Shown: piece by piece, positions 1-64,000 of the stretch | Numbering within the stretch: the first letter of the stretch is position 1 | Layout: the number at the start of each line of letters is the position of its first letter | DNA from: Luteolibacter sp. LG18 | GTDB lineage: Bacteria; Verrucomicrobiota; Verrucomicrobiia; Verrucomicrobiales; Akkermansiaceae | NCBI RefSeq assembly: GCF_036322585.1 | Contig: NZ_AP024600.1 | Location: 3,410,001 to 3,474,000 of the forward strand | Direction: 5' to 3' | Length of the DNA stretch: 64,000 nt | Notes under the pieces: generated by a model | What the model was told of the DNA's origin: nothing | The model's input: only the letters and a program-made list of their open reading frames with translations | Databases searched by the model: none | Position numbers and translations under genes: made by a program

Positions 1-2119
1 TCACGATCACCAGCCGCCGGGTTTCCGGATACCACGCGCAATCGGTGTGCGGGTGGGTGGAATGCCAGCGCTCGAGCGCATCCTCCTTGTGGGCGGCCCA
101 CACCAGCGCGCGCAGCAGCAGGCGGTAGTTGTCCAAGGTGGCGGGGAGACCGGCGAAATAGACGGCGCGGCCCTGGCCGCAATCGCGGGCGGAGGCGAGG
201 ACATGGCCGCCGGGGCCGGTGGCGAGCACCTGGGTATCGTGGAGCACGGGCGCGACGTGGCTTTGGGCGGTGCCGAAGTCCAGCTCCAGCGGTTCGCCGC
301 CAAGGATGAAGTGACCGGGGTCCGCGCTCCATTCGGCGACGGGCCGCTGGCCCGGGGACTGGCCGGTTTCCTGATCGACGCCGAGCACGTCCGCGAGCTG
401 GAACACGCGTCCGTTCGCCAGGCAGGCGGAGGGTTCGCGCACGCCGATGAAGCCGCCGCCCTGGTGGACGAAACGGCGGATCGCCGCGACGATGGCGGGC
501 TGCAACCAGTGGTCGCCACCGGACTGCGCGGTGCCGGTGTCGCCGTCGTTGATCACGACGTCCACGTCGCCCGGAATGCCGTGCGCGAGCACATCGTCGA
601 ACGACAGGAAGGCGACGTCCACCGGCAGTCCGGCCAGGCATTCCAGCAGGTAACTGCGGGCCAGCAGGAACATGTTGTCGCTGTAGGGGACGGCGAATTT
701 CTGGTCGCGGCCCTCCATGGGAATCCAGGACCGGCACGCGCCCCAGGCATTGAGGATGGCGACCTTCACGGGAATCCGCCACGACCGCGTGCCGCCGGTG
801 ACCTCCAGCAGGGTGCGGAATTCCCGGGCGATGTCCGCGACGTGGTCGACGAAGGCCGGGAAACGGGCCGCGAGGCTGAGGTAACCGCCGTAGCCGATCC
901 GGTCCACCAGCCCGCGCAGCAGCCCGCGGCGGACGTTCGCCCAGAACAGTTGCGAATCCCGCAGCGGTTGCCCGCCGTGGTCGTTGAAGGTGTCCGGGAA
1001 CAGGTACGGGTAGAACCGTAGTTCCTTCACCTGCGGGCCGGGGGCCTCCGCGCACCGGCGGGCGACCACACCGCCCTCGCAGGCGTTGATGTGGATGTCG
1101 ATGCCCATCTCCTGGAAGCCCGGCAGGTAGGGTTCCATGCCGATCCAGTGGTCTCCCCAGAAGATGGCGGCCTTCTTGCCCGCGCGGTGGATGCGGTCGG
1201 TGAGATCGCGGCCGAAGCGGACGATGAACGCGTGGATGTGGTCCATCCACTGGCGCTGGCGGACGGTGGGCACCCGGTGGGTGTTCCGGTAGTAGCCCGC
1301 GTCGACGAAGTCCTCGCTGGTGGGGCGGTAGCCGTGCTTCGCCTCGAAATCGAGCAGGGCGGGAATGCTGACGGTGTCGGCGTAGCCCTGGCCATCGAAG
1401 TAGCGGGTCTTGCCATCGGCCCCGCTGTCGATCGGGAAATGGTAGCACAGCGTGGTGAGGCGGACCACGGTGGTGGCCGGGTGCTCCTCCAGCCAGCGGT
1501 CGAACCACCGCATCAGGTGATCGTAACAGGCGGGGTGCCACGGATCGACGCTCATGATCGGATCGCACGTCCAGCCGTTGGTCAGATGGTTGTGCATCGA
1601 GGTCGAATCCCAGATCTGCTGGACCAGGAAGTTCACCGTGTACTGGTGCCAGGGCGTGATGTCCCGGAGCGTCACCGTTCCGGCGGCGGGATCGAACGAC
1701 CACTGCGGGCCGGGGACCTTTTCGCCGGTGGTGCGGTCGTGCACCTCCCACCAGGTGGCGGGATCGTTGAGGGTGTCGATCCGGTACTTGCGCGCGTCGA
1801 ATCCCGCCATCGGCACCAGCACCAGCGTGTCCGAAACCGCGGTGGCGGGATCGGAGCGGAGGAACTTCCGGATCAGGAACTCCGGGTGAGCGCGGACGAA
1901 CTCCTGATCGGCGCGGGTGAGGCAGACGGTCGAGAAAATGTCGAAGCCCAGTGCGGTGAGGGACGGGGACAGCTCGGTGCCGTCGGAATCGCGGATGGTG
2001 TCCGCGCCCCAGCGGGTGGCGAGCTCGAGCACCAGGTCGTCCTGGCCCGCTTCCGTCGGCAGGGTGAAGCGACCGGTGGCGGGGATGTCGGGGATGAAAG
2101 GCTGGATCATGGGAGTCAT
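1..2119 (-). CDS. GH112 beta-galactoside phosphorylase (lacto-N-biose / galactosyl-rhamnose type), C-terminus cut by window edge
   Basis: The frame is open from an ATG at 2119 down to base 1, giving 706 residues without a stop; GH112 enzymes are about 710-750 residues, so only a short end is missing. The translation starts MTPMIQPFIPDIPATGRFTL and contains the family-like stretches QIWDSTSMHNHLTNGW, YHFPID and IFWGDHWIGMEPY, then a glutamine-amidotransferase-like middle domain (VINDGDTGTAQSGGDHW). Known family members phosphorolyse galacto-N-biose, lacto-N-biose or beta-galactosyl-1,4-L-rhamnose in the cytoplasm; no signal peptide is seen. The exact substrate cannot be read from sequence. The ATG overlaps the TGA of the upstream gene (ATGA), so it is the last visible gene of a translationally coupled operon with a symporter and an oxidoreductase. 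The family call is from recognised motifs, not from a search. Confidence 0.82.
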   Translation of the reverse strand, partial: MTPMIQPFIPDIPATGRFTLPTEAGQDDLVLELATRWGADTIRDSDGTELSPSLTALGFDIFSTVCLTRADQEFVRAHPEFLIRKFLRSDPATAVSDTLVLVPMAGFDARKYRIDTLNDPATWWEVHDRTTGEKVPGPQWSFDPAAGTVTLRDITPWHQYTVNFLVQQIWDSTSMHNHLTNGWTCDPIMSVDPWHPACYDHLMRWFDRWLEEHPATTVVRLTTLCYHFPIDSGADGKTRYFDGQGYADTVSIPALLDFEAKHGYRPTSEDFVDAGYYRNTHRVPTVRQRQWMDHIHAFIVRFGRDLTDRIHRAGKKAAIFWGDHWIGMEPYLPGFQEMGIDIHINACEGGVVARRCAEAPGPQVKELRFYPYLFPDTFNDHGGQPLRDSQLFWANVRRGLLRGLVDRIGYGGYLSLAARFPAFVDHVADIAREFRTLLEVTGGTRSWRIPVKVAILNAWGACRSWIPMEGRDQKFAVPYSDNMFLLARSYLLECLAGLPVDVAFLSFDDVLAHGIPGDVDVVINDGDTGTAQSGGDHWLQPAIVAAIRRFVHQGGGFIGVREPSACLANGRVFQLADVLGVDQETGQSPGQRPVAEWSADPGHFILGGEPLELDFGTAQSHVAPVLHDTQVLATGPGGHVLASARDCGQGRAVYFAGLPATLDNYRLLLRALVWAAHKEDALERWHSTHPHTDCAWYPETRRLVIV

Positions 2120-5067
2120 TCGATCACGTGCCAGGTGTAGCCGTTCGGCGGGAGCTCGACGGTGACCTTGAGGTTGCAGTCCCGGTCGAGCGGGACGGTG
2201 CGCGCGTCACCGTCCTCATGGCGGATCGAGGCGGTGTCGCTCAGGCCGGTGTAGTAGAGGGGGACGCTGATCTCCTTTTTCACCGGCTGGTCGAGCGGGT
2301 TGAACACGATCAGCATGCCCTTCTCCTTGCCGCCGGGATTGACGTGCAGCGTGTAGTCGAGGTCGCGGCCGTCGGGACGGCGGAGATGGATGATGTCGCC
2401 GAGGATGACCTCGCGGTGGCGCTGGTACCAGGCCATCCATTTCAGCAGCATCGCGCGGCTTTGCGGGCCGTCGTAGAGCCTGTGCCCGCGCACCCACACC
2501 TGGGCGCCGGAGGAGAGCATCACGAAGAAGGTCCGCTCATACTTGTCGAGGCTCTTCTCCATGCCGCCCGGCAGCACGCCGGTGTTCAGGTTCACCCAGC
2601 CCATCTGCGCGGTTTTCTGCCAGGTGGCGTCGAAGATGTACTGGCGGTAGATGACGGTCTGGAGGGCGATGTCGATGTTGTCGGTGGCCTCGCGGTAGCC
2701 CATGCCGGTGCAGGCCTGGCCATTGAGGAAGTACCAGTCCGGCACGGTGAGGTAGAGGTTCCGGCGCTGGCCTTCGTGCAGCACCTTGCACATCCACGAC
2801 CACTGGGCCCACTGGGAGTCGGCAAGTCCGCGGTGGTGCGGATGGTCGGTGGCGGCGCAGGGGTCGCCGTGGTAGGGGCCGTCCGGCTTGAAGGCGCCCA
2901 TGCCGGTGGCCTCGATGGTCTTCCACATGTTGTCGTAGTACATGTCCGCCCACGCGCTGGCACCGCAGGCGCTCTGGCCGAACATGCTGCCGGGCTGCTT
3001 GCTGACCGGATCGATGCAGTTGTAGTTGTCCTCCTTCGATCCCCAGCCGTGGGAGGCCATCAGGAGCTGGTAGGCACCCACGCGGATGCCCTTGGTCTTC
3101 GCGTAGTCGCAGATGGCCTTCATCGACTGGACGTTGCCTTCGGAGGTGTCCGCGTAGTTGAAGCCGCCGGGGTGCTCGGGGGCCTGGAGTTGCTCGAAGC
3201 CGATCTCGGCCATCTGGTCCATGAGCGGGCCGAGGATCTTCATGTCACGCGTGACCGGCGCGTGGACCTCGAACATCTTCTCGTTCGTCTGTGGCGCGAG
3301 CTTCCGGTAAAAGCGGCGCAGGGCGAGCAGCTTGCGTTCGCGGTCGGTGGAGTCATTCAGGATCTCGAAGGTGCGGAAGGCATCGAACGATTCGCCCGGC
3401 TTCACCAGCCAGTCCGGTCCGGTGGGGGGCAGGCTGAGGAGCAGGGCGTTCTCCGGATCGTCCAGCACCCCATCCTCGGCCTGGTTGAGCGTGGCCATCG
3501 ATCCCCACTGCGGATCACGGAGGAAGCGGGTGGTGCCACCGCCGTGATAATATTCTTCGAAGTCGGCCTTGGTGCCGCCGGTATGGATGCCGAGGGCGCT
3601 GCCGCTGGCACGGGAATTGGCCAGGGCGAACGAGTAGTCGCTCTCCACGTGCAGCATCGCCGAGTTCGTGGGCTGGACGGCGAGGTGCTCGCCTTCGAAG
3701 CGGGTGACCACGACATCCCGCCCGGTGCGGTTGATGAAGCGGAACGTTTTCATCATCACCGGAATGCCGTCGTAGATCTCGTAGCTGACGGCGACGCCCG
3801 CGCCCTTGTAGGGGCTTTCCTCCGGGGCGGTGAACTGGAAGGTGATGCGGCGGCCCTTCGCGGGCCACGCGATGTTTTCCGGGGCATTGCATTTTGGTCG
3901 CCACTCGTAGGGCTTCACGCACGCGCCGGTTTCGATGCCGGTGAGCCGGAAGCTGCCCGGCTTGGCATGGAGCATCGGCAGCCACGACGGGCTGAGGAAC
4001 GCCTGGTCGGGCGCGCCGGTGAGGCCGCCGATCTCGATCCAGTTGCCATCGAGGCAAATGCGGGCCTCGGGTTTGACGGCGCGGATGAACTCGATGTCCC
4101 GGTCGACGCGGCGCATGCCGATGCAGCCGAGACTGCCATCCGCGATCAGGAAGGTGCGGTTGACGATGCCATTGGTGAGGAGCACCTGCGCGCTGCGCCC
4201 GTCCTGGGCGGGACGGATCTGGAGCGAGGACGGCTGGTCCGGGGGCGAGATCAACCAATCGGTGCCGGTGGGCTTTTCGATGAATGCCGGCACCGATTGG
4301 AGTCCGGGCGTTTTGACGAGATCGCTCACGAATTGGGTTTGTTTCGCGATCTCGGCCGCCTGGAGAACTTTCATTTTCCCTTCATCGAGGAGTAGGTCGG
4401 TGGGGGCGAACTTGCCCGGCTCGAAGGAGGAGACCCGCGCCTCGGAGATCCAGCCCTTGAACGGCTCTTTCCCCGGTGCGGTGGCACCCAGGGAGAAGTT
4501 CGGCTTGCCGCCGCCGACGTTGGGGAGCTGGCAGACCTTCACGCCATCGACCCAGCCGCTGCATTGCCCGCCATCCCGCACGATGGCGAGGTGGGTCCAT
4601 TTCCCGGCGGTGACTTTGCCAAGCGTGGTGTCGCCGGTGCCTCCGACGAGGACCTTCCACTGGTCGCCGTTCTGGGCGATGAGGAAGCCGCTGCCGCCAT
4701 CGCCATTGGCGAGGACGGTATGCCAGCCGCCGTCATTTTCCTTCGTGGCGTGGGCCCAGACCTCGATGACGAAGCGGTCGCCGGAGGCGAGGTTTTTCGG
4801 GGCGTTGTAGCATTGGTCGTCCGCCTCGAAGTTGAGCGAGGAATCGGACACCTGGCGCCGGGGCTCCGGGCTGTCCGACATGATCTTCGGAGATCCCTGT
4901 CGGGTCAGGATCGGGGCGTCCTTGATTTGGCCTGCCAAGGTGGGCGGAGCGGCGGTATCGCGGATGCCGCCCTGGCCTTGGAGATTGTAGTGGGCGAGTG
5001 GCTGGACTTCGGCGGTGGCGGCCTGGACGCAAGCGAGCAGCGCCGCGAGGGAACAAACGGACTTCAT
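2116..5067 (-). CDS. Secreted LamG-domain protein with alpha-galactosidase-like glycosidase domain
   Basis: 983 residues. I chose the ATG at 5067 because it gives a clean signal peptide (MKSVCSLAALLACVQAATAE); the frame is open further upstream, but that part is a low-complexity shadow of the symporter gene. Residues about 60-220 form a LamG/concanavalin-like domain (FVIEVWAHA, WTHLAIVRDGGQCSGWVDG). The middle is a beta-sandwich-rich region (MRRVDRDIEFIRAV). The C-terminal half looks like a clan GH-D type barrel with FKPDG as the possible nucleophile motif, LYLTVPDWYFLNG, and a C-terminal beta domain. It should act outside the cytoplasmic membrane, releasing galactosyl-type sugars for the symporter and GH112 enzyme encoded beside it. 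The glycosidase family is uncertain (GH27/GH36-like, or an unassigned relative). Its stop overlaps the start of the phosphorylase gene. Confidence 0.65.
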   Translation of the reverse strand: MKSVCSLAALLACVQAATAEVQPLAHYNLQGQGGIRDTAAPPTLAGQIKDAPILTRQGSPKIMSDSPEPRRQVSDSSLNFEADDQCYNAPKNLASGDRFVIEVWAHATKENDGGWHTVLANGDGGSGFLIAQNGDQWKVLVGGTGDTTLGKVTAGKWTHLAIVRDGGQCSGWVDGVKVCQLPNVGGGKPNFSLGATAPGKEPFKGWISEARVSSFEPGKFAPTDLLLDEGKMKVLQAAEIAKQTQFVSDLVKTPGLQSVPAFIEKPTGTDWLISPPDQPSSLQIRPAQDGRSAQVLLTNGIVNRTFLIADGSLGCIGMRRVDRDIEFIRAVKPEARICLDGNWIEIGGLTGAPDQAFLSPSWLPMLHAKPGSFRLTGIETGACVKPYEWRPKCNAPENIAWPAKGRRITFQFTAPEESPYKGAGVAVSYEIYDGIPVMMKTFRFINRTGRDVVVTRFEGEHLAVQPTNSAMLHVESDYSFALANSRASGSALGIHTGGTKADFEEYYHGGGTTRFLRDPQWGSMATLNQAEDGVLDDPENALLLSLPPTGPDWLVKPGESFDAFRTFEILNDSTDRERKLLALRRFYRKLAPQTNEKMFEVHAPVTRDMKILGPLMDQMAEIGFEQLQAPEHPGGFNYADTSEGNVQSMKAICDYAKTKGIRVGAYQLLMASHGWGSKEDNYNCIDPVSKQPGSMFGQSACGASAWADMYYDNMWKTIEATGMGAFKPDGPYHGDPCAATDHPHHRGLADSQWAQWSWMCKVLHEGQRRNLYLTVPDWYFLNGQACTGMGYREATDNIDIALQTVIYRQYIFDATWQKTAQMGWVNLNTGVLPGGMEKSLDKYERTFFVMLSSGAQVWVRGHRLYDGPQSRAMLLKWMAWYQRHREVILGDIIHLRRPDGRDLDYTLHVNPGGKEKGMLIVFNPLDQPVKKEISVPLYYTGLSDTASIRHEDGDARTVPLDRDCNLKVTVELPPNGYTWHVIE

Positions 5068-5105
5068 GGGGCAATGCGTGGGAATCGATTGGACAAAGGA
5101 AAGGG

Positions 5106-7091
5106 TCAGGCGGCGTCGGAGCGGTCGGTGGCCACGGAGCCATCTTCCGCCGTATCGGCGGAACCGGTGCGGAGCAGGTGGAACATGGTCTTCAGGTCCC
5201 TGATCCCGCCGATGCCGAGCCAGGCGGTGGTGAAGACCAGCAGGCCGAAGAGGGCGCAGAGGTAGATTTTCCAGAAACCCGCCCACTCGGCATTGCCGAT
5301 CCTGCCGGCCACCGCGAAGGCGATCATCACGACGCAGGCGGCGAACCAGACGAAGATCCAGCCCATGAGCAGGTAGACCGTCAGCCGGTCGCGGGTGGTG
5401 AACTCCGGGGTGATGCCGCAGATGCGCTTCCACAGCGGGATGCGTTCATCCGAGGCGGCGGTGGACTCGCCGCGGTGCAGGAGCCGGTCCAGATCGAAGG
5501 ACACGCCACGGCGGGTGGCGAGGGACACGCCCACGTAGGCCAGAGTCGAGACCACCATGGTGAAGAGCAGCCACCACTGCGGATTGAGCTCGAAGGCATG
5601 TCCGGCCACGGAGAACCGGAGCGGGGCGCCGAACCATTTTTCCCAGCCCTGCATGATGGCGAAACCGCCGAGGCCGAGCACGGCACCCACGCCCATGGCG
5701 GCATAGGCGCCGCGGGTGTTGCCCTTTTTCCAGTAGAGGCCGCCGATGAGGATCGCGCCGGAGCCGCCGAGCCAGAGCGTGTTACTGAGGGCGAAGTACA
5801 TCAGGATGCTCTCCGTCTGGCGGTAGAGGCAGCCGAAGAGAATGGCGAAGGCGGTGACGCCGAACATCGAGAGCCGCAGCCAGCGCAACTGGCGCTCCGG
5901 AGCGGGCGCGGTCTTGCGGAAGGGCATCACCACGTCCTGGACGAAGATCGAACCGAAGGAGTGGATGAAGGCGCTTTTGCTCGAGATCATGGCCGCCACC
6001 ATGATGGCGAGGAAGAGGCCTTTCCCGCCGACGGGCAGGATGAAGGCCAGCGCGGTGCTCACCGTCATTTGGCCGCGGACGGCCGCGCCGTGCTGCTGCT
6101 CCAGCACGTCCAGCCAGGCCTGGATCGAGTGGCCGAGCGTGGCGTGGGCCGGGTGCTTCAGCGCCGTCTGGGCGGCCAGCACCATCACCATGAAGAACAG
6201 GCACAGCGTGTGCCAGCGAAGTTGGGCCAGCACGTTGCCCATGCGGCCCTCGTGGGGCGTGCGCGCGGCGGCATCGAAGGCCTGGCCCTGGAAGTTCGAG
6301 AGGCGGGTGTAGAACATGCCGATCGAGCCGATCAGGAAGTACCAGAGGTTGAAGTCCCTTACGTTCGACGTGTGCACGGGATCGAGCAGCGAGGCATCGG
6401 CGGGAGCCTGGTTGAGCACCGCCAGCACTTCCTGCCAGTTCAGCCAGGTGAAGCCCACGACCAGCACCAGCAGGATGGCGGCGACGTTGATGAAAAGGCC
6501 CTGGCAGAAGTCCATCACCAGCACCGTGACATGGCCGCCGTGGAAGACGAACAGCAGCGTCACCGCCATCATCACCGCCATCAGTAGCGGAAACACCGGC
6601 ATTTGCATGCCGCCGAGCGCGAGGTGCGCGGGCAGCCCGCAGAAGCACGAGATGAAGTGCGCGCTCACCGCCGGATAGATGCCGAAATTGATCATCCCGG
6701 CCGTCCACGCGACGATGCCCGCGGTGACACGCACGCCGCGGCTGTAGCGCATCTCCAGGTACTGCGGCACGGTCATGGCGCGGGTTTCGCGGAAGCGGTA
6801 CACGGCCCAGCCGGAGACGGCCATTAACACGGCCAGCGGCGGCTGGATCATCAGGCCCCAGCCCATTCCCGGGAAGCCGCCGACGTAGTAGAGCTCGAAC
6901 ATGCCGACGATGTTGATCGCATCGATCCAGACCATGCCGGCGGCGATGGTGAGGAGGTAGCGTCCGGCGCAGCGGCCGCTGACGAGGAATCCGGAGACGC
7001 TCTTCGACTGGCGTCCGCTCCAGATCGCCATGCCCGCGAAGAGGACGAAGGCGGCGATGACAATGAACCAGTCCGGGCTTTGCAGATGCAT
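5106..7091 (-). CDS. Sodium:solute symporter (SSS family), probable glycan-derived sugar uptake
   Basis: 661 residues, with about 13-15 hydrophobic segments spread over the length, the first at residues 7-22 (DWFIVIAAFVLFAGMAIWSG). SSS-family features include the GRYLLTIAAGMVWIDAINIVGMFE region near the N-terminus and a long hydrophilic loop near the C-terminal third (RRGVSFDLDRLLHRGES). The family couples sugar, amino acid or vitamin uptake to sodium influx across the inner membrane. I use the ATG at 7091; a TTG at 7100 overlapping the upstream stop (TTGA) is the alternative start and would add three residues. Position between a Gfo/Idh oxidoreductase and extracellular/cytosolic galactoside enzymes suggests that it imports the released saccharide; the substrate is inferred from context. 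Confidence 0.85.
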   Translation of the reverse strand: MHLQSPDWFIVIAAFVLFAGMAIWSGRQSKSVSGFLVSGRCAGRYLLTIAAGMVWIDAINIVGMFELYYVGGFPGMGWGLMIQPPLAVLMAVSGWAVYRFRETRAMTVPQYLEMRYSRGVRVTAGIVAWTAGMINFGIYPAVSAHFISCFCGLPAHLALGGMQMPVFPLLMAVMMAVTLLFVFHGGHVTVLVMDFCQGLFINVAAILLVLVVGFTWLNWQEVLAVLNQAPADASLLDPVHTSNVRDFNLWYFLIGSIGMFYTRLSNFQGQAFDAAARTPHEGRMGNVLAQLRWHTLCLFFMVMVLAAQTALKHPAHATLGHSIQAWLDVLEQQHGAAVRGQMTVSTALAFILPVGGKGLFLAIMVAAMISSKSAFIHSFGSIFVQDVVMPFRKTAPAPERQLRWLRLSMFGVTAFAILFGCLYRQTESILMYFALSNTLWLGGSGAILIGGLYWKKGNTRGAYAAMGVGAVLGLGGFAIMQGWEKWFGAPLRFSVAGHAFELNPQWWLLFTMVVSTLAYVGVSLATRRGVSFDLDRLLHRGESTAASDERIPLWKRICGITPEFTTRDRLTVYLLMGWIFVWFAACVVMIAFAVAGRIGNAEWAGFWKIYLCALFGLLVFTTAWLGIGGIRDLKTMFHLLRTGSADTAEDGSVATDRSDAA

Positions 7092-7096
7092 GGAGG

Positions 7097-8413
7097 TCAA
7101 TGGGGCGTGGGATGGGAAAGATAGATCGCCAAGCCGGTCCGGGCCGCGGTGTCCGCGGCGAAGGCGATGAGGTGGCCGGCCATGAAGTGATGGTTGTCGT
7201 ACGGGCCGGGAGCGGTGAATTGTTCATGCAGGGTGGCGATCAGCGCGTCATCACCCCCACCGTGCCCCACATAGCCGTTTCCGCCTGGATCTTCCACCTC
7301 GATCTCTTCCACGCGGCCGTCGTGGTGGCGGAGTTCGAGACGGTGTTCGATGCCATCGGCGTGCATGGATCCCTGGAGGACGGCCTCGGTGCCGTGGATG
7401 CGGATGCGGCGGCCCTGGTCGAAGGCGGTCATCAACAGTTGCGCGGTGACACCGGAGGCGAAACGCAGCGATACGACCTGATGGTCCGGCGTGTCCTGAT
7501 CGCAGTGGTAAACGCAGCGTCCCCAGTTTCCCTGGCGCAGCCACTCCAGGATGTCCGTGTCGCTGGCGGACGCCCAGCCCGACATCACCTGTGGCAGCCA
7601 CGGTTGCTTCTTGTCGGTGAGGTAGCGTTGGGCCGCGTAGGCGCAGCCCCCGTTGGCATGGGGGCACGGATCGGTGCAGCGGGCGGTGGCTCCGGCCGGG
7701 GCATTTTCCGGGCGGAACCACTGGTTGCCCGCGAAGCTGGAGACCTCCACCCATTCCGAATCCACCAGCCAGGACAGGATGTCGGTGTCGTGGCTGCACT
7801 TCGCCACGATCATCGGCGTGGAATCGGTGCTGCGTGACCAATGGCCGCGCACGAAGGAGTGGGTGAAGTGCCATGGCTCCACGCCTTCGGTGGCCTGGAT
7901 GCTCACCAGCTTTCCGAGCGCGCCGCTGTCGATCACCTCCTTCACCTTCCGGTAGAAGGGGGTGTGGCGGAGCACGAAGCACAGCACGATGCGACGGCCG
8001 AGCGAGTTGGCGAGCTCCACCAGCTCGTGCACTTCCACGGCGGTGCAGGCGGCGGGTTTTTCGAGGAGCAGATCGTATCCGGCGTGCAGGGCGAGCTTCG
8101 CCTGGCGGTAGTGGAAACGGTCCTGGGTGGTGATCACGGCCACGTCCCCGAGCTTGCCCGCGGCGAGGAGTTCCTCACCGGTATTGAATTCCATCACCGC
8201 TTGGTCCGGGACCAGTGCCAGGACGTCCGCGCGCTGGCTGGCCACCGGGTCGGCCACGGCGGCGGTGGATAGGGCGGATGGGTGGCGCGCGGCGGCCTCG
8301 GCATATGCCTTTGCCCGGGCCCCGCAGCCGATGAAGCACAGGCGCAGGGGTGGTGCCACAGTTCCTCCTGGAGAGGTTGCCGGGGGAGCGGGGGATTGGG
8401 CGTTCTGGAGCAT
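7097..8413 (-). CDS. Gfo/Idh/MocA family NAD(P)-dependent oxidoreductase
   Basis: 438 residues, somewhat longer than the usual 340-400. After a short proline-rich leader comes the Rossmann fold (LRLCFIGCGARAKAYAEAAA), the nucleotide-binding region VAVITTQDRFHYRQAKLAL, and the family's LLEKPAACTAVEVHELV motif with the conserved EKP lysine. The alpha/beta C-terminal domain includes the cysteine-rich insert TARCTDPCPHANGGCAYAA, typical of a subgroup acting on glycosides or amino sugars. Members oxidise, reduce or hydrolyse sugar substrates in the cytosol. The ATG at 8413 has AGGA seven bases upstream. It is the first gene of the minus-strand operon and is divergent from an AraC activator. The specific reaction is unknown. 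Confidence 0.85.
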   Translation of the reverse strand: MLQNAQSPAPPATSPGGTVAPPLRLCFIGCGARAKAYAEAAARHPSALSTAAVADPVASQRADVLALVPDQAVMEFNTGEELLAAGKLGDVAVITTQDRFHYRQAKLALHAGYDLLLEKPAACTAVEVHELVELANSLGRRIVLCFVLRHTPFYRKVKEVIDSGALGKLVSIQATEGVEPWHFTHSFVRGHWSRSTDSTPMIVAKCSHDTDILSWLVDSEWVEVSSFAGNQWFRPENAPAGATARCTDPCPHANGGCAYAAQRYLTDKKQPWLPQVMSGWASASDTDILEWLRQGNWGRCVYHCDQDTPDHQVVSLRFASGVTAQLLMTAFDQGRRIRIHGTEAVLQGSMHADGIEHRLELRHHDGRVEEIEVEDPGGNGYVGHGGGDDALIATLHEQFTAPGPYDNHHFMAGHLIAFAADTAARTGLAIYLSHPTPH

Positions 8414-8491
8414 CCGTCGATCCTACGAAGATGCGGGGTTCAAACACTGCTACAGACTTGCATAGGCTTGCATACGCATTTAACAAAGGGA
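8414..8491. promoter_or_regulatory. Divergent promoter region with tandem CTTGCATA boxes
   Basis: This 78-bp gap separates the oxidoreductase operon (minus) from the AraC gene (plus) and must hold both promoters. CTTGCATA occurs at 8457-8464 and again at 8467-8474, a 10-bp period, so both boxes face the same side of the helix. AAAGGG lies directly before the AraC start. Spaced direct half-sites are typical of AraC-type regulators, so this is the likely operator; that assignment is inferred. Confidence 0.45.
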
Positions 8492-9400
8492 ATGCAAGGA
8501 ACGAGTCTGAACGCTGGCTATGGACAGCCGAGCTGCACGGTGATCCCCGTCACCAAAACGCGGGCGTTCACAGCGCGCAGCTATTGCGAGCCCAGCTATC
8601 GGTTCCTGTGGCACTACCACCCGGAGTGGGAGATCACGTTCAACCGCAGCGGGCGCGGCACCCGGCATGTGGGGACCTCGGTGGAGAAATTCGGAGCGGG
8701 TGACCTGGCGATGTTGCCGGGGAATGTCCCGCACACCTGGTTCTCGAGCAAGAACCAGACCGAGGAGACGCGCTGCACGGTGATCCACTTCCTCCCGCAG
8801 GTGTGGGGCGAGGCTTTTTGGACGCTGCCGGAGGTGCAGGCGTTCCATGACCTGTGCCAAAGCGCGAAGCGCGGCGTGCGCTTCTCCGGCAAGGGCGTCG
8901 AGGAGGTGGGACGCATGATGGAGGCGCTGGCGGAGAACGATGCTCCCAGCCTGGAGACCTTCGCCGACCTGCTGCGGATTTTCTCGAAGCTCGCGGGCCT
9001 CACCGTCCATTCGCTGCATGCGGTCGACGAGGGGAAGTCGGCGTGGCAGAACCCGCGCCTCGACGACCTGCTCGCATGGATCGAAAGCCGCATGGCCGAG
9101 CCCATCACCCAGCAGGAGGCGGCGGAACGCGTGAGGATGTCGCCCGCGGCATTCAGCCGGTGGTTCAAGATGCACATGGGCTGTGTCTTCAACCGGTATC
9201 TGAACGAGATCCGGGTGGCCAAGGTGTGCTCCCAGATCGCCCACGGCCGCCTTTCGATCACCGAGGCGGCGTTCCAGGCCGGCTACAACAACCTCTCCAA
9301 CTTCAACCGGCGTTTCCTGGAGGTCACGGGGCTGACCCCGAAGGCCTTCCGCACCCAGATCCAGGGCCAGCCGGTCATCGAGAGGATCCGCAGTCTCTGA
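8492..9400 (+). CDS. AraC-family transcriptional regulator with cupin sensor domain
   Basis: 302 residues from the ATG at 8492; the frame is open upstream but that part overlaps the divergent gene and looks non-coding. The N-terminal cupin-like sugar-sensing domain (WHYHPEWEITFNRSGRGTRH, GDLAMLPGNVPHTWF) spans about residues 25-120. The C-terminal double helix-turn-helix (QQEAAERVRMSPAAFSRWFK, ITEAAFQAGYNNLSNFNRRF) spans about 205-300 and matches the AraC signature well. Such proteins usually activate adjacent sugar operons when ligand binds. The divergent position and tandem boxes in the shared promoter point to the GH112 operon as its target. Confidence 0.88.
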   Translation: MQGTSLNAGYGQPSCTVIPVTKTRAFTARSYCEPSYRFLWHYHPEWEITFNRSGRGTRHVGTSVEKFGAGDLAMLPGNVPHTWFSSKNQTEETRCTVIHFLPQVWGEAFWTLPEVQAFHDLCQSAKRGVRFSGKGVEEVGRMMEALAENDAPSLETFADLLRIFSKLAGLTVHSLHAVDEGKSAWQNPRLDDLLAWIESRMAEPITQQEAAERVRMSPAAFSRWFKMHMGCVFNRYLNEIRVAKVCSQIAHGRLSITEAAFQAGYNNLSNFNRRFLEVTGLTPKAFRTQIQGQPVIERIRSL

Positions 9401-9722
9401 GGTGTCTTTGGGTGATCCGGGGCTGAATCGACATTCAAAGAGGATGTCGGGTGCCTTTCTGCCAAAGCAATACGAAGGTCGATTCAATCCGGGTGGGCGA
9501 AGTGGGCTGTTGAATGGGTATTGGATAAGATGCGAGAAATGGTTTGGTTTGTGGATGTTTCGGATGGGTCCGGTTAACTGAGTATTGAGTTTATTTCAAT
9601 GAAGTAGGAGTGGGGAAATGAGGAGGCGTGCATAGTTCACGATAAGCGGGACATCCATTCCCCACCTGTCGGGCAGGTGTTCCGCGGTCCAATTGCGTTG
9701 AACTCATCGCCTCCCATACTCA
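9401..9722. other. Intergenic region upstream of the giant surface protein
   Basis: No credible gene is present. It contains a 9-bp inverted repeat TGAATCGAC / GTCGATTCA (9424-9432 and 9478-9486) with a long spacer, a G/T-rich stretch, and near the downstream gene a short hairpin CACCTG-TCGGG-CAGGTG (9663-9679). The promoter of the downstream gene should lie here, but no convincing -35/-10 pair is visible. The leader before the ATG at 9723 lacks an evident Shine-Dalgarno. Confidence 0.4.
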
Positions 9723-12700
9723 ATGAAACCCCGCGTATTCCGTGATCTGATTGCCCCCCGAATGGTCTCCTCCGCATTCGGTTCCGCCCTCATGCTATGT
9801 GTCGCCAACGCCGCATCCTTGACCTGGGATGGCAACGGCTCCACTGCCCCGAACCCCAATGGCGGCACCGGCACCTGGGATGTGGGCACGAACAGCAACT
9901 GGTGGGATGGCTCCACCAACACGATCTGGCCCGCGAGCGGCACCGACAATGATGCGGTGTTCGACACCACCGCCGGCACCGTGACCCTGGCCTCCGGCGG
10001 CGTGACGGCGAACGATCTGACGTTCAATGTGACCGGTTACACGGTCACCGCCAATGCCCTGATCCTGAACGGCACCACGCCCACGCTCACCGCGGCCAAT
10101 GGCGTGACGGCGACCCTCAATTCGCTGATCGTCGGCGGTGGCATCGTGAAGTCCGGTGCGGGCACGGTGGTCCTGGGCGGCGCCAACTCGGCGCTTTCGG
10201 GAGTCACGTTGAGCCAGGGAACCTTGCAGTCGAACAATCTCGCTTCGCTCGGCACCGGCACCGTGACGCTCGGTGACGCCAATACCGGAGCGAACGGCCT
10301 GACTCTCTTTTACAACGCCGGGAACACCTCCGCCGTCAACGTGGTGGTGTCGGCGAACGGCACCGGCACGGCGCTCATCAAGTGGTCGCAGGATGTGCTC
10401 GGATCGAGCGGCAAGACGACGAGCTCCGCCAACGATCTGCAGTTCACCCTGAACCGCGCGGTGACCTTCCAGTGCACCTCCGGCGGCAAGCAGATCACGC
10501 CGTTCATCACCGGTGGAGTCGGCGCGGGCAACACCGCGATCACCGTGAGCGGTGGTACCCAGGTGACCCTCACCGCGGCGATGAACGCGGCCAACAACGC
10601 GGTCCAGGTGAACAACTTCACCGGCAATATCCTGGTGACCGGCAACACCAAGCTCCAGCTCCAGAACCGGGCCTACCAGGTGGACAACGCGTCCTACTGG
10701 AACGGTGCGATCCCGGACACCTCGTCGGTGACCATCGATACGGGTTCCACCCTGTTCCTTGCCCATGGCAATGAAACCATCGATGGCCTGAACGGCAGCG
10801 GCACGTTGACCCTGGATACCCAACAGAACGGCCACGTGTTTTCGGTCGGCGGTGGCAATGGCAACGGGGTCTTCACCGGCAGCTTCTCGACCTCCAGCAC
10901 CAAGACCGCCATCGGCTTCGCAAAGGTGGGCACCGGCACGCAGGAGTTGTCCGGTTCCGGGATCTCCTTCAACCCGCCGACGACCCTGACCAATGGCACG
11001 CTGAAACTCACCAACACCACCGGTTGGGCGAGCAACGTCGCGCTCAACGCCACCAACGCGGTCACGCTCCAGGTCAATGCCGCGCTGGCGGCGGATTCGT
11101 GGACGTTTTCCAAGCTTCTCACCGGCGGCTCCACCTCGGCAAAGATCGAGAAGACCGGGGCGGGCACCGTGGTGCTGAATCCGGCGGCGAGCAGCACGTT
11201 TGTCGGTGGCGCGAGCGACGCGCTGACCGTGACCGGCGGCAAGCTGTATGTGAACGCGCCGTTCACCACCGCACCAGCCGCCACGGTGGCGTCCGGCGGC
11301 CTCCTTGGCGGCAGTTCGACCGTGGCCACGGTTTCCGTGGCGGCGGGTGGCGCGGTCGAGGGCGGGCAGGCGGGCACCGGCGTGCTGACCGCGGACAACC
11401 TGGTCTTTAGTGGAACGGGCACCGTGGTGTGCAATCCCTCCGCCACCACGGCTCCCGTGGCGGTGACGAACACGCTGGCGACCGGCGGAGGCGTCGGCTC
11501 GGTGGTCGTCAGCCCTTCGACCATTCCCGCGGTGGACGGGGCGTACCACTTGGTCCAGTTCGGTACGTTCGGAGGTTTGGCCACGGACTTCCGTTTCTCC
11601 TCCCCGCCGCGGGCGATGACGATCCAGCAGAACGGCAACTTCATCGACCTGGTGGTGAGCAACGCCGGAGCCGGCTATCCGGTCTGGACCGGCACCGGCA
11701 GCGGCGAGTGGAGCTACGCCTCCGGCCTCTCCAACTGGAAACTGTCCACCACCAGCGCGGCGACCGATTTCCTCTTGTTCGACAATGTGCTGTTCGATGA
11801 CTCGGTGGGCGCGGGCAACACCAATGTCGATGTCTCGGTGGCCGATCTCCAGGCCGGCACGATGACCTTCAACCACAGCGCCGTGAACTACACGCTCGGC
11901 GGCACCAAGGACATTGCGAGCGGAAGCCTCGTCAAGACGGGCACCGGCAAGCTCACCATCACCGGTGCCTACACCTATCCCGGTGGCGTGCTGTTCGGCG
12001 GCGGCCGCGTTTCGGTGGCCGCTGAAACCGCGCTGGGCACCGGCGCGCTGACCTTCGATGGCGGTATCCTGGAATACACCGGCGCGAATGCGACGTGGAG
12101 CCGCGGCGCCACGATCAACGCGGGCGGCGGTGCCCTCGATGTCACCAGCTCCGGAGCCACGGTGACCCAGTCCGGCGTGCTGGCAGGCACCGGTTCCTTC
12201 ACGAAGCTCGGCGCGGGCACGCTGACCCTCACCGGGGCGAACGCCTACACCGGTGGCACCGTCATCGGCGGCGGCACGCTGGCGGGGACCGTCAATGGCC
12301 TGAACGGCGGCGCGATCAGCGTCGCCAGCGGCGCGACCCTGACCTTCACCGGGAACAGCCAGACCACCACCAGCACGGTGACCGGCGCGGGGGCGATTCT
12401 CCAGAATACCGCGAACACCGTCCTCATCACCGGCGACCACACCGGGTTCACGGGCACGTTCACGCACACCGCGAGCGGCAACAACACGCAGTTCAACTCG
12501 GCGGTGTCCGCCAGCGAGAACGCGGCCTACTCGATCACGGCGGGTGAGCTGATTTTCGCGGGCACCGGCGACTACACGGTGAAGTTCGGCTCGCTTTCCA
12601 GCACGGGCGGCAACATCCGCGGCTCCGGCAGCGGTACCGGCACGGCCACGCTGGAGATCGGCCACCTCGGCACCAGCACCTCCATCGCGGGCAACGTGAA

Positions 12701-13628
12701 CAATGCCACCGCCAAGATCGTGGCGCTGCGCAAGGTCGGTGCGGGCACACTCACCCTGACCGGCTCGAACAGCTACAGCGGCGGCACCACCATCGCCGGT
12801 GGCACGCTGCGCCTCGGAAACGGCACCACTGATGGCATGCTCACCGCCGCCACCGGCGTGACGAACAATGGCGTGCTGGCCTTCAATTGGACCACGGCGC
12901 ACACCGTGGCGAATGTCATCAGCGGCACCGGCAGTGTGACCAAGGATGGCGCGGGCACGCTCACGCTCACCGGCACGAACACCTACACCGGCGGCACCAC
13001 CGTCAATGCGGGCAAGATCGCGGTCAATGGCTCCTCGCTCGCGGACAGCGGCACGCTCGTCATCACCGGCGGCCAGGTCGATGTCACCGGCACCGAGGTG
13101 GTGGACAAGTTGTTCATCGGCACCACCGCCGCGGCGGCCGGCACCTACGGTGCCACCGGCTCCGGCGCGGCCTTCATCGATGACGCGCACTTCACCGGCA
13201 CCGGCGTGATCAGCGTGACCACCGCCGGCAGCCCGTACGATGGCTGGGCCGCGGGCAAGGGACTGACGGCCACGAACAACGGTCCCACCCAGGATCCGGA
13301 TCATGACGGCGTCCCGAACCTGATGGAATACGTGCTCGGCGGCGATCCGCTGGTTTCGCTGGCGTCCATCCTGCCGGTGCAGTCGGATGACGGCTTCAAC
13401 ATCGTGCTCACCTTCTCCCGCAGCGATGCCTCGGAGTCGGAAGTGGCGTTGAATGTCCAGTGGAGCACCGACCTGTCCACGTGGACGGACATCCCGGTGC
13501 CCGCCACCACCTCGGCGGACGCCTTCATCCAGGAGAATGGTTCATCCGACGACACGGTCAGCGTGGCCGTTTCGAAGAGCCATGCGGTGAATGGAAAGCT
13601 GTTTGTCCGCCTGAAGGCGACGAAGTAA
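9723..13628 (+). CDS. Giant secreted protein with autotransporter-associated beta-strand repeats
   Basis: 1301 residues. The signal peptide ends near residue 37 (SSAFGSALMLCVANAASLTW). An opening TWDGNG...WW motif is typical of such proteins. The body is a Gly/Thr/Asn-rich beta-helix-like array with repeats of the form GAGTLTLTGxNxYxGGTxxxxGTL (about residues 835, 1010 and 1080). The C-terminal part has an EF-hand/TSP3-like motif (DPDHDGVPNLMEYVLGGDP, about residue 1195), a small beta domain and the ending LFVRLKATK. No outer-membrane beta-barrel translocator is present, so despite the family name it is not a self-contained autotransporter. It is probably exported to the surface or outside the cell; a role in adhesion or polysaccharide binding is a guess. 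Confidence 0.85.
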   Translation: MKPRVFRDLIAPRMVSSAFGSALMLCVANAASLTWDGNGSTAPNPNGGTGTWDVGTNSNWWDGSTNTIWPASGTDNDAVFDTTAGTVTLASGGVTANDLTFNVTGYTVTANALILNGTTPTLTAANGVTATLNSLIVGGGIVKSGAGTVVLGGANSALSGVTLSQGTLQSNNLASLGTGTVTLGDANTGANGLTLFYNAGNTSAVNVVVSANGTGTALIKWSQDVLGSSGKTTSSANDLQFTLNRAVTFQCTSGGKQITPFITGGVGAGNTAITVSGGTQVTLTAAMNAANNAVQVNNFTGNILVTGNTKLQLQNRAYQVDNASYWNGAIPDTSSVTIDTGSTLFLAHGNETIDGLNGSGTLTLDTQQNGHVFSVGGGNGNGVFTGSFSTSSTKTAIGFAKVGTGTQELSGSGISFNPPTTLTNGTLKLTNTTGWASNVALNATNAVTLQVNAALAADSWTFSKLLTGGSTSAKIEKTGAGTVVLNPAASSTFVGGASDALTVTGGKLYVNAPFTTAPAATVASGGLLGGSSTVATVSVAAGGAVEGGQAGTGVLTADNLVFSGTGTVVCNPSATTAPVAVTNTLATGGGVGSVVVSPSTIPAVDGAYHLVQFGTFGGLATDFRFSSPPRAMTIQQNGNFIDLVVSNAGAGYPVWTGTGSGEWSYASGLSNWKLSTTSAATDFLLFDNVLFDDSVGAGNTNVDVSVADLQAGTMTFNHSAVNYTLGGTKDIASGSLVKTGTGKLTITGAYTYPGGVLFGGGRVSVAAETALGTGALTFDGGILEYTGANATWSRGATINAGGGALDVTSSGATVTQSGVLAGTGSFTKLGAGTLTLTGANAYTGGTVIGGGTLAGTVNGLNGGAISVASGATLTFTGNSQTTTSTVTGAGAILQNTANTVLITGDHTGFTGTFTHTASGNNTQFNSAVSASENAAYSITAGELIFAGTGDYTVKFGSLSSTGGNIRGSGSGTGTATLEIGHLGTSTSIAGNVNNATAKIVALRKVGAGTLTLTGSNSYSGGTTIAGGTLRLGNGTTDGMLTAATGVTNNGVLAFNWTTAHTVANVISGTGSVTKDGAGTLTLTGTNTYTGGTTVNAGKIAVNGSSLADSGTLVITGGQVDVTGTEVVDKLFIGTTAAAAGTYGATGSGAAFIDDAHFTGTGVISVTTAGSPYDGWAAGKGLTATNNGPTQDPDHDGVPNLMEYVLGGDPLVSLASILPVQSDDGFNIVLTFSRSDASESEVALNVQWSTDLSTWTDIPVPATTSADAFIQENGSSDDTVSVAVSKSHAVNGKLFVRLKATK

Positions 13629-13651
13629 GGGATCGTTTGATCTCGTTGTGG

Positions 13652-13686
13652 AAGGCATCAGCCGCCGGATGGTGGCTGGTGCCTTT
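13652..13686 (+). terminator. Likely terminator of the giant surface protein gene
   Basis: AAGGCATCAGCC (13652-13663) pairs with GGCTGGTGCCTT (13674-13685) with one G.T wobble and a 10-base loop, starting 24 bases after the stop codon. A short T run follows. Position and stem support a terminator; the T-tract is weak. Confidence 0.6.
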
Positions 13687-13727
13687 CCGCGTGATGGGCC
13701 CGGGTTGAATCGGCTCTGATGTGGAGT

Positions 13728-13905
13728 GCGGCGAGTCATCGCCGCTTTGAGCGGAGGCGAGACATCGCCGGGGGCAACATCTGCATTTGCCAACCCGTTC
13801 CCACGTTCCAGAATCACGTCCTCCCTGGTTGCCGCTCCTCTTCCGCAGCTCAGCTGCAAATCCCGTCGATTCTCTCCGGCACCCAAAGCGGCGATGCCTC
13901 GCCGC
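13728..13905. repeat. REP-like hairpins GGCGA-N4-TCGCC, three copies
   Basis: GCGGCGA-GTCA-TCGCCGC lies at 13728-13745, GGCGA-GACA-TCGCC at 13756-13769, and GCGGCGA-TGCC-TCGCCGC at 13888-13905. Stems are constant while the four-base loops vary, which marks a dispersed palindromic repeat family rather than coding sequence. Small reading frames across it on both strands are compositional and were not called. Confidence 0.6.
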
Positions 13906-13946
13906 TCTCCAAATCCAGAGCCCTCCTTGGAGGATTTTCCACCCCG

Positions 13947-13993
13947 AATGAATGATGGCCGGGGAGCAAGCCCCCCGGCCATCCTCGTTCATT
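13947..13993. repeat. Long interrupted hairpin
   Basis: GATGGCCGGGG (13954-13964) pairs with CCCCGGCCATC (13973-13983), and the flanks AATGAA / TTCATT (13947-13952, 13988-13993) pair again, for 17 paired bases in total around a small bulge. It could be a second terminator or part of the same repeat cluster. No T-tract directly follows the inner stem. Confidence 0.5.
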
Positions 13994-14401
13994 TATTGCA
14001 TCATGTACCCAGGAAATCTTGTCCGTGAGCATCCCGCAGGTTCGCCCTTGGAATGATGGGAGAGTGTCATGGAATCGGGTTGCATGCATCCACTGGATTG
14101 ATTCAATACGGATACCAATTTAACAAAGTGTCCGGTTTGAGGTCGTTCGGGTCTAGCGGTGTGGTGGGAGGTTGATTGCGGTTGGGATACCGATGGTTCT
14201 TGAGTGGCGAGCGGTATTGATCGTTTTTTGCTTTTTGGGAATGGGGGTGTGGGATGGAAGGCGGGTGTGGGGCGTTTAGTGGTATTGGATTGATGGATTT
14301 GGTGGTGCTGGTTTGATGGAAATCGGGGGGTGTGGAAGATAGTATCATAATGAAATCAAGCGCGGAGAGGTGCGGGGGGGGGATTTGGTTATCGTGGGAG
14401 C
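13994..14401. other. Intergenic region, strongly G/T-skewed second half
   Basis: From about 14105 the plus strand is rich in G and T and poor in C, giving a false open frame on the minus strand (14103-14348) made mostly of Pro, Thr, Asn and Ser. No gene is called. The region precedes the prepilin gene, so its promoter should be here; GAGAGGTGCGGGG near 14365 is purine-rich, but no clear Shine-Dalgarno sits at the ATG. Confidence 0.4.
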
Positions 14402-17400
14402 ATGATTTCCCGGATATCTTCCCGGCTGTCGCGGGAGCGGCGTGGATTCAGCCTGATGGTGGTGCTGGTGATGATGGTGCTGCTCGCGGTGCTTGCACTC
14501 GGCTTGCTGCAATTGTCCGCGATCACCCTCCGCACCACGGAGCAGCAGAAGTGGCGGGCGGAGGCCCGTGCCAATGCCAGGGTGGCGTTGATGATGGGCC
14601 TGGCCCAGCTCCAGAAGGAGATGGGACCGGACCAGCGGGTGAGCGCTCCGGCGGGAGTCCTGGATACCGATCCCGAGACGCCGGAGGTGGATGGAGTTGC
14701 CAATCCCCGGTTCACCGGGGTGTGGCAGTCGGGCGAAGAGGTCACCGTGGACAACATGGATGCCCGTCCGAAGAACCGGACGGAGGCCTTCCGGTCCTGG
14801 TTGGTGTCCGCACCCGATCCGACCGATTTCAACTATGCGGCCAATACTTCGCTGGCGAGCGATGCCACCGCGCGGATCGCGGCGGGTGGGGGCTCGGTGA
14901 GCGATCCGGCGGACCAGGTGCGGGTGCCGGTGATCCGGAATGACCAGGGTGGATTCGCGTGGTGGACGTCCGACAATGGCCAGAAGGCCACGCTGCGTGC
15001 CCCCGATCCGGAAAAGAACGGCGGAGCCCGTGACGTGGCCGATACCCTGGCGGGTTCCCGGCGTTTCAATCCGCTGGGCCACCACGTCTCGGATCCGGTG
15101 ATGCCGGACACCCTGGAGAAGCTCGGGAAGCTCCCGGACATGTCCACGATCGACGTGGCCGGTGCCACCCCGGGCAATGGCGACCTGGCGTCCCGGCGCT
15201 ATTTCCACGACCTCACCACCCAGAGCGAGTTCCTCCCGGTGGATGTCACCTCCGGAAAGCTGAAGCGCTGCATGAACCTGTGGCTGGAGTGGCTGGAGGA
15301 GCAGGGGCAGGCGGAGGCGGCGCGGGCCGGCACCCTGGGGCCGAATGGCGGCGTGAACCGTGACTACCGCTTGTTCTCGTGGGACCAGCTCCGGAACGCG
15401 ATGAGCTACTCGAAGAACCCGGCGATGCTGGCCTTCGATCCGAAGGGCCGCCCGCGGGTGACCGCCTACCGGCAGACCGGGTTCAGGGGTGGCCGCGATG
15501 ACATCGAGGCGAATCCCTCGATCGAGCGGGACCGCTGGCGTCTCCAGCCGGTGCTGCTCAAGAACCTCTACGTGGTGAGCTACTCCACCGTGCAGATGAC
15601 CGCGCCCACCGATCCGAACAAGCCGCTCGCGCTGCGCCTCCACATCTATCCGATCGTGGTACTGTGGAATCCGTACAACGTCGACCTGGTGGTGCCGGAG
15701 TACAACGCCGGTTCATCGCCCATTCCGGTGGTGTTCAACATCGATGCCGGCGGGCAGACCACGACGGTGGACTTCGTGAAGCGCAACGCGACGATCTATC
15801 CGGCCTTCGGCCCGGAATCGCCGCAGAAGTCCGCTTCCAACCTGGTGATCCCGGCCGGTGCCACCCGTGTGCTGTATCCCGAGAAGTTCGACCCGTCCCA
15901 TCCGGAGTACCACCGCAACCGGTTCCCATACGACTTCTACTTCTGGATGCAGAACAAGGCGTTCGATTGCGGGGCGAATGGCAACTACGGTGGTCCGTTC
16001 TTGAACCTGAAGAACGCCGGCAACACCTCCTTCCAATCCAGTCCAGGCAGTGAAATCGCCGGAGGCGGGGGGGATTCGCTGCGGATTTCCGTGGTGCCGT
16101 CCGTCTCCACTCTCGGCAGCAATACCGGCGGCATCAGCCTGCAGATGGGGGGCGAGCACACGGACTGGCATGGCAACAACGGAACGGGGACGGATGATCT
16201 CAATACCGTGCTGCGGTTCGGCACCAGCACGGTGACGGGCTTCCGCTTCACCGCGACCAGCCCGCAGATCAGCGTGATCCCGGAGAGCGAGGTGCCGGTG
16301 CGCACCTTCGGGCAATTGCTGAACAGCCCCACGCCGCTGTTCATTTTCGAAACCTACCGGAAGCCGCTGGACGAGGAGCTTTTCCCCTCGAAGGACTGGT
16401 CGTTCTCGATGCCGTCCCATCCGGTCCACGCCAGCCCCTCGTCCCTGGCGACCGATCAGGTGACGCCGTGGTTCGAGGACGGGTTCACGTTCCGATTCAA
16501 GGCGGTGACCACGTGGATCGATGTCTCGAAGCGCATGCAGCTTCCTCCCAATCGCGATGACGAGATGTACTTCGGCACCAGTTATACCCCGGCGGGGCAA
16601 TTGCGGGCGATCGCGCAGGAGATCCCGCTGGTGCCGCCGGTTTCGCTGGCGCAGCTGCAGCATCTGCCGCTGTTCGATTACCGGCCGGAGCCGAAGATTC
16701 CCGAGAATCCGTTCGGCATGAATGTGGACTTCAAGTTCCACCGCGGCCGGATCACCCAGTTCCCGCAGAACAACGCGATCGGGAACTCCTATGCCAGCCC
16801 GGGCATCCCGGCGCTCGCGATCACCGCGAAGGGCTGGCCCTACTGGGCTCATGACATCAGCCACCCGGACCCGGTCCGCTTCGACCGCTCCTACATCGCG
16901 AACAAATTGCTGTGGGACGGCTGGTGGTGCTCGTCGCTGTTCTCGCAGGATGGACTGTTCTTCCGGCAGTATGGCCGGTCGCGGAATCTCCAGGCGGTGG
17001 CCAACCAGTGGCTGCAGGGGAACCGCGCCCTGCCGGACGAGGCGTGCCAGCTTCGCACCGCGGAGCCTCCGGAAAGTGTCCTCGCCTCGCTGTTCGGCGC
17101 GGGAGGAAAGCTCAAGCCCGATGCCGCGGCGCGGTTGGCGGCCTTCGTGCGGATCAATGGCGGCTTCAACGTGAACTCGGTCTCGGCGAAGGCCTGGGAG
17201 CAATTCTACTCGCAGATGCTGTCCCGCCCGGTGGTGGTGATGGACTCGACCGAGGGCACCGAGAAGCCGGAGATTTCCCCGGCCCGCGAGGACGCGTTCA
17301 CGGTCTCGCGCTTCACCTTCCAGGGCGGGCTGCCGGCCGAGCGGGCCAGCGGCAAGGAGATGGAGGACCGGTGGTGGAACGGCAGCCGCGAGCTGACCGC

Positions 17401-17968
17401 GGACCAGATCCGCGGCCTGGCCGAGGCGACCGTGCGCCAGGTCAAACGCCGCGGGCCGTTTCGTTCGCTGGCGGATTTCGTGAACCGCAGTCTCGCCGGG
17501 GATTCCACTCTCGCGTTGAAAGGCACCCTGCAAGCGGCGCTGGACGACACGCGTTCGAAGGTGAACCAACCCCTCGCCGGGATGTCCATGAACTACGCGT
17601 CCGGAGTGCCGCGGCCCCAGTATGCCTTCCCGGCGGCGGCGGAGGGTCCGCTGCGGCAGGGCATTCCGGGCTGGGTGACCCAGGCGGATCTCCTGCAGGT
17701 GGTGGGCCCCGCGCTGGCCCCGCGTTCCGATACCTTCACGATCCGCGCGATGGGTGAGGCCGTCGACTCGAAGGGCGAGACCCGGGCCGTGGCGTGGTGC
17801 GAGGGCGTGGTGCAGCGTGGCGCGGACTACCTGTCCCCGGCGGATCCGCCCGATCGGGCCGCGAAGGATCTGACCGACGCCTCCAACAAGATCTTCGGCC
17901 GCCGGATGGAGCTCGTTTCGTTCCGCTGGCTGACCGCCGAGGAAACCCGCGAAATCAAGAAAGCATGA
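14402..17968 (+). CDS. Verru_Chthon cassette protein A-like prepilin-type membrane protein
   Basis: 1188 residues. The N-terminus has a prepilin-like signal: basic residues, then RRGFSLMVVLVMMVLLAVLA, a transmembrane helix that a prepilin peptidase could cut at Gly-Phe; the usual Glu at position 5 of the mature pilin is absent. The large extracytoplasmic region resembles Verru_Chthon cassette protein A. A GspK-like part near the end contains RRGPFRSLADFVNRSL (about residue 1018), similar to a helix-hairpin-helix element. Known cassettes usually encode proteins A to D together; here B, C and D are not adjacent. It probably belongs to a type IV pilus or type II secretion-like apparatus at the cell envelope. 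The family call rests on recognised layout, not a profile search. Confidence 0.62.
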   Translation: MISRISSRLSRERRGFSLMVVLVMMVLLAVLALGLLQLSAITLRTTEQQKWRAEARANARVALMMGLAQLQKEMGPDQRVSAPAGVLDTDPETPEVDGVANPRFTGVWQSGEEVTVDNMDARPKNRTEAFRSWLVSAPDPTDFNYAANTSLASDATARIAAGGGSVSDPADQVRVPVIRNDQGGFAWWTSDNGQKATLRAPDPEKNGGARDVADTLAGSRRFNPLGHHVSDPVMPDTLEKLGKLPDMSTIDVAGATPGNGDLASRRYFHDLTTQSEFLPVDVTSGKLKRCMNLWLEWLEEQGQAEAARAGTLGPNGGVNRDYRLFSWDQLRNAMSYSKNPAMLAFDPKGRPRVTAYRQTGFRGGRDDIEANPSIERDRWRLQPVLLKNLYVVSYSTVQMTAPTDPNKPLALRLHIYPIVVLWNPYNVDLVVPEYNAGSSPIPVVFNIDAGGQTTTVDFVKRNATIYPAFGPESPQKSASNLVIPAGATRVLYPEKFDPSHPEYHRNRFPYDFYFWMQNKAFDCGANGNYGGPFLNLKNAGNTSFQSSPGSEIAGGGGDSLRISVVPSVSTLGSNTGGISLQMGGEHTDWHGNNGTGTDDLNTVLRFGTSTVTGFRFTATSPQISVIPESEVPVRTFGQLLNSPTPLFIFETYRKPLDEELFPSKDWSFSMPSHPVHASPSSLATDQVTPWFEDGFTFRFKAVTTWIDVSKRMQLPPNRDDEMYFGTSYTPAGQLRAIAQEIPLVPPVSLAQLQHLPLFDYRPEPKIPENPFGMNVDFKFHRGRITQFPQNNAIGNSYASPGIPALAITAKGWPYWAHDISHPDPVRFDRSYIANKLLWDGWWCSSLFSQDGLFFRQYGRSRNLQAVANQWLQGNRALPDEACQLRTAEPPESVLASLFGAGGKLKPDAAARLAAFVRINGGFNVNSVSAKAWEQFYSQMLSRPVVVMDSTEGTEKPEISPAREDAFTVSRFTFQGGLPAERASGKEMEDRWWNGSRELTADQIRGLAEATVRQVKRRGPFRSLADFVNRSLAGDSTLALKGTLQAALDDTRSKVNQPLAGMSMNYASGVPRPQYAFPAAAEGPLRQGIPGWVTQADLLQVVGPALAPRSDTFTIRAMGEAVDSKGETRAVAWCEGVVQRGADYLSPADPPDRAAKDLTDASNKIFGRRMELVSFRWLTAEETREIKKA

Positions 17969-18669
17969 ACCCGATTCCGATTGTTGTCCGATGGTCCCTG
18001 TCCGCCTTGGCCTGCCTGTTGTGTGCAGCCGGCCAGGCACGGGCGGTGGAGGAACCCGTGGCGAGCATCCAGATGCTGGCCTTCAGCTACTCCGGGCCGG
18101 AGCGGTCCGTGCTGGTGGCGGACCCGAAAGGAGTCGCCCAGACCAAGGAGCCCGTTGCCCTGCCCACGAACCAATGCTCGCCGCTGCTGCGGGTCACCTC
18201 CCGGAATCTGGTGATCACCCCGGTGATGGAAGGGCAAGGCGGGAAGCAGGGGAAACCCGCGAAGGTGACGTTGCCCGAGGGTGGTCGTGAGTTCGTGCTG
18301 GTGTTCCTGCCGATCCCGGACGACCAGGGCGGTGGCTACCGGATCCAGGCGGTGGACCTGCCGGCGGAGCGCTTCAAATCCGGCAGCTATGCCTTCCTGA
18401 ACTACTCGGACACGGAGATCTACTGTGGCCTGGACAACCAGAAGACCATCGTGGCTCCGGCCAAGGCGGGAATCCTTTCGCCCCAGCGGGCGGAGGGAAT
18501 CGTCCGCGCGGCCTGCTACGAGAAATCCGGCGAGGGCTGGGGCCAGCAGCCGTTCTTCTCCGGCCGGGTGCCGGTGCAGGACGGGGTGAGGAATCTCGTG
18601 CTGGTGAGCCGTAATCCGCAGAACAACCGCATCGATTTCCGCGGGGTCGCGGACTACGTCACACCCTGA
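17965..18669 (+). CDS. Exported hypothetical protein coupled to the prepilin gene
   Basis: 234 residues; the ATG overlaps the preceding TGA (ATGA), so translation is probably coupled. A signal peptide is clear (VVRWSLSALACLLCAAGQARA). The rest is a small beta-rich domain (ASIQMLAFSYSGPERSV, FVLVFLPIPDDQGGGYRIQA, GSYAFLNYSDTEIYCGLDNQ) without a motif I recognise. The pairing with the prepilin-type gene suggests a periplasmic or envelope partner of that protein. Confidence 0.75.
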   Translation: MNPIPIVVRWSLSALACLLCAAGQARAVEEPVASIQMLAFSYSGPERSVLVADPKGVAQTKEPVALPTNQCSPLLRVTSRNLVITPVMEGQGGKQGKPAKVTLPEGGREFVLVFLPIPDDQGGGYRIQAVDLPAERFKSGSYAFLNYSDTEIYCGLDNQKTIVAPAKAGILSPQRAEGIVRAACYEKSGEGWGQQPFFSGRVPVQDGVRNLVLVSRNPQNNRIDFRGVADYVTP

Positions 18670-18679
18670 CAGGCCGCGA

Positions 18680-19351
18680 TCAGTAGCGTTGCAACTCCCC
18701 TGAGGAAAGGATCCGGGTGCCCTCGCTGGCGGGCACCTCGGCCAGCAGCGCGCGGGCGACTTTCTCCGCGGCGATCGGGCGGTAGTCACGCGGCAGCATC
18801 CAGCGGAGGGGTGTCATGATCGCCTGCGCGATCTTCTCGCCGGGGCGGCCGGGTTGGGCCAGCCGCTCGCGGTCTCCCAGCAGCAGGGAGGGCCGCGCGA
18901 TCACGGTGGCGGTGGTGGCCAGGCCGGTGAGGGCGTCTTCCAGCTCGCCTTTGACGCGGTTGTAGAAGACCCGTGAATCCTTGTCGGCGGCCATGGCGCT
19001 CACCAGTCCGAACCGGCGTGCGCCCGCCTCGAAGGCGGCACGGGCCACCGCGAGGTTCGCATCGTGGTCGATGGCGCGGAATGCCTCGCGGCTGCCGGCG
19101 ACCTTGATCGTCGTCCCCAGCGCGAGATACGCCTCATCGGCCGACGGGAGTTCCGGGAGCATTGCGAGATCGACGACATGCATCCGGAGCTTCGGATGTT
19201 GGAGAGGGAGGGGCCGCCTCGCGATGCAGTGGAGCTCCACCACCGATTCATCGCTGAGCAGGCCATTCAGCAAGTGCCCGCCGACGAGTCCGCTGGCTCC
19301 GGCGAGGATGATCCGGCGGTGCGCGCCGGGGATGGCTGGGGTGGGTGGCAT
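18680..19351 (-). CDS. NAD(P)-binding atypical short-chain dehydrogenase (TIP30-like)
   Basis: 223 residues. The N-terminal dinucleotide-binding motif is RIILAGASGLVGGHLLNGL; FGLVSAMAAD and FYNRVKGELEDAL correspond to the catalytic-region serine and YxxxK-like positions of the extended/atypical SDR group (Y, then K four residues later). VIARPSLLLGDRE is the usual downstream motif. The fold and group are well supported; substrate and pathway are unknown. It is convergent with the exported-protein gene, with only 10 bp between stops, so antisense or shared termination is possible. Confidence 0.82.
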   Translation of the reverse strand: MPPTPAIPGAHRRIILAGASGLVGGHLLNGLLSDESVVELHCIARRPLPLQHPKLRMHVVDLAMLPELPSADEAYLALGTTIKVAGSREAFRAIDHDANLAVARAAFEAGARRFGLVSAMAADKDSRVFYNRVKGELEDALTGLATTATVIARPSLLLGDRERLAQPGRPGEKIAQAIMTPLRWMLPRDYRPIAAEKVARALLAEVPASEGTRILSSGELQRY

Positions 19352-19360
19352 GGGTGGAGT

Positions 19361-20359
19361 CTAGGAGGTGGCGAGTTTCCGCGCTTGTTCCGGAGTCTGC
19401 CCGGTCCAGTCATTGAAGGCGCGGAAAAAGGAACTCGGTTGCCCGAAGCCGATCAGGAAGGCGATTTCGGCCCCGGAGAGCCTGGTGGTTTTCAGATAGT
19501 GGCGGGCGAGCTTTTCGCGGGTCCGGTCGAGCAGTTGCTGGTAGGGCTGCTGTTCGTCGGCCAGCCGGCGCTGGAGCGTGCGCGGGCTCATGCCGAGCTT
19601 TCCCGCCACCGCGGCCATGGAGCTTTCGCCCGCGGGGAGCAATTCCAGCAAGGCCCCGCGCGCTCGCTCGGCGGTGGTCGCGGCTCCGGTCAGCGACCCG
19701 AGGTTCCGGCGCAGCTCGGGTTCGAAGAACCGCCACATCTTCTCGTTCACCGTCAGGAACGGCCGCGAGGCATCCTCCGGCGAGAAGACCAGGGTGAGGG
19801 ACTTCGCCCGCTGCACGGCCCGGCCGAAGTAGCGGGTGTGCTCCTCCTCCGGCTCCAGCGGTTCGGGCGAGGCGACGTGCAGCGGATAGACGAGCGAGCG
19901 GGTGGCGAGGCGCGCCAACTGGACATGGAAGACCAGCTCCGCGGTCATGAGGCTTTTCGGCGGGGGCGTGCTGCCTTGGACGAACAGGATCTCCACCCGC
20001 GTCCCTCCGGTGCCCGGGGTGACGTGCAGTTCCACGGGGCCGATCAGCCGCTTGTAGCGCGCGAGGCGGCCCAGGGCGGTGGTCAGGTCCGGGCTGCACA
20101 AGGCGGCGAACAGGGGAGGATCGAACCACTCGACGGAAGCGGCCTGGCCGATGCGCAGGCCGAGCAGCGGATCCGCGGCCTCTTCTTCCAAGCCCCGCCA
20201 GAGCGCGAGGTAACCCTCGGCGGTGGTGGTGGCATCGGCCCGGACGAACAGGTCCTGCGGCAGACCGGCCCGCCGCAACACGCGGGAGGCATTGATGCCC
20301 AGGTCGTGCAACAGGAGCCGCCAGCCTGCATGCACCGGAAACAGATCGGATTTTCTCAT
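19361..20359 (-). CDS. AraC-family regulator with arabinose-binding-like N-terminal domain
   Basis: 332 residues from the ATG at 20359; an upstream extension in frame looks non-coding. The N-terminal two thirds resembles the AraC-like ligand domain of OruR/ArgR-type regulators (GWRLLLHDLGINASRVLRRA, DPLLGLRIGQAASVEWF). The C-terminal HTH is clear (VAGKLGMSPRTLQRRLADEQ and IAFLIGFGQPSSFFRAFNDW). It lies directly after an SDR gene on the same strand, 88 bp downstream, and just upstream of another oxidoreductase. It probably regulates one or both of these small metabolic genes. Confidence 0.85.
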   Translation of the reverse strand: MRKSDLFPVHAGWRLLLHDLGINASRVLRRAGLPQDLFVRADATTTAEGYLALWRGLEEEAADPLLGLRIGQAASVEWFDPPLFAALCSPDLTTALGRLARYKRLIGPVELHVTPGTGGTRVEILFVQGSTPPPKSLMTAELVFHVQLARLATRSLVYPLHVASPEPLEPEEEHTRYFGRAVQRAKSLTLVFSPEDASRPFLTVNEKMWRFFEPELRRNLGSLTGAATTAERARGALLELLPAGESSMAAVAGKLGMSPRTLQRRLADEQQPYQQLLDRTREKLARHYLKTTRLSGAEIAFLIGFGQPSSFFRAFNDWTGQTPEQARKLATS

Positions 20360-20447
20360 GACAGGGAGGAGGCGCCGGAAAGGGATTCGCGGTCCCTCCG
20401 GAGTTATAGCCGCGGCACGGGCCCGCGCCAAGGGCGGGGAGGCCGGA

Positions 20448-21293
20448 CTACTTCACCATCGACATGACCATGCGGTCGAACACCCGGTCGCCGAACCACT
20501 TGCGGATGAAGAGGGTCATCTTCGCGTATTGGCCGGCCGCGTAACGGGTCCTGGGGCGGCGGGCTTTGACGGCTTTGAGCACCACGCGCGCAATCACTTC
20601 CGGCGGCGATCCCGCGCCGTCGCGGGTGAACTTGTCGGTCGCGTCCGCGACGGTCCGCGTCAACTCCGCGTAGGAGGTCCGGGGCAGGTGCTTGCGCAGG
20701 CCCCCGGACATCACGCTGCCGAATTCCGTGCGGATGGTGCCGGGCTCGACCACCACCACCTGGATGCCCTTGGCGGCGAGTTCCAGCCGCAGGCAGTCCG
20801 ACCAACCTTCCAAGGCATGCTTGGTGGCATGGTACCAGGCACCGAGCGGGGTGTAGACCTTGCCGCCCATGGAGGTGATGTTGATGATCCGGCCGGTGCC
20901 CCTGGCGCGCATCGCCGGGAGCAGGAGCTGGGTCAATCGGGCCAGGCCGAACAGGTTCACCTCGAACTGGCGGCGGGCGTCCTCGAGCGAGACGTCCTCG
21001 ACGGCCCCGTAGAGGCCGAAGCCGGCGTTGTTGACGAGCACGTCGACCGCTCCGAACCGGGCTTCGATCTGCGAGGCGGCTGCCCCGATGCTGGCTTCCT
21101 CCGTGAGGTCCAGCCGGATGACGGTGGCCCCGAGTTGTTCGAGGCCGGTCATGGCTCCGGTGCGGCGGGCGGCGGCGATCACGTGGTGGCCGCTGGCGAG
21201 GAGCTTCTCGGCGATGATCTTGCCCATGCCGGAGGAGCCTCCGGTCACGAGGGCGACGGGTTGGCGGGTGTGGTGGGTGTGGTGGGTGTTCAT
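20448..21293 (-). CDS. Classical SDR-family NAD(P)-dependent oxidoreductase
   Basis: 281 residues. Motifs in order: VALVTGGSSGMGKIIAEKL (cofactor binding), VDVLVNNAGFGLYGAVED (NNAG), RIINITSMGGKVYTPLGAWY (catalytic Ser) and YHATKHALEG (catalytic Tyr and Lys). The start has a His/Thr-rich N-terminus (MNTHHTHHTRQP), which is unusual. Substrate is unknown. It is likely co-transcribed with the downstream AraC gene. Confidence 0.87.
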   Translation of the reverse strand: MNTHHTHHTRQPVALVTGGSSGMGKIIAEKLLASGHHVIAAARRTGAMTGLEQLGATVIRLDLTEEASIGAAASQIEARFGAVDVLVNNAGFGLYGAVEDVSLEDARRQFEVNLFGLARLTQLLLPAMRARGTGRIINITSMGGKVYTPLGAWYHATKHALEGWSDCLRLELAAKGIQVVVVEPGTIRTEFGSVMSGGLRKHLPRTSYAELTRTVADATDKFTRDGAGSPPEVIARVVLKAVKARRPRTRYAAGQYAKMTLFIRKWFGDRVFDRMVMSMVK

Positions 21294-21441
21294 GGCGGGC
21301 GCGGTGATGTCCCACCTTTATCCCCGGCGGGATCTCCGCGAAATCGCCCATGGCGCCAAACGAGTGCCAAATCACGCCATCCCATGGTCATCGGCTGCCA
21401 GCGCCGCATCCACGCGCGGACGCGGAGGGGAAACGCTGGGT

Positions 21442-21473
21442 CCGCGCCACCGCGCCACCGCGCCACCGCGTTA
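21442..21473. repeat. 8-bp tandem repeat CCGCGCCA
   Basis: CCGCGCCA occurs three times in a row, followed by CCGCGTTA, ending in the stop codon of the sensor kinase gene on the minus strand. A simple repeat; slippage here could alter the intergenic length only. Confidence 0.6.
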
Positions 21474-24428
21474 CCCCTGTTCCCAATCCATCGGGATGCG
21501 CATTTCCACGGCGGTGCCTTCGCCGGGCGCGCTGGTGCGGGTACAGGTGCCGTGGACCTGCTCCAGGCGGCTGCGGAGATTGAGCAGGCCATCCGCGCCC
21601 ACCGCGGCCGGGGTTTCGATGAACCCGGCGCCATTGTCCCGGATGACGATCATGCAGTGGCCGTCATCGATGATGACCTTCAGCGATACCTCCGAGGCCT
21701 TCGCGTGCTTGATGACATTGTGGAGGATCTCCTTCGAGGCGAGGTAGAGGTGGTGGCGCACGGTGGGCGGCATCGCCAGCGCGGGCACGGTCCCGGGCAC
21801 GTCGAAGCGGCTGCGCAGGCCGGCGCTGCGGGCATAGTCCTGGACAAACGCGCCGAGGAACGAGACGAAGTTGTCGAGCGTGTCCTGGGTGGGATTGACC
21901 GCCCACACGATCTCATCGAGCGCGCGGGTGGTCTCGCGCGCGGTCTTGAAGATCTCCTTCAGATATTCGCCGGCGCGCTCCGGGCGGCGGGTCAGGTTCC
22001 GCTCCACGAGCTGGCTTTGCAGGGCCACCTGGGTGAGGCTGGCACCCACGTCGTCATGCAGGTCCCGGGCGATGCGGGCGCGCTCGTTGTCCACGGCCTG
22101 GCGGCGTTCGAGCGCCTCGATGCGGCGGGCGGAGCGCTTCCGTTCGGCCTGCCTCGCCAGGAACACGATCGAGCCGGCGAAGGCCAGCACCGCTCCGGTC
22201 ATGAACCACCACGTCTGCCAGAAGTGCGGCGCGATCACGATCTGCACCGCGGCCGGGGTCTCGCTCCACAGGCCGTTGCCAGTGGAGGCCTCGACTTCGA
22301 AACGGAAAGTGCCCGGGCCGGGGTGGCGGTACTCGGCGGTGCGGCTGGTGCCGGCCTGGATCCAACCCGTGTCCAGGCCGTGCAGGCGGTTGCGGAATTT
22401 CAGGCGGTCCGGATCGCGGAAGAACAGGCCGGAGAACTCGAACTCCAGCCGCTCGATGCCCGGCGGCAGCTCGATCCGGCCATCCTTCACCGGGACCGGC
22501 GTGCCATTCGCGAGCACCTTTTCCAGATAGACCGTCGGGCGGGTGGTGTCCGGCTGGAAATCGTCCGGATAGAGTCGGAAGAAGCCGCGGATGGTGGCGA
22601 AGGCCCACGAGCCATCGTGGGTTTTCACGGGTGGCACGATGGTGCACTCCTCGGAGATGAGGCCGTTGGTCCGGTTGATGAGCAAGGGATGGAGATCGTC
22701 CACGGTGCCCGCGGCGAGGTTGGCGACTTCCTTTCCATCCACCACGGCGAGGCCCCGGTGGGTGCCCAGCCACAGGCGGCCCTGATCGTCCGAGGCGATC
22801 TGCGAAATGCTGTCGCTCGGCAGGCCTTCACGGCTGGTGACATTGATGAAACGATCGCCGAGACGCAGCGCGAGCCCGCCGCCATCCGTGCCCACCCACA
22901 GGTGCCCCTGTGGATCGCGGTAGAGCGTGCGGATCACCTCGCTGAGCAATCCGCTTTCCCGGCCGAGGCGGGTCCATTGTCCGCCGCGCATCCGGAACAG
23001 GCCATTGCCGCGGGTGCCCACCCACACGGTGCCATCGGGCTCCGCCAGCAGCGCCTTGATCGGCTCGCCGCCCCCGCCGTAGTCGACATGGGTCACCGAG
23101 TCGCCCTGCAACCGCAGGAGGTAGCCGTAGCCGGTGCCCAGCCACAGCCCGTCCGCCGTTTCCGCCATCGCCCAGACCGGGGCCTGGTGCGTGTCCGGGA
23201 GATCGTGGCGGCGGATCGGCTGGCCTGGCTCGGTGGGCCTCCACTCGTAGAGCCCTTTGGTATTGCCCATCCAGATCGCCCCGTCCGCCGCCCGGTATTC
23301 GAGGTTGGCGACGGTGCCTTCCATGAGATCCGGATCGCCGTTGAGGCGTGTGGCTTCTCCGTCCCGCCAGAGGAAGAAACCATTGCCCTGGGTGGCCAGC
23401 AGGAATTGACCGGGCTCGATCTCCAGCAGCCCGCCGAGATCGTTCGATACGCGGGAGGCGGGAACATTCACCGTGCCGAAGCGGATGGGCTGCTCGGCCA
23501 TCCAATAGATGCCGTTGGAGGAAGTGAGCCAGATCTGGCCGTCGCGGGTGGCCCAGACGGTTTCCACCAAATCCGGGCTGTAGCCATTGGCGGCACGCGG
23601 GGCAATGAACGCCCCGTTCCGGAAGCCGAGGATGCCTTTCCGGAAGTAGGTGACCCAGATCGTGCCATCCGGGGCCGCGGCGATGGTGTTCACGGTTCCT
23701 TTCCAGCCGTCCGGCATGGGATGGGGCTGCCACTTGCCCTCCTCGCGGTGCCACAGGTGGCCGTCGCCAAAAACCCACGGACGGCCCGCGCCATCCAGGC
23801 AGAGGGCGGTGGTTTCCGTGGGGCCCCCGGGGTCGCCCAGCCAGCGGTTGTCCTGCCACTTCCGGAGCTGTCCCGAACCGAGGGCCCACAGGATGCCGTC
23901 CTTGTCCCTCGCCTGGGGCACGACGCGATCGGGGTTGGGTTCATTCTCCCCGGCGCTCACGATCCGGGTGCCATCGAAGTTAGCCACGCCGCCCAAGGTG
24001 GCCACGACGAGGTTCCCCGCGTGGTCGATGCCGAAACCGGTCACCCAGTCCGAGGGCAGGCCATCGGCCTTCATGTAGGTGCGTTCGATCCGGCCGCCCC
24101 TCAGGACGCTCGCGCCGCCCCCCACGGTGCCGATCCAGATCGCACCGTCCGCGGTTTCCCGCAAGGCGGTCACCACCGGGGCCTTCAGTCCATCCCGCAG
24201 GCCGTAGGTTTTGAACGTCGCACCATCGAAGCGCACCACCCCGGCATCAGTGGCGAGCCACACGAAACCATCCCGGGTTTGCAGGACGGAGCGGACGCGG
24301 TCGTGCGGCAGGCCGTCACGCGTGTTCCAATTGCGGAACAACATGTCCACCGGAACCACCGCGGGGCCCGCGGCGATGACCGAATGTGCCCCCATGAACA
24401 GGAGGAGCACCAGCAAACGGAAGGACAT
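21471..24428 (-). CDS. Sensor histidine kinase with periplasmic two-component-regulator propeller
   Basis: 985 residues from the ATG at 24428, which gives a signal peptide (MSFRLLVLLLFMGAHSVIAA). About residues 30-640 are repeated propeller blades (DGFVWLATDAGVVRFDG, GTIWVTYFRKGILGFRNG, GHLWVGTDGGGLALRLGD), then a Y_Y_Y domain (LEFEFSGLFFRDPDRLKFRN), one transmembrane helix (about 740-760), a HisKA_3 dimerisation domain with RIARDLHDDVGASLTQVA (His near 793) and an HATPase domain (EILHNVIKHAKASEV). It should sense an extracytoplasmic ligand and phosphorylate a NarL/LuxR response regulator; none is adjacent. The neighbouring XylR-like regulator gene (24622-25899) is on the same strand. The only NarL-type regulator in the window is at 44390. 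Confidence 0.9.
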   Translation of the reverse strand: MSFRLLVLLLFMGAHSVIAAGPAVVPVDMLFRNWNTRDGLPHDRVRSVLQTRDGFVWLATDAGVVRFDGATFKTYGLRDGLKAPVVTALRETADGAIWIGTVGGGASVLRGGRIERTYMKADGLPSDWVTGFGIDHAGNLVVATLGGVANFDGTRIVSAGENEPNPDRVVPQARDKDGILWALGSGQLRKWQDNRWLGDPGGPTETTALCLDGAGRPWVFGDGHLWHREEGKWQPHPMPDGWKGTVNTIAAAPDGTIWVTYFRKGILGFRNGAFIAPRAANGYSPDLVETVWATRDGQIWLTSSNGIYWMAEQPIRFGTVNVPASRVSNDLGGLLEIEPGQFLLATQGNGFFLWRDGEATRLNGDPDLMEGTVANLEYRAADGAIWMGNTKGLYEWRPTEPGQPIRRHDLPDTHQAPVWAMAETADGLWLGTGYGYLLRLQGDSVTHVDYGGGGEPIKALLAEPDGTVWVGTRGNGLFRMRGGQWTRLGRESGLLSEVIRTLYRDPQGHLWVGTDGGGLALRLGDRFINVTSREGLPSDSISQIASDDQGRLWLGTHRGLAVVDGKEVANLAAGTVDDLHPLLINRTNGLISEECTIVPPVKTHDGSWAFATIRGFFRLYPDDFQPDTTRPTVYLEKVLANGTPVPVKDGRIELPPGIERLEFEFSGLFFRDPDRLKFRNRLHGLDTGWIQAGTSRTAEYRHPGPGTFRFEVEASTGNGLWSETPAAVQIVIAPHFWQTWWFMTGAVLAFAGSIVFLARQAERKRSARRIEALERRQAVDNERARIARDLHDDVGASLTQVALQSQLVERNLTRRPERAGEYLKEIFKTARETTRALDEIVWAVNPTQDTLDNFVSFLGAFVQDYARSAGLRSRFDVPGTVPALAMPPTVRHHLYLASKEILHNVIKHAKASEVSLKVIIDDGHCMIVIRDNGAGFIETPAAVGADGLLNLRSRLEQVHGTCTRTSAPGEGTAVEMRIPMDWEQG

Positions 24429-24621
24429 TGTGAAAAGATCGCAAAAGAACACGGTCCTTTGCAAGCCGGTCGTGGCGGCAACGTCCATGGGCAGTTTTAC
24501 CAACCACCTGCCCCACTGCGGACGTGCAGGCTCCGGGCCTCCGTCACTTGGACACCGCCGGCGGAGGAGGGCGGGGGAGTAATGATTGCCTTCCCCTCCC
24601 TCCATGTATCTCCGGATCGAC

Positions 24622-25899
24622 TCAGGGCGTGGGGGTGGAGTCTCGGTTGGCGGGGCTGGTTCCGGTCAGCTTGTGCATGCTTCTCCGTTTGGCATGGCTC
24701 CATTTCCGCGGTGACACGCCGTGGTATCGCTGGAAGAGCCGGCAGAGGTTCTTCGCGTCGCCCAGGCCGGTGCGCCGTGCCACCTCGTGCAGCGGGAGTT
24801 CCTCGTCGTCGAGGAGCTGCATGGCCGCCCCGAGGCGCAGGCGGGCGATCTCCTTCACCAGCGTGAGACCGGCCTCATGGAGCAAAGCCTTCTGGAGACC
24901 GCGTGGCGACATGCCGGCGGCCGCGGCGATCTCGGGGATCCGGATGGGCTTGGGAAGGTTCTCACGGATGAAGGTCAGCGCGCGGCTCACACCGGTGTGC
25001 GGACCGATGTAGAGCGAGGTCGAGGTGCGGGGCTCCACCTGGACTGGCTGCACCAACCGCGGGCGGTCCGGCTTTTTGCCACCATCGACGAGATCCGCCA
25101 GCAGCGCCGCCGCCGAGCGGCCCACCTCCTGGAGGTTCACGTCCACGGAGGAAATTTCCACCGGCGAAACCTCCAGCAGGTGAAGCTGGTTCTGGCTGCC
25201 GAGGATCGCCAGATCCCTGGGCACATCCAGGCCGATGGCCTGGGCCGCGGCCATCAGGTCCAGCGCGCAGCGGTCGTCATCCGCCATGATCGCCACCGGC
25301 AGCGGCAGCATCCGGAGGTTCCCGACCATCCACTCGTGGACCAGATCGCGCGGTGCGGGGTGGTTCCGGGACAGCTCCGGATGGTCCTTCATGAAATCGA
25401 GCACCACCGGCTCGCGGCCGGACCCGCGGATCGTGCGGACGAATCCCCGCTGCGTCGCCAGGGAATCGGCTCCGGTCGATTGGCGGCAGAACACGAATGT
25501 CGGGCGACCGACCGTCAGCAGGTGTTCCGCCCCCAGCCGGCCGGCGGCCTCGGCGTCATAGTTGACGGAGGGGTAGTGCGTGGTGGCGCGGGCGAGTTTC
25601 GGAAAGGTGGCGTCCAGCATGCGGACGACCGGACACTCCAGGCGGGCGAGCCAATTGGCGATCCTCTGGCTGCTCACGGTGGCGAGCACGCCATCGAATC
25701 CGGAGGCGGGCGGCAATTGCCCGTGGCGGACGCTGGAGAGGTCCAGGTCCCAACGGTTGTCGCGGGCCCACCCGGTGATGCCTTCCAGCAGCGCCGGATC
25801 CTGGATGCCGAGGGCGAGCAACATGACCCGCCGCCCGGAGTGGAACGTAGGGTGGGGGGCACGACCGCCGGGCCGTGGTCCACGGGCTAAATGGTGCAT
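24622..25899 (-). CDS. XylR-like regulator: LacI-type sugar-binding domain fused to AraC HTH
   Basis: 425 residues. Residues about 25-290 are a LacI/periplasmic-binding-protein fold (GFDGVLATVSSQRIANWLAR, HYPSVNYDAEAAGRLGAEHL, VAIMADDDRCALDLMAAAQA, ISSVDVNLQEVGRSAAALL). Residues about 315-405 are an AraC HTH (ALTFIRENLPKPIRIPEIAA, HEVARRTGLGDAKNLCRLFQ). This arrangement is that of XylR-type activators and similar Verrucomicrobial and Planctomycete sugar regulators. The N-terminal 25 residues are basic and may not be translated; an ATG at 25824 is the alternative. It would bind a sugar in the cytoplasm. Its target is not evident. Confidence 0.85.
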   Translation of the reverse strand: MHHLARGPRPGGRAPHPTFHSGRRVMLLALGIQDPALLEGITGWARDNRWDLDLSSVRHGQLPPASGFDGVLATVSSQRIANWLARLECPVVRMLDATFPKLARATTHYPSVNYDAEAAGRLGAEHLLTVGRPTFVFCRQSTGADSLATQRGFVRTIRGSGREPVVLDFMKDHPELSRNHPAPRDLVHEWMVGNLRMLPLPVAIMADDDRCALDLMAAAQAIGLDVPRDLAILGSQNQLHLLEVSPVEISSVDVNLQEVGRSAAALLADLVDGGKKPDRPRLVQPVQVEPRTSTSLYIGPHTGVSRALTFIRENLPKPIRIPEIAAAAGMSPRGLQKALLHEAGLTLVKEIARLRLGAAMQLLDDEELPLHEVARRTGLGDAKNLCRLFQRYHGVSPRKWSHAKRRSMHKLTGTSPANRDSTPTP

Positions 25900-26522
25900 C
25901 GTGGCGGAGGGTTGGCGGTGGAGCGGAGTGGGCCCGCGAGCCGGTTGAAAAAGTGCCTGCCGATGGCAGCGGATGCCGGGCAGTCTGTGCAGGCCATCGC
26001 GTGGCGGGAGAGGAGGAGTTTCGGTTTCATCGTCAGGAGCAATGGGACCGTTGGATTATCTCCGGTGATGTGGCTCCAGCCAGTGGGCAGTCCTGCCCAC
26101 TGGCTGGAGCGGTGTTTCGGGACGGCCGTGGGCGGGTGCTCCCATGGGCCCGATCCACTGGATTTGTCGTAGATCGTCGGGGCCATCCGCCCCGCGTTTC
26201 CGGCGGGCGGCGGGGTGGAGATTCCCACCCATCCCACCCCGGATGGTGAGGGGGCGGGCAGTTGCGATCCAGTGGCGGAATCCTCCCTGAGGCCGTCCGT
26301 GGCTCCTCGGACCGAAAATGCGATGTCACGTCAGTTTGATCATTTGGGTTGTGAGTTTTTCATGTGTCACGAATTCACGAATTTTTCACAAAACGCGAAT
26401 TATTGGTCGAAAACATGTGATGTGTCTAAGTGTGGGCGTAGATAATCAATGGGTTGTGGTTGGTTGAGTGATTGGTGATCTTAAAATTCACAAATGAAGC
26501 GTTGACCTATCGAACGCCATGA
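25900..26522. other. Intergenic region between XylR-like and RCC1 genes
   Basis: About 620 bp without a credible gene. It holds a perfect long hairpin (listed separately), then a lower-GC stretch from about 26335 that includes CACGAATT twice in tandem (26368-26383), and a TTGACC at 26502 that could be a -35 element for the RCC1-repeat gene. Composition is clearly more A/T-rich than the flanking genes, as is common at the edge of toxin islands. Confidence 0.45.
26073..26110. repeat. Perfect 18-bp hairpin
   Basis: GCTCCAGCCAGTGGGCAG (26073-26090) is followed by TC and then its exact reverse complement (26093-26110). No T-tract follows on either strand. Both neighbouring genes read away from it, so a terminator role is unlikely; a REP-like or cruciform element fits better. 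Confidence 0.6.
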
Positions 26523-26588
26523 TGGCTTAACCCGCTCGTAAAATCGGCACCGCACCTAACCGTATCCTCGGTCTTCTATTGCTCGGCA

Positions 26589-28694
26589 TTGGTTTTCGGG
26601 AGCGCCAATGCGATCACGGTTTCCACCCCGGTCTTCAATCCGCAAGAGGCTGATTCGGCCACGAAATTCACCGTGGTGGTGTCCTGCGCCACCTCGGGAT
26701 CGGTGATCCACTACACGCTCAACGGCGCGGAACCCACTATCTATGATCCGGTTATATCTTCCGGTTCGACGGTGTTGATTGATCGTGATCTGACATTGAA
26801 AGCGAAGGCGTGGGTGACCTCGGATTCGAGCGCCACCGCGACCGCCGGATTCGCGGTGACCGGTGCCGTTTCCGCCGGAGCGGTACACGCCCAAGCATTG
26901 AAATCGACTGAAGCGGTTTATGCATGGGGTTCCCAGTATTACGGCAAACTGGGCAACAACGTCGTCACGAATTCGAATCTGGCAACCCCTACAACGCCCT
27001 CACGCTCTGCCGGAAATCCGATTGCGGATGCCTGGGCCATCGCCTCGGGCGTCAACCAAAGCATCATTCTGGACCACTCCGGAAATCCCTGGTGCTACGG
27101 ATATGGCGTATCTGGTGAAATGGGAAACAACGACAACGCCACCCAAGGCTACGCCGTCCGGGTCGTGAAGAGCACAACCGCCGGTGATTGGTTGACCGGA
27201 TGTATCGGTGTCGCCGCCGGCCAGTTCTTCAACGGAGCCCTGACTTCCGATGGGAAGGTCTATACATGGGGCTCCAATACCGGCACCGGGAGATTGGGCG
27301 GCGGGAACCCAACCGGTTCGCGCCTTTATGCCGGACTGGTGAAAAAACAGGTCTCCGGAAGCCCACAGGACCTCACCGGCATTACTCAAATCGATTTCGG
27401 TGACGGCCAAGGCTTGGCAAAGGATTCCAACGGCCATCTATGGAGCTGGGGCTCCAACAGCAACGGCCAGCTTGGGAACGGCGGCACCAGCGGCTACCAG
27501 GTCTACGCCGCTCCCGTGCTGTTGAACTCAACTCCCACCGAGCTTTCGGACGTTTGGGATATTTCATCAGGGGACCTGCACTCGGCCGTCGTCCGGTGGA
27601 ACACGTCCGTCTCGGGCCTGCTGGGGAGCGTGTGGTGCTTCGGAAACCAGGCCAGCGGACGTCTCGGCAACGGTGTCACCACGAATTCCGACGTTGGATA
27701 TCCCACCCAGGTTAAAATCGACAACGCTCCTACCTACCTCGGTAGCATCGTCCGGGTCAGCGCCGGTTCCTCGCATACCCTGGCAATGGACAACACCGGA
27801 CACGTTTGGGCCTGGGGATACAACGGTTACGGGGCACTTGGGGACGGAGGCACGGCCAACAGCGCTTTCGCCGTCAAGGTCAAGAAGCCCGCTGTCGCGG
27901 GCCCTGGCACGACTGCAGGGGACGACTACCTCTCCAACGTGGTGTGGATCTCCGCCGGAGGCTCCGGTAACAACAACTTCAGCCTCGCCGTCACCAAGGA
28001 CGGAACGATCTACGCATGGGGCATCGACACCTCCGGACAGATGGCGTCCGGAAGCACCTCCAGCGGTGCCCACTCCCTGCCGGTGGCGGTTCCGACCCTC
28101 AAACTGCTGCCGAATTTCCCCGAGATCAGCTTGGTTTCCACCGTCAACCAACCGAATGCCCCGGGTTCGGTCAGCCTCGTTGCAACCGTGACCGACCAGG
28201 ATGGTCCCTCCGACATCCAGAAGGTGGAATTCTACCGCAACGGTTCGCTGGCGGGAACGGTGACCGCGTCTCCATGGACCTACACGCTGACCAATGTTGC
28301 GGCAGGCACCCACCACATTTATGCCGTTTCCACGGACCAAGCGGGCAACACCTGCTACTCGCTGCCTTCCGACATCACCATCAATTCCACCAACAGCGCC
28401 GACACCGACGGCGACGGGCTGCCCGACTGGTGGGAGATGCAATATTTCGGCGTCGATTCGGAGCATCTCTCAAGCGTCAACCCCGATGATGACACGGCGG
28501 ATCACGATGGGGTGAGCAACCTCGACGAGTACCGGATGGGAACCAATCCCACGGTCTACAATGACTTCGGCCCCGGGACGACTGGATATGAGTCCTACGG
28601 CTACGATGACCTGGACCGCCTGATCCAGGTCACCGGCCCCCAACCGCGGTCCTATGGCCTCGATCCCGCCGGAAACATCGAAAGCGCCAACTGA
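26589..28694 (+). CDS. RCC1-repeat secreted protein with RHS-like tail; start region damaged
   Basis: The frame is open from 26523, but the only usual start codon is a TTG at 26589, inside what reads as a signal peptide (LTVSSVFYCSALVFGSANA). ATGATG at 26519 is one base out of frame, so a one-base change after it probably broke, or mis-sequenced, the start. Domains: chitobiase-C-like beta domain (IHYTLNGAEPT), seven RCC1-type blades (VYAWGSQYYGKLGNN, LWSWGSNSNGQLGNG, VWAWGYNGYGALGDG), a bacterial Ig-like domain (VEFYRNGSLAGTV), TSP3-like DTDGDGLPD and DHDGVSNLDEY motifs, then a short RHS stub (YGYDDLDRLIQVTGP). RCC1 beta-propellers often mediate adhesion or binding. It directly precedes the RHS toxin gene. 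Confidence 0.7.
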   Translation: MVFGSANAITVSTPVFNPQEADSATKFTVVVSCATSGSVIHYTLNGAEPTIYDPVISSGSTVLIDRDLTLKAKAWVTSDSSATATAGFAVTGAVSAGAVHAQALKSTEAVYAWGSQYYGKLGNNVVTNSNLATPTTPSRSAGNPIADAWAIASGVNQSIILDHSGNPWCYGYGVSGEMGNNDNATQGYAVRVVKSTTAGDWLTGCIGVAAGQFFNGALTSDGKVYTWGSNTGTGRLGGGNPTGSRLYAGLVKKQVSGSPQDLTGITQIDFGDGQGLAKDSNGHLWSWGSNSNGQLGNGGTSGYQVYAAPVLLNSTPTELSDVWDISSGDLHSAVVRWNTSVSGLLGSVWCFGNQASGRLGNGVTTNSDVGYPTQVKIDNAPTYLGSIVRVSAGSSHTLAMDNTGHVWAWGYNGYGALGDGGTANSAFAVKVKKPAVAGPGTTAGDDYLSNVVWISAGGSGNNNFSLAVTKDGTIYAWGIDTSGQMASGSTSSGAHSLPVAVPTLKLLPNFPEISLVSTVNQPNAPGSVSLVATVTDQDGPSDIQKVEFYRNGSLAGTVTASPWTYTLTNVAAGTHHIYAVSTDQAGNTCYSLPSDITINSTNSADTDGDGLPDWWEMQYFGVDSEHLSSVNPDDDTADHDGVSNLDEYRMGTNPTVYNDFGPGTTGYESYGYDDLDRLIQVTGPQPRSYGLDPAGNIESAN

Positions 28695-28726
28695 ACGCGA
28701 AGCATCATTTCTAGAATACAAATTTC

Positions 28727-31700
28727 ATGAATTCGTTTTTCTTCCGCAAGCTGGTCTTCAATGCTTTAGCCAGCCTGGTTGTTCCGTGTGTCACATTCGC
28801 ACAGAGTTCCGAGGATCCGGTCGTTGAAAACCCCACCGGTTGGAACATCGCAACCATTCCTTATCAGAGCTCGGGTGGGGAAAATGTCAGCGAATACTTC
28901 AGCGGTCAGAAGATCCATAGTTCTCTGGCCGTGGGGGAATCTTCTCCGAACCCGGCTCCCGCGATCGTGGAAATCGGCCCTGAACTCCGCGAACTGGCCA
29001 ACGGTCTGCGGAATGATCCGCTCAGGATCTTCAACTATGTCCGCAACGAGATCGAGTCCCAGCTCTACTTCGGCCTGAAAAAGGGTCCGCAGGTCACCTT
29101 TCATGAAGGAAGTGGCAACGATCTCGACAAGGCGTTCCTTCTTGCCGCACTGCTTGAATCGGCGAAAGCCAATGATTCTTCCGCGAACATAGGCACCCTC
29201 AGTTTCGCCACAGGATGGCAGGAGCTTCCCTACTACACCGGTGGTCTGAATCTTCCCGACGTGTGTTCCTTGTGGCGGATCTCAGGGAGCGCCAATCCCA
29301 GCGGCACTAACGCCGGTCGCTATTTGTATCATCCCACGGTACCGAATCCAACCAGCCTCGCCTCGAAGCAGCTTGCTCTCGCTGCCAACGTTGCGACTGA
29401 CCAAGGTTATTGGAATGCCTCCCGGCTCGTTGTTTCGAACGGCAATATCAAGATACGCCGCTTCTGGCTCCGCATGGGTTCCCAGAACCTGGACCCGTGG
29501 TCGGTGGTCTATCGCCAGGCGCCTCGCAGGGAATTGACCGAGTCACCTTGGGCGCAACCCGACCCGGCAGACCTCTTGCACGGAACCACCGCAGTGGATG
29601 ACACCGACCCGGCAAACGAATCGACCCGTATCGGTCTCACATGGACCCCGACGCCGGGTGATTCAGTGGCCACCGAAATGCCTATTTCCTCCTCCTACAA
29701 ATATGATCTCTGCGGCTTTCTCGGAAACAGGACCACCTTGGGCCTGCAGAATATCAAAAAACAGGAGAACCTCGGGAAAATTTCCGCGGACAATCTTCTT
29801 GGACGCTACAAACTCGTCAAAATCGCCTATTCGGCTTTGCCTGAAGCGGGGCTGACTTCCGATAGCAGTGGCTCGCTCCTGTCCGCGAAACTGGCCGCCC
29901 GCATGGAGATTTATCTGGGGGCGGGAAGCTACACGGTCTCCGGCACCACCACAAACAACACGTGGTCCGTCCTCACTCCGACCCTCAATGAACGGCGTGT
30001 ATGGGTCGAGTTTGTCGGCACGGCGGCCCAGTTGAATGCGGAAGGATCGAGCGTTCCGCTTTCCACCTACACCTTCCCGACCGTCAACACCAAGAAGGTG
30101 ATTCTTGCCACGAAGTTCGTCCTGCCGATGTCGGGATACCCTGCGAACGCCGAGGTTAAGGCCGATGTTCTTGTTGACCGCAGCTCCGATTCTCCTGCGG
30201 TTCAGCTAAGGGCCTACCATACGCTCTTCTACGGCTTCAATCCCAAGAAGGGCACCCTTCGTTATCGGCAGGAGAAGCTGGATGAACTCATGCATCAAGC
30301 GGAGCGCCGCTTTCCGGGCTCGGTTTCGTCCGATGCGGGGATCTTGTGGCTTCAGATTTCGGACCTGGATCTCCGGAAGGAAATCGTTCTCGAAATGCTC
30401 AACGTCCAGGGTCTCACCTGGCTTTCCCAGACTGCCTCCGCACGGCGCACTCTCGGCGATGTCTTCGACGCCAACCTTGAGAAATCCTTCTCACTGGGAC
30501 GGATGAGCCAGAACAACGCCTACTTCGTCGACGCCTTCCTGCAATTGACCGCCGCCAGCAGCAGGCTCGGACAATACCAAGGGGCGGGTGGTGAGATCGC
30601 CGCGTCCATGGCCTCCATGCTCGTGGAGAGCGGTCTGGAGCACAGCTTGATCGAACAGGTGGGTAAGGTAAACACAAGTAACGGCAAGGACAAGCCTCCG
30701 TATGGAAAGTCCACCGTCAATCAACTCGGCTACAACACCGTTCCGATGTGGGTGTTGACCCAAGGATACATCCCCGGAACCGAGTCGGGCTTCTGGGGTG
30801 GATCGCCCAACAATACCCACAACCAGCGGGTAACTCTGAAGAACGATTTCACCGCCAGGCTGGTTGCTGCCGATAGCGCGATCGACAACACCCAACAGTC
30901 CCTCTGGAGATATCCCGCCATCTCCCTGCGAGGCTATAGCGACCAAGCCGAGGCGTTCATCTCCATGAACCAGATCCGGATGTCGGTGGGAGACAGCCAG
31001 GGTGGCTACTCTGTCGCCGGTGAGCTCATCGACCCGAATCTGATGTTGAAGCAGATCGTGACTCCCGCTGGCTACAACCAGGTCAGGGTTGTGCCCGGAG
31101 AGGTCACCATCAGCGAACCGACCTGCAAGGTCGTGGACAGCCATGGTGCGGATCCCGTCAACCTTTACAACGGCAGCTTCGATTATGCGGACGTCGACTT
31201 GAAAATGGGGAGCGGCGAATTCCCGCAGGGCCTCACGTTCCAGCGCTATTACTCTTCCGCGAACGCCCACCGTGCATCCGCCGGCATGGGCTTCGGATGG
31301 ACGCACAATTGGAACCTGTTCATTACGGAAACCTCCGCCGCCGACCTTGCTCTTGGTGATGGTTCCGCCCGCCAGATGGTTCCATTCCTGGTAACGGCAA
31401 AAACCCTGAAGGAGTATCTCATCCCTCCTGCCTACGCCAGCGCCGGCGTGGCCGATCCTGCCACGCTCAACCCCGTCCGCTGGCACATGTGCGTGTGGTT
31501 GGGAAAGTGGGCCGCAGACCAGCTCACGCACAATGCCATCGTCGCTACTCTCGGCAACGAGTCCGAAACCTTCGTCCTCATGCCTGACGGCTCCTACGAG
31601 TCCGGCAGCGGATCAGGAATGGTTTTGAGCCGCGACGCCACCAGCCGGGAATTCACCTTGGTCCAAAAGGGCGGGAACACGATCGTCTTCAATCCCTTGT

Positions 31701-33343
31701 ATTCGGGCTATTACTACAATCAGGGGCGTGCTAGCTCGCTGACCGGTCCGGACGGCCAAACCCTCAACTTTTCCTGGAATACGAATGGATTGCAGAAAGT
31801 AGAATCCACGGTTGGCGGCAAGAATCGCGGTATTTCTTTCACCTACGCCACCACCGGCTCGCATCTGATGACGAACGCCAAGCTGTATTACGGGACGGAT
31901 TCCGTGTCCACCCTCTACGGCTATGACGGAAACGGGAACCTCAAGGAGCAGACCGATCCGGAAAACCTCACTCCCGTCCAGTCGGAGTATGCGAACTCCA
32001 ACAACAAGACCCGCTATTATTATCGGGAGGATGAGGTCTCGTCTCCGTCCGACACGTTCCGGGCCCGGATGACCAAGGTGGTCAATCCCGAGAACCAGGT
32101 CACGGCCTTGAATGCCTACGACCAGATCGGGCGGGTCAGCAGCCAGTATCAGAACGGGGATACGGCTAGCCAACCGTGGCTCTTCTTTTACAACGGTATC
32201 CGTAACGAAGAGCAGGATCCAGCCAACGGAATCAAGCAGTACCTCTACAGCGATCGAGGCCAATTGTGGGGCGAGGTCGATGCGCTGGGCTACACCACCA
32301 CCCGCGTCTTCGACGACGAGGGGCGGATCATCAAGGAGACCGATCCCGCGGGGGGCTGGGTGCAAACAACCTACGATGTCAACAGTAACCCCATCCTCAC
32401 CAACCGCTATGCCAACTCCGGGCAAACGGTTCCCTGGACCACCGCGGCGACATTCGACTCCCTCAGCCGGCCGCTGAACATCACCGACGAGCTGGGACGA
32501 ACCACGACGTTCACCTACTTCCCCGGCAGCACCAGCCGCTCCGCCCAGACGATGACTCTGGACGGCAAGACCACCACCTACACCTTGATGGGTTCCGGGT
32601 GGGCCAAGGGCATGCCCGCGACCATCACCGACCGCGACGGTTATGTGACCACCTACACCTACAATGAAGCCGGTTGGACCGCGTCCATTGTGGAGCGGAA
32701 CGCCCCGGCCAAGACCTTCAGCAATTACAATATCTTCGGCTCCCCCGGCACGACGGTCGATGAAAACGGCCACACCGATACGGCTACCTACAACAACCGG
32801 GACCAGGTGATTTCGGCGACCCGCGTTGACCCGAACAATTCGTCCTACTCGCACGTCGGCCGCACGATCTACGACGCCTGCGGCCGCATCGTCCGGGAGG
32901 AAACGGATACCGGTCGCTCCGGTGGCAAGAAAATCGTGGCCACCACCTATTCCGCTTCCGATCTGAAACTTGTGGAAACGTCGGCCGGAGGGGACGGAGT
33001 AGTGGGCACGTCAGACGACGTGGCCCAGACGTGGACCTACGATGCACGTGATTTCCTGATGTCCGAAACGGACATCTATGGAAACACCACCACCCACGAA
33101 TACTTCGCGAACGGCAAGGAGAAGAAGAGCAACCTTCCTGCCGACCCCGTGCATGGTGCCCGTGCGCACAACTACCTGGTCGACAACCTCGGCCGCGTGA
33201 CCGACGCCTCGGATGTTCTGAACCGGAACACCCACACGGCCTACGGCGATCACGAGGTGTTCTCGATGTCCACCGGGGGAAGCATCCGCGGCTCCCGGTC
33301 CACGGCGACGGACCCGATGAACTTCAACATCGTCCGTTACAGC
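28727..33343 (+). pseudogene. RHS polymorphic toxin gene, N-terminal part (interrupted by IS66)
   Basis: 1539 codons before the insertion point. Signal peptide (FNALASLVVPCVTFAQ), then a transglutaminase-like/pre-RHS region (RIFNYVRNEIESQLYFG, GNDLDKAFLLAALLE), a long linker, a DUF6531-like entry to the RHS shell (ADPVNLYNGSFDYADVDLKM, GFGWTHNWNLF) from about residue 800, and many YD repeats (YGYDGNGNLKEQTDPEN, RGQLWGEVDALGYTTTR). The RHS part normally forms a hollow shell around a C-terminal toxin. As it stands the frame runs 27 bp into the IS66 element and stops at 33370. Joining it to 35864-38605 restores one continuous frame of 2452 residues with no other break, so the damage is the insertion alone. 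Confidence 0.88.
33336..33343. repeat. IS66 target-site duplication, left copy
   Basis: GTTACAGC directly abuts the left IS end; the identical 8 bp recurs at 35856-35863 directly after the right end. Eight base pairs is the usual IS66-family duplication length. Confidence 0.95.
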
Positions 33344-33393
33344 GTAAGCGCTCCATGCGGCCTCTCTTGACCGAGGATGCATGAAGCCGCTTT

Positions 33394-34995
33394 TCAGGAC
33401 GCAGCTTGGATCGGCACGAGCACCTCGTTCGTAGGCTGCCAGTTCTTCGGGAGCAAGGCGTCGATTTCCGAGGCCTTCATCCCGGGCAGGCGTTCGAGAA
33501 CGTCCCGCAGGTAGGCATACGGTTCGTGGCCGTGTCGCTTCGCGCTCTCGATGAGCGTGTAGAGGATGGCGCTGCGGTCCCCGGTGTCCTCGCCTCCGAC
33601 GAACATCCAGTTCTTCTTGCCCACCGCCGTCGGACGGATCGCGTTCTCGGTGAGGTTGGTGTCGATTTCCGCTTTTCCGTGGCGGACGAAGGTTTCGAGC
33701 TTCTGCCACAGCGCGAGGGTGTAATCGATGGCTCGTCCCAGCGGACTCTTCGGCAACACGGACACGTTGGCACGCAGCCGCTGCAGGTCGAGGCGGAAGC
33801 CTTCGAGGATCGGGATGCTTTGCTCCCGACGTATGGCAGCCCGTTCCTCTGGCCCTGCCCGGGTTTGGCGTAGTTCCTTTTCGATGGCGTAGAGGCCGCC
33901 GATGGCTTTGAGCGGTCCGGCCGCGAGGGTCTGCCCGCTTTGATACGCTTCGTGGAACTTGCGCCGGGCGTGGGCCCAACAGGCGGCCTGCGTGATCTCC
34001 GGATGCCGGGCGGCGTAGGTGTCGTAGGCGCGATACCCGTCGCTCTGGAGGATGCCGCTGAACCCGACGAGCAGATCATTCAGGCAAGCGCTGCCGCGGC
34101 TGGTGCGCCACTGGTAGAGGACATCGCCGCCAGGGCGGTGCAGGGTCCAAAGATAGCCGAGACCGGTTTTGCCGGTGCCGGGGGCGAGGTATTTGACCGG
34201 TGTCTCGTCGGCCTGGAGGTAATCGCCCGCGAGCAGGTCTTCATGGATGTGCCGGTAGAGCGGCTTGAGCCAGAAGGCGGCGAGTTCCGCCCAGCGACAC
34301 AGCGTGTTGCGCCCGATGGCGACGCCATGTCGACGGGCGAGGATCTGTTCCTGACGGTAGAACGGCAAGTGGTCGCAGTATTTCGAGACGAGGGCGTGGG
34401 CGATGAGCGCCGGCGTGGCCGTGAGGCCGTCCTGAAGCCGCGGCGGGAGTTTGGCGGTGACGGGGGCCGCATCGCGGTCGGCGACACGGACGTAGGTGGG
34501 CCGGATCAGGCGGCGGATGAAGATCCGGCCGGGCTGGTAGTCGAGTTGGTCGCTGCGTTCCTCTCCAATCCTGCGCCAAGCTTCCGGGCAGGCTTTGACC
34601 GGCTCGGGCAGCAGCACTTCCTCGACAACGGGCAGATGGTCGGGGATGCGCTCGCGGCGCGGCTTGCGATCAGGACGGGCGACGCTTGCTGCGCTGGCCT
34701 CCACCACCGGTGCGTCGCCGAAGGTCGGGGAGGCCGGGGCTTTTCCCGGCGGTTCACCCAGCAGGAGTTCGAGCTGGGCCGGGTCGAGCGCCTCGCTGCT
34801 CTTGCCGAAGAGTTTGCGCAACACCAGGTCAAGCTTCTGGCGCAAAAGGCCGATGAGTTCCTCCTGGTTGCGGAGCTGCTCGCGCTGGCTGTCGATCAGC
34901 TCGGCCTGGAGCTGATTCTGCTCGCGCAACAGCCCGAGGGTCTCCCGCAGGGAGGAGTTTTCCTCAAGTGGCTGTTGTTCGCGCTCGGGTGTCAT
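33394..34995 (-). CDS. tnpC: IS66 transposase TnpC (DDE)
   Basis: 533 residues from the ATG at 34995 (an in-frame extension to 35037 is possible). N-terminal coiled coil rich in Gln, Leu and Glu (LREQNQLQAELIDSQREQLR), then the IS66 region and DDE core: YLQADETPVKYL, GILQSDGYRAYD and LTENAIRPTAVGKKNWMFVG supply the three acidic residues. The C-terminal IS66 motif YLRDVLERLPG is present. Full length for the family, so it should be active. Confidence 0.95.
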   Translation of the reverse strand: MTPEREQQPLEENSSLRETLGLLREQNQLQAELIDSQREQLRNQEELIGLLRQKLDLVLRKLFGKSSEALDPAQLELLLGEPPGKAPASPTFGDAPVVEASAASVARPDRKPRRERIPDHLPVVEEVLLPEPVKACPEAWRRIGEERSDQLDYQPGRIFIRRLIRPTYVRVADRDAAPVTAKLPPRLQDGLTATPALIAHALVSKYCDHLPFYRQEQILARRHGVAIGRNTLCRWAELAAFWLKPLYRHIHEDLLAGDYLQADETPVKYLAPGTGKTGLGYLWTLHRPGGDVLYQWRTSRGSACLNDLLVGFSGILQSDGYRAYDTYAARHPEITQAACWAHARRKFHEAYQSGQTLAAGPLKAIGGLYAIEKELRQTRAGPEERAAIRREQSIPILEGFRLDLQRLRANVSVLPKSPLGRAIDYTLALWQKLETFVRHGKAEIDTNLTENAIRPTAVGKKNWMFVGGEDTGDRSAILYTLIESAKRHGHEPYAYLRDVLERLPGMKASEIDALLPKNWQPTNEVLVPIQAAS

Positions 34996-35046
34996 CGGAC
35001 GCGCACATGCTACGATGGATGGAGTAGTCCCCGGCAAGCCGGATGT

Positions 35047-35400
35047 TCACTCCCGCTCATACCACGGACGCATCCGCGCTCCCTTCAGGTCGATACCGTC
35101 GGTGAGCATGGCAAGGGCCTCCGGGGCGAGCTTGAGCTTGCCTCCGCGGCCATCCGACGGCTTCGGCCACGAGAAGGTACCCTTTTCAAGCCGTTTGGCG
35201 TGAACCCACAGGCCGGTGCCATCCCAATGGAGGAGCTTGATGCGATTGCGCGAGCGGTTCGAGAAGACGAAGACCGCTCCGCTGCGCGGGTCCTCGCCGA
35301 GCTGGCCTGTGACCAGCGCGTGGAGGCTGTCGAAGGACTTCCTCATGTCGCACGGCTCCAGCGCCAGGAAGACGCGCAGGCTGCCGGAGAGAGTCAGCAC
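35047..35400 (-). CDS. tnpB: IS66 accessory protein TnpB
   Basis: 117 residues starting at GTG 35400. The family motif MRKSFDSLHALV and FVFSNRSRNRIKLLHWDGTG, then RLEKGTFSWP, identify IS66 Orf2. Its start overlaps the end of tnpA (GTGCTGA), suggesting translational coupling. The frame stays open upstream, giving a false 250-residue reading that overlaps tnpA; TnpB proteins are about 115 residues, so the GTG start was preferred. TnpB is needed with TnpA and TnpC for IS66 transposition. Confidence 0.93.
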   Translation of the reverse strand: MLTLSGSLRVFLALEPCDMRKSFDSLHALVTGQLGEDPRSGAVFVFSNRSRNRIKLLHWDGTGLWVHAKRLEKGTFSWPKPSDGRGGKLKLAPEALAMLTDGIDLKGARMRPWYERE

Positions 35401-35795
35401 GGGCGGGTGGAGGTAAGATGGCGGAGCAGCTCCGCCACCCAGGCGAGGTGCTTGCGGTTGGCCACCTCGATGCGGGTGCCGTCGGCAAGCGTGACGCGCA
35501 GGGGCTCGGCGACGGCTGCCTGGACCGAAGGCTCCATGGGCGCGTCCACCACAACTTCGGCAAAGGAGTGTTGAACGGGTTCCGGTTCCTGCTGATCCCG
35601 GCGACGCTTCTGCACCCAGGTGGCGAAGGTCGGATACTTCAAGCCGTGTTGGCGGCAGAAGGCCATCGCCGACTGTCCGCCGCGCTCGAAGGCATCGAGC
35701 AGGGCCTCGCGTTGGGAGGGCTCGATCAGCACGCGGCCGCGGGAATCCGATCGGATCAAACCCGGCCCGCCACCGGGATCTACGATAGAGGTCAT
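35394..35795 (-). CDS. tnpA: IS66 accessory protein TnpA (HTH)
   Basis: 133 residues. The middle carries a helix-turn-helix-like stretch (REALLDAFERGGQSAMAFCR, HGLKYPTFATWVQKRR) as in IS66 Orf1 proteins, and the C-terminal motif is RVTLADGTRIEVA. The ATG at 35795 lies inside the loop of a 13-bp inverted repeat, so expression is probably held down by RNA structure. Confidence 0.9.
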   Translation of the reverse strand: MTSIVDPGGGPGLIRSDSRGRVLIEPSQREALLDAFERGGQSAMAFCRQHGLKYPTFATWVQKRRRDQQEPEPVQHSFAEVVVDAPMEPSVQAAVAEPLRVTLADGTRIEVANRKHLAWVAELLRHLTSTRPC

Positions 35796-35823
35796 TCATG
35801 CCTATGTATCACCTCTATCGTAG
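35780..35823 (-). promoter_or_regulatory. 13-bp inverted repeat enclosing the tnpA start codon
   Basis: CTACGATAGAGGT (35780-35792) and ACCTCTATCGTAG (35811-35823) are exact inverted repeats separated by 18 bases. In the minus-strand transcript the tnpA ATG lies in the loop and the first tnpA codons form one arm, while the AGAGG of the other arm could be the ribosome site. This resembles structures at IS ends that block translation from transcripts entering from outside. Confidence 0.6.
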
Positions 35824-35855
35824 GTCCGGGAACGGGGGGCGTGTGGAGCGCTTAC

Positions 35856-35863
35856 GTTACAGC
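35856..35863. repeat. IS66 target-site duplication, right copy
   Basis: GTTACAGC, identical to the left copy. Removing the element plus one copy rejoins the RHS codons Arg-Tyr-Ser and Asp-Ala-Ala in frame. Confidence 0.95.
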
Positions 35864-38605
35864 GACGCGGCCGGACGCCTGCGGAAAATGGTCGACCGCC
35901 GTGGCAAGGTCTACGAGTTCGATCACGACACCTTCGACCACGAGACGGCGACCCGCACTCCGGATGGCAAGGTCTTCGCCAAGACGTACACCGCGGAGGG
36001 ACGGGTTCTCACGGACAGCCAGAATTCCACCCAATTGATTTCCTACAGCTATGAGTCCGGCACAGGCCGGGTTCACGGCACCACCTATCCGGATGCCTAC
36101 GTCGAGAACGTCGAGTATGACGGCAAGGGCCAGCTCAAGCGTTCGGTGGAAGGCTCCAAGGAGGTCAAGCGCACCTACGACGTCTTCGATCGTGTCCGCA
36201 CCTACACGAACAGCGAGGGGTGGACCATCGGCTACGAGTACTACAACGACGGGCTGATCAAGAAGATCTACTATCCGGAGAAGGACTCCAACCCCTTCGA
36301 CAACCCCTGCTGGGTCAGCTACCAATACGATCAGACTGGCAAGCTGACGCAGGTCACGGACTGGAACAACAAGGTTACCAGCTACGCCTGGCGGCCCGAT
36401 GGCAAATTGCTGACCGTCACCCGCCCGAACGGCACCAAGCGCACGCTGATGTATGACAGCATCGACCGTGTGGCCGGTTTCGAGGAGCGCTCCAACAACG
36501 CACTGCTTCTCTTCAACCGCTTCAATTACCGCAAGACGGACGACCTTTCCGGCCGCTACAACTACCCCAGCTTGCCAGCGAACCAGACGCTGACGCCGAT
36601 CACCTCGGCCACCTACACGTCTGACAACGCCTTGCTCACCGTCAACGGTGTCGGCTGCCAGCATGATGGCCGGGGCAACATGACCCAGGGGCCTCTCAGC
36701 CTGGCATCTCCCGCCACCGCCCAGAGCCTGACCTTCGACTGGCGCAATCGCCTCACCGCGATCGGCACGGCCGCGAGCTACACCTACGATCAGGATGGCC
36801 ACCGCGTGAAGATGCAGCGGGGCTCGGACGTCACGGAGTACGTCTTCGACCCCCACGGCGGAGCGCTGACCCGCATGCTGCTCCGGAAGGATGCCAGCGG
36901 CGCCACCGTGCGCTGCGTCTATGGCCTGGGTCTCGAATACGAGGTCGAGACTCCCTCGGGTGGCGGCACCGCGGCGATGCGCTTCCATCACCCGGACCAC
37001 ACCGGCTCCAGCGTCGTGATCACCGATGGCACCGGTGCCGTCACCGCGCGCCAGTCCTATGATCCCTACGGCCGTGTCATCCACTCCAGCGGTATCTGGA
37101 ACAGCGCCTTCGGCTACGCGGGCTATCTGGGGGTGATGACCGATCCGGACGGTCTCGTGTGGATGCGCGCCCGCTTCTACAGTCCCGTTCTCGGTCGATT
37201 CATCTCCATGGACCCGTCCCGCTTCGAGGGCGGCATGAACTGGTATGCCTACGCCGGAGGAAACCCAATCCAGTTCGGGGACCCGACGGGGCTCGGCCCC
37301 ATGTCCACCTTGGATGCGATCCAAACCGGGCTCTCCATTCTCGGGATGCTGCCGGTCATCGGTCCGGCCTTCGACCTCGTCAACGCGGGCATCAGCATGG
37401 CACGTGGCGACTTCGTGGGAGCAGCCGCCCATGCCTTTGCCGCGCTTCCGGGCATTGGGGACATGGCGGGAGCGGCCATGCTCGGCGGCCGGGCCATCGC
37501 CATGGAAATGCGGATGGGCGGTGAGATCGCCGCCGAAACCGCGAGTCTTGGCAAGAGCCTGCGCTGCACGGCTCCCACTCCTTGGAAGGGCGGCAGCGGA
37601 TTCTGCTTCGTCGCCGGGACCCCCATCGCCACCGCGGAGGGCTCCGAATCGATCGAGAACCTGCATGTCGGTGATCGGGTCCTGACCACCTCGGGCAGCT
37701 ACTCGGCCACCGAAGTCGATCCCGCCACCTGGCGCAAGATCACCGTGACCTTGGCCTGCGACGACCTCTCGAAAGAGCAGGTGAAGATGGAGCTTCTCCG
37801 CTCCAACCACTGGATCACGAACACCGGCTGCGCCTCCGGCAAGCGGATCTGGATGGAGATTGGCGACCTAGGCCTGCAGGGCTGGGCGGATGTCCACCAG
37901 ATCGAAGCCTGCCCGCCCATCCAACCCGGCACCGGGCGGGTCGTGCTCAGCACGATGACGCGCACGGGGGCTTCAACGGTTGATCTCAAGCTTGAGAACG
38001 GTACCGAAATCGAAGCCACCCCCACCCACCCGCTCTACTCGATCACCCGTGGCGAATGGACGGCGATCTCGGATCTCCAGGAAGGCGAAGTCCTCGCCAG
38101 CAAGGATGGCCAGGCGATCGTCGACTCCGTCACCCCGGACCAGGCCGGCACCCAGGTCTTCAACCTTGAAGTCGAAGGTGACCACTGCTACTTTGTGGGA
38201 CGTGATCAGCTTCTTGCACACAATCAATGCTTTGAATTAGAGGGTGTTAAGAGAGGTGCAAAGATTCCGAATCCCAGCACCTCGACAGGCGTGGGGTTTG
38301 GGGTTAATGATTCGGCAGCCCGTATTCAAGGACCATGGACCAAGAGCGATCTATTCAACGGTCTGTATGGTCGTTCCCCGAAAAGCCTAGGACGACCAGA
38401 CCTTCACCATGCTCAGCAAATGCCGGGTTCCGCGATCCATGAGATAGAACCATCACTGCATCGCGGCAATGCTGCTCTTCACCCCAATAAATTCAATCAA
38501 GGGGTAACCAATGAAATGCGCATGCAGGATCGCCAGTTGCATTGGTGGTATCGTGCTCGCGAACAAGGCGCCGAAAAGCTCTACCCTAACCATGTCTACG
38601 ATTGA
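35864..38605 (+). pseudogene. RHS polymorphic toxin gene, C-terminal part with HINT and LHH nuclease tip
   Basis: 913 residues continuing the RHS shell in frame after the insertion (DAAGRLRKMVDRRGKVYEF onward). The RHS core ends with ARFYSPVLGRFISMDPSRFE and YAYAGGNPIQFGDPTGLG. A small hydrophobic pre-toxin segment follows, then a HINT domain (CFVAGTPIATAEGSESIENL to LLAHN) that may cleave off the tip. The last roughly 105 residues contain RPDLHHAQQMPGSAIHEI and LHRGNAALHPN, fitting an LHH-type HNH/EndoVII nuclease toxin. The frame also extends backwards from 35864 into the IS end with an ATG at 35798, but without signal peptide or shell N-terminus, so delivery is probably lost. The toxin tip and downstream genes are lower in GC than the RHS shell, typical of swapped toxin ends. 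Confidence 0.86.
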
Positions 38606-38607
38606 AA

Positions 38608-39048
38608 ATGACTAAATCGGAATTCCACCAAAAGCTCATTGAAGCAAAACAGCAACGGCCCAAGGTATTCGGGTCAACCACACCGGATCCACTTGCTTCC
38701 GATGATCAAATTGATACTCTAGAAAATATTATTGGATGCAAATTGGAGGGGTCTCATCGCGAATTCCTCCAAGAATTTGGAGGCGGCGATTTTGGATTTG
38801 GTGTACTATTTTGCGCCAATCCAGAAAGCGAATGGTTCCTCGTTTCACATCTCAATCAGAGGAGCCGCGATCTATCATTCATTCCGGTTTCAGATGATTT
38901 CGCGGGAGGGGTCTATGGCTTCTTGGCGAAAAACGGCAGATGTGAACCGCCTCTTCTTGTTCTGGATCATGAATCCGGTGATTTGATTAAAACGGATTTC
39001 CATAACGTTTTTGACTTTATGGATAGATATGCTCTTAGGCCTGCTTGA
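38608..39048 (+). CDS. SMI1/KNR4 (SUKH) family immunity protein
   Basis: 146 residues from the ATG at 38608, 2 bp after the toxin stop. The SUKH pattern is visible: IDTLENIIGCKLEGSHREFL, then EFGGGDFGFGVLFC, and a C-terminal acidic part (DLIKTDFHNVFDFMDRYA). SUKH proteins neutralise nuclease-type polymorphic toxins in the cytoplasm, so this is the likely cognate immunity protein of the LHH nuclease tip. Codon use is A/T-richer than in surrounding genes. A TTG overlapping the toxin stop is the alternative start. Confidence 0.85.
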   Translation: MTKSEFHQKLIEAKQQRPKVFGSTTPDPLASDDQIDTLENIIGCKLEGSHREFLQEFGGGDFGFGVLFCANPESEWFLVSHLNQRSRDLSFIPVSDDFAGGVYGFLAKNGRCEPPLLVLDHESGDLIKTDFHNVFDFMDRYALRPA

Positions 39049-39233
39049 TGCGCGAGAGTCCTGGTTATTCAGATGAATGATGGCCCGCTGGCGGAAATGA
39101 CGGCGACATTTCACTAGCAGAATTCCAGTGTTATTCATATCAATCCTCAAACAATTCCATCCGGTATCAACCGCAAAGCGTTCGACTCTTTCCGTCGAGG
39201 CTATTGGAGGAATAGAGCAACTGATTTTTCACA

Positions 39234-39686
39234 ATGAGTATACAAGGTTATCAATCCGCTAAATCCCTGATCGAAGAAGCTGGTGGTGACTTCGAGGGGG
39301 AAAAGGCCGAATCTTTGGTCGGAATGGCCGAACAAGTGCTGAATCTCAAATTCCCGCCCAGTTATCGCCGGTTCTTGCTGGAAATGGGGTGCGGAGACAT
39401 CAATGGTTTGGAAATATACGGTATTATTGATGACGAGTTCGAGGACTCCTGCGTCCCCAATGGTATTTGGCTAACGCTGAATGAGCGCCGCAATATAGGC
39501 CTTGGTCTCGGCTACATCCTAATTGGGGATGGGGGTGATGGTAGTTACTATGCAATCGACGTCAGTAAGGTTGACGAGTTTGGGGAAAGTCCTGTAGTGA
39601 GGATTGCTGCCGACGGAAAGGAAGGCGAACCCGTGGCAAATAACTTCGGGGACTACCTTCTTCATGCTGTGGAAGAGGTTGTCTAG
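39234..39686 (+). CDS. Second SMI1/KNR4 (SUKH) family immunity-like protein
   Basis: 150 residues. SUKH-like features: LNLKFPPSYRRFLLEMGCG, INGLEIYGIIDDEF, and a C-terminal AIDVSKVDEFGESPVV with FGDYLLHAVEE. It differs clearly from the first SUKH protein, so it may protect against a different toxin tip, a common arrangement of orphan immunity genes kept after toxin swaps. No second toxin fragment is evident in the 185-bp gap before it. Confidence 0.83.
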   Translation: MSIQGYQSAKSLIEEAGGDFEGEKAESLVGMAEQVLNLKFPPSYRRFLLEMGCGDINGLEIYGIIDDEFEDSCVPNGIWLTLNERRNIGLGLGYILIGDGGDGSYYAIDVSKVDEFGESPVVRIAADGKEGEPVANNFGDYLLHAVEEVV

Positions 39687-39735
39687 AAGTGCTTTGAAAG
39701 CATGTTGAAGGCGGATGGGCTCCCGCTTTTCCGGC

Positions 39736-39753
39736 CTACTCATCCGGGTAGCT
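39736..39753. promoter_or_regulatory. Regulon motif copy 1 (upstream of GH27 gene)
   Basis: CTACTCATCCGGGTAGCT, an imperfect palindrome of the form CTACnCnnnnGnGTAG. It ends 46 bp before the alpha-galactosidase ATG. Two close copies occur at 45034 and 46510. Probable binding site of the NarL/LuxR regulator encoded at 44390. Confidence 0.7.
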
Positions 39754-39799
39754 GGGTAATTTTGCGATCCGGGGTACCATGGGAGACCATTCCATTCCC

Positions 39800-41344
39800 A
39801 TGCAGTCGTCACGCTTTGCCCTGGTTCTGTTCAGCTTCGGTTCGATCGTCCTGCCGGTGGTTTCCGCCTCCGGGCAGGATGCCGCCGTGGCACCCATTCT
39901 CACTCCTCCTGCTCCCGCGCAGCCGCGTGTGAACGGACCGAAGGCATTCGGGGTCCGGCCCGGGGTGCCATTCCTCTATTCCATCCCGGCCACGGGGGAG
40001 CGGCCGATGACCTTCGCCGCCACCGGCCTGCCCGCGGGGCTCACGCTCGATCCCGCCACCGGACGCATCACCGGCAGCGTGAAGGAACGCGGGACGTATG
40101 AGGCGAAACTGCTGGCCCGCAACGCGAAGGGCACGGCGGAGAAGCCATTCCGGATCGTGGTGGGGGACAACATTGCCCTGACGCCGCCGATGGGCTGGAA
40201 CAGCTGGAACTGCTGGGGTTCGAATATCGACCAGCAGAAGACCCTGGCCGCGGCGCAGGCCATCGTGCGCCACGGCCTCGACCGCCACGGGTGGAGCTAC
40301 GTGAACATCGACGACGCCTGGCAGGGGAAACGGGGCGGGTCCTTCAACGGCATCCAGCCGGATCCGGCGAAGTTCCCGGACATGAAAAAGCTCTGCGATG
40401 ACATCCACGGCATCGGCTTGAAGGTCGGGATTTATTCGTCGCCGTGGGTGACCACTTACGCCCGCCGCATCGGCGGCTCCGCGGAGAATCCGGAGGGCGA
40501 TTGGTCGCCGCCGGGAAACGGGCCGAAGACGGTGAACAAGAAGATCCTCCCGTGGGCGATCGGGAAACACTCCTTCGCCACCCAGGACGCGCGGCAGTGG
40601 GCCGCGTGGGGGATGGACTACCTGAAGTACGATTGGAACCCGATCGAGGTGCCGGAGACCGCGGAGATGGAAAAGGCGCTCCGCGGCAGCGGTCGGGACG
40701 TGGTCCTGAGCCTGTCCAACAGCACGCCGTTCAACAGCATCGCGGAGCTCAGCCGCATCGCCAACTGCTGGCGGACCACCGGTGACATCAAGGACACGTG
40801 GGAGAGCATGAGCAAGAAGGGCTTCACCCAGGACAAGTGGGCGCGCTACGCCTCGCCGGGGCACTTCAACGATCCGGACATGCTCGTGGTCGGCCATGTG
40901 GGCTGGGGGAAGCCGCATCCCACCAACCTCACGCCGGACGAGCAATACACCCACATCAGCATCTGGTGCCTGCTCTCCGCGCCCCTGTTGCTCGGCTGCG
41001 ATCTGGAGAAGATGGATGATTTCACGCTCGGCCTGCTCACGAACGACGAGGTGCTGGCGATCGACCAGGACGTGCTCTGCAAGCAGGCGGTGAAGGTGGC
41101 GGGCTCGGATCTCCTGCCTGTCTTCGCCAAGCCGCTCGAGGATGGATCGAAGGCGGTGGGGTTCTTCAATCTCGGGGATTCGGAAGCCGAGGTGGCGGTG
41201 ACGTGGAAGGACCTCGGGCTGGGAGGAAAACAAACGGTCCGCGACCTGTGGCGGCAGAAGGACCTCGGGGTGTTTCCCGAGGGCTACCGGGCGAAGGTGG
41301 CGTCGCACGGGGTGGTGCTGGTCCGGGTGATCACGGAGCTGTAG
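39800..41344 (+). CDS. Secreted GH27 alpha-galactosidase with N-terminal Ig-like (putative Ig) domain
   Basis: 514 residues from the ATG at 39800, chosen because it opens a signal peptide (SSRFALVLFSFGSIVLPVVS). An Ig-like domain follows (FAATGLPAGLTLDPATGRIT, about residues 45-120). The GH27 barrel begins at LTPPMGWNSWNCWGSNID, with YVNIDDAWQ, GMDYLKYDWN (nucleophile Asp in KYD) and GHFNDPDMLVVG (acid/base Asp), and ends with a C-terminal beta domain. It should release terminal alpha-galactose from polysaccharides outside the cytoplasm. It sits upstream of a sensor kinase and response regulator and carries the 18-bp regulon motif in its promoter, so it is probably controlled by that pair. 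Confidence 0.92.
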   Translation: MQSSRFALVLFSFGSIVLPVVSASGQDAAVAPILTPPAPAQPRVNGPKAFGVRPGVPFLYSIPATGERPMTFAATGLPAGLTLDPATGRITGSVKERGTYEAKLLARNAKGTAEKPFRIVVGDNIALTPPMGWNSWNCWGSNIDQQKTLAAAQAIVRHGLDRHGWSYVNIDDAWQGKRGGSFNGIQPDPAKFPDMKKLCDDIHGIGLKVGIYSSPWVTTYARRIGGSAENPEGDWSPPGNGPKTVNKKILPWAIGKHSFATQDARQWAAWGMDYLKYDWNPIEVPETAEMEKALRGSGRDVVLSLSNSTPFNSIAELSRIANCWRTTGDIKDTWESMSKKGFTQDKWARYASPGHFNDPDMLVVGHVGWGKPHPTNLTPDEQYTHISIWCLLSAPLLLGCDLEKMDDFTLGLLTNDEVLAIDQDVLCKQAVKVAGSDLLPVFAKPLEDGSKAVGFFNLGDSEAEVAVTWKDLGLGGKQTVRDLWRQKDLGVFPEGYRAKVASHGVVLVRVITEL

Positions 41345-41407
41345 AAAACGCGGTGCCATGCACGGGTTGTTGCTGACTCATGCCACCGGAGACCCTAGCG
41401 TGCCGTG

Positions 41408-44377
41408 ATGGTGGGGATCCGGTGGTTGGCCGCGGTGGCGCTGGTGTCGGGCGGTGTGTCCGGCCCGGCGGCCCGCGCCGTGGAGCCGGAGGTGCCGTTT
41501 TCCTCGCGGGCGTGGGAGACCGATGACGGGTTGCCGCACAACAGCGTGAATGCCGTGGTGCGCCGGGACGACGGGTTCCTGTGGATCGCGACCCAGGGCG
41601 GGCTGGTGCGTTTCGATGGCCTGGAGTTCGTCCAGAGCCGGTCGCCGCTGCTTTCCGATCCACGGTCCTCGCGGGTGATCGATGTCATCGAGGAGAACCC
41701 GCGCGCGCTTCTGGCCGCCTGCGACACCTCCGGCCTGGTGCGCTTGGAGGAGGGAACGATATCGGTTCACCCGCTCAGCGGGATGCTGGGGGCCGGGCGC
41801 CGGATCCTTTCGCTGTTCCATGAAAGCGCGGATGTGTTCTGGGTCATGTGCGCGGACCGGGAGGTGTGGCGGTGGGATCACGGGAAGGTGGAGCGGTTTC
41901 CGGTTTCCTCCGGTGCGGCGCTCACGGCTCCCACTTCGTTCGCCCGGGCGATGGATGGGACGGTGCTGGTGACCCGTGGCGACGGGGTCGAGCGGTTCCG
42001 GGAGGGTGCCCTCACGCCGGTGGCCGCCGTGCCCGAGCGCGGAGTGGTGGTGGCGGCGGCGCGGGATGGCGGCGTGTGGGTGGCTTCGTCCGATCGCCTT
42101 TCAAAACTGGAGGGAGATGCCATCACCCTCTCCGAGCCGGTCATTCCCTGGGCCGCCACGCCTCCGGTGGTGATGCTGGAGGACCGTGAACGCGGGCTCT
42201 GGATCGGCACCCGCTTCCGCGGCCTTTTCCGCCGGGAGGGGGAGGTGATCCGGCCGATGTCCACCTCGCACGCGCGCATCACGTCGCTGGCGCAGGATGC
42301 GGATGACAACGTGTGGGTGGGCACCTCGGGCGGAGGGTTGAACCGTTTCCAGCATGCGAGGTTCCGGCTTCTCGGGGAGAAGGAGGGCTGGATGTCGGAC
42401 ATCGTCGGCAGCGTCAGCGAGGATGGAAAGGGCCGGCTCTGGTTTGGCAACACGAACCTCGGCCTGCGGCAGGTGGAGGCCGGACGTTTCCTGCCCGCGC
42501 CGCCATTCAATGCCTGGCCGCGCCGGGCGATGCCGGTGCATGGCGACCCCACGGGGGCGGTGTGGGTGGCGGTGAACAACCGGCTCGGCAGGCTCGATCC
42601 GGAGAGCGGGGAGATGGAATGGACCGGCATTCCGCCGCTGGGCTCGATTCACCTGCTCTTCCTCGATCGAGCGGGGCGGGTGTGGGCGGGCGGGGAGAGC
42701 GGAGGGCTGGTCTGCCGGGAGGCCGGAGGCGGCCAGCGTGTCTATGGGACGGCCGATGGGTTCACCGGCGCGCAGATCCGCTCGATGGCGGAGGATGCCG
42801 TGGGAACGTTGTGGATCGGCACGGAGCAGGGGGAGATCCATGAGTTCAAGGGGGGGCGTTTCACCCGCTATGCGGAGGAGCAGGGACTGCGCGGCAGTGC
42901 GGTCCGGTGTCTGGTGGCGGACGCGGATGGAACGCTGTGGGTCGGGACCGGTGGTGGCGGCCTGGCGGTGGGAAAAGGCGGACGGTTTGTCTGCCTCGGC
43001 GAGGAGCAAGGGCTGCCGGATGACGTGATCTCCCAGATGCTGGATGACGGCCAGGGCGCGCTTTGGTTTGGCGCGAGCCGGGCTCTTTACCGCGTGCGGA
43101 AGAGCGAGCTGCTGGATTGCGCGTCCGGCCGGGTGCCCCGTGTCTATCCGGTGCGGTTCGGGGAGGGAGATGATCTCGCGGGGTTCTCCGCGGCGGCGAA
43201 TTACCAGCCCTGTGCCTGGCGCACCCGCGCGGGAACCTTGTGCTTCGTTTCCCGGAAGGGCCTCGTGCTGGCCGATCCCTCCGCGGGGGCGAAGGGCCCG
43301 CGCGCGCTCCAGGCACACCTCGACACGCTGGTGGTGGATGGCCGGGTGCTGCCACCCTCGTCCGCCAGCGTGCCGTCCTCGGTGAGGAAGCTCGAGTTCC
43401 GGTTCACCGCCCCCACGTTCACCTCTCCGGAGAAGGTCCGTTTCCGCTACCGGCTGGTGGGGCTCGATGCCGAATGGTCCGAGCCCACCGCCACGCGCTC
43501 GGCCTCCTACTCGCCGTTGAAGCCGGGCCGCTACCGTTTCGAGGTGGCCGCGTGCGACAGCAACCTGGTGTGGAGTCCCTTGGTCGCGGCGGTGCCCATC
43601 GAGATCGTTCCGGCGTGGTGGGAGACCTGGTGGGCGCGCGCGCTGGCGGTGATCGCGTGCGGGGCGATGCTCGTGCTCGTGGTCCGCCATTGGTCGCAGC
43701 GGCGGCTGCGAGCCAGGCTGCAACAGCTCGAGGCAGGGCGCCGCCTGCAGAACGAGCGGGCGCGCATCGCCCGCGATCTGCACGATGGTCTGGGCGCGGG
43801 CCTGACCCAGGTGGGGATGATGGCGGAGGAGCTCTCCGAGGAGGGCGGGGGGGTGGAGGAGATGAAATCCTACTCCGCCCGCATCGCCGGCCGCGTCCGC
43901 GATCTCGCCCGCGATCTCGACGCGGCGGTGTGGAGCGTGAGTCCGAAGAACGACACGCTGGCCGCGCTCTGCGCCTACATCTGCCAGTATGCGCTGGAAT
44001 ACTTCCGGGAAACCGGCGTGCGCTGCCATGTCCACGTTTCGCAGGAGATCCCGGAGGTGGCGCTTTCACCGGAGGACCGGCACCACCTTTTCCTGATCGC
44101 GAAGGAGATCCTGAACAATGTGCTGAAGCACGCCGGGGCCTCCCAGGTCACCCTCGCGATGGGGCCGGAGGACAGCCACTTCGTGCTGGCGTTCGAGGAC
44201 GACGGGCGCGGGTTTCAGGCGAGCACCGCGCCCGAGCGCCACGGCATGGAGAACATCCGCGAGCGGGTGGCCGCCATGCGCGGCGAGCTGCAGGTCCAGA
44301 GTTCCGATCGTGGCACCACCTTCCGCATCCTGCTGCCGCCTTTCCCGGAGTCGGAAAACCCGCTATCTTCCCACTGA
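41408..44377 (+). CDS. Sensor histidine kinase with periplasmic propeller, partner of the NarL-type regulator
   Basis: 989 residues from the ATG at 41408; a GTG three bases earlier is possible. Signal peptide (MVGIRWLAAVALVSGGVSG). Propeller blades fill about residues 30-640 (DGFLWIATQGGLVRFDGLEF, NVWVGTSGGGLNRF, GTLWVGTGGGGLAVGKGGRF), then a Y_Y_Y domain (RFRYRLVGLDAEWSEPTATR), one transmembrane helix at about 740-760, HisKA_3 with RIARDLHDGLGAGLTQVG (His near 790) and an HATPase domain (LIAKEILNNVLKHAGASQ, HGMENIRERVAAMRGEL). It should autophosphorylate on sensing extracellular saccharides and pass phosphate to the response regulator 12 bp downstream. Similar overall to the kinase at 21471. 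Confidence 0.92.
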   Translation: MVGIRWLAAVALVSGGVSGPAARAVEPEVPFSSRAWETDDGLPHNSVNAVVRRDDGFLWIATQGGLVRFDGLEFVQSRSPLLSDPRSSRVIDVIEENPRALLAACDTSGLVRLEEGTISVHPLSGMLGAGRRILSLFHESADVFWVMCADREVWRWDHGKVERFPVSSGAALTAPTSFARAMDGTVLVTRGDGVERFREGALTPVAAVPERGVVVAAARDGGVWVASSDRLSKLEGDAITLSEPVIPWAATPPVVMLEDRERGLWIGTRFRGLFRREGEVIRPMSTSHARITSLAQDADDNVWVGTSGGGLNRFQHARFRLLGEKEGWMSDIVGSVSEDGKGRLWFGNTNLGLRQVEAGRFLPAPPFNAWPRRAMPVHGDPTGAVWVAVNNRLGRLDPESGEMEWTGIPPLGSIHLLFLDRAGRVWAGGESGGLVCREAGGGQRVYGTADGFTGAQIRSMAEDAVGTLWIGTEQGEIHEFKGGRFTRYAEEQGLRGSAVRCLVADADGTLWVGTGGGGLAVGKGGRFVCLGEEQGLPDDVISQMLDDGQGALWFGASRALYRVRKSELLDCASGRVPRVYPVRFGEGDDLAGFSAAANYQPCAWRTRAGTLCFVSRKGLVLADPSAGAKGPRALQAHLDTLVVDGRVLPPSSASVPSSVRKLEFRFTAPTFTSPEKVRFRYRLVGLDAEWSEPTATRSASYSPLKPGRYRFEVAACDSNLVWSPLVAAVPIEIVPAWWETWWARALAVIACGAMLVLVVRHWSQRRLRARLQQLEAGRRLQNERARIARDLHDGLGAGLTQVGMMAEELSEEGGGVEEMKSYSARIAGRVRDLARDLDAAVWSVSPKNDTLAALCAYICQYALEYFRETGVRCHVHVSQEIPEVALSPEDRHHLFLIAKEILNNVLKHAGASQVTLAMGPEDSHFVLAFEDDGRGFQASTAPERHGMENIRERVAAMRGELQVQSSDRGTTFRILLPPFPESENPLSSH

Positions 44378-44389
44378 ATCCGTCCAGCC

Positions 44390-45016
44390 ATGCCCATCAG
44401 CGTCGCCATCATCGAGGATGATCCCGGTATCCGGGAAATGCTCACCCGCACCATCGAGCGTGCGGCCAGCCTTCGTTTCACGCGGGCCTTTCCCTCCGCG
44501 GAGGAAGCGTTGGCGGAGCTGCCGGAGCTCAAGCCGGACGTGGTCATCATGGACATCCAGCTGCCGGGCATCAATGGCGTCGATTGCACGCTGCGGCTCA
44601 AGGAACTCGTGCCGGGGACGCAGGTGCTGGTGTTCACCGTGTTCGGGGATGATGACCTGGTGTTCAAGGCGCTCGAGGCCGGGGCCAGCGGCTATCTGCT
44701 GAAACGCACGCCGCGCCAGGCGGTGATCGACGCGGTGCGGGATGTCTGGCACGGCGGCGCGCCGATGAGCGGTGAGGTCGCGCGCAAGGTGGTCGAGTCG
44801 TTCCGGAAGCCGCCGAAGGCGAAGCTGGAGGACGCGGAGCAGCTCACGCCGCGCGAGGAGGAGGTCTTGGCCCTGCTGGCGAAGGGCTACATCACCAAGG
44901 AGATCGCGGACCAGATCGGCATCAGTTTCGACACGGTGCGTTTCCACCTGAAACACATCTATCGGAAGCTCCACGTGCGCTCCCGCAGCGAGGCGCTCAT
45001 CAAGTATCTGAGGTAG
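44390..45016 (+). CDS. NarL/LuxR-family response regulator
   Basis: 208 residues. The receiver has the acidic pair IIEDD, phosphoacceptor Asp55 (VVIMDIQLPG), the Thr-containing VLVFTVFGDDD and Lys in SGYLLKRTPRQAVIDAV. A linker leads to a LuxR HTH (LTPREEEVLALLAKGYITKE, DTVRFHLKHIYRKLHVRS). Directly follows its kinase. Two copies of the 18-bp motif lie 18 bp and about 1.5 kb downstream, and one precedes the GH27 gene. The motif's TACTCAT matches the NarL-type heptamer pattern, so this protein is the best candidate to bind it. Confidence 0.94.
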   Translation: MPISVAIIEDDPGIREMLTRTIERAASLRFTRAFPSAEEALAELPELKPDVVIMDIQLPGINGVDCTLRLKELVPGTQVLVFTVFGDDDLVFKALEAGASGYLLKRTPRQAVIDAVRDVWHGGAPMSGEVARKVVESFRKPPKAKLEDAEQLTPREEEVLALLAKGYITKEIADQIGISFDTVRFHLKHIYRKLHVRSRSEALIKYLR

Positions 45017-45033
45017 GCGCGGACGCCCGTTTC

Positions 45034-45051
45034 CTACTCATCCGTGTAGCT
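45034..45051. promoter_or_regulatory. Regulon motif copy 2 (upstream of PL6 gene)
   Basis: CTACTCATCCGTGTAGCT, ending 36 bp before the PL6 ATG and starting 18 bp after the response regulator stop. Identical to copy 1 except for one base, and the flanking base after it (G) is also shared. Confidence 0.72.
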
Positions 45052-45087
45052 GTTCCTCCGGAGCCATCCGGCCGATGATCCGGCGTC

Positions 45088-46473
45088 ATGCGTCCGTTTG
45101 TCCTGATCGTTTTGTTTGTTTCCACGTCCATCGCGCTCGCCCGCGATTTCACCGTTTCCTCCGCCGGGGACCTCGGCAAGGCCATGGCCGGTCTGAAACC
45201 CGGCGACACCGTCATTCTCGCGGACGGGGAATGGCGGGACCAGGATCTGGTCTTCCAAGCACAGGGGACCGAGGCGAAACCGGTCACCTTCCGCGCGGCC
45301 ACCGCGGGGAAGGTGATCCTGGTGGGGAACTCGTCGCTGGTCATCGATGGCAGCCACGTGGTCGCAGGCGGGCTGTGGCTGAAGGAGTCCACCACCAGCG
45401 GCCGTGCCATCTTCCTGCGGGGCGACCACTGCCGGCTCTCGTCCTGCGCCGTCACCGGTGGCAATGCCCGCAATTTCCTCGATATTACCGGCACGGACCA
45501 CCGCATCGACCACTGTTACTTCGCGGACAAGACCACCGATTCCCCGACCATCCAGGTGCAGGTGGAGGGCAGCCCGAACCGCCACCGGTTCGACCACAAC
45601 CATTTCGGCCCGCGGCCGCCGCTCGGGCGGAACGGCGGAGAAACCATGCGCATCGGCTACAGCGGCCAGTCCATGCGATCGTCCGGGACGGTGGTGGAGG
45701 ATAATCTCTTCGACCGCTGCGACGGCGAGATCGAGATCATCTCCAACAAGTCCTGCGACAACGTCTACCGCTCCAACACCTTCCGGGACTGCGCCGGCAT
45801 GCTCACCCTGCGGCATGGCAACGGATGCCGGGTGGAAGGCAACTTTTTCTTCGGCGGCGGGAAGAAGGGCGCGGGGGGCATCCGCATCATCGGGGAGAAC
45901 CATGTCGTGGTGAACAACTACCTCGACGACGTGGTGGAAGGGGCCTTCTGGATCACCGCGGGCATCCCGGAATCGCCGCTCAACGGCTACTTCCAGGCCC
46001 GCCATTGCACGATCGCCTTCAACACCGTGGTCGCCAGCCGGGGCGTGTGCATCCAGACCGATGCGGGCATGGGCACCTCGGGCCGCACCTTGCTGCCGGA
46101 GGACATTGCCATCGCCGGCAATCTGCTGAACCTGCCGCCCGGAAGCGTTCCGGCGCGGGGCAAGCAGGGACCCGGTTTCGTGTGGGCGGACAATCTGACC
46201 AACCTGGCCGCGCCGGGTTTCCGCACCGTGGAGCCGGGCTTGAGCCGCGGGCCGGACGGTGTCTGGCGGCCCTCCACGGGCAGTCCGTGCATCGGTGCCG
46301 CGAAGGGGTTGGCCGGGATCGCCGCCGACATCGATGGCCAGCCGCGCCCCGATCGTGCCGATGCCGGATGCGACCAGGTGTCCAGCGCGCCGGTGGTCCA
46401 TCGAGCGCTTTCCGCGGCCGATGTCGGACCGGCCTGGATGAACCGTTCCGTGCCGGTAAAGGCCGCGCCATGA
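45088..46473 (+). CDS. Secreted polysaccharide lyase family 6 (alginate lyase / chondroitinase B type)
   Basis: 461 residues, normal length for PL6. Signal peptide RPFVLIVLFVSTSIALA. The right-handed beta-helix carries the family motifs NRHRFDHNHFGPRPPLGRNG, GETMRIG, EIEIISNKSCDNVYRSN (catalytic Lys) and MLTLRHGNGCRVEGNFFFGG (catalytic Arg). Family members cleave alginate or dermatan sulfate by beta-elimination outside the cytoplasm, giving unsaturated uronates. Downstream GH88 and KDG kinase genes fit such products. Substrate cannot be settled from sequence. The promoter carries the 18-bp motif. Confidence 0.88.
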   Translation: MRPFVLIVLFVSTSIALARDFTVSSAGDLGKAMAGLKPGDTVILADGEWRDQDLVFQAQGTEAKPVTFRAATAGKVILVGNSSLVIDGSHVVAGGLWLKESTTSGRAIFLRGDHCRLSSCAVTGGNARNFLDITGTDHRIDHCYFADKTTDSPTIQVQVEGSPNRHRFDHNHFGPRPPLGRNGGETMRIGYSGQSMRSSGTVVEDNLFDRCDGEIEIISNKSCDNVYRSNTFRDCAGMLTLRHGNGCRVEGNFFFGGGKKGAGGIRIIGENHVVVNNYLDDVVEGAFWITAGIPESPLNGYFQARHCTIAFNTVVASRGVCIQTDAGMGTSGRTLLPEDIAIAGNLLNLPPGSVPARGKQGPGFVWADNLTNLAAPGFRTVEPGLSRGPDGVWRPSTGSPCIGAAKGLAGIAADIDGQPRPDRADAGCDQVSSAPVVHRALSAADVGPAWMNRSVPVKAAP

Positions 46474-46509
46474 TCGATCGCTCATCACGCGAGCGGTGGC
46501 TTATGAAGG

Positions 46510-46527
46510 CTACTCATTCGTGTAGCT
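46510..46527. promoter_or_regulatory. Regulon motif copy 3 (upstream of giant surface protein)
   Basis: CTACTCATTCGTGTAGCT, 86 bp before the ATG of the 1494-residue protein and 37 bp after the PL6 stop. One base differs from copy 2 and two from copy 1. Confidence 0.7.
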
Positions 46528-46613
46528 AACACGCTCCCGACAGGCGGCGCACATTGGCAAGTATCCGGAGAGAACCCATCGCACTCCGGGCACTCCCAAA
46601 CCGATAGCCCATC

Positions 46614-49600
46614 ATGAGCCCACGTATTGCAGGCCGTCCGATCGTGACACGAGCCTCCCTCCTCGCCACCGCCGCCACCCTTTTCCTGGCCCCGCTTCCG
46701 GCCACCGCCGCCACCAAGACCTGGGACGGCGGCGGCACCAACGATACCTGGCTGAACGGTGTCAACTGGAACGCGAACACCGCTCCGGCCGCCAACGACA
46801 CGCTGGTCTTCGGCGGCACGGTCCGCCTCACGCCGGTCAATGACTTCGCCGCCGGCACCGTCTTCACGGGGCTCTCCTTCGCCGCCGGCGCGGGGGCGTT
46901 CAATGTCACCGGCAATGGCATCGTGCTCAACCGCTCCACGATCGCGAACAACGCCACCAACGCCGTGACCGTGGGCCTGCCGATCACCATCGGCAGCGGC
47001 CTCACCACGCTCACCACCCCGGCCACCGGCGGCACGATGAACCTCTCCGGAGCGTTCGCCCGCTCGACCGGTTCCACCGTCGTCGTCAACCGCGTGGGAG
47101 GGAACATCAACCTCGCCGGTTCGGGACTCGCCAACGATGCCAGCGGCATCCTCGGCGGCTGGGCGGTGATCGGCAACGACTGGGCCAGCCTCGATGGCAG
47201 CGGCAACACGGTGCCGTACACCGCCTACACCAACATCCCGTCCGGTGCGATCACCACGGGAGCCAATCTGAACTACCGCTACACCGCGGATACGGCCAAC
47301 ATCACCGCCGCCGCGGGCACCGCCATCAACAGCCTGGTCACCACCATCGGCACCGGTCGCACGCTCACTCTCGCCGGGGCGCTCCGGCTGGGGGCCCGCG
47401 GTGGCATCTACCGGACCGGCGCCTCGTCCGCAAACAGCGTGATGCTCGTGACCGGCGGGAGTCTCACCGCCAGCGGCGGCGGTGAGATCACATTGCTGGA
47501 CGCCACCACCACGGCGGCCAATTTCACCGCCACCAACAACAACCTGCGGATCGATTCCACCATGACCGATGACGGCGCGAATCCGGTGGCGGTCAACATC
47601 GTCGGCTACCTCGACATCCGCGGTACCAACACCTACTCCGGCGGCACGTTCATCAACCTCGGCCGCGTCCAGGGGAGCAACACCTCGGTGTTCGGCACCG
47701 GACCGGTCACGATTTACACAGGTGGGCAGGCGTTCCTGAACAACAACGGCACCTTCGCCAACAACTTCACCATCGCCGGCACGGGATCGACCGAGACCAG
47801 TGGCGGGCAGACGATGGGCGCGATCCGCATGAACACCGGGGCGACCACGCTTTCCGGGACCATCACACTCGCGGAGAATGCCCGAATCACCGGTGGCTCG
47901 GGTGGAACGAACGCCATCACCGGAAAGATCACCGGCTCCGGCCGCCTGGAGTTCACCGCCGCCACCGGCAACGTGGGGAGCATCACGTTGAACAACGCCG
48001 CGAACGATTGGAATGGCGGCCTGCTCCTCACCGTCGGCGGCGCGGGCCGCCAGGTGTATGTGAAGCTCGGCGCGGACGAGCAGATCCCGAATGGAGCGGG
48101 GAAGGGGAGCGTCACCATCGCCGGTGCCTCGGACATCGCGCGCCTCGACCTCTCCGGTCACAACGAGACGATCAATGGATTGAATGCGGCGGTGAACACC
48201 TTCAACCAGGTGAAGAACACCGCCGCCACGCCATGCACCCTCACGCTGGGCGCGAACAACGCCGCCGGCGACTTCGGCGGCACGCTCGATGACGCGGGTG
48301 CCGGGGCGGTCAGCCTGGTGAAGACCGGCACCGGCACCCAGATCTTCCGTGGCACCACCAACCACCTCGGCACCACCACGGTGGATGGCGGGCGGCTTGA
48401 GTTCGTGGGTGATCTCGCCGCCACCGGCCTGGTCACGGTGAACAGCGGGGCGACGCTGGCGGCGAATGCCCAGCTCTCGCCGGATGTCACCATCGCCACC
48501 GGCGGCCTGCTGGCCAGCAATCCCGCCGCGGGAGCCGGCATCACCTTGAAGAAGGATCTCAACCTCGCCGAGGGCTCCGCGATCCAGATCAACACCGCGT
48601 CCTTTCCCGCCGCTCCGGTGCAGGTGCTCGGCACGCTCAATCCCACCGGCGGCGAGGCCACCGTCTCGATCAACCTGACCGGCGTGGCACCCGCGGTCGG
48701 CCAGTATCCGGTCATCAGCTACGGCGCGCTGGGCGGCGTGGGCCTGACCGCGTTCAAGCTCGGCACGGTGCCGCTCCGTTTCCAGGCCCAGCTCTACAAC
48801 GACACGGTGAACAAGGTGATCGTGATGGACGTGATCTCCAGCGGCGATTTTCCGGTGTGGTCCGGGGCGCTCGGCAACGAGTGGAGCACCGCCGTGCTGG
48901 CCGCTCCGAAGAACTGGGTCATGAACTCCAGCGCGGCGATCACCACCGATTACCTGGATGGCGAGATCGATCTTTTCGATGACACCGCCGTCCACGCCAC
49001 GCCCGATATCAGCAACGGCCCGGTGAGTCCGCTGGAAGTCCGCTTCAACAACAACGTGCTCGATTACGTCGTCACCGGTTCCCAGGGCATCACCGGCACC
49101 GGCATTCTCGTCAAGAACGGCAGCGCCGTCTCCACGCTCGCGACCAACAACAGCTATTCCGGCCAGACCACGGTCAATGCCGGCACCCTCAGGATCGGTA
49201 ACGGTGGAACTTCCGGCACGGCGGGCAGCGGACCGATTGCGAACGGTGCGACGCTTGAGTTTTTCCGGACGGACAATCCCACGGTGGCCAATGTGATTTC
49301 CGGAAGCGGGGTGCTCCGGCAGTCCGGCACCGGCACCCTCACCCTCTCCGGAGCGAATACCTACACCGGCGGTACGACGGTTTCCGCCGGAACCCTCCGC
49401 GCCAGCTCGAACGCCTCGGTGGGCGTGCTGCCCGGCGGCGTCGTCACCGTGGCGGATGGAGGTGCCTTCGACCTGGGCGGGAATGCCACCGCCAACAACG
49501 CCAACTTCGGGCAGAAGTCGTTCGTCATTTCCGGTGCTGGCCCGGCCGGTCATGGAGCGATTCTCAATGGCAGCGCCTTGAACCAACAGAACGCGTTCCA

Positions 49601-51098
49601 AAGGGTGACGCTCGCCGCGGATGCCAGCATCGGTGGAACGGGGCGCTTCGATATCCGTGCCACCCAGGTCGGCGGGGTCAACCAGGCCGTGCTGGATCCC
49701 GCCGGTCACACGCTCACCAAGGTGGACGACAATTACGTCTGCCTGGTGTCCGCGGATGTCGGCGATGGCAACATCGTGGTCAATGGCGGCACCTTGAGCC
49801 TGGAGACCACCACCAGCGTTCCGGACTACGGCACGGGCAAGACGGTGACCTTCAACGCGGGGACCAACGCCCAGTTCTATTCGAACACCGCGGCCGTTTC
49901 CACCATCACCCGTCCGTTCGTCTTCAATGGCGAGGGGTGCAAGATCGCGAACGCGAGCGCCGTGGCATCACTCGTCGGCAGCCCGATTGAACTGCGCGGC
50001 GATGTCGCCCTCACCACCTTGCTCACTGTGTCCCCGGGGGCGCTGACGCTGGGCGGCAACATCACCGAGGCCGGCGGGGCACACGGGTTGACGAAACTCG
50101 GCACCTGCACCTTCGTCCTGGCGGGCACATCTTCCTACACCGGACCGACCACCGTCTCGACGGGCACGCTGCTGGTGAACGGGGCTCTGGGTACGACGGC
50201 GGTGACCACCGCCACCGGCACCACCTTCGGAGGCGCGGGATCGCTATTGGGTCCGCTGGTCGTGGGCGGCACGCTCGCCCCGGGCAATGCCGGCATCGGC
50301 ACCTTCACCGCGGCGGGCGTGACCCTTTCGTCCACCGCCACACTCGCCATCCAGCTCAATTCCGGCTCCTCCGCCATCGACACGCTGGTGGCCGGAAATC
50401 TCAATCTCGGCGGGGCCGCGCTCGCGGTGACCGATGCGGGAACGACCGTGCTGGCCACCGGCACCAAGCTGCTGTTCGCCCAATACTCGGGTGCCCTCAC
50501 CGGCACGTTCTCCAACGTCGCCGACGGAGGCACGCTGGTGGTCGGGCCGAACACGTTTCGGGTGAACCTCCACGACACGGTCGCGGGCCAGGCCGCGATC
50601 ACCCTCACGGTGCCCGCCACCGGATTCAGCCCGGGTTATGACAGCTGGGCCACCGCGATGGGGCTGGATGGCACCAACAACGGCCCTGACCAGGACCCGG
50701 ATGGCGATGGCCGTTCGAACCTGCTGGAGTTCGCGCTGGCCGCCAACCCGCTCTCGCCCGCTCCCGATGGCAGCCTGGCCAACCGCGTGCTGGAGATCGA
50801 CCCGGGCACGGGTGTCGAACGCGTGCTCACGCTCACCCTTCCGGTTCGCTCTGGCGCGGGTTTCTCAGGTCCGGGTGACCTGGTGTCCGGAGCGGTGGAT
50901 CGCATCATCTACACCGTCCAGGGATCGGTGGACTTCACGGATTTCACGTCGATGAATGTCACCGAGGTGGTGCCCGCCGTGACCTCCGGTCTGCCGGGGC
51001 TGCCCGGTGGCTGGAGCTACCGCACCTTCCGCGCGCCGGGGAACGTGGCCACCTCGTCCCGGGCCTTCCTGCGGGTGAAGGTGGCTGCTGAACCATGA
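46614..51098 (+). CDS. Giant secreted protein with autotransporter-associated beta-strand repeats
   Basis: 1494 residues. Signal peptide (RASLLATAATLFLAPLPATA) then an opening motif KTWDGGGTNDTWLNGVNW like the N-terminus of the 9723 protein. The body is a Gly/Thr/Ala/Asn-rich repeated beta-helix with strands such as GTLTLSGANTYTGGTTVSAG and CTFVLAGTSSYTGPTTVSTG. The C-terminal part carries DPDGDGRSNLLEFALAANP, a small beta domain, and the ending RAFLRVKVAAEP. There is no barrel translocator. Its promoter carries the 18-bp motif, tying it to the PL6 and GH27 genes; it may help bind or hold polysaccharide at the surface, which is inference. Confidence 0.86.
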   Translation: MSPRIAGRPIVTRASLLATAATLFLAPLPATAATKTWDGGGTNDTWLNGVNWNANTAPAANDTLVFGGTVRLTPVNDFAAGTVFTGLSFAAGAGAFNVTGNGIVLNRSTIANNATNAVTVGLPITIGSGLTTLTTPATGGTMNLSGAFARSTGSTVVVNRVGGNINLAGSGLANDASGILGGWAVIGNDWASLDGSGNTVPYTAYTNIPSGAITTGANLNYRYTADTANITAAAGTAINSLVTTIGTGRTLTLAGALRLGARGGIYRTGASSANSVMLVTGGSLTASGGGEITLLDATTTAANFTATNNNLRIDSTMTDDGANPVAVNIVGYLDIRGTNTYSGGTFINLGRVQGSNTSVFGTGPVTIYTGGQAFLNNNGTFANNFTIAGTGSTETSGGQTMGAIRMNTGATTLSGTITLAENARITGGSGGTNAITGKITGSGRLEFTAATGNVGSITLNNAANDWNGGLLLTVGGAGRQVYVKLGADEQIPNGAGKGSVTIAGASDIARLDLSGHNETINGLNAAVNTFNQVKNTAATPCTLTLGANNAAGDFGGTLDDAGAGAVSLVKTGTGTQIFRGTTNHLGTTTVDGGRLEFVGDLAATGLVTVNSGATLAANAQLSPDVTIATGGLLASNPAAGAGITLKKDLNLAEGSAIQINTASFPAAPVQVLGTLNPTGGEATVSINLTGVAPAVGQYPVISYGALGGVGLTAFKLGTVPLRFQAQLYNDTVNKVIVMDVISSGDFPVWSGALGNEWSTAVLAAPKNWVMNSSAAITTDYLDGEIDLFDDTAVHATPDISNGPVSPLEVRFNNNVLDYVVTGSQGITGTGILVKNGSAVSTLATNNSYSGQTTVNAGTLRIGNGGTSGTAGSGPIANGATLEFFRTDNPTVANVISGSGVLRQSGTGTLTLSGANTYTGGTTVSAGTLRASSNASVGVLPGGVVTVADGGAFDLGGNATANNANFGQKSFVISGAGPAGHGAILNGSALNQQNAFQRVTLAADASIGGTGRFDIRATQVGGVNQAVLDPAGHTLTKVDDNYVCLVSADVGDGNIVVNGGTLSLETTTSVPDYGTGKTVTFNAGTNAQFYSNTAAVSTITRPFVFNGEGCKIANASAVASLVGSPIELRGDVALTTLLTVSPGALTLGGNITEAGGAHGLTKLGTCTFVLAGTSSYTGPTTVSTGTLLVNGALGTTAVTTATGTTFGGAGSLLGPLVVGGTLAPGNAGIGTFTAAGVTLSSTATLAIQLNSGSSAIDTLVAGNLNLGGAALAVTDAGTTVLATGTKLLFAQYSGALTGTFSNVADGGTLVVGPNTFRVNLHDTVAGQAAITLTVPATGFSPGYDSWATAMGLDGTNNGPDQDPDGDGRSNLLEFALAANPLSPAPDGSLANRVLEIDPGTGVERVLTLTLPVRSGAGFSGPGDLVSGAVDRIIYTVQGSVDFTDFTSMNVTEVVPAVTSGLPGLPGGWSYRTFRAPGNVATSSRAFLRVKVAAEP

Positions 51099-51135
51099 TC
51101 GCTTTCGGGTTTTCCAGGGTAATGCAATAGAGAAG

Positions 51136-51172
51136 TGCCCGCCAGCCCCTCAGTCCATGGGGCTGGCGGGCA
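51136..51172. terminator. Strong hairpin after the giant surface protein gene
   Basis: TGCCCGCCAGCCCC (51136-51149) pairs exactly with GGGGCTGGCGGGCA (51159-51172), 14 bp with a 9-base loop, 38 bp after the stop codon. No T-tract follows, so it is either a terminator of the non-classical kind or an RNA 3'-end stabiliser. Confidence 0.55.
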
Positions 51173-51287
51173 TGGCTGGCTGGGTCGGAGATAAACAGTG
51201 AAACCACGGCGGCGTTTGTGGTGGCCGTGGTGGCGGGACTTAGATCGCGGCGTCTTCTTTCCGCCCCTTTCTCCAAGGCCCTCCGTC

Positions 51288-52451
51288 ATGAGCACCGCCC
51301 ATCTCACCCCCGCCAGCCAACTGTCCCCCGCGTGGAAACTGGCCTACGACACCCTGGTCGCGAAGACCCGCCGCAACATCGCGGGCATGGCCGCTCAGCC
51401 CACCACCTGGTCGTGGGACGCGGACGGCGATTATTCGAAGTGGAACGAGGGTTTCCACGAGATCGGGAACTGGACCAGCTCCTTCATCACCGGCATGGCG
51501 CTCATCGCGTGGGGTGAGACGGAGGACGACCACTTCATCCGTCATGTATTGGAGCTCGATCCCCACTACCGGGAAAAGCTCGGCCGCCATGCGGTGGACA
51601 CGATGCACGATCTCGGCTTCCTCTACTCGCTGCACTCGGTGGCGCTCCACAAGCTCACCGGCGGAGAATCGCACCGCGTGCTCGCGCTGCGGGCCGCGGA
51701 GGTGCTCGCAGCGCGCTTCATCCCGGAGGGCCGCTACATTCGCGCGTGGGGGCGCATGGACGACACGGGCGGTGAGTGGGATGCCATGGCGATCATCGAC
51801 TGCATGATGAACCTGCCGCTGCTGTATTGGGCCTCGGTGGAAACCGGTGACCCGCGTTTCAAGGAGATCGCCACCCGCCATGCGGACACCACGCTGGCCT
51901 GCTTCATCCGCGGCGATGATTCCGTGTTCCACGCCTACCGTTTCGATCCCGTGACCGGCGCGCCCACCACTGGGGAAAACTACTGCGGGCACGGCAAGGA
52001 CAGCCATTGGGCGCGCGGCACGGCGTGGGCGATCTACGGCTTCGCGATGAGCCACCGCCACACCGGGGATGAACGTTACCTCGATGCCTCGCTGCGGGTC
52101 GCGCGCCGGTTCGTTTCGCTGCTCGATGCCGAGGTGGTGCCGGTGTGGGACTTCCGTCTGCCGGACGATCCCGCGCTGCACATCCGGGATTCGTCCGCGG
52201 CGTCGATCGCGGTGTGCGGCATCCAGGAACTGGAAGCGCTCGGCCACGCGGATGAAACGCTTTTGGCGGCGAAGCACGCGTTGCTCGACCGGCTGTGCAC
52301 AGCGGACTACCTGGACACGGACCTGGCGGTGCGCGGCACGCTGAAGCACGGCCAGGTGGGCAATCCGGTGAAGGCTTACACGAGCTGGGGCGACTATTAC
52401 CTGATGGAAGCGCTGGCCCGTGAGAGCGGCATGATGATCCCGTGGTGGTGA
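51288..52451 (+). CDS. GH88 unsaturated glucuronyl hydrolase
   Basis: 387 residues from the ATG at 51288; the in-frame sequence before it looks like untranslated leader. No signal peptide, so it is cytoplasmic. The (alpha/alpha)6 barrel has FLYSLHSVALHKLTG, MDDTGGEWDAMAIIDCMMNL (catalytic Asp region), YCGHGKDSHWARGTAWAIYG and AYTSWGDYYLMEALARE, matching GH88 closely. GH88 hydrates and opens unsaturated uronic acid ends of oligosaccharides made by polysaccharide lyases such as the PL6 enzyme upstream. Stops 5 bp before the GH127 gene, so they form an operon. Confidence 0.9.
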   Translation: MSTAHLTPASQLSPAWKLAYDTLVAKTRRNIAGMAAQPTTWSWDADGDYSKWNEGFHEIGNWTSSFITGMALIAWGETEDDHFIRHVLELDPHYREKLGRHAVDTMHDLGFLYSLHSVALHKLTGGESHRVLALRAAEVLAARFIPEGRYIRAWGRMDDTGGEWDAMAIIDCMMNLPLLYWASVETGDPRFKEIATRHADTTLACFIRGDDSVFHAYRFDPVTGAPTTGENYCGHGKDSHWARGTAWAIYGFAMSHRHTGDERYLDASLRVARRFVSLLDAEVVPVWDFRLPDDPALHIRDSSAASIAVCGIQELEALGHADETLLAAKHALLDRLCTADYLDTDLAVRGTLKHGQVGNPVKAYTSWGDYYLMEALARESGMMIPWW

Positions 52452-52456
52452 CCTTT

Positions 52457-54787
52457 ATGAGCCTTTCTTCCTTCTCCCTCGACCGGGTCCGCCTGACGGG
52501 CGGGCCGTTCCATGAACGCCAGGAACTCCACCGCGGCTACCTGCTGGGTGTGGAAGTGGACCGGTTGCTCGCACCGTTCCGCCTGCAAGCCGGGCTCGAT
52601 CCCCGCGCGTCGCGCTATGGCGGCTGGGAGTCCCGGGACATCAGCGGGCACAGCCTGGGGCACTACCTCTCCGCGATCAGCCTGATGCAGGCGGCCACCG
52701 GGGATGCGGAGCTGCTGCGCCGTGTCCACCACACCGTGGCGGAGCTGGCGCTGTGCCAGGCGGCGAATGGCGATGGCTACGTGCTGCCGGTGGACAAGAC
52801 CGCCTTCGAGGGCGTGCGCACGGGGAGGATCGAGGCCACGCCGTTTTCGCTCAATGGCGTGTGGGTGCCGTTCTACACGCTGCACAAGCTGCTCGCGGGA
52901 TTGCGCGATGCCCATCGCCTGGCGTCGAGCCACGATGCGCTGGTGGTGGCGGCAAAGGTGGCGGACTGGTTGGACGGCGTGCTGTCCCCGCTCACCGCGG
53001 AGCAGATCCAGGAGATGCTGCGCACCGAGCACGGCGGCATGAACGAGGTGCTGGCCGATCTTTCCGCCGACACGGGAAACCCGCGCTACCTGCGGATGGC
53101 GGAGGGGTTTTTCCATCACCAGGCGGTCCTCGCGCCGCTGCTGCGCGGCGAGGACCGGCTCGATGGCCTGCACGGGAACACGCAGATCCCGAAGATCGTG
53201 GGGCTGGCCCGCGAGGCCGAACTCGGTGGCGATCCCGCCTACCGGGAGGCCGCGGAGTTTTTCTGGGACCGGGTGGTGAACCATCGCTCCTACGCCACCG
53301 GTGGCCACGGCGAGAGCGAGCACTTCTTCCCATTGGAACAATTCCCACGCCGTCTCACGCCGAACACCTGCGAGACCTGCAACACCTACAACCTGCTCAA
53401 GCTCACCGGCCACCTCTTCCGGCACCGGCCGGACGCCGCGCGGATGGATTTCGTGGAGCGGGCGATGATCAACCACCTGCTGGTGAACCTCGGCCGACAG
53501 CCCGGCGAGTTCGGCTATTTCCTCGGGCTCGGCTCGGTGGGCGTGAAGGTGTTCTCCACGCCCTACGATTCATGGTGGTGCTGTGTCGGCACCGGCCTGG
53601 AAAACCCCGCGCGCTACGGCGAGCAGATATACGCCCGCCACGCGGACATGCTGTGGGTGAATCTCTACCTGGGCAGCACGCTCGATTGGCGTGAGCGGGG
53701 CGTGATCGTCCGGCAGGACACGGTTTTTCCGGAAGAGGACACGGTGCGGTTTTCCTTCACCTGTGAGGAGCCGGTGCGCTTCGCCTTGAAGCTCCGCCAC
53801 CCCGCGTGGTGCGCCGGACCGGAAATCGTGCTGAATGGGGAAAAGCTGGAAGTGGAATCACGGCGTTCATCGTACTTCACCCTCGACCGCGAGTGGCGCT
53901 CCGGCGACACGCTGGTGGTGCGGCTACCGATGGCGCTGCGGGTGGAGTTCCTCCCGCAGGTGGAGGAGGGGAGCGGGGCCTTCCTGTTCGGCCCCACCTT
54001 GCTCGCGGCGATCGTGCCGGACGAGGAGGGCGTGCCGAATCCCTCGAAACGCCGCTTCAGCGAGCACCTCGATGCCCGTGGCAAGACCGATGCGTTTCCC
54101 CCGCATATCGTGGCGGAGTCTTGGGATGCGGCCTTGCAGGGCATGAGGCCTACCGGCTTCGCGTCCTTCCGGAGCGAGGGCGTGGTGAAGCCCGCGGACC
54201 TGGTCCTCGTGCCCTTCCACCGCATCTACGAGGAGCAGTATGCGGTCTATTTTCCGCGTCTCACCGCCGCGGAGTGGGCGGAGCGGGAGAGCGGCATCCG
54301 TGCCGAACGCGAGCGCCAGCGGGCGATCGAGGCGGGCACGCTTGATTCGGTCACGCCCGGCTTCCAGCAGCCGGAAGTCGAGCACGGCCTGTGCGGTGAG
54401 AACAGCGCGATCGAGGATTTTTCCGACCGGAAATGTCGTCTTGCCCGCGATGGCGGATGGTTCTCCTACAGCTTGAAATGCGATCCCGTTGAACCGTTGT
54501 CGCTGGTGATCACCTACTGGGGCGGCGTTTGGCACAAGCGGATCTTCGAGGTCCGCGTGGACGATGAACTCATTGCCACCGAGGAACTGCTGGCGAACCG
54601 GCCGGGCGAGTTCTTCGACCATGTGCACGAGCTGCCCGCGCACCTGACCGCGGGCAAGAGCCGCGTGACCGTCCGTTTCCAATCGCGCCCCGGCGACATC
54701 GCGGGGGGCGTGTTCGACCTGCGCCTGATGCGCCGCGAGGTGGCCCCCGCGGCCTACCGCCAGGAGTTCGTGTTCAAGGACCACTGA
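52457..54787 (+). CDS. GH127-type (DUF1680) beta-L-arabinofuranosidase
   Basis: 776 residues from the ATG at 52457. No clear signal peptide. The family motifs run YGGWESRDISGHSLGHYLSA, LDGLHGNTQIPKIVGLAREA, ATGGHGESEHF (metal-binding Glu), NTCETCNTYNLLKL and WWCCVGTGLENPARYGEQIY, which include the Zn-binding and nucleophilic Cys residues. A C-terminal beta region with RIFEVRVDDELIATEELLAN follows. Family enzymes remove beta-L-arabinofuranose from plant or glycoprotein glycans; related families share the fold, so specificity is open. It is probably co-transcribed with GH88. Confidence 0.88.
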   Translation: MSLSSFSLDRVRLTGGPFHERQELHRGYLLGVEVDRLLAPFRLQAGLDPRASRYGGWESRDISGHSLGHYLSAISLMQAATGDAELLRRVHHTVAELALCQAANGDGYVLPVDKTAFEGVRTGRIEATPFSLNGVWVPFYTLHKLLAGLRDAHRLASSHDALVVAAKVADWLDGVLSPLTAEQIQEMLRTEHGGMNEVLADLSADTGNPRYLRMAEGFFHHQAVLAPLLRGEDRLDGLHGNTQIPKIVGLAREAELGGDPAYREAAEFFWDRVVNHRSYATGGHGESEHFFPLEQFPRRLTPNTCETCNTYNLLKLTGHLFRHRPDAARMDFVERAMINHLLVNLGRQPGEFGYFLGLGSVGVKVFSTPYDSWWCCVGTGLENPARYGEQIYARHADMLWVNLYLGSTLDWRERGVIVRQDTVFPEEDTVRFSFTCEEPVRFALKLRHPAWCAGPEIVLNGEKLEVESRRSSYFTLDREWRSGDTLVVRLPMALRVEFLPQVEEGSGAFLFGPTLLAAIVPDEEGVPNPSKRRFSEHLDARGKTDAFPPHIVAESWDAALQGMRPTGFASFRSEGVVKPADLVLVPFHRIYEEQYAVYFPRLTAAEWAERESGIRAERERQRAIEAGTLDSVTPGFQQPEVEHGLCGENSAIEDFSDRKCRLARDGGWFSYSLKCDPVEPLSLVITYWGGVWHKRIFEVRVDDELIATEELLANRPGEFFDHVHELPAHLTAGKSRVTVRFQSRPGDIAGGVFDLRLMRREVAPAAYRQEFVFKDH

Positions 54788-54832
54788 GGTCCCGGTGGAC
54801 ATCACCGGCTCCCGATTGCGGAGATCGAAAAG

Positions 54833-54865
54833 AAGGGCCGCCATCGCGATGCAATGGCGGCCTTT
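54833..54865. terminator. Bidirectional terminator between convergent genes
   Basis: GGCCGCCAT (54836-54844) pairs with ATGGCGGCC (54854-54862), extended by A-A-G and T-T-T flanks, in the 102-bp gap between the GH127 gene and the convergent kinase gene. A-rich on one side and T-rich on the other, so it can work in both directions. Confidence 0.7.
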
Positions 54866-54889
54866 GGAAATACCGGATGTCGGGGAGGA

Positions 54890-55984
54890 TCAGCGCACCA
54901 CGCGGGCGCCGCCGCCGGTGATCTGCTTCTCCACTTCCTTGCGGGTCGCCATCGAGGTGTCGCCCGGGGTGGTGGAGGCCAGCGCGCCGTGGGCCGCGCC
55001 GTAGTCGACCGCTTTCTGCGCGTCATTGAACTCGAGGAAACCGAACTGCACGCCGGAGGCGAAGCTGTCGCCGCCGCCGACGCGGTCGAGGATCTCGAGC
55101 TTGTCGTACTTGCGGCTCTCGTGGAACTTGCCGTCGTGCCAGAGGATGGCGCTCCAGTCGTTGATGGTGGCGGTGATCACGCCGCGCAGGGTGGTGGCGG
55201 CGACCTTGAAGTTCGGGAACTCCTTCACGGCGGTCTCGATCATCTTCTTGAAGGCGTCGGTCTCGATGTTGGAGATGTTGTGGTCCACGCCCTCCACCTC
55301 GAAGCCGAGGGAGGCGGTGAAGTCCTCCTCGTTGCCGATCATCACGTCGACGTACTTCGCGATCTCGCGGTTGACTTCCTGGGCCTTGGCGAGGCCGCCG
55401 ATGGTCTTCCAGAGGGACGGGCGGTAGTTGAGGTCGTAGGAAACGACGGTGCCGTACTTGTTGGCGGCCTTCACGGCCTCCACGGTGAGGGCGGCGGTGG
55501 TTTCGGAAAGCGCGGCGAAGATGCCGCCGGTGTGGAACCAGCGCACGCCGAGTTCACCGAAGATGTGGTCCCAGTCGATGTCGCCCGGCTTCAGGTGGGA
55601 GGCGGCGGTGTTGCCGCGGTCCGGATTGCCGACCGCGCCGCGGATGCCGAAGCCGCGCTCGGTGAAGTTCAGGCCGTTGCGGACCTTGCGGCCGATGCCG
55701 TCGTCCTCGCGCCATTGGATGAAGTCGGTGGCCACGCCGCCCTGCATGATGAAGTCCTCCACCAGGTGGCCGACCTCGTTGTCGACGAAGGCGGTGACGA
55801 CGCCGGTCTTGTAGCCGAAGACCTTGCGCAGGCCGCGGGAGGTGTTGTACTCGCCGCCGCCTTCCCAGGCGGTGAACTGGCGGGCGGTGCGGATGCGGCC
55901 CTCGCCCGGATCGAGGCGGAGCATCACTTCACCGAGGGAAATCTGGTCGAACGCGCATTCGGACTTGGGCTTGATCTGGAGCAT
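54890..55984 (-). CDS. PfkB-family sugar kinase, probable 2-keto-3-deoxygluconate kinase
   Basis: 364 residues. The N-terminal glycine pattern (SLGEVMLRLDPGEGRIRTAR, WEGGGEYNTSRGLRKVFG) and the C-terminal signature DRVGGGDSFASGVQFGF with catalytic Asp identify the PfkB/ribokinase fold. Similar proteins are annotated as KDG kinase. In context (PL6, GH88) the product would be 2-keto-3-deoxy-6-phosphogluconate in the cytoplasm. An inserted, Asp/Glu-rich region around residues 215-250 is slightly unusual. A 14-bp palindrome and a TTGACA lie in its promoter, and a LacI gene lies upstream on the same strand. Confidence 0.83.
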   Translation of the reverse strand: MLQIKPKSECAFDQISLGEVMLRLDPGEGRIRTARQFTAWEGGGEYNTSRGLRKVFGYKTGVVTAFVDNEVGHLVEDFIMQGGVATDFIQWREDDGIGRKVRNGLNFTERGFGIRGAVGNPDRGNTAASHLKPGDIDWDHIFGELGVRWFHTGGIFAALSETTAALTVEAVKAANKYGTVVSYDLNYRPSLWKTIGGLAKAQEVNREIAKYVDVMIGNEEDFTASLGFEVEGVDHNISNIETDAFKKMIETAVKEFPNFKVAATTLRGVITATINDWSAILWHDGKFHESRKYDKLEILDRVGGGDSFASGVQFGFLEFNDAQKAVDYGAAHGALASTTPGDTSMATRKEVEKQITGGGARVVR

Positions 55985-56001
55985 GGTGGTGGGAGGTGAA
56001 T

Positions 56002-56025
56002 CCTACACGTGTAGGGTTTTGTCAA
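56002..56025 (-). promoter_or_regulatory. Promoter with LacI-type palindromic operator
   Basis: CCTACACGTGTAGG (56002-56015) is a perfect 14-bp palindrome with a central CG, as in LacI-family operators. TTGACA (56020-56025, minus strand) is a perfect -35 box 4 bases upstream, so a bound repressor would cover the promoter. The kinase ATG is 18 bp downstream. Confidence 0.7.
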
Positions 56026-56077
56026 TCAAAAGGCCCCGGAGACGGGCATCCGGTCGCAAAACGGGGGCTGGCTGCCG

Positions 56078-57127
56078 CTATCCGCGGGCCGGGGCGGTGG
56101 AGTTCCGGACCACCAGCCGGGGCTGGACGGTGAGGCTGCGGCCGGGCGAAGGGGCGGCGCCGGGTTCCAGCCGGTCGAGCAGGCCGCGCACCGCGAGGTG
56201 CATGAGGCGGTCGGTCTGCTGGTCCACGGTGGTGAGCGGGGGATGGAAATGCTCCGCCACGGCGATGTTGTCGTGGCCGACCACCGAGACGTCCTCCGGC
56301 ACGCGGATGCCTTCCTCGCGCAGGCGGTTGATGATGCCGATGGCGATGCGGTCGTTCAGGGCGATGATCGCGGTGGGCAGCTTGCCTTTCGCGGTGGCGA
56401 TCAGCTTGGCGGCGAGCTCGCGGCCGTAGTCGAAGGATTGGCGGGTCTCGCCGGGGTGGAACACGGAGAGGAAGTCGCGCTCGAAATCGAGGCCCACCTT
56501 CGGCGCGTGGCGTTTCAGGCCGGGCATGCGCAGCGAACCGAAGCGGTCGAGCGGGTCGATGCCCAGCAGGGCGATCCGGCGGTGGCCGAGTTCCGCGAGG
56601 TGCTCGAGGACGAGCTTCATGGAGTGGGAGCGGTTGAGCGTCACCTTGTCGCCGGGCACGGCGTTCTCGGGGTCGACCCAGAAGGAGGGGATCTTCTCGC
56701 GCTCCAGCAGCTCCAGGACGGGATCGTCGGACGGCAGGCGGGAGAAGATCAGGACGATGCCATCGACATGCTGGGCCACGAAGCGGCGGAGCGCGTGGCG
56801 TTCCAGGTCCGCGCCGGCACCGGAAAGCTCGATGACGGTGTGGTAGCCCTGCTCGCGCAACTGCTGTTGTAGGGCGGCGGCGCGCATCGCGAGGATCGGG
56901 GAATCGAGGTCCTGGAAGCACACGCCGATGGTGGCGGTCTGGCCGCCGCGGAGGCCGCGGGCGAGGGCGCTGGGTTGGAAATCGAGTTCCTCGATGGCCT
57001 GGCGCACCCGGCGGACGGTTTCGGGCTTTACTCCCTCATGGCCGTTGAGCACACGGGACACGGTCCAGCGGGAGATCCCCAGATGTTTGGCGAGGGCTTC
57101 GGTGGTGTTGAGCCGGGAGTCGGGCAT
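56078..57127 (-). CDS. LacI-family transcriptional regulator
   Basis: 349 residues from the ATG at 57127, where the HTH begins properly (TTEALAKHLGISRWTVSRVL and NGHEGVKPETVRRVRQAIEE). The rest is a full LacI sugar-binding core (IGVCFQDLDSPILAMRAAAL, HVDGIVLIFSRLPSDDPVLE, RRIALLGIDPLDRF, VSVVGHDNIAVAEHFHPPLT, TTVDQQTDRLMHLAVRGLL). Its gene ends 93 bp before the kinase gene, in the same direction. The palindrome in that gap is its likely operator. No similar palindrome was seen before its own start. Confidence 0.92.
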   Translation of the reverse strand: MPDSRLNTTEALAKHLGISRWTVSRVLNGHEGVKPETVRRVRQAIEELDFQPSALARGLRGGQTATIGVCFQDLDSPILAMRAAALQQQLREQGYHTVIELSGAGADLERHALRRFVAQHVDGIVLIFSRLPSDDPVLELLEREKIPSFWVDPENAVPGDKVTLNRSHSMKLVLEHLAELGHRRIALLGIDPLDRFGSLRMPGLKRHAPKVGLDFERDFLSVFHPGETRQSFDYGRELAAKLIATAKGKLPTAIIALNDRIAIGIINRLREEGIRVPEDVSVVGHDNIAVAEHFHPPLTTVDQQTDRLMHLAVRGLLDRLEPGAAPSPGRSLTVQPRLVVRNSTAPARG

Positions 57128-57193
57128 CCGGGGCGCAGGATGGGGAGGATAGGCACGGTTGGCAACGCGCGTGTGGGGGGAGTGTGGATTGGG

Positions 57194-57641
57194 GTAGCCG
57201 CGCTCGTGAGAGCGTGGGCGGGGTGGATTCACCCGTATCCTTGCGCGCCCAGTCCTCCCTCAATTTGCCCCTTTTCAAGCCCGGAGGGCGACGCTCCACC
57301 AGGCGGTGGCGCAAGCCACCGGTACGGGACGACATGAGTTCCAAGCCCTGTAGGGGCGACGCAAGCGGAGGCCAGATGGCATTCCCAATGGGAGTTCGCG
57401 TCCGACGTTTGAAGAGTTCCGGATTCTTCCGAACCGCTGGAATGGTAAGTTTGCAGAAATAGCGCAGGCAGCGTCGTCCCTGCCGGGACTTGAATCACTC
57501 CTGGATCTGGTCCGGTGGCTTGCGCCACCGGCTAGTGGAGCGTCGCCCTCCGGGCTCAGACACGACGGTTGCGAATCCAGGGCTCGGGTTGCATGGGCAA
57601 TGGCGAATCCATTCAACCCACGCTCTCCCGAGCGCGGCTAC
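57194..57641. repeat. 448-bp head-to-head inverted-repeat element with nested hairpins
   Basis: Three pairs of arms match in inverted order: 57194-57218 with 57617-57641 (25 bp, one mismatch), 57278-57322 with 57512-57556 (45 bp, differing only in the 4-base centre), and 57342-57362 with 57471-57492 (about 21 bp, imperfect). Within each arm lie smaller hairpins: CGCTC-N4-GAGCG, GGAGGGCGACGCTCC and GGTGGC-GCAA-GCCACC, the last with a GNRA tetraloop. The central 100 bp or so is unpaired. No gene is present; the element fills the gap between LacI and GntR genes. Confidence 0.85.
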
Positions 57642-57663
57642 GACGCCGAATGGCTGGAGCGAA

Positions 57664-58764
57664 TCACGGGGAAGGGGCGCGTCCCTTTGGGGCGACCGCG
57701 CCGAGGGTGCCGCCGGGGATGAACTCGGGGGTCACGGGGATGTTCCGGGCCTTGCCGGGGCCATGGCGCATGAGGTCCAGCAGCATGCGGCCGATGTGGC
57801 GGCCCAGGGACTTTCCGCTGGTGTGATAACGCGCGATCGCCGGGTGGGTGTGGGCCAGGAAGTTGTCGTCCCAGAGTGAGATGACGCTCGCCTGCGCGGG
57901 AACCTTGATGCCACTGGCGAGGAGGTGGCAAAGCAGGGTCAACGCCATCTCGGGGGCCGCGCACAGGTAGGCGGTCGGATTCGGGCGGGTGGCCAGAAGG
58001 TTCCTCACCGCGCGGCTCATGGTTTCCGGACCGGTTTCATAGGTCGCCACGCGCGCGCGGATGCCGAGGCGACCGGCTTCGGCGAGAACGGTTTCGGCGG
58101 CGATGTGGTCGTTGAGGCTGGTGTGGTTTGCCTGGATGTAAACGAGGTCGCGGTGGCCGCGGGTGTGGAGCAGTCCAGCCGCGTGGCGGGCCGCGGCGAC
58201 GATGTCGGAATAGATGCCGGGGAGGGGGAGTCCGTCATACACGCGTCCGGCGACCACCACCGGTGTGCCGCAGTTGGCGAACCACTTCTGGATCGGCTCG
58301 GTGGCGTAGAACAAGACCCACGCCGCGGTATCCGGGAGGGAGGTGAGCTGGGAGAGTTTCTTCGGCAGGCGGTCCTCGAAGAGCCGCGGGTGGACCTCGA
58401 TCTCCACGCGGTAGCCGGAGGCGGAGATGATTTCGGAAATGGTCTCGTGGAGCGTGTAGTCGATGGACCCCATGCTGGCGGGAGCATAGGGGGTGAGCAT
58501 GCGGATGGTGCGGGCCTCGCTGCGGGCCGGTTTCCGCGGGCGCTTGTGGATGACGTGCGGCCTGCCGCGTCCCCCGAGGGTGATCCAGCGTTCGGCGGCG
58601 AGCTGGGCGAGCGCCTTGCGGACGGTCACGCGGCTGACCTGGAACTCGCGGCAAAGTTCGGCCTCGCTGGAGAGGTGGTTTTTCCACCGGGAGCCGAGGA
58701 TGCCTTCCCGGAGCAGGGCGACGAGTTGGTCGTGGATCGAGATCTTGCGGGGAATTTCAGCCAT
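57664..58764 (-). CDS. GntR-HTH regulator fused to LacI-type sugar-binding domain
   Basis: 366 residues. N-terminal winged HTH of the GntR type (SEAELCREFQVSRVTVRKAL, QLAAERWITLGGRGRPHV), then a LacI/PBP-like core (MGSIDYTLHETISEIISASG, AAWVLFYATEPIQKWF, TPVVVAGRVYDGLPLPGI, VISLWDDNFLAHTHPAIARY). This AraR-like architecture normally represses sugar genes and is released by a ligand sugar. Its target is not certain; the divergently placed giant secreted protein gene and the uronate genes are candidates. Confidence 0.87.
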   Translation of the reverse strand: MAEIPRKISIHDQLVALLREGILGSRWKNHLSSEAELCREFQVSRVTVRKALAQLAAERWITLGGRGRPHVIHKRPRKPARSEARTIRMLTPYAPASMGSIDYTLHETISEIISASGYRVEIEVHPRLFEDRLPKKLSQLTSLPDTAAWVLFYATEPIQKWFANCGTPVVVAGRVYDGLPLPGIYSDIVAAARHAAGLLHTRGHRDLVYIQANHTSLNDHIAAETVLAEAGRLGIRARVATYETGPETMSRAVRNLLATRPNPTAYLCAAPEMALTLLCHLLASGIKVPAQASVISLWDDNFLAHTHPAIARYHTSGKSLGRHIGRMLLDLMRHGPGKARNIPVTPEFIPGGTLGAVAPKGRAPSP

Positions 58765-58778
58765 GGGCGGAGGCGGGT

Positions 58779-58795
58779 TGTATGCTCAGGATACA
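58779..58795. promoter_or_regulatory. Possible GntR/AraR-type operator
   Basis: TGTAT-GCTCAGG-ATACA, five-base arms around seven bases, 14 bp before the GntR gene start on the minus strand. The site may serve self-control of the regulator. Short arms make this weak. Confidence 0.35.
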
Positions 58796-58943
58796 CGTTG
58801 GTGGGGGGCTAACACCATTGCGAACCGGACCGGTGATCGCGAGTGTATGGCACTGTCCGGGCTACCGATGGCAAGACGATTTCGTCCTCTGGCCGGTGCA
58901 TCCGGGCGGGATTCCGCCGTTGAACCCCATGGAACCCTTTGGA

Positions 58944-61900
58944 ATGACCCGCACGATTGCGAGCCGGGGCCGGATGGCCGTCGCGCCGCTCGCCGCCCTT
59001 GTGTTCGCCTGTTTCGCGCCCGCCGCGCAGGCGCAGAATTTCACCCTCAACTCCGGCGTGCGTTCCAGCGTGATCGTGCCGCAGGGTGGATCGGGCAGCT
59101 ACACGATCAACGTCGCGCCGACGGGCGGGTTCACCGGCAGCGTCACTTTCACGGCCAGCGGCCTGCCCACCGGGGTGACGGCGTCGTTCAGCCCGGCCTC
59201 TTCCACCACGACGACCACTCTGACGCTCACGGCGAACGCCACCGCGACCACCGGCACGAAAGACATCACCGTGACCGGGACCAGCGGCAGCCTGGTGAAG
59301 ACCGTGCCGGTCGCCGTGATGGTCACCGCCGCGGACACCGCCGCGCCCTTCACGTGGTCCTCGTACAACCCGGACCTCAACTACGATTTCCGCACCAGCT
59401 ATCCCTCGCTGCCGACTCCCACGGCGCTGCTCAATGATACGGCGAACATCGTGGATACGCGAACCTCCGGCTTCTGGAGCTTCCGCTATGGGCCGAACAA
59501 GAACGCGCTGGTGACCTCGGCGGCGTGGGTGCCGATGCTCAACCGCCTCAACAGCGACTTCGCCTACTTCCGCGACAATATGGGCTGGCCCGCGGACCTG
59601 CGCGCGCGCAGCGGCTACTTCAGCGGCGTCTATCTCTTCGGCTCCGGCCTGGGCACGGACACCGCGTCGAACACCGACCTCGGCGGTTGGCAGAGTGCGA
59701 CCAACTACCAGGGCACGAACTGGCCGATGATCCTGATGTCGTATTACCCGGTCTATTCGTTCGACCCGAACTGTCCCTATAGCGACCGCGTGGCGCAGCA
59801 GGGGGCGACGGTGCACGAGGGCATCCACGCGGTGCTGGCGGATGCCCCGGGCTGCAAGAACGCGGCGTGGATACAGGAGAGCGGCAACACCTGGCTGCAG
59901 GGCGAGATGACCGCGCAGCTCACCGGAAACTACAGCGGCATGGGCTGGCTGAGCGCCACCTCGATGCTCGCGCCGTTCCTGCCGATCGAGAACTACAGCG
60001 GCTGGTTGCAGGATGGCAGCTTCGGCGGACCGTCCGCGGAAGGGGTGGATCAGGGCACTGGCTATGGTTCGACGTGGCGGCAGCTCTTCGGCGGGGTTCA
60101 GTACAGCGAGGCGTTCCCGCATTTCATGGGCGAGATCGTGTCGCCGGGCAGCGTGGCGTGGATCTGGCAGAACGCGGTGGGCCGCGTGCTGGAAGGCATC
60201 GCCACGGCCAACGGCGGGCTCGGCCAGGCGCAGACGCGGCGATTGATCATGGAGTACCGCGCACGCGCCGCGATCTGCGATCTGGGCAAGTGGTCGGGGG
60301 CCTACCAGAAGCTGCTCAATGACAACTGGAATGCCAGCCTCGGTCCGGAGTACACGCCGTATTGGATCGCCTGCGATCCGTGGACGGCGACCTGCTACCA
60401 GCCGACGACCAACAACGCCGGGGTGCTCACGCCGGTTTCGCGCACGCTGCCTGGATGGTCCGGCGCGAACTTCGTGCCGCTCACGGTGTCCGGCACCGGC
60501 ACGGTGAGCGTGGACTTCCAGCCGCTGGGCAACAGCATGGCAATCACCGCGAACAGCGGCACCTCCAGCACCCCGGAGGCCACCACCGCCACCAGCAACA
60601 ACATGACCTGCCAGCTCGTCTACCGCGCGGCGGACGGCTCGGCGGTCTACAGCCAGCCGGTGTCCAGCGGCACGTGCAGCCTGCGCCTCGACAAGGCGGT
60701 GCGGAACAACGTGGTCATCGCCGTCATTTGCAGCACCGATTACGTTTACAACGGCGAGTCCTCGCGGAAGACGAAGTTCGACTACCGACTGACGCTGGGC
60801 AGCGGTGTGACCGGCACCGCGAACGTGAACACGAAGTGGTACCAGACCGTGACCCAGCCGGGGCTCAAGGCGATCGCGGGCAATGGCGAGAACCACGTGT
60901 TCTGGAGCGGGGTGACCGGAGCCACCAGCTACACCCTGAAGCGAGCGACCGCGCCGGGCGGCCCCTACACCGATGTCGTCACCCAGGCCGGGCTGAACTA
61001 CACCGACACCGGCCGCACCAATGGCACGCCGTATTACTACATCGCCACCGCCGCGAGCGCCACGCAGACCAGCGTGCCCTCGAACGAGGTGACCGGCACG
61101 CCCGTGGCCCCCGCGGTGACACTGGGCAACTTTGGCTTCGAAACGCCGGTGGTGGCCTCCGGGGCGGTGTCCCACAATCCGACCGGGGCCTCGTGGACGT
61201 TCTCCGGCATGTCCGGCGTGTCCGGATTGAACAGCGCGTATGTGATTGGCAACCGTGCCGCGCCGCAGGGCACGCAGGTGGCGTATCTTCAGAACACCGG
61301 CTCCATTTCGCAATCGATCACCGGGTTCACGCCCGGATCGTTCTACACGGTGAAGTTCCTGGCCTCGCAGCGGCAGAGCCTCTACCAGCTCGGCTCGACC
61401 TTCGACCTGCGGATCGACGGACGCACGATCAAGAGCTTCTACCCCAGCCAGCAGGGGTCGACCTACGGCGAGTTCACGGCCACCTTCACCGCCACGGCGG
61501 CGAGCCACGTGCTGTCGTTCGCGGGTACAAACGCGAACGGCGGCACCAGCATGGTGATGCTGGATCGCGTGATCATCGCGCCCGCCAGCTCCGCCGCCGC
61601 TCCTGCCGCACCGATCAATCTCAGCGCGGGCGTCACGCCCACGACGGTGAAGTTGACCTGGGATGACACGCCGCTCACCGCCAGCTACACGGTGAAGCGA
61701 TCGACCACCAGCGGCAGCGGCTACGCCACCATCGTCAGCAATGTCACCGCCGCCAGCTACACGGACAGCACGGTGACCACCGGCACGGTTTACTACTATG
61801 TGGTCACGGCGACCAATTCGCAGGGCACGAGCGCGAACTCGAACCAAGCGGTGGCGCAGCCATCGGCGGACCTCCTGGTGCACCTGAAGTTTGATGAAAC

Positions 61901-64000
61901 CAGCGGCGCCACGGCGGCGGATGCCAGTGGCAACGGTCGCAATGGCACGCTTTCCAACGCCACCTGGGCCGCGGGCAAGACCAACAACGCGGTGGTGCTG
62001 AATGGCACGAACGGCTACGTCACGCTGCCGACCGGGTGCGTGAAGGCGCTGAACGACACTACGATCTCGACGTGGGTGAAACTCAACTCGGTGAGCACCT
62101 GGTCGCGCATCTTCGATTTTGGCTCGGGCACCGGCACCTACATGTTCCTCACGACCCAGTATGACGCGGCCAAGCCGAGGCGTCCGCGTTTCGGCATCAA
62201 GGTGCCGGGATTGTATGAGCAGGCGATGGACAGCGCGGTGGCGATCCCCACCGGGACCTGGACGCACGTCGCGGTGACCATTTCCGGACCGGTGGCGAAC
62301 CTGTATATCAACGGCGCGCTGGCGGCGACCTGTCCGGCGATGCCGTTGCGGCCGTCCAGCATGGGCAGTACCACCGCGAACTACATCGGCAAGTCGCAGT
62401 TCTCCGATCCGTATCTGAATGGCAGCGTGGATGACTTCCGGATCTACAACCGCGCGCTGAGCCAGAGCGAGGTGGCGGTGCTGGCGGGCACGACCTTCAC
62501 GCCGTCGCACGCGGTGGCGTGGTGGAACTTCGAGCAGGGCACCGCGGACACCTACGTGCCCTACAGCCCGTCCTCCTCGAACCAGTTCGATGGCAGCATC
62601 AAGGACCAGTCGGGCAATGGCAACCACCTCTCGGCCTACGCGGCGAGCTGGGATTGGTACCGTGCCCAGGTCGCGACGGCCACCACGCCGCAGAACGGCG
62701 CGGCGAACACCCTGAGCATCCAGAACGCGAACGCCACCAACGCGCTCTCCGCGATCAACACGCCGCTGACCACCTGGAGCCCGCAGGCGTGGACGATCGA
62801 GGCGGCGATCCGTCCGGATGACGCGACCAATGGCTATCAGACCTTCATCGGCCGCGACAGCCAGGGGGCCTATGCGGGCAACACCGCGTGGTCCGCGCTG
62901 TATTTCTCGGTACGTCCGGCGGGGAACCTGATGATCCAGTTCACCGATGCGGCGGGCAACAACTGGAAGCTGGAATCGGCGGCGAACGTGGTGACCGACG
63001 CCAAGTGGCACGCCGTGGCGGCGACCAGCGATGGCAGCACGCTTTCGCTCTACCTGAAGAACATCACCAACGGCGACCCGGCCTACACCCTGCTCGGCAC
63101 GCTGGACATTTCATCGAGCGTCAACCCCGCGATCTCGGTGGGATCGGGAGATGGGGCGACGTGGGACGCGGGTGTGTTCTCGGTGGGGCGCGGGCTCTAC
63201 GCGGGCAGCTACACCGACCGCTTCAACGGCTACCTCGATGACATCCGGTTCTCCGATGTCGCGCTCGCGCCGGACCAACTCCTTTACAGCACCCCACCGC
63301 CGGTGCCGTCCGGGGTGTCGTCGTCCGCGGTCTCGACCAGCCAGATCAATGTCGCCTGGACCGCGACGCCGGGTGCCACCAGCTACAACGTGAAGCGGGC
63401 CACCTCGGGGGCCGGTCCTTTCACCACCGTGGCCAGCGGCTTGAGCTCCCCGGCCTACAATGATGCGGCGGCCACCGGCAGCGGCACGACCTACTATTAC
63501 ACCGTGAGCGCGCTCAACGCGATGGGGGAGAGCGCGGCCTCGGCGCAAACCAGCGCCTCGCCGCTCACCGCGAGCCAGGACTGGCGGCGGACCCAGTTCG
63601 GCACCACGGCGGACGCGGGCAACGCGGCCTCGCTGGCGAACCCGGATGGCGACGCGCTGCCGAACATCGTGGAGTATTTCCACGGCACCAATCCGAACGC
63701 CACCACCGCCAGCCAATTGCAGGCGCAGCGCTCCGGCAGCCGCTACGTGATGAAGTTTCCGCGCAGCACGGCCGCGGGCGACTTGATCGTCACGGCGCAG
63801 GGAGCCGACACGCCCGCGGGCCCGTGGGCCGATCTGGCGCGCAGCACGAATGGCGCTGCCTTCAGCGTGGTCACGGCGGGCGCGACCGCCACCGAGACCG
63901 GCACGGGAGGCAGCCGCAACGTGGAGGTTCGGGATCTCTACGACGTTTCCGATCTCGCCCATCCGAAGCGTTTTTTCCGCCTCAAGCTCCAGGCGAATTA
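58944..64000 (+). CDS. Giant secreted multidomain protein with zincin-like domain, FN3 and LamG domains (end at or just beyond window edge)
   Basis: At least 1685 residues. Start taken at ATG 58944; ATG 58929 is in frame too. Signal peptide (MAVAPLAALVFACFAPAAQA). Then an Ig-like domain, and at about residues 290-330 the metal-binding pattern VHEGIHAVLADA followed by WIQESGNTWLQGE, as in gluzincin metallopeptidases (HExxH and a downstream Glu). Next come FN3 domains (about residues 650, 900 and 1450), a carbohydrate-binding-like domain, and two LamG domains (VHLKFDETSGATAADASGNG, WWNFEQGTADTYVPYS). The C-terminal part has NPDGDALPNIVEYFHGTNPN and RFFRLKLQAN; the last two bases of the window are TA, so a stop codon probably straddles the edge. 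Likely a surface or extracellular protease/glycan-binding protein. Confidence 0.82.
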   Translation, partial: MTRTIASRGRMAVAPLAALVFACFAPAAQAQNFTLNSGVRSSVIVPQGGSGSYTINVAPTGGFTGSVTFTASGLPTGVTASFSPASSTTTTTLTLTANATATTGTKDITVTGTSGSLVKTVPVAVMVTAADTAAPFTWSSYNPDLNYDFRTSYPSLPTPTALLNDTANIVDTRTSGFWSFRYGPNKNALVTSAAWVPMLNRLNSDFAYFRDNMGWPADLRARSGYFSGVYLFGSGLGTDTASNTDLGGWQSATNYQGTNWPMILMSYYPVYSFDPNCPYSDRVAQQGATVHEGIHAVLADAPGCKNAAWIQESGNTWLQGEMTAQLTGNYSGMGWLSATSMLAPFLPIENYSGWLQDGSFGGPSAEGVDQGTGYGSTWRQLFGGVQYSEAFPHFMGEIVSPGSVAWIWQNAVGRVLEGIATANGGLGQAQTRRLIMEYRARAAICDLGKWSGAYQKLLNDNWNASLGPEYTPYWIACDPWTATCYQPTTNNAGVLTPVSRTLPGWSGANFVPLTVSGTGTVSVDFQPLGNSMAITANSGTSSTPEATTATSNNMTCQLVYRAADGSAVYSQPVSSGTCSLRLDKAVRNNVVIAVICSTDYVYNGESSRKTKFDYRLTLGSGVTGTANVNTKWYQTVTQPGLKAIAGNGENHVFWSGVTGATSYTLKRATAPGGPYTDVVTQAGLNYTDTGRTNGTPYYYIATAASATQTSVPSNEVTGTPVAPAVTLGNFGFETPVVASGAVSHNPTGASWTFSGMSGVSGLNSAYVIGNRAAPQGTQVAYLQNTGSISQSITGFTPGSFYTVKFLASQRQSLYQLGSTFDLRIDGRTIKSFYPSQQGSTYGEFTATFTATAASHVLSFAGTNANGGTSMVMLDRVIIAPASSAAAPAAPINLSAGVTPTTVKLTWDDTPLTASYTVKRSTTSGSGYATIVSNVTAASYTDSTVTTGTVYYYVVTATNSQGTSANSNQAVAQPSADLLVHLKFDETSGATAADASGNGRNGTLSNATWAAGKTNNAVVLNGTNGYVTLPTGCVKALNDTTISTWVKLNSVSTWSRIFDFGSGTGTYMFLTTQYDAAKPRRPRFGIKVPGLYEQAMDSAVAIPTGTWTHVAVTISGPVANLYINGALAATCPAMPLRPSSMGSTTANYIGKSQFSDPYLNGSVDDFRIYNRALSQSEVAVLAGTTFTPSHAVAWWNFEQGTADTYVPYSPSSSNQFDGSIKDQSGNGNHLSAYAASWDWYRAQVATATTPQNGAANTLSIQNANATNALSAINTPLTTWSPQAWTIEAAIRPDDATNGYQTFIGRDSQGAYAGNTAWSALYFSVRPAGNLMIQFTDAAGNNWKLESAANVVTDAKWHAVAATSDGSTLSLYLKNITNGDPAYTLLGTLDISSSVNPAISVGSGDGATWDAGVFSVGRGLYAGSYTDRFNGYLDDIRFSDVALAPDQLLYSTPPPVPSGVSSSAVSTSQINVAWTATPGATSYNVKRATSGAGPFTTVASGLSSPAYNDAAATGSGTTYYYTVSALNAMGESAASAQTSASPLTASQDWRRTQFGTTADAGNAASLANPDGDALPNIVEYFHGTNPNATTASQLQAQRSGSRYVMKFPRSTAAGDLIVTAQGADTPAGPWADLARSTNGAAFSVVTAGATATETGTGGSRNVEVRDLYDVSDLAHPKRFFRLKLQAN

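Follow-up and report, generated by a model that had tools for sequence, protein, structure and literature searches.

A 448-bp composite of inverted hairpins in the genome of Luteolibacter sp. LG18 is probably a two-layer MITE-like repeat, and the wider gain from its study probably lies in the hairpin arms found at transposases of TnpA-Y1 subclass 1.2 and in the identity of the Rfam family Acido-Lenti-1 (RF01687). The composite lies in a window of 64,000 nucleotides, i.e., the whole stretch of DNA that was analyzed. A sequence-only reading of the window had left three options for it: a non-autonomous mobile repeat, a large cruciform, or a structured RNA. The first of these fits best, because the element has many dispersed copies, fixed outer ends of the REP type, no target duplication, and related transposases. 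The element likely derives from a unit built around a single-strand (Y1/HUH) transposase, as a miniature and non-autonomous form of it.

The four modules that had been read in mirror order are present between two regulator genes (Table 1), and the middle arms, described as 45 bp long and nearly identical, are 96% complementary. The outer arms, of 63 nt, are 75% complementary. One of the proposed modules, GGAGGGCGACGCTCC, is not a hairpin in its own right; across 14 copies, GCCC-GGA-GGGC forms the hairpin at this place. The incomplete pairing of the right outer REP on the plus strand comes from a single column, where A faces C in 13 of 13 copies; read on the minus strand, the same two positions form a G-T pair. 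Folded as single-stranded DNA, the element reaches -143.8 kcal/mol, against a mean of -88.2 for shuffled sequences (z = -11; 0 of 100 as low), and a cruciform-like fold, the second of the three options, is consistent with these values.

Table 1. Features of the composite element and its neighbors (positions in the window)
Feature	Position	Strand	Remarks
Whole composite element, GTAG...CTAC	57194..57641	.	448 bp; boundaries common to 18 aligned copies
Left outer REP: GTAG foot, stem CCGCGCTC/GAGCGTGG, loop GTGA	57194..57217	+	Helix 100% paired in copies that have it
Small hairpin GGGTG-GATT-CACCC next to left REP	57221..57234	+	78% of cells paired
Hairpin A, left arm, GCCC-GGA-GGGC	57279..57289	+	98% paired across copies
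A–B linker, left arm, CTCCACCAG	57294..57302	+	Partner is 57532-57540
Hairpin B, left arm, AG-ending foot before it	57303..57322	+	Local pairing 100%; two-sided changes at one pair, 6 copies
Hairpin C, left arm, then GACGC	57345..57362	+	96% paired
Core, left part, weak putative remnant of tnpA 5' end	57363..57412	+	Anchored alignment to L077
Core, right part, putative remnant of tnpA 3' end and post-stop bases	57401..57470	+	Anchored alignment to L093/L077
Hairpin C, right arm, GCGTC then GTCCC-TGCC-GGGAC	57471..57489	-	Stem invariant, 100% paired, 14 copies
Hairpin B, right arm	57512..57531	-	Local pairing 100%; two-sided changes at one pair, 4 copies
A–B linker, right arm, CTAGTGGAG	57532..57540	-	Linker covariation and permutation
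Hairpin A, right arm, GCCC-TCC-GGGC	57545..57555	-	Stem invariant, 100% paired, 14 copies
Right outer REP, ends CTAC	57618..57641	-	Plus-strand reading 86% paired
Neighbor gene, LacI-family regulator	56081..57127	-	Pfam LacI and Peripla_BP_3
Neighbor gene, GntR/Peripla_BP_3 regulator	57667..58764	-	Pfam

An alignment of 14 copies was used to test pairing within and between the arms. Pairing of the local hairpins reaches 95.7%, against 92.8% after shuffling, with seven pairs changed on both sides; none of 500 shuffles reaches either the pairing or the count of two-sided changes, and seven of 500 reach the number of pair types. The A–B linkers of opposite arms are 94.1% paired with one another, against 78.8% in shuffles (0/500), and their covariation score is 0.480, against 0.209 (0/500). 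Two-sided changes occur at six of the nine pairs of this linker helix, a count reached by 44 of 500 shuffles. When right arms are permuted, 114 of 126 linker positions match where 82.9 are expected, with none of 20,000 permutations as high, and the figures for distinct pairs only are 70 of 81 against 52.3. The copy at 5446334 is the sole one with unlike linkers. The linker result would also fit one enzyme that recognizes both linkers, as opposed to pairing as such.

Two other forms of relation between the arms were considered and rejected. Long-range pairing of B with B' gives 94.0%, against 92.1% in shuffles (25/500 as high), and leaves four of 14 copies unpaired at each of two variable stem pairs, and local hairpins fit better; the type of B stem does not covary significantly between the arms (the same in 10 of 14 copies, p = 0.17). 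Homogenization of whole arms by gene conversion is not indicated, with a likeness of 0.715 within copies and 0.707 between copies (permutation p = 0.18, 10 copies). The earlier suggestion that the units are kept by folding has support from the hairpins and the linker helix and none from the arms taken whole.

A BLAST search of the genome with the element gave at least 120 pieces that fall into at least 40 places when grouped at 1 kb, a lower bound that comes from scoring the best 40 of 100 BLAST candidates; one of the 40 places is itself a transposase unit (L077, described below). The genome-wide count that had been proposed as a check therefore gives a dispersed family in place of a unique sequence. 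An extragenic position is established for the copy in the window. The exact outer end is present in 39 copies in this genome, against none for a reversed control pattern. Of 24 copies that were aligned, 18 retain both outer ends (tabulated separately), and their boundaries are fixed at GTAG/CTAC (or GTGG/CCAC). These 18 are 170–459 bp long, 11 of them being 440–459 bp and seven shorter, and no direct repeat of 3 nt or more was found at the ends of any of the 18, as had been noted for the window copy, where no target duplication was obvious. The seven shorter ones are internal-deletion forms, with both outer ends in place and one or both inner arms lost or degraded. Copies at 4429097, 4561648, 1110597, and 577555 are missing one or both outer REPs, and relatives of the inner part only are found at five places (206937, 482183, 3570150, 3584324, and 5510732), which fits a separately mobile inner unit. 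The full-length copies are 72–87% identical to the window element, and this level of identity gives nothing that points to recent activity.

The outer ends have the canonical layout of a REP, GTAG followed by CCGCGCTC-GxGA-GAGCGTGG, i.e., a GT[AG]G foot on a stem-loop of the 6–13 bp class. PMC3733652 and PMC6006769 describe GTAG-footed REPs together with their RAYT transposases. The search for a REP-associated transposase, also suggested by the sequence-only reading, led to another genome of the genus (G018), in which four copies of the same outer REP (three with GTAG, one with GTGG) surround the gene of a class-2 RAYT (MPDHAHFLW ... YILRNPQRAGLV) at a locus that also holds four copies of a second, inverted REP. 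The RAYT in the LG18 genome (L106, 3371535-3372053) is 57% identical to the one in G018 and is accompanied by a related but different REP, GTAGCTGCGTTG-GTGA-CAACGCAG; intermediate REP sequences are also held in the LG18 genome. Among 61 genomes of the genus, the outer REP pattern is found in two, with 41 matches in LG18 (G000) and 93, counted with a shorter pattern, in G018. A RAYT of the outer-REP type is found in three (G000, G018, and G066), and the two RAYT loci examined in G066 have no such outer REP. Judged by eye, three class-2 RAYT genes of the LG18 genome (L100, L102, and L104) are flanked by a different REP around GGGACATTCCTGTCCC, and L103 and L105 each come with other REP types.

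The inner arms match the ends of transposase-bearing units in the same genome, the related Y1 transposases of which answer the earlier call for matching IS ends. The genome has 18 Y1_Tnp matches, 16 of them above the cut-off. Nine small Y1 proteins carry DHVH, WQ, and Y---Q--HH (9/9, by eye), and a profile of such proteins has nine matches in the genome. Passages of PMC6006769 (Quentin 2018) give Y---Q--HH, WQ, DH[IV]H, and a length of about 148 aa as the signature of TnpA-Y1 subclass 1.2. By this motif the nine are of subclass 1.2; a Y motif without HH, as in subclass 1.1 (IS200/IS605), is seen in none of them. The tnpA gene of L077 (3208268-3208609; NCBIfam IS200, 72.3 bits) is bracketed by hairpins A-B-C and C'-B'-A' of the same family as those of the window element. 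That of L093 (gene at 3554726) has a right arm of this family, and a block similar to left hairpin C is found beside both genes. A covariance model built from the arms of the window family alone scores the two arms of L077 at 73.2 and 54.1 bits and one arm of L093 at 45.1 bits. Exact 12-mers are common to the inverted flanks at seven of the nine small tnpA genes, the other two being L093 and L095, the start codons of which are probably mis-set.

The core of the element, from C to C', is 108 nt long. In an anchored test, chosen after the collinear arms were seen, the last 70 nt (anchored at C') align to tnpA (L093/L077) at its 3' end and just beyond the stop, with none of 1,000 dinucleotide shuffles as good in 12 of 28 copy–gene comparisons and 84 of 1,000 in the weakest. 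The sequence GAAGAGTTCC precedes C' by 60 nt in eight of 14 copies; in the L077 and L093 genes the distance is 62 or 63 nt. The first 50 nt, anchored at C, match the 5' end of L077: in all 15 copies tested, no more than 31 of 1,000 shuffles align as well. Unanchored local alignment, which covered six of eight copies, exceeded its 200 shuffles in one of 12 comparisons, at a noncollinear part of tnpA. The case that the core holds short pieces of the start and end of tnpA is fair but not overwhelming, the anchored alignments pointing with modest strength to an interior derived from a transposase gene, and the element looks like a MITE-like copy from which tnpA has been deleted.

A scheme for how such a miniature derivative may move can be proposed, including the cleavage sites and the division of labor between two enzymes. 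Once single-stranded DNA is exposed, as may happen on the lagging strand, hairpins B and the outer hairpins would fold, and the two A–B linkers would pair with each other and draw the arms together. A Y1 transposase supplied in trans would then cut at the feet of the hairpins and copy or move the segment without a target duplication. The composite is bounded by its outer GTAG ends, and we therefore think it more likely that an enzyme of the RAYT type moves the 448-bp unit; a TnpA of subclass 1.2 may have moved, or may still move, the inner unit. The cross-pairing linker would be a candidate guide or cleavage element of these enzymes.

It is also conceivable, if unlikely, that the inner subclass-1.2 TnpA alone moves the composite and that the outer GTAG REPs are passengers or earlier insertions. 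The closely matching arms of a tnpA in the same genome, while its RAYT carries a different REP, can be taken in this sense, as can the copies that lack one or both outer REPs and the five inner-only matches. However, the outer GTAG/CTAC ends bound 18 copies, and both of these ends are kept in the seven internal-deletion copies with lost or degraded inner arms.

Part of the spread of the family is duplication of larger pieces, because some copies have flank in common beyond the ends of the element. The comparison of flanks was confined to the fetched loci, among which two solo outer REPs, at 2213361 (L067) and 3594726 (L080), have about 1 kb in common (98%), the copies at 3114340 and 3920007 have 60 bp (98%), and those at 3194461 and 3256887 have about 206 bp (91%). 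An empty site was sought by way of the neighbor gene in 61 genomes of the genus, where the best relatives are 43–44% identical, and no orthologous site was found. Common flanks of up to 1 kb, together with the divergence of the copies and the lack of an orthologous site for comparison, would suit a passive repeat, i.e., an old palindrome spread by recombination or segmental duplication with hairpins that persist for supercoiling or transcription ends. We regard this as improbable given the boundaries fixed in 18 copies, the likeness in design and family between its arms and those that adjoin tnpA genes, and the core pieces that align with tnpA ends.

A protein search found 50 loci of subclass-1.2 tnpA in other genomes, mostly in Verrucomicrobia and also in Planctomycetes, Acidobacteria, Bacteroidetes, and others. 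Akkermansiaceae and other Verrucomicrobia supply the named relatives that score best with the small transposase. The arm tests left out the partial matches L169–L171 and covered 47 loci, with 44 counted after those with <150 nt of flank on a side were dropped. Inverted arms (score ≥30) are present at 37 of the 44; among the controls, none of 116 far-flank pairs and three of 84 mixed pairs reach this score. The far-flank control, taken from these loci themselves, replaced a cross-locus control that homology between loci had spoilt (nine of 43 own scores above its 99% point; 36 of 43 better than shuffles). A stricter A–linker–B pattern is found upstream at 28 of the 44 loci, downstream at 20, and on both sides at 16, compared with three of 249 control windows, and the foot of the B hairpin ends in AG in 26 of the 34 loci listed (counted by eye). 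A table in PMC6006769 has "no" under REP for subclass 1.2, and the accompanying passages describe generally no terminal secondary structure; the inverted hairpin arms of the subclass-1.2 loci are a point of difference from that account.

Acido-Lenti-1 is listed as a probable RNA of Acidobacteria and Lentisphaerae in a passage of PMC2864571. Rfam classes RF01687 as an sRNA, and its alignment has the layout B, CTA linker, A. Within the 50 tnpA loci it has 18 matches at the gathering score, all within 440 nt of the tnpA match, in six loci and none in the other 44, and at four of the six the nearest matches bracket the gene in inverted orientation. In the LG18 genome, RF01687 brackets the L066 gene and lies on one side of L093, and below threshold it flanks L097 (both sides) and L094; the other five small tnpA loci of this genome have no match at E up to 0.5. 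At least 22 matches in the genome are over the cut-off, among the best 150 of 1203 candidates that were scored. When matches with E up to 1e-3 are taken, 26 of 47 form 13 inverted pairs and none form pairs in the opposite order; 10 of the 13 have a gap of 103–126 nt, and two are around a tnpA. The short pairs with a 103–126 nt gap are REPIN-like and too small for a transposase gene (G000 485977-486194, 663310-663507, 1105347-1105539, 1154842-1155037, and others). More generally, Acido-Lenti-1 sometimes lies near group II introns.

Across 115 genomes of the phylum, RF01687 (E up to 1e-4) occurs in 13, and a strong subclass-1.2 gene occurs in 14, by a cut chosen after the list of 18 genomes was seen, with G116, G128, G145, and G099 (~60–79 bits) taken as subclass 1.1 and left out. 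Both occur in 10, such that the gene is found in 10 of 13 genomes with RF01687 against four of 102 without it (Fisher p = 3.5e-9, kinship ignored); with the four weak genomes counted, the figures are 10 of 13 against eight of 102 (p = 1.4e-7). Seven of the eight genomes over the RF01687 cut-off have a subclass-1.2 gene. G133, one of the three RF01687 genomes without a strong gene, has a tnpA fragment between two RF01687 matches. Among 30 RF01687 loci taken with up to ~1.5 kb on each side, seven hold a subclass-1.2 match (five distinct genes, one of them the G133 fragment) and 23 hold none. G156 has 44 RF01687 matches, many of two unusual lengths (64–66 nt and 33 nt), and these are perhaps a separate expansion with insertions or deletions.

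The arm model of the window family gives 11 matches (E up to 0.1; best E 1.5e-5, a rough value) in seven of 47 tnpA loci, and all 11 are in the expected place and orientation (four on the minus strand upstream, seven on the plus strand downstream). In 39 loci chosen for RF01687 or tnpA it gives 14 matches, nine of which are in RF01687 loci at seven distinct places, all but one with E of 0.02–0.09. In the other direction, the right arm of the window element has no match to RF01687 even at E of 10 and falls short of the gathering score of 37 bits, and an Rfam search of the window gave weak matches, none near a gathering score. A copy of the same family at 1110830 scores 34.7 bits with RF01687, and the inner-only relatives at 3584546 and 482160 score 43.6 and 50.1 bits. 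Acido-Lenti-1 appears to be the same kind of end as the inner arm of the element. It is very doubtful that the element or an Acido-Lenti-1-like arm is instead a small RNA or an RNA regulator of neighboring genes, as the Rfam filing, the conserved stems with G-U pairs, and the strong fold might suggest, since RF01687 adjoins tnpA genes at some loci and stands in 13 inverted and no opposite pairs in this genome, as expected of transposon ends, and the window is without an Rfam match near a gathering score; for the element, an RNA function is not needed.

We think it fairly likely that the Y1 enzymes of subclass 1.2 constitute a third REP-like system beside IS200/IS605 and the RAYTs and that Acido-Lenti-1 is the DNA end of this system and not primarily an RNA. 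Such a system, spread over Verrucomicrobia, Acidobacteria, Planctomycetes, and others, would have inverted ends made of hairpin sets with cross-pairing linkers and would shed MITEs, and the window element would be a chimera with ends for two different Y1 transposases. An Rfam "RNA" of unknown function would thereby gain a concrete explanation, and a transposase subclass described as being without REPs would gain hairpin ends; cleavage of single-stranded DNA can test both. Acido-Lenti-1 is still read as a possible regulator of protease genes in a passage of recent work (PMC13298647); should it prove to be a transposon end, such readings need care. Mentions of Acido-Lenti-1 or RF01687 in passages of PMC13298647, PMC10059132, and PMC7682815, from a search mostly of papers outside subscription and outside bioRxiv, make no link to a transposase.

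Comparison with known systems shows what the element shares with each. Like REPINs and BIMEs with their RAYTs, it has a GTAG foot, an 8-bp stem with a tetraloop, a head-to-head pair, and no target duplication, and the same REP stands at a RAYT in a genome of the genus (G018). Unlike them, it encloses some 400 bp in which a second, different set of hairpins is found along with what are likely remnants of another transposase gene, and the RAYT in its own genome has a diverged REP. Like MITEs, it has many copies and no gene, and it keeps both ends along with what seem to be pieces of the start and end of tnpA, but its ends are mirror-image hairpin sets of a Y1 transposase framed by a second set of ends. 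DDE elements, by contrast, have simple terminal inverted repeats. With IS200/IS605 (TnpA subclass 1.1) it has in common partner transposases of the Y1_Tnp family, end hairpins, and no target duplication; the differences are that its arms are inverted with three hairpins and that the transposases carry the subclass 1.2 motif Y---Q--HH.

RF01687 resembles the inner arm in its two hairpins (8 bp with a 4-nt loop, then 4–5 bp with a 3-nt loop) and in a linker that begins with CTA, and some of its members are picked up by the model built from the window family's arms, whereas the right arm in the window has a linker of 13 instead of 12 and is unmatched by the RF01687 model. The CGTC-tagged REPs (Di Nocera 2013) are similar in that CGTC precedes hairpins A and C of the right arm, but by eye CGTC is missing from most of the other subclass-1.2 arms. 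A passage of PMC3733652 defines these REPs by a CGTC foot and a stem of 8–9 bp that begins with A/T pairs. Identity with them was rejected because the stems here are of 4–5 bp with G-C first, not 8–9 bp with two A/T pairs.

Other repeats were seen alongside the element. A second MITE-like family is found in the LG18 genome at 577192-577541 (L058), 3616654-3616939 (L081), and 3639373-3639708 (L082), with arms that match the L098 tnpA unit (by eye); the L058 copy at 577192 appears, also by eye, to be nested inside hairpin B of an element of the window type. The window itself holds a dispersed repeat of about 190 bp at 13718-13928, with 45-nt inverted arms that are 82% complementary and related copies at 3194862, 3257291, 3259405, 4474565, 2945779, and other places. 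At 35773-35830 it holds a 27-nt inverted repeat (85%) with a 4-nt spacer, CCGGGATCTACGATAGAGGT....
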